Assembly (NCBI GenBank): GCA_016188625.1
Contig: JACPHL010000276.1
Location: 1-5,562, forward strand
Source: Candidatus Rokuibacteriota bacterium
Lineage (GTDB): Bacteria > Methylomirabilota > Methylomirabilia > Rokubacteriales > JACPHL01
Length of the DNA: 5,562 nt
Direction of reading: 5' to 3'
Position numbers and translations under genes: made by a program. Of this stretch, positions 1-5,562 are shown in pieces. Under the pieces are notes generated by a model. That model was not told the origin of the DNA. It made no database searches and saw nothing but the letters and a program-made list of their open reading frames with translations. The first letter of the stretch is position 1. Every line of letters starts with the position of its first letter.

Positions 1-1
1 C

Positions 2-934
2 GTTCGCGTAAAGCGGGGCGAGCGCCTCGCTCAAGGCGCCGAGATCGAGGTGGCCGCCAAAAAGGTCAAGGGCGCCGAGGCCCCCACGATCGACGGCAAG
101 GTGGACAAGGTCTGGGACAGTGTGCGGGCCACGAAGGTGGTAGCCTCGGAGGGGCCGCAGGGGAAGGTCGAGATCAGCCTGAAGGCCCTCTACACCGAGA
201 AGGAGGTCTTCTTCCTCTTCCAGTGGCCCGACAAGACCATGAGCCTCTCCCGCTTTTACGAGTTCGACGGCAAGGAGTGGAAGAAGACGAAGGGGAACGA
301 AGACTACTTCGCCCTCGCCTGGGACATCGGCAATAGCGTCAAGGATTTTCCCAAGAAGGGGTGCACGGTCCTCTGCCACAAGGTGGACAAGGAGCTTTCT
401 CTCAAGACCAACGCTCCTGGGGAGCGGATCGACTACTGGTTCCACAAGCCCCAGCGGATGGTCGCCGTGGGCCAGGCGGATGACCAGTACCTCACCCACG
501 AGCTGAAGGAGAAGTCGGAGTCGGCCCGCCGGACCGACCCCAAGACCGGCGGCGGGTATGAAGACAACTGGGACAAGGAGGCCAAGCGTCCTAAGTACAC
601 CTTCCCTGAGGGGGTCAAGCCCGGCCCGATCCTCCTGAAGAAGGACGCGGTGGAGATCAAGGACTACGGCAGATTCAAGCCCGGCGATCGCCTCCCCCGC
701 GAGGTCCTGGCCCCCTTCACCGGCTCGCGCGGTGACGTCCAGGCCGGGGCGGTATGGGAGAAGGATCGCTGGACCCTCGAGCTGAAGCGGACCCTGGTCA
801 CCGAAGACAGGGAGAACGACATCCAGTTCGCAGGCCCCGGCCCATACTACTTCGGGATCTCGGTCTGGGACGACGCCGACGACGAGGACCACTCCCACAC
901 CGGGGAGAACGTGCTGAAGCTGATGCTGAAGTAG
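2..934 (+). CDS. Ethylbenzene dehydrogenase-related haem-binding (DOMON-like) protein, 5' partial
   Basis: The frame is open from the first complete codon at base 2 to TAG at 932-934 (about 310 residues visible). A GTG at 50 is a possible start, but it would give a protein with no signal peptide and I see no ribosome site for it, so the true start is probably upstream of the window. After a short lead comes the PTIDGKVDKVWDS segment typical of the EB_dh/DOMON-like beta-sandwich. Later come the SRGDVQAG stretch, the W-LELKRTL strand and the GISVWDDADDEDHSHTG ending, all in family order. Family members bind haem and act in periplasmic electron transfer, as in the gamma subunits of ethylbenzene dehydrogenase and related molybdoenzymes. 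A CTVLCH motif (362-379, CX3CH) suggests covalent c-type haem rather than only the b-type haem of EbdC. The partner enzyme is not in the window. Family call firm; exact role unknown. Confidence 0.8.
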   Translation, partial: VRVKRGERLAQGAEIEVAAKKVKGAEAPTIDGKVDKVWDSVRATKVVASEGPQGKVEISLKALYTEKEVFFLFQWPDKTMSLSRFYEFDGKEWKKTKGNEDYFALAWDIGNSVKDFPKKGCTVLCHKVDKELSLKTNAPGERIDYWFHKPQRMVAVGQADDQYLTHELKEKSESARRTDPKTGGGYEDNWDKEAKRPKYTFPEGVKPGPILLKKDAVEIKDYGRFKPGDRLPREVLAPFTGSRGDVQAGAVWEKDRWTLELKRTLVTEDRENDIQFAGPGPYYFGISVWDDADDEDHSHTGENVLKLMLK

Positions 935-984
935 AGGCCGCTCTTGGTTCCGCGGCAGCGGACAAGAGGTGAAGTGGGAGGTGC

Positions 985-1673
985 ATGATGGACGGGGCGA
1001 TGCGAATCGTCCTTGTGGGCCTCGCCCTTCTGGTTCTTGGCGTCCCTCCCCCTGCCCTTGCCGGGGAGGGGGAGGGGAACGCCCAGGAGGTGAGCCTGCC
1101 CTCCACCCTGGTTACCGAGGGGGCCTTGCCCGCGACCGAGCTGGAGGTGACGTTCACCGTTTCCAAATCCAGCGGGGGGAGAGAGTACGGGCTTAATCTG
1201 AGCAGCATCCAATATGCCCCTGTTCCTTCATTCGGTATCAAGCTGGCGGTCCCGTTCGCCGTCCGCGACCCGAGCGACTCAGAGCCGACAGTGGGCGGGT
1301 TCGGCGACGTTGGCTTGATGGCGAAGTATGCCCCTCTGATGCTCCCCGCTCGGCAGTTTGCCCTCTCGGGGGGCCTCACGCTGACCGTCCCCACAGGCAG
1401 CGAGCGGCGGGATCTGGGGGGGCAACTCGCCGTCTCACCCTTTTTGGCCGCCGGCAAGGGGTTCGGCCCCTTCAGTCTCCAGGCCGACGCCTTCTACAGC
1501 TGGCAGCTGGACCAGCCCCGCAGGGACGAAGAGTGGGGGAGCTCTATCTCACCCCCGGGGTGAGCGTGGAGCCGGCCAAGGGGTGGGATCTCCGGGGCGG
1601 GATCCAGCTCCCCGTGACGAGCGCCAAGGAGTTCGACGGAAACATCATCGTCATCCTCACCAAGGGATTTTAG
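985..1673 (+). pseudogene. Outer-membrane beta-barrel protein (MetA/phenol-degradation transporter-like), frameshifted
   Basis: The first frame runs 985-1563 and ends in an abrupt SISPPG tail. The N terminus has a basic residue, a hydrophobic stretch (IVLVGLALLVLGV) and an ALA-GE cleavage site, so it is exported. The body has alternating short strands and a GFGDVGLMAKY motif typical of small transporter-like outer-membrane barrels (PF13557-type). At the G5 run 1535-1539 the sense moves to another frame, reading ELYLTPGVSVEP, then GGIQLPV and ending NIIVILTKGF with TAG at 1671-1673. A terminal Phe is the usual assembly signal for outer-membrane barrels, so this tail belongs to the gene. Adding one G (six instead of five) restores one frame of about 230 residues. 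That is either a sequencing indel or a real mutation; at about 230 residues it is also somewhat short for the family, so a larger deletion is possible. GGAGG at 977-981 fits ATG 988 (6-base spacer) better than ATG 985. Probably co-transcribed with the haem protein. The transported substrate is unknown. Confidence 0.7.
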
Positions 1674-1696
1674 GCTGGGGCAGAACCTGTCCCAGC
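1674..1696 (+). terminator. Hairpin directly after the restored barrel-gene stop
   Basis: Bases 1674-1682 pair with 1688-1696 (GCTGGGGCA against TGTCCCAGC, one G-T wobble), leaving a 5-base loop. It begins immediately after the stop codon of the restored frame, not of the broken frame, which supports 1673 as the original gene end. There is no T-tract, so it may act with the next hairpin as a terminator or as an mRNA 3'-end stabiliser. Confidence 0.45.
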
Positions 1697-1701
1697 TACC
1701 C

Positions 1702-1729
1702 CCGGGTGGGGCAGGCGCGCCCCACCCGG
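1702..1729 (+). terminator. Perfect 11-bp GC-rich hairpin, candidate terminator
   Basis: CCGGGTGGGGC (1702-1712) pairs perfectly with GCCCCACCCGG (1719-1729) across the 6-base loop AGGCGC. It sits 6 bases after the previous hairpin, between the barrel gene and the sigma-54 promoter. No run of T follows directly (only a pyrimidine-rich TTCTTTCTC some 20 bases on), so intrinsic termination is likely but not certain. A related but shorter hairpin occurs at 4163-4177. Confidence 0.5.
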
Positions 1730-1818
1730 ACGTTGCCTCGCGAGGTCGCCTTCTTTCTCGTATCGTGTAACCTCTTGAAAACGCGGGTGAAAATCTCCCA
1801 ATTGGCCGTCATCTCGGT

Positions 1819-1834
1819 TGGCACCGCCATTGCT
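1819..1834 (+). promoter_or_regulatory. Sigma-54 (-24/-12) promoter for the thiolase-fold/DUF35 operon
   Basis: TGGCACCGCCATTGCT matches the consensus TGGCACG-N4-TTGCW with one difference (C for G at position 7). The invariant GG (1820-1821) and GC (1832-1833) have the required spacing. The predicted transcription start is near 1845, giving a leader of about 64 bases before ATG 1909. Sigma-54 promoters need an ATP-driven activator bound upstream; no activator gene is in the window. Confidence 0.8.
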
Positions 1835-1876
1835 GGAAGAGAAGGGTTGAAGCGCGTGACCCGTAAACTCTGACCA

Positions 1877-1891
1877 GCGGCGATCCGCCGC
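1877..1891 (+). other. Leader hairpin just upstream of the ribosome binding site
   Basis: GCGGCG (1877-1882) and CGCCGC (1886-1891) form a 6-bp stem with a 3-base ATC loop, ending 4 bases before the AGGAGGTG ribosome site at 1896-1903. It lies in the predicted sigma-54 transcript leader. It could influence translation or 5'-end stability, but a short GC stem in GC-rich DNA may also be incidental. Confidence 0.35.
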
Positions 1892-1908
1892 GCGCAGGAG
1901 GTGAGCGC

Positions 1909-3105
1909 ATGGCGAGGAGGGTCGGGATCGTGGGCGCCGCCGTCACCCCCTTCAGGGCGAAGTGGTACGAGAAGACGTACTACGAGCTGGCCCAGATGGC
2001 GACGCGGGAAGCCCTCCGGGACGCGGGGATCTCGCCGCGAGAGGTGGACGCGGTCGTCTACGGCATCTACAACGATATCTTCCAGCGGGCGTGCATCCCC
2101 GAGCATCCCCTCCAGGGCGTTCTCGGCCTCCCCAACAAGCCCGGGGTTCGGGTATCCAACGGCGGCGCCACGGGCGCGTACGCCATGTCCGTGGCCCACG
2201 CCTACGTGGCCGCGGAGCGCTACGACGTGGTGCTGGTCCTGGGCGTGGAGAAGGCCACGGACTGCTTCGACTTCACCTCCATGTCCTCGACGCCGGAGGT
2301 GATCAAGACCATCGGCTGGTCCGGCGACAGCTTCTTCGAGCAGAAGATCGGGTGGACGGCCTCGGACAGCTACGCCGAGGTGGTGCTGGCCTACATGGAC
2401 GAGCACCCGGGGGACCTGAAGCCGGAGGTGACCGCCCGGATCTCGTCGCTCCTGAGCCGGCAGGCCCGCGACAACCCTTACGCCCAGCGCCAGCTCGACC
2501 AGGTCACCCCGGAAGAGGTCATGAACTCCCGCTACATCGTCTACCCGTTCAAGGAGCTGGAGATCTGCGTCTACAGCGAGGGCGCCGCGGCCGTCGTCCT
2601 CGCCTCGGAGGAGCGCGCCCGGGCCATGGCGCGGAACACGGGCACGCCGGTGGTCTGGATCACGGGCGTCGGCGAGGCCAACGAGCACTCCTTCGCCGGC
2701 CGGAACCAGAACCGCTGGGGCCGGATCTACTCGCACCACGTGGCCGCCCAGCGCGCGTACCGGATGGCCGACGTCACCGATCCGCTCAAAGAGATCGACG
2801 TGGTCGAGCTTCACGACGCCTTCGTGCAGCAGCTGGAGATCAGCATGGCCGAGATGGGGTTCGTGCCCCCGGGGCGGGCGGACGCGCTCGTCGAGGATGG
2901 CATCATGATGCCGGGCGGCGAGCTGGCGGTGAACCCGAGCGGCGGCCTGCTCTACTGCGGCCACGCGGTCGGGGCCAGCAACATCATGTCGGCGTGGTCC
3001 TGCCGGAACGAGATGATCCGGAAGGGCTACCGGCGGGGCCTGGTCCACGGCACCGGCAGCACCATCGCCCAGTACGGGGTCGTGCTGCTGCTGGAGCGGG
3101 AGTAG
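1909..3105 (+). CDS. Thiolase-fold (SCP2/acetyl-CoA acetyltransferase-like) protein lacking the nucleophilic Cys; possible aldolase
   Basis: 398 residues, the usual length for the SCP2-thiolase-like family. AGGAGGTG at 1896-1903, 5 bases before the ATG, fixes the start. The N terminus RRVGIVGAAVTPFR and the DAGISPREVDAVVYG segment are typical. The nucleophile loop reads NGGATG (84-89), so the position normally held by Cys in C-A-T-G or C-S-G type loops appears to be Gly86. The catalytic-base regions remain: ELHDAF (His302) and GGLLYCGHAVGA (His352). The last glycine-rich turn HGTGST (380-385) lacks the second Cys of classical thiolases. Classical thiolysis should therefore not work. Thiolase-fold aldolases such as Ltp2 in steroid side-chain degradation lack this Cys and work with a DUF35 partner, and a DUF35 gene follows here 11 bases on. 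Retro-aldol cleavage of a 3-hydroxyacyl-CoA is my inference. A DUF35-bound condensing enzyme or a BbsB-like role is the alternative. Confidence 0.8.
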   Translation: MARRVGIVGAAVTPFRAKWYEKTYYELAQMATREALRDAGISPREVDAVVYGIYNDIFQRACIPEHPLQGVLGLPNKPGVRVSNGGATGAYAMSVAHAYVAAERYDVVLVLGVEKATDCFDFTSMSSTPEVIKTIGWSGDSFFEQKIGWTASDSYAEVVLAYMDEHPGDLKPEVTARISSLLSRQARDNPYAQRQLDQVTPEEVMNSRYIVYPFKELEICVYSEGAAAVVLASEERARAMARNTGTPVVWITGVGEANEHSFAGRNQNRWGRIYSHHVAAQRAYRMADVTDPLKEIDVVELHDAFVQQLEISMAEMGFVPPGRADALVEDGIMMPGGELAVNPSGGLLYCGHAVGASNIMSAWSCRNEMIRKGYRRGLVHGTGSTIAQYGVVLLLERE

Positions 3106-3110
3106 GAGGT
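3104..3110 (+). promoter_or_regulatory. Ribosome binding site overlapping the upstream stop codon
   Basis: AGGAGGT begins inside the TAG stop (3103-3105) of the thiolase-fold gene and lies 6 bases before ATG 3117. It selects 3117 as the start although the same frame stays open far upstream. The overlap implies one transcript and probable translational coupling of the two proteins. Confidence 0.75.
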
Positions 3111-3116
3111 GCGCGC

Positions 3117-4154
3117 ATGAGGGCACGGTCGGCCCGACGCAAAGAGGGGAAGGCAGAAAAGGTCATCCCGCTTCGATTCATCCCCGACAGGGAGGCGAAG
3201 GTCCGGGGGGTGGACGGGACCAGGTGCCTCCTCATGAATGACGCCTTCTACACCTTCTTCGAGCGGAGCATGGGGGAATTCTCCCCGTTCTTCCTCGCCA
3301 TCCGGGACGAGAAGAAGATCCTGGGCTGCCGGTGCCCGCGCTGCGGCCTGGTGCGGGTGCCCCCGTTCGTGACCCACTGCCCGGACTGCGACTACGCGCC
3401 GACGGAGCTCACGGAGGTGGGCCAGGTGGGGCGCCTGATCAGCACCCCGCCGATCACCTACTTCGCCACCTCCCTGTTTCTGGACCGGGCGCCCTTCGGC
3501 CGCGGGCGGGTCGTGCTGGAGGGCGCCGACACCGCCTTGAGCGTGATGCTCTACACGACCACGGGGATCCTGACGCCCGGGATCCTCCAGAAGGGGACCG
3601 AGGTGAAGGTCGTCTTTCGGGATCGCCGGCTGGGCGAGATCGCGGACATCTTCTGCGTGCCCACCGCCGAGCTGACCCCCGGGCAGATCGCCACGCCGGG
3701 GCTCGAGGAGTCGGAGCTCCCCTGGGCGCGCGCGCGGGCCCCGAAGTTCGACAGGCCGAGCCGGGACGAGGTCCGGGCCTACCGGGAGTGCCTGCGGGAG
3801 ATGCGCGCGCTTGCGCGGGCGATGAGTCGCTCCCGGCGCGCCCGGAGCGCCATCCTCGGGTGGAAGCGGAACATCGCGGTCCGGACCAAGGCCGGGGAGT
3901 TCGCCATGGTCATCGACGACGGCGACCTCAGGATCGTCGAGAAGAAGCTCCGGGCCCCCGACTTCATCATGGCGTGCGAGGACCCCCGCGCGCTCCTGGA
4001 CGGCCTTGCCTACCGCGGGGCGTTCACCGACGCGGTGATCCTGAAGAAGATCTGGATCGACAAGAACGAGGAGTTCAACACGATCTTCAAGCTCGACCGG
4101 CTGGCCCGCTTTCTCGCCAGGGAAAAGAAGGAGCGTGCGGCCCGGCAGACGTGA
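3117..4154 (+). CDS. DUF35 zinc-ribbon/OB-fold protein with C-terminal SCP2-like domain
   Basis: 345 residues. Residues 40-70 form the N-terminal helix region usual in DUF35 proteins (FYTFFERSMGEFSPFFLAI). A zinc ribbon follows: CRCPRC (71-76) and CPDC (88-91), so four ligands are likely Cys73, Cys76, Cys88 and Cys91, with an extra Cys71. Residues about 97-185 match the OB-fold, with GQVGRLIST, the GRVVLEGAD strand and GTEVKVVFRD. DUF35 proteins bind thiolase-fold partners and help hold the CoA ester (archaeal acetoacetyl-CoA thiolase/HMG-CoA synthase complexes, BbsA, ChsH2). After an Arg-rich linker (about 205-245), residues 246-335 resemble an SCP2 lipid-carrier domain: FAMVIDDGDLRIVE, a PDFIMACEDPRALLDGL helix and a KIWIDKNEEFNTIFKL ending. 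That assignment is by pattern only. It is translated right after the thiolase-fold gene, so the two probably form one complex. The N-terminal 30 residues are basic and look disordered. Confidence 0.8.
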   Translation: MRARSARRKEGKAEKVIPLRFIPDREAKVRGVDGTRCLLMNDAFYTFFERSMGEFSPFFLAIRDEKKILGCRCPRCGLVRVPPFVTHCPDCDYAPTELTEVGQVGRLISTPPITYFATSLFLDRAPFGRGRVVLEGADTALSVMLYTTTGILTPGILQKGTEVKVVFRDRRLGEIADIFCVPTAELTPGQIATPGLEESELPWARARAPKFDRPSRDEVRAYRECLREMRALARAMSRSRRARSAILGWKRNIAVRTKAGEFAMVIDDGDLRIVEKKLRAPDFIMACEDPRALLDGLAYRGAFTDAVILKKIWIDKNEEFNTIFKLDRLARFLAREKKERAARQT

Positions 4155-4162
4155 GGGGTGGG

Positions 4163-4177
4163 GTGGGGGCGCCCCAC
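4163..4177 (+). terminator. GC-rich hairpin after the DUF35-SCP2 gene, weak terminator candidate
   Basis: GTGGGG (4163-4168) pairs with CCCCAC (4172-4177) over a GCG loop, starting 8 bases after the stop codon. A T5 run lies 20 bases further (4197-4201), too far for a classic intrinsic terminator. Together with flanking bases it resembles the hairpin at 1702-1729. Confidence 0.35.
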
Positions 4178-4268
4178 TGGGTCTTGCCTGCCTCGGTTTT
4201 TGCCGGCACCGCTGGCGGCGGGCTCACGTAACTTACCGCGACGTTGGGCATTTTCTCCGACCAGGGCC

Positions 4269-4284
4269 TGGCACGCGCTTTGCG
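4269..4284 (+). promoter_or_regulatory. Sigma-54 (-24/-12) promoter for the 2-oxoacid oxidoreductase gene
   Basis: TGGCACGCGCTTTGCG matches TGGCACG-N4-TTGC at every fixed base; only the final weak W position differs (G). The predicted start is near 4295, giving a leader of about 22 bases before ATG 4317. The other 162-base intergenic sequence (4155-4316) holds only the hairpin at 4163 and a small GTAACTTAC inverted repeat (4228-4236) as possible regulatory structure. Confidence 0.85.
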
Positions 4285-4316
4285 AAAGGCTCTGCTTAAC
4301 ACAGGGTAGGAAGACT

Positions 4317-5562
4317 ATGTCCGCCATTCAAAAGCCCAGGGTGAAGCCCGCTGAGGGAGCGGAAGCATCCGACGAGCCCCGCTACCCCGGCATTCCCGCC
4401 ACCGCGGACGGCTCCGAGGCGGTGGTCTGGGTGGAGACACACATCTCCCAGGGGGCGTGCGCCTACCCGATCACCCCCTCCACCAACATGGGGGCGGGCT
4501 TCCAGGTGGCCCAGGCCAACGGCAAGAAGAACCTCTGGGGCGAGCCGCTCTTCTTCCTGGAGCTGGAGTCCGAGCACTCCTCGGCCTCCACCTGCGAGGG
4601 GTTCGCCCTAGCCGGCGGGCGCGTCACCAACTTCACCTCGGGGCAGGGCCTGGTCCTGATGAAGGAGGTCCTCTACACGATCGCGGGGAAGCGCCTCCCC
4701 GCGGTCTTCCACGTGGGCGCGCGGGCCCTGACCTCCCAGGCCCTGAACATCCACTGCGGCCACGACGACGTCATGGCCGTGGCGGACACCGGGTGGGGGG
4801 TCCTCTTCGCCGTGAACGCCCAGGGGGCGGGGGACCTGGCCCTCATCGCCCGGCGGGTGGCCGAGGAGGCCGAGACCCCGTTCCTCGTGGCGCAGGACGG
4901 CTTCCTCACCACCCACACCGTGGAGAACGTCCTCCTCCCCGAGCCCGAGCTGATGGCGGAGTTCGTCGGCGACCCCTACGCCGTCACCCGGCTCCGGAAC
5001 CTGATGAACCCGGCCAGGCCCATCATGTCCGGCGTGGTCCAGAACCAGGACGCCTACATGAAGGGGAAGATCGCCCAGCGCTTCTTCTACGATCGGCTTC
5101 CGGGGATCCTCGAGGCCGTCATGGAGCGTTACGCGGTGCTGACCGGCCGGCGCTACGCCCCGGTCCAGGGCTACCGCCTCGAGGACGCCGAGTACGCCAT
5201 CGTCGGGATGGGAGGCCTGGTGGAGACCGCGATGGCGGCCGCCGACTGGATGCGGGCCGAGCGGGGGTGGAGGGTCGGCGCGCTCCACGTGACCGCCTTC
5301 CGCCCCTTCCCCGGCCCCCAGGTCGTCGCGGCCCTCAAGGACCTCGGGGCCGTCGCCGTCATCGAGCGCGTGGACGTCCCCACCGCCCAGTCCAACCCGC
5401 TCACGGCGGAGATCAAGGCGGCCTTCGCCGACGCCCTGACCGGAGCGCCGGGCTATCCGGCGATCGCCGGGATACCGCGGATCTTCTCGGGGGCGGCGGG
5501 GCTCGGGGGGCGCGACATCCGCCCCGGCGACCTCGTGGCGACCGTGGCGAACATGCGGCGCC
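4317..5562 (+). CDS. Pyruvate:ferredoxin oxidoreductase-family protein (domains I and II), 3' partial
   Basis: ATG 4317 follows AGGA at 4308-4311; the frame stays open to the window end, showing 415 residues. The family oxidises a 2-oxoacid with CoA and thiamine diphosphate to acyl-CoA, CO2 and reduced ferredoxin in the cytoplasm. Domain I (about 28-260) has YPITPST (50-56), ELESEHSS (82-89, the thiamine-activating Glu region), TSGQGL (107-112), HVGARAL (132-138) and GHDDVM (148-153), close to NifJ-type enzymes; Arg136 sits where the substrate-carboxylate Arg is expected. Domain II follows (about 300-405): EYAIVGMGGLVETA, then VGALHVTAFRPFP, then AVAVIERVD and finally GLGGRDIRP. The gamma, ferredoxin-like and thiamine-diphosphate-binding parts lie downstream, so I cannot tell a single-chain enzyme from a split one. 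About 27 extra N-terminal residues precede the domain. Pyruvate is the default substrate, but another 2-oxoacid is possible. Confidence 0.88.
   Translation, partial: MSAIQKPRVKPAEGAEASDEPRYPGIPATADGSEAVVWVETHISQGACAYPITPSTNMGAGFQVAQANGKKNLWGEPLFFLELESEHSSASTCEGFALAGGRVTNFTSGQGLVLMKEVLYTIAGKRLPAVFHVGARALTSQALNIHCGHDDVMAVADTGWGVLFAVNAQGAGDLALIARRVAEEAETPFLVAQDGFLTTHTVENVLLPEPELMAEFVGDPYAVTRLRNLMNPARPIMSGVVQNQDAYMKGKIAQRFFYDRLPGILEAVMERYAVLTGRRYAPVQGYRLEDAEYAIVGMGGLVETAMAAADWMRAERGWRVGALHVTAFRPFPGPQVVAALKDLGAVAVIERVDVPTAQSNPLTAEIKAAFADALTGAPGYPAIAGIPRIFSGAAGLGGRDIRPGDLVATVANMRR

Follow-up and report, generated by a model that had tools for sequence, protein, structure and literature searches.

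The window, i.e., the whole stretch of DNA analyzed here, is one entire contig of 5562 bases from a fragmented genome assembly (344 contigs, 84% complete). The features discussed below are as follows.

2-934, upstream of the thiolase-like gene: EB_dh gene, with an ethylbenzene-dehydrogenase-type domain (PF09459)
985-1563, after the EB_dh gene: protein with a signal-like N terminus, weakly similar to Phenol_MetA_deg
1896..1905, + strand: ribosome-binding site AGGAGGTGAG of the thiolase-like gene, read in the sequence
1909..3105, + strand: Cys-less thiolase-fold protein of 398 aa (exact ORF; Pfam Thiolase_C_1 and Thiolase_N)
2155..2175, + strand: nucleophile loop SNGGATG, residues 83-89, with Gly86 at the place of the nucleophilic Cys
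2566..2568, + strand: Cys220, the sole Cys invariant in the family
2812..2823, + strand: HDAF motif with His302 and Ala304
2959..2964, + strand: Gly351-His352 (GHAVGA)
3046..3063, + strand: HGTGST turn, residues 380-385, with invariant His380 and Gly383
3117..4154, + strand: DUF35-SCP2 fusion protein of 345 aa, separated by 11 bases from the end of the thiolase-like gene
3264..3716, + strand: DUF35 (zinc ribbon and OB fold), residues about 50-200, from invariant zinc ligands and fold match
3774..4121, + strand: SCP2 sterol-carrier-fold domain, residues about 220-335, from fold match

Both the thiolase-like and the DUF35 gene are preceded by a good ribosome-binding site. The last gene of the window, downstream of the DUF35 gene, encodes the alpha subunit of a 2-oxoacid:ferredoxin oxidoreductase; it is unsupported as a functional partner of the pair, other loci having no clear counterpart. 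A functional link with the upstream EB_dh gene is likewise unsupported, and neither the EB_dh domain nor the Phenol_MetA_deg-like gene is seen beside the pair at other loci. The contig itself could be a stray in its genome.

The predicted model of the thiolase-like protein (pLDDT 84.5) has the thiolase fold, the best solved match being 6esq_A (Z 49.0, rmsd 2.4, 371 residues), and both the HD and GH motifs of thiolases are present. At the same time, no named thiolase or lipid-transfer family of NCBIfam reached its curated cut-off: the best was NF004720 (212.8 bits vs. 420), while the Ltp-type NF005892 scored 108 against a cut-off of 469 and the BbsB family 80.6 bits against 750. The motifs SNGGATG (83-89), HDAF (His302), GHAVGA (His352) and HGTGST, as well as Cys350, all lie where the first-pass annotation had placed them. 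Its central claim, that Gly replaces the expected nucleophilic Cys, is confirmed: Gly86 aligns with this Cys when the protein is compared with solved thiolases or with Cys-bearing relatives, and GGATG, HDA, GH, His380 and Cys220 are unvarying in 27 aligned copies from different genomes. Hence no aligned family member has a nucleophilic Cys in the N-terminal loop. Gly86, His302, His352, and His380 are invariant in 27-28 copies, so that both thiolase histidines are indeed retained; the third invariant histidine, His380, had been overlooked in the first reading.

Among these changes, the missing nucleophile is the only uncommon one. The HGTGST turn does lack Cys, as had been noted, but this is not telling, because many relatives that keep the nucleophile have no Cys there either; similarly, the change of HDCF to HDAF is no sign of a new reaction, since HDAF also occurs with the nucleophile present (e.g., in 7yvy). 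Cys350, situated in YCGH, had been named as an example of a Cys whose presence at the nucleophile position would speak against a changed reaction. It can be dismissed as a substitute nucleophile, the column being occupied by Ser, Gly, or Ala in relatives.

The proposed pairing with a DUF35 protein is borne out as well: almost all relatives have the two genes side by side, and the four zinc ligands of the Cys4 ribbon (C73, C76, C88, C91) are invariant. Pfam zf-ChsH2 scores 21.1 on this protein, slightly under the gathering score of 23.2. In the predicted model (pLDDT 80), the zinc ribbon is followed by an OB fold that matches several solved DUF35 proteins; the top match is 9myr_B, the DUF35 part of Shy (Z 12.6; 1.0 above the next row and thus nearly tied), and 6ok1_B, the DUF35 part of ChsH2, follows with Z 11.2. 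The C-terminal part, overlooked in the first reading, has the SCP2 fold, with Z about 10 over about 100 residues to several solved SCP2 domains (3cnu, Z 10.5; 3bn8_A, Z 10.4); by sequence the resemblance is weak, Pfam SCP2 being found in two relatives at E 0.005 and 0.022.

A scan of bacterial and archaeal genomes yielded 31 relatives of the thiolase-like protein at 54-84% identity, all from metagenome-assembled genomes. By record title, they belong to Chloroflexota/Dehalococcoidia, Bacillota, Acidobacteria, Nitrospirae, Nitrospinae, Deltaproteobacteria, and Actinomycetes. Each carrier genome has one family copy, not counting much more distant paralogues. Of 294 genomes from one Chloroflexota class, 13 carry the family, as do none of 58 further genomes from the order to which the window belongs, and this patchy distribution suggests spread by horizontal transfer. 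Purifying selection acts on the gene, as dN/dS comes to about 0.08 against the nearest relative (0.106/1.32) and to about 0.06 against the next (0.134/2.33), values that are approximate, coming from two pairs with dS near saturation. Since the motifs are fixed across relatives in several phyla and dN/dS is this low, decay, be it a pseudogene or a sequencing error, is ruled out for the window copy. Together with the near-constant DUF35 partner, these data give good support to the earlier view that the missing Cys reflects a changed reaction. In-frame stops or frame breaks occur in some other copies of the family gene (L033, L034, G342:C15:2422-3396, and G348:C96:34932-35906), which are either pseudogenes or assembly errors.

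In the phylogenetic tree, the family forms one clade (support 100/100), and its sister consists of other Cys-less proteins from the same Chloroflexota class (100/99). Copies of the sister group, 35-38% identical to the window protein, lie at G112:C33:29629-30819, G064:C232:52691-53830, G114:C32:6815-8005, and G096:C81:3111-5420 (loci L082, L089-L092, L099-L102). They have Ala or Gly at the nucleophile place, HD[L/F/I] or NDI, and a conserved GH; several of their loci contain CaiB-type CoA-transferases, and in one (L101) two Cys-less thiolase-like genes stand in tandem, one gene of a tandem having NDI for HD. The DUF35 partners of the sister group are short (about 160 aa) and have no SCP2 domain; hence the DUF35-SCP2 fusion is particular to the window family among the loci examined. 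A clade uniting the family with Ltp2 to the exclusion of the sister group is rejected (p-AU 0.0005). A wider single Cys-less group (support 45/75), and with it one common loss of Cys for all Cys-less rows, is neither shown nor rejected.

Two thiolase-fold enzymes with DUF35 partners and Gly in place of the nucleophilic Cys have been characterized as retro-aldolases, TcLtp2 and CtSal (PMC12329534). The steroid retro-aldolase TcLtp2-ChsH2 (6ok1) thus shares with the window pair the fold, the Gly, and the DUF35 partner. However, its catalytic residues are Tyr294, in YDHF, and Tyr344 (PMC12329534), whereas His302 aligns with Tyr294 and Ala304 with His296 in the profile alignment, and His352 with Tyr344 in the multiple alignment. 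The Ltp2 relatives collected here, which match 6ok1 at E 5e-215, accordingly read YDHF and GEAYIHG at these places. In the bile-acid aldolase CtSal-CtShy (9myr), Gly89 occupies the nucleophile place and Tyr302 and Cys304 of YDCY are catalytic, with Gln352 at the third position (PMC12329534); the window protein has His302, Ala304, and His352, respectively, and HDAF for YDCY. The partners differ as well: the DUF35 of ChsH2 is fused to a MaoC-type hydratase and CtShy doubles as a hydratase, while the window DUF35 carries SCP2 instead, and no MaoC is present among the annotated neighbors. The likeness to Ltp2 drawn in the first-pass annotation therefore stands for the missing Cys and the bound DUF35, but does not extend to the catalytic tyrosines, and orthology to Ltp2 is ruled out by the alignment (Tyr to His) and the tree.

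Other members of the fold are no closer in their active sites. The archaeal acetoacetyl-CoA thiolase of the thiolase/HMG-CoA synthase/DUF35 complex (6esq) is the best fold match and also binds a DUF35 subunit, but it has a nucleophilic Cys and HDCF, neither of which is found in the window protein. Benzoylsuccinyl-CoA thiolase BbsAB (7pxp), likewise a DUF35 and thiolase pair, keeps the nucleophile (NVQSACSAG) where the window protein has Gly. Among Cys-less thiolase-like proteins, Mycobacterium smegmatis TLP1, in which Cys89 is replaced by Gly102 and the histidine motifs are lost (PMC3406046), has YSCF, GGL, and NGG in contrast to HDAF, GHA, and HGT of the window family, and Trypanosoma brucei TbSLP has YDCF instead of HDAF. 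Thus, none of the characterized proteins compared here was found to pair a Gly at the nucleophile place with both thiolase histidines. Its mirror image is a "lipid-transfer protein" from a Sphingopyxis plasmid (L048:5004-6194), where the nucleophilic Cys is kept (ACAAGA) and both histidine motifs are absent (IADN, FGEA).

The neighborhoods of the pair are rich in genes of CoA-thioester metabolism. An acyl-CoA dehydrogenase is near or adjoins the pair in 10 loci, and CoA-transferases, acyl-CoA ligases, CaiB-type CoA-transferases or SDR enzymes are found near it in others. Two kinds of gene occur near the pair more often than chance would allow, namely acetoacetate--CoA ligase (3 loci; TIGR01217, clearly above cut-off) and 3-oxoacid CoA-transferase (5 loci; TIGR02428/TIGR02429, above cut-off). 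Three of the 10 ligase copies are within 10 kb of the pair, vs. 0.07 expected (P 5e-5), as are 5 of the 33 transferase copies, vs. 0.31 expected (P 2e-5, or 3e-4 with two close relatives counted once); these P values are optimistic, as both genes were picked after being seen as neighbors. The incomplete genome of the window yielded neither gene. No hydratase, MaoC or crotonase, was seen among the annotated neighbors. Two seemingly recurrent neighbor clusters (3 and 17) lie opposite the thiolase gene and were discarded as shadow ORFs. An HpaB-type protein of the 4-hydroxyphenylacetate 3-hydroxylase family is encoded near the pair at L014:10813-12137, with related ORFs in L033 and L106. On a nearly complete Chloroflexota chromosome (L104, 6624-8156 and 10841-13671), a family member stands beside a TLP1-type thiolase-like protein; this locus also contains two more thiolase-like genes that have no Cys where one is normally found, another DUF35, acetoacetate--CoA ligase, and 3-oxoacid CoA-transferase.

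The thiolase histidines kept here are those that stabilize the acyl-CoA enolate, while the lost Cys is the holder of the acyl group. Such a pattern would permit enolate chemistry without an acyl-enzyme, that is, retro-aldol cleavage, aldol addition, or decarboxylation. Retro-aldol cleavage is favored because both characterized DUF35-bound Cys-less enzymes perform it. By this analogy, the protein may be a DUF35-bound C-C lyase acting without an acyl-enzyme, probably a 3-hydroxyacyl-CoA retro-aldolase with histidines as acid and base, a reading in which our belief and our doubt are evenly balanced; the reverse direction, aldol addition, would be equally covered by it. The aldolase for a CoA thioester proposed from the first reading would fit, and is the best single guess.

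In such a retro-aldolase, with the pocket geometry taken from homology, the SCP2 domain may help to present a hydrophobic acyl-CoA, whose thioester carbonyl would be held by His302 and His352 in the thiolase oxyanion hole. The backbone NH of Gly86 would contact the 3-hydroxyl, as has been proposed for Gly89 in Sal, and the hydroxyl would lose its proton to one of the histidines, most likely His302, which stands where Ltp2 and Sal have their catalytic Tyr. Breakage of the C2-C3 bond would then release a carbonyl product and leave an acyl-CoA enolate, to be protonated by His352 or His380. The linkage to genes that activate acetoacetate and other 3-oxoacids with CoA suggests that the product may be a free 3-oxoacid, as in the HMG-CoA lyase reaction; with less assurance, it might be one such as acetoacetate that needs re-activation.

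The retro-aldolase reading is backed by the invariance of Gly86 and the three histidines, by the low dN/dS, by the alignment of the catalytic positions with those of TcLtp2 and CtSal, by the top, if nearly tied, match of the DUF35 part to that of the Sal-Shy aldolase, and by the CoA-thioester nature of the linked genes. Against it, position 302 has no Tyr, which both known aldolases require, and position 304 is Ala, while replacement of Cys304 by Ala abolishes the activity of Sal (PMC12329534). Further, the neighbors include no hydratase, to which Ltp2 and Sal are physically joined via DUF35; both by sequence and by fold, the protein matches genuine thiolases (6esq) best, not Ltp2 or Sal; and the oxyanion-hole residues are not specific, being expected in any enolate-forming CoA enzyme of this fold.

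Several alternatives follow from the same observations. Ketosynthases with a replaced Cys (KSQ domains) stabilize the enolate arising from CO2 loss, and retention of two histidines with loss of Cys is a known decarboxylase pattern of the wider superfamily. The main rival, in our opinion unlikely, is a malonyl-type acyl-CoA decarboxylase in which the kept histidines stabilize the enolate after loss of CO2; it fits this pattern and would suit Ala304, as no acid or base beyond the oxyanion hole is needed. The Cys-less TbSLP does decarboxylate malonyl-CoA, albeit very slowly, but Sal does not (PMC12329534), malonyl-specific genes were not seen among the annotated neighbors, and neither His380 nor the DUF35-SCP2 partner would be explained. 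Within the retro-aldolase reading, and counted as a part of it, we consider quite improbable the special case of an HMG-CoA-lyase-like enzyme that cleaves a 3-hydroxy-3-alkylglutaryl-CoA to acetyl-CoA and a free 3-oxoacid (acetoacetate), re-activated by the linked ligase or CoA-transferase. This linkage and the acyl-CoA dehydrogenase next door speak for it, and so does the fact that 30 of 34 carriers, the window genome included, have no canonical HMG-CoA lyase scoring above cut-off; as a missing-enzyme argument the latter is suggestive only, since many genomes are incomplete and the lack may just mean that there is no leucine pathway. Moreover, no biotin carboxylase was seen among the annotated neighbors, and two linked-ligase carriers (G072 and G236) have one biotin-type carboxyltransferase each, leaving little room for methylcrotonyl-CoA carboxylase.

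The protein could also still be a thiolase or acyltransferase, with only the nucleophile position moved and the acyl group accepted by Cys220 or a free thiol. In its favor, no aligned family copy varies at Cys220, the nearest solved relatives are acetoacetyl-CoA thiolases, and the linked genes make acetoacetyl-CoA, a thiolase substrate; yet the Cys220 column is often Cys also in thiolases with a normal nucleophile, so that this residue is inherited rather than a substitute, and Cys350 is unconserved, leaving this explanation quite improbable. Least plausible, and in our judgment highly improbable, is a non-catalytic scaffold or half-active subunit supporting another thiolase or a dehydrogenase. 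Tandem or adjacent Cys-less thiolase-like genes in L101 and L104 would agree with such a role, but the active-site histidines are invariant, and the single-copy family gene has no constant second thiolase adjoining it.

Recent work has established that Cys-less thiolase-fold enzymes, all of them with a catalytic Tyr, serve as retro-aldolases in the aerobic degradation of steroids (PMC12329534). While a Cys-less, DUF35-bound thiolase fold is thus known, the linkage of the present pair to acetoacetate--CoA ligase and 3-oxoacid CoA-transferase is new. We tentatively put forward, as a doubtful though not negligible proposition, that the family represents a third, His-based C-C cleavage site without an acyl-enzyme on the thiolase fold, with an SCP2-fused DUF35 subunit, in an undescribed pathway releasing a free 3-oxoacid such as acetoacetate, i.e., a thiolase-fold counterpart of HMG-CoA lyase. 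Similarity-based annotation would label these proteins as acetyl-CoA acetyltransferase or thiolase, in these genomes very probably in error. If our reading is true, the His-keeping family, whose zinc-ribbon subunit bears a domain of the lipid-carrier fold, would constitute a separate reuse of the thiolase fold and would point to an undescribed CoA-dependent step in uncultured bacteria.
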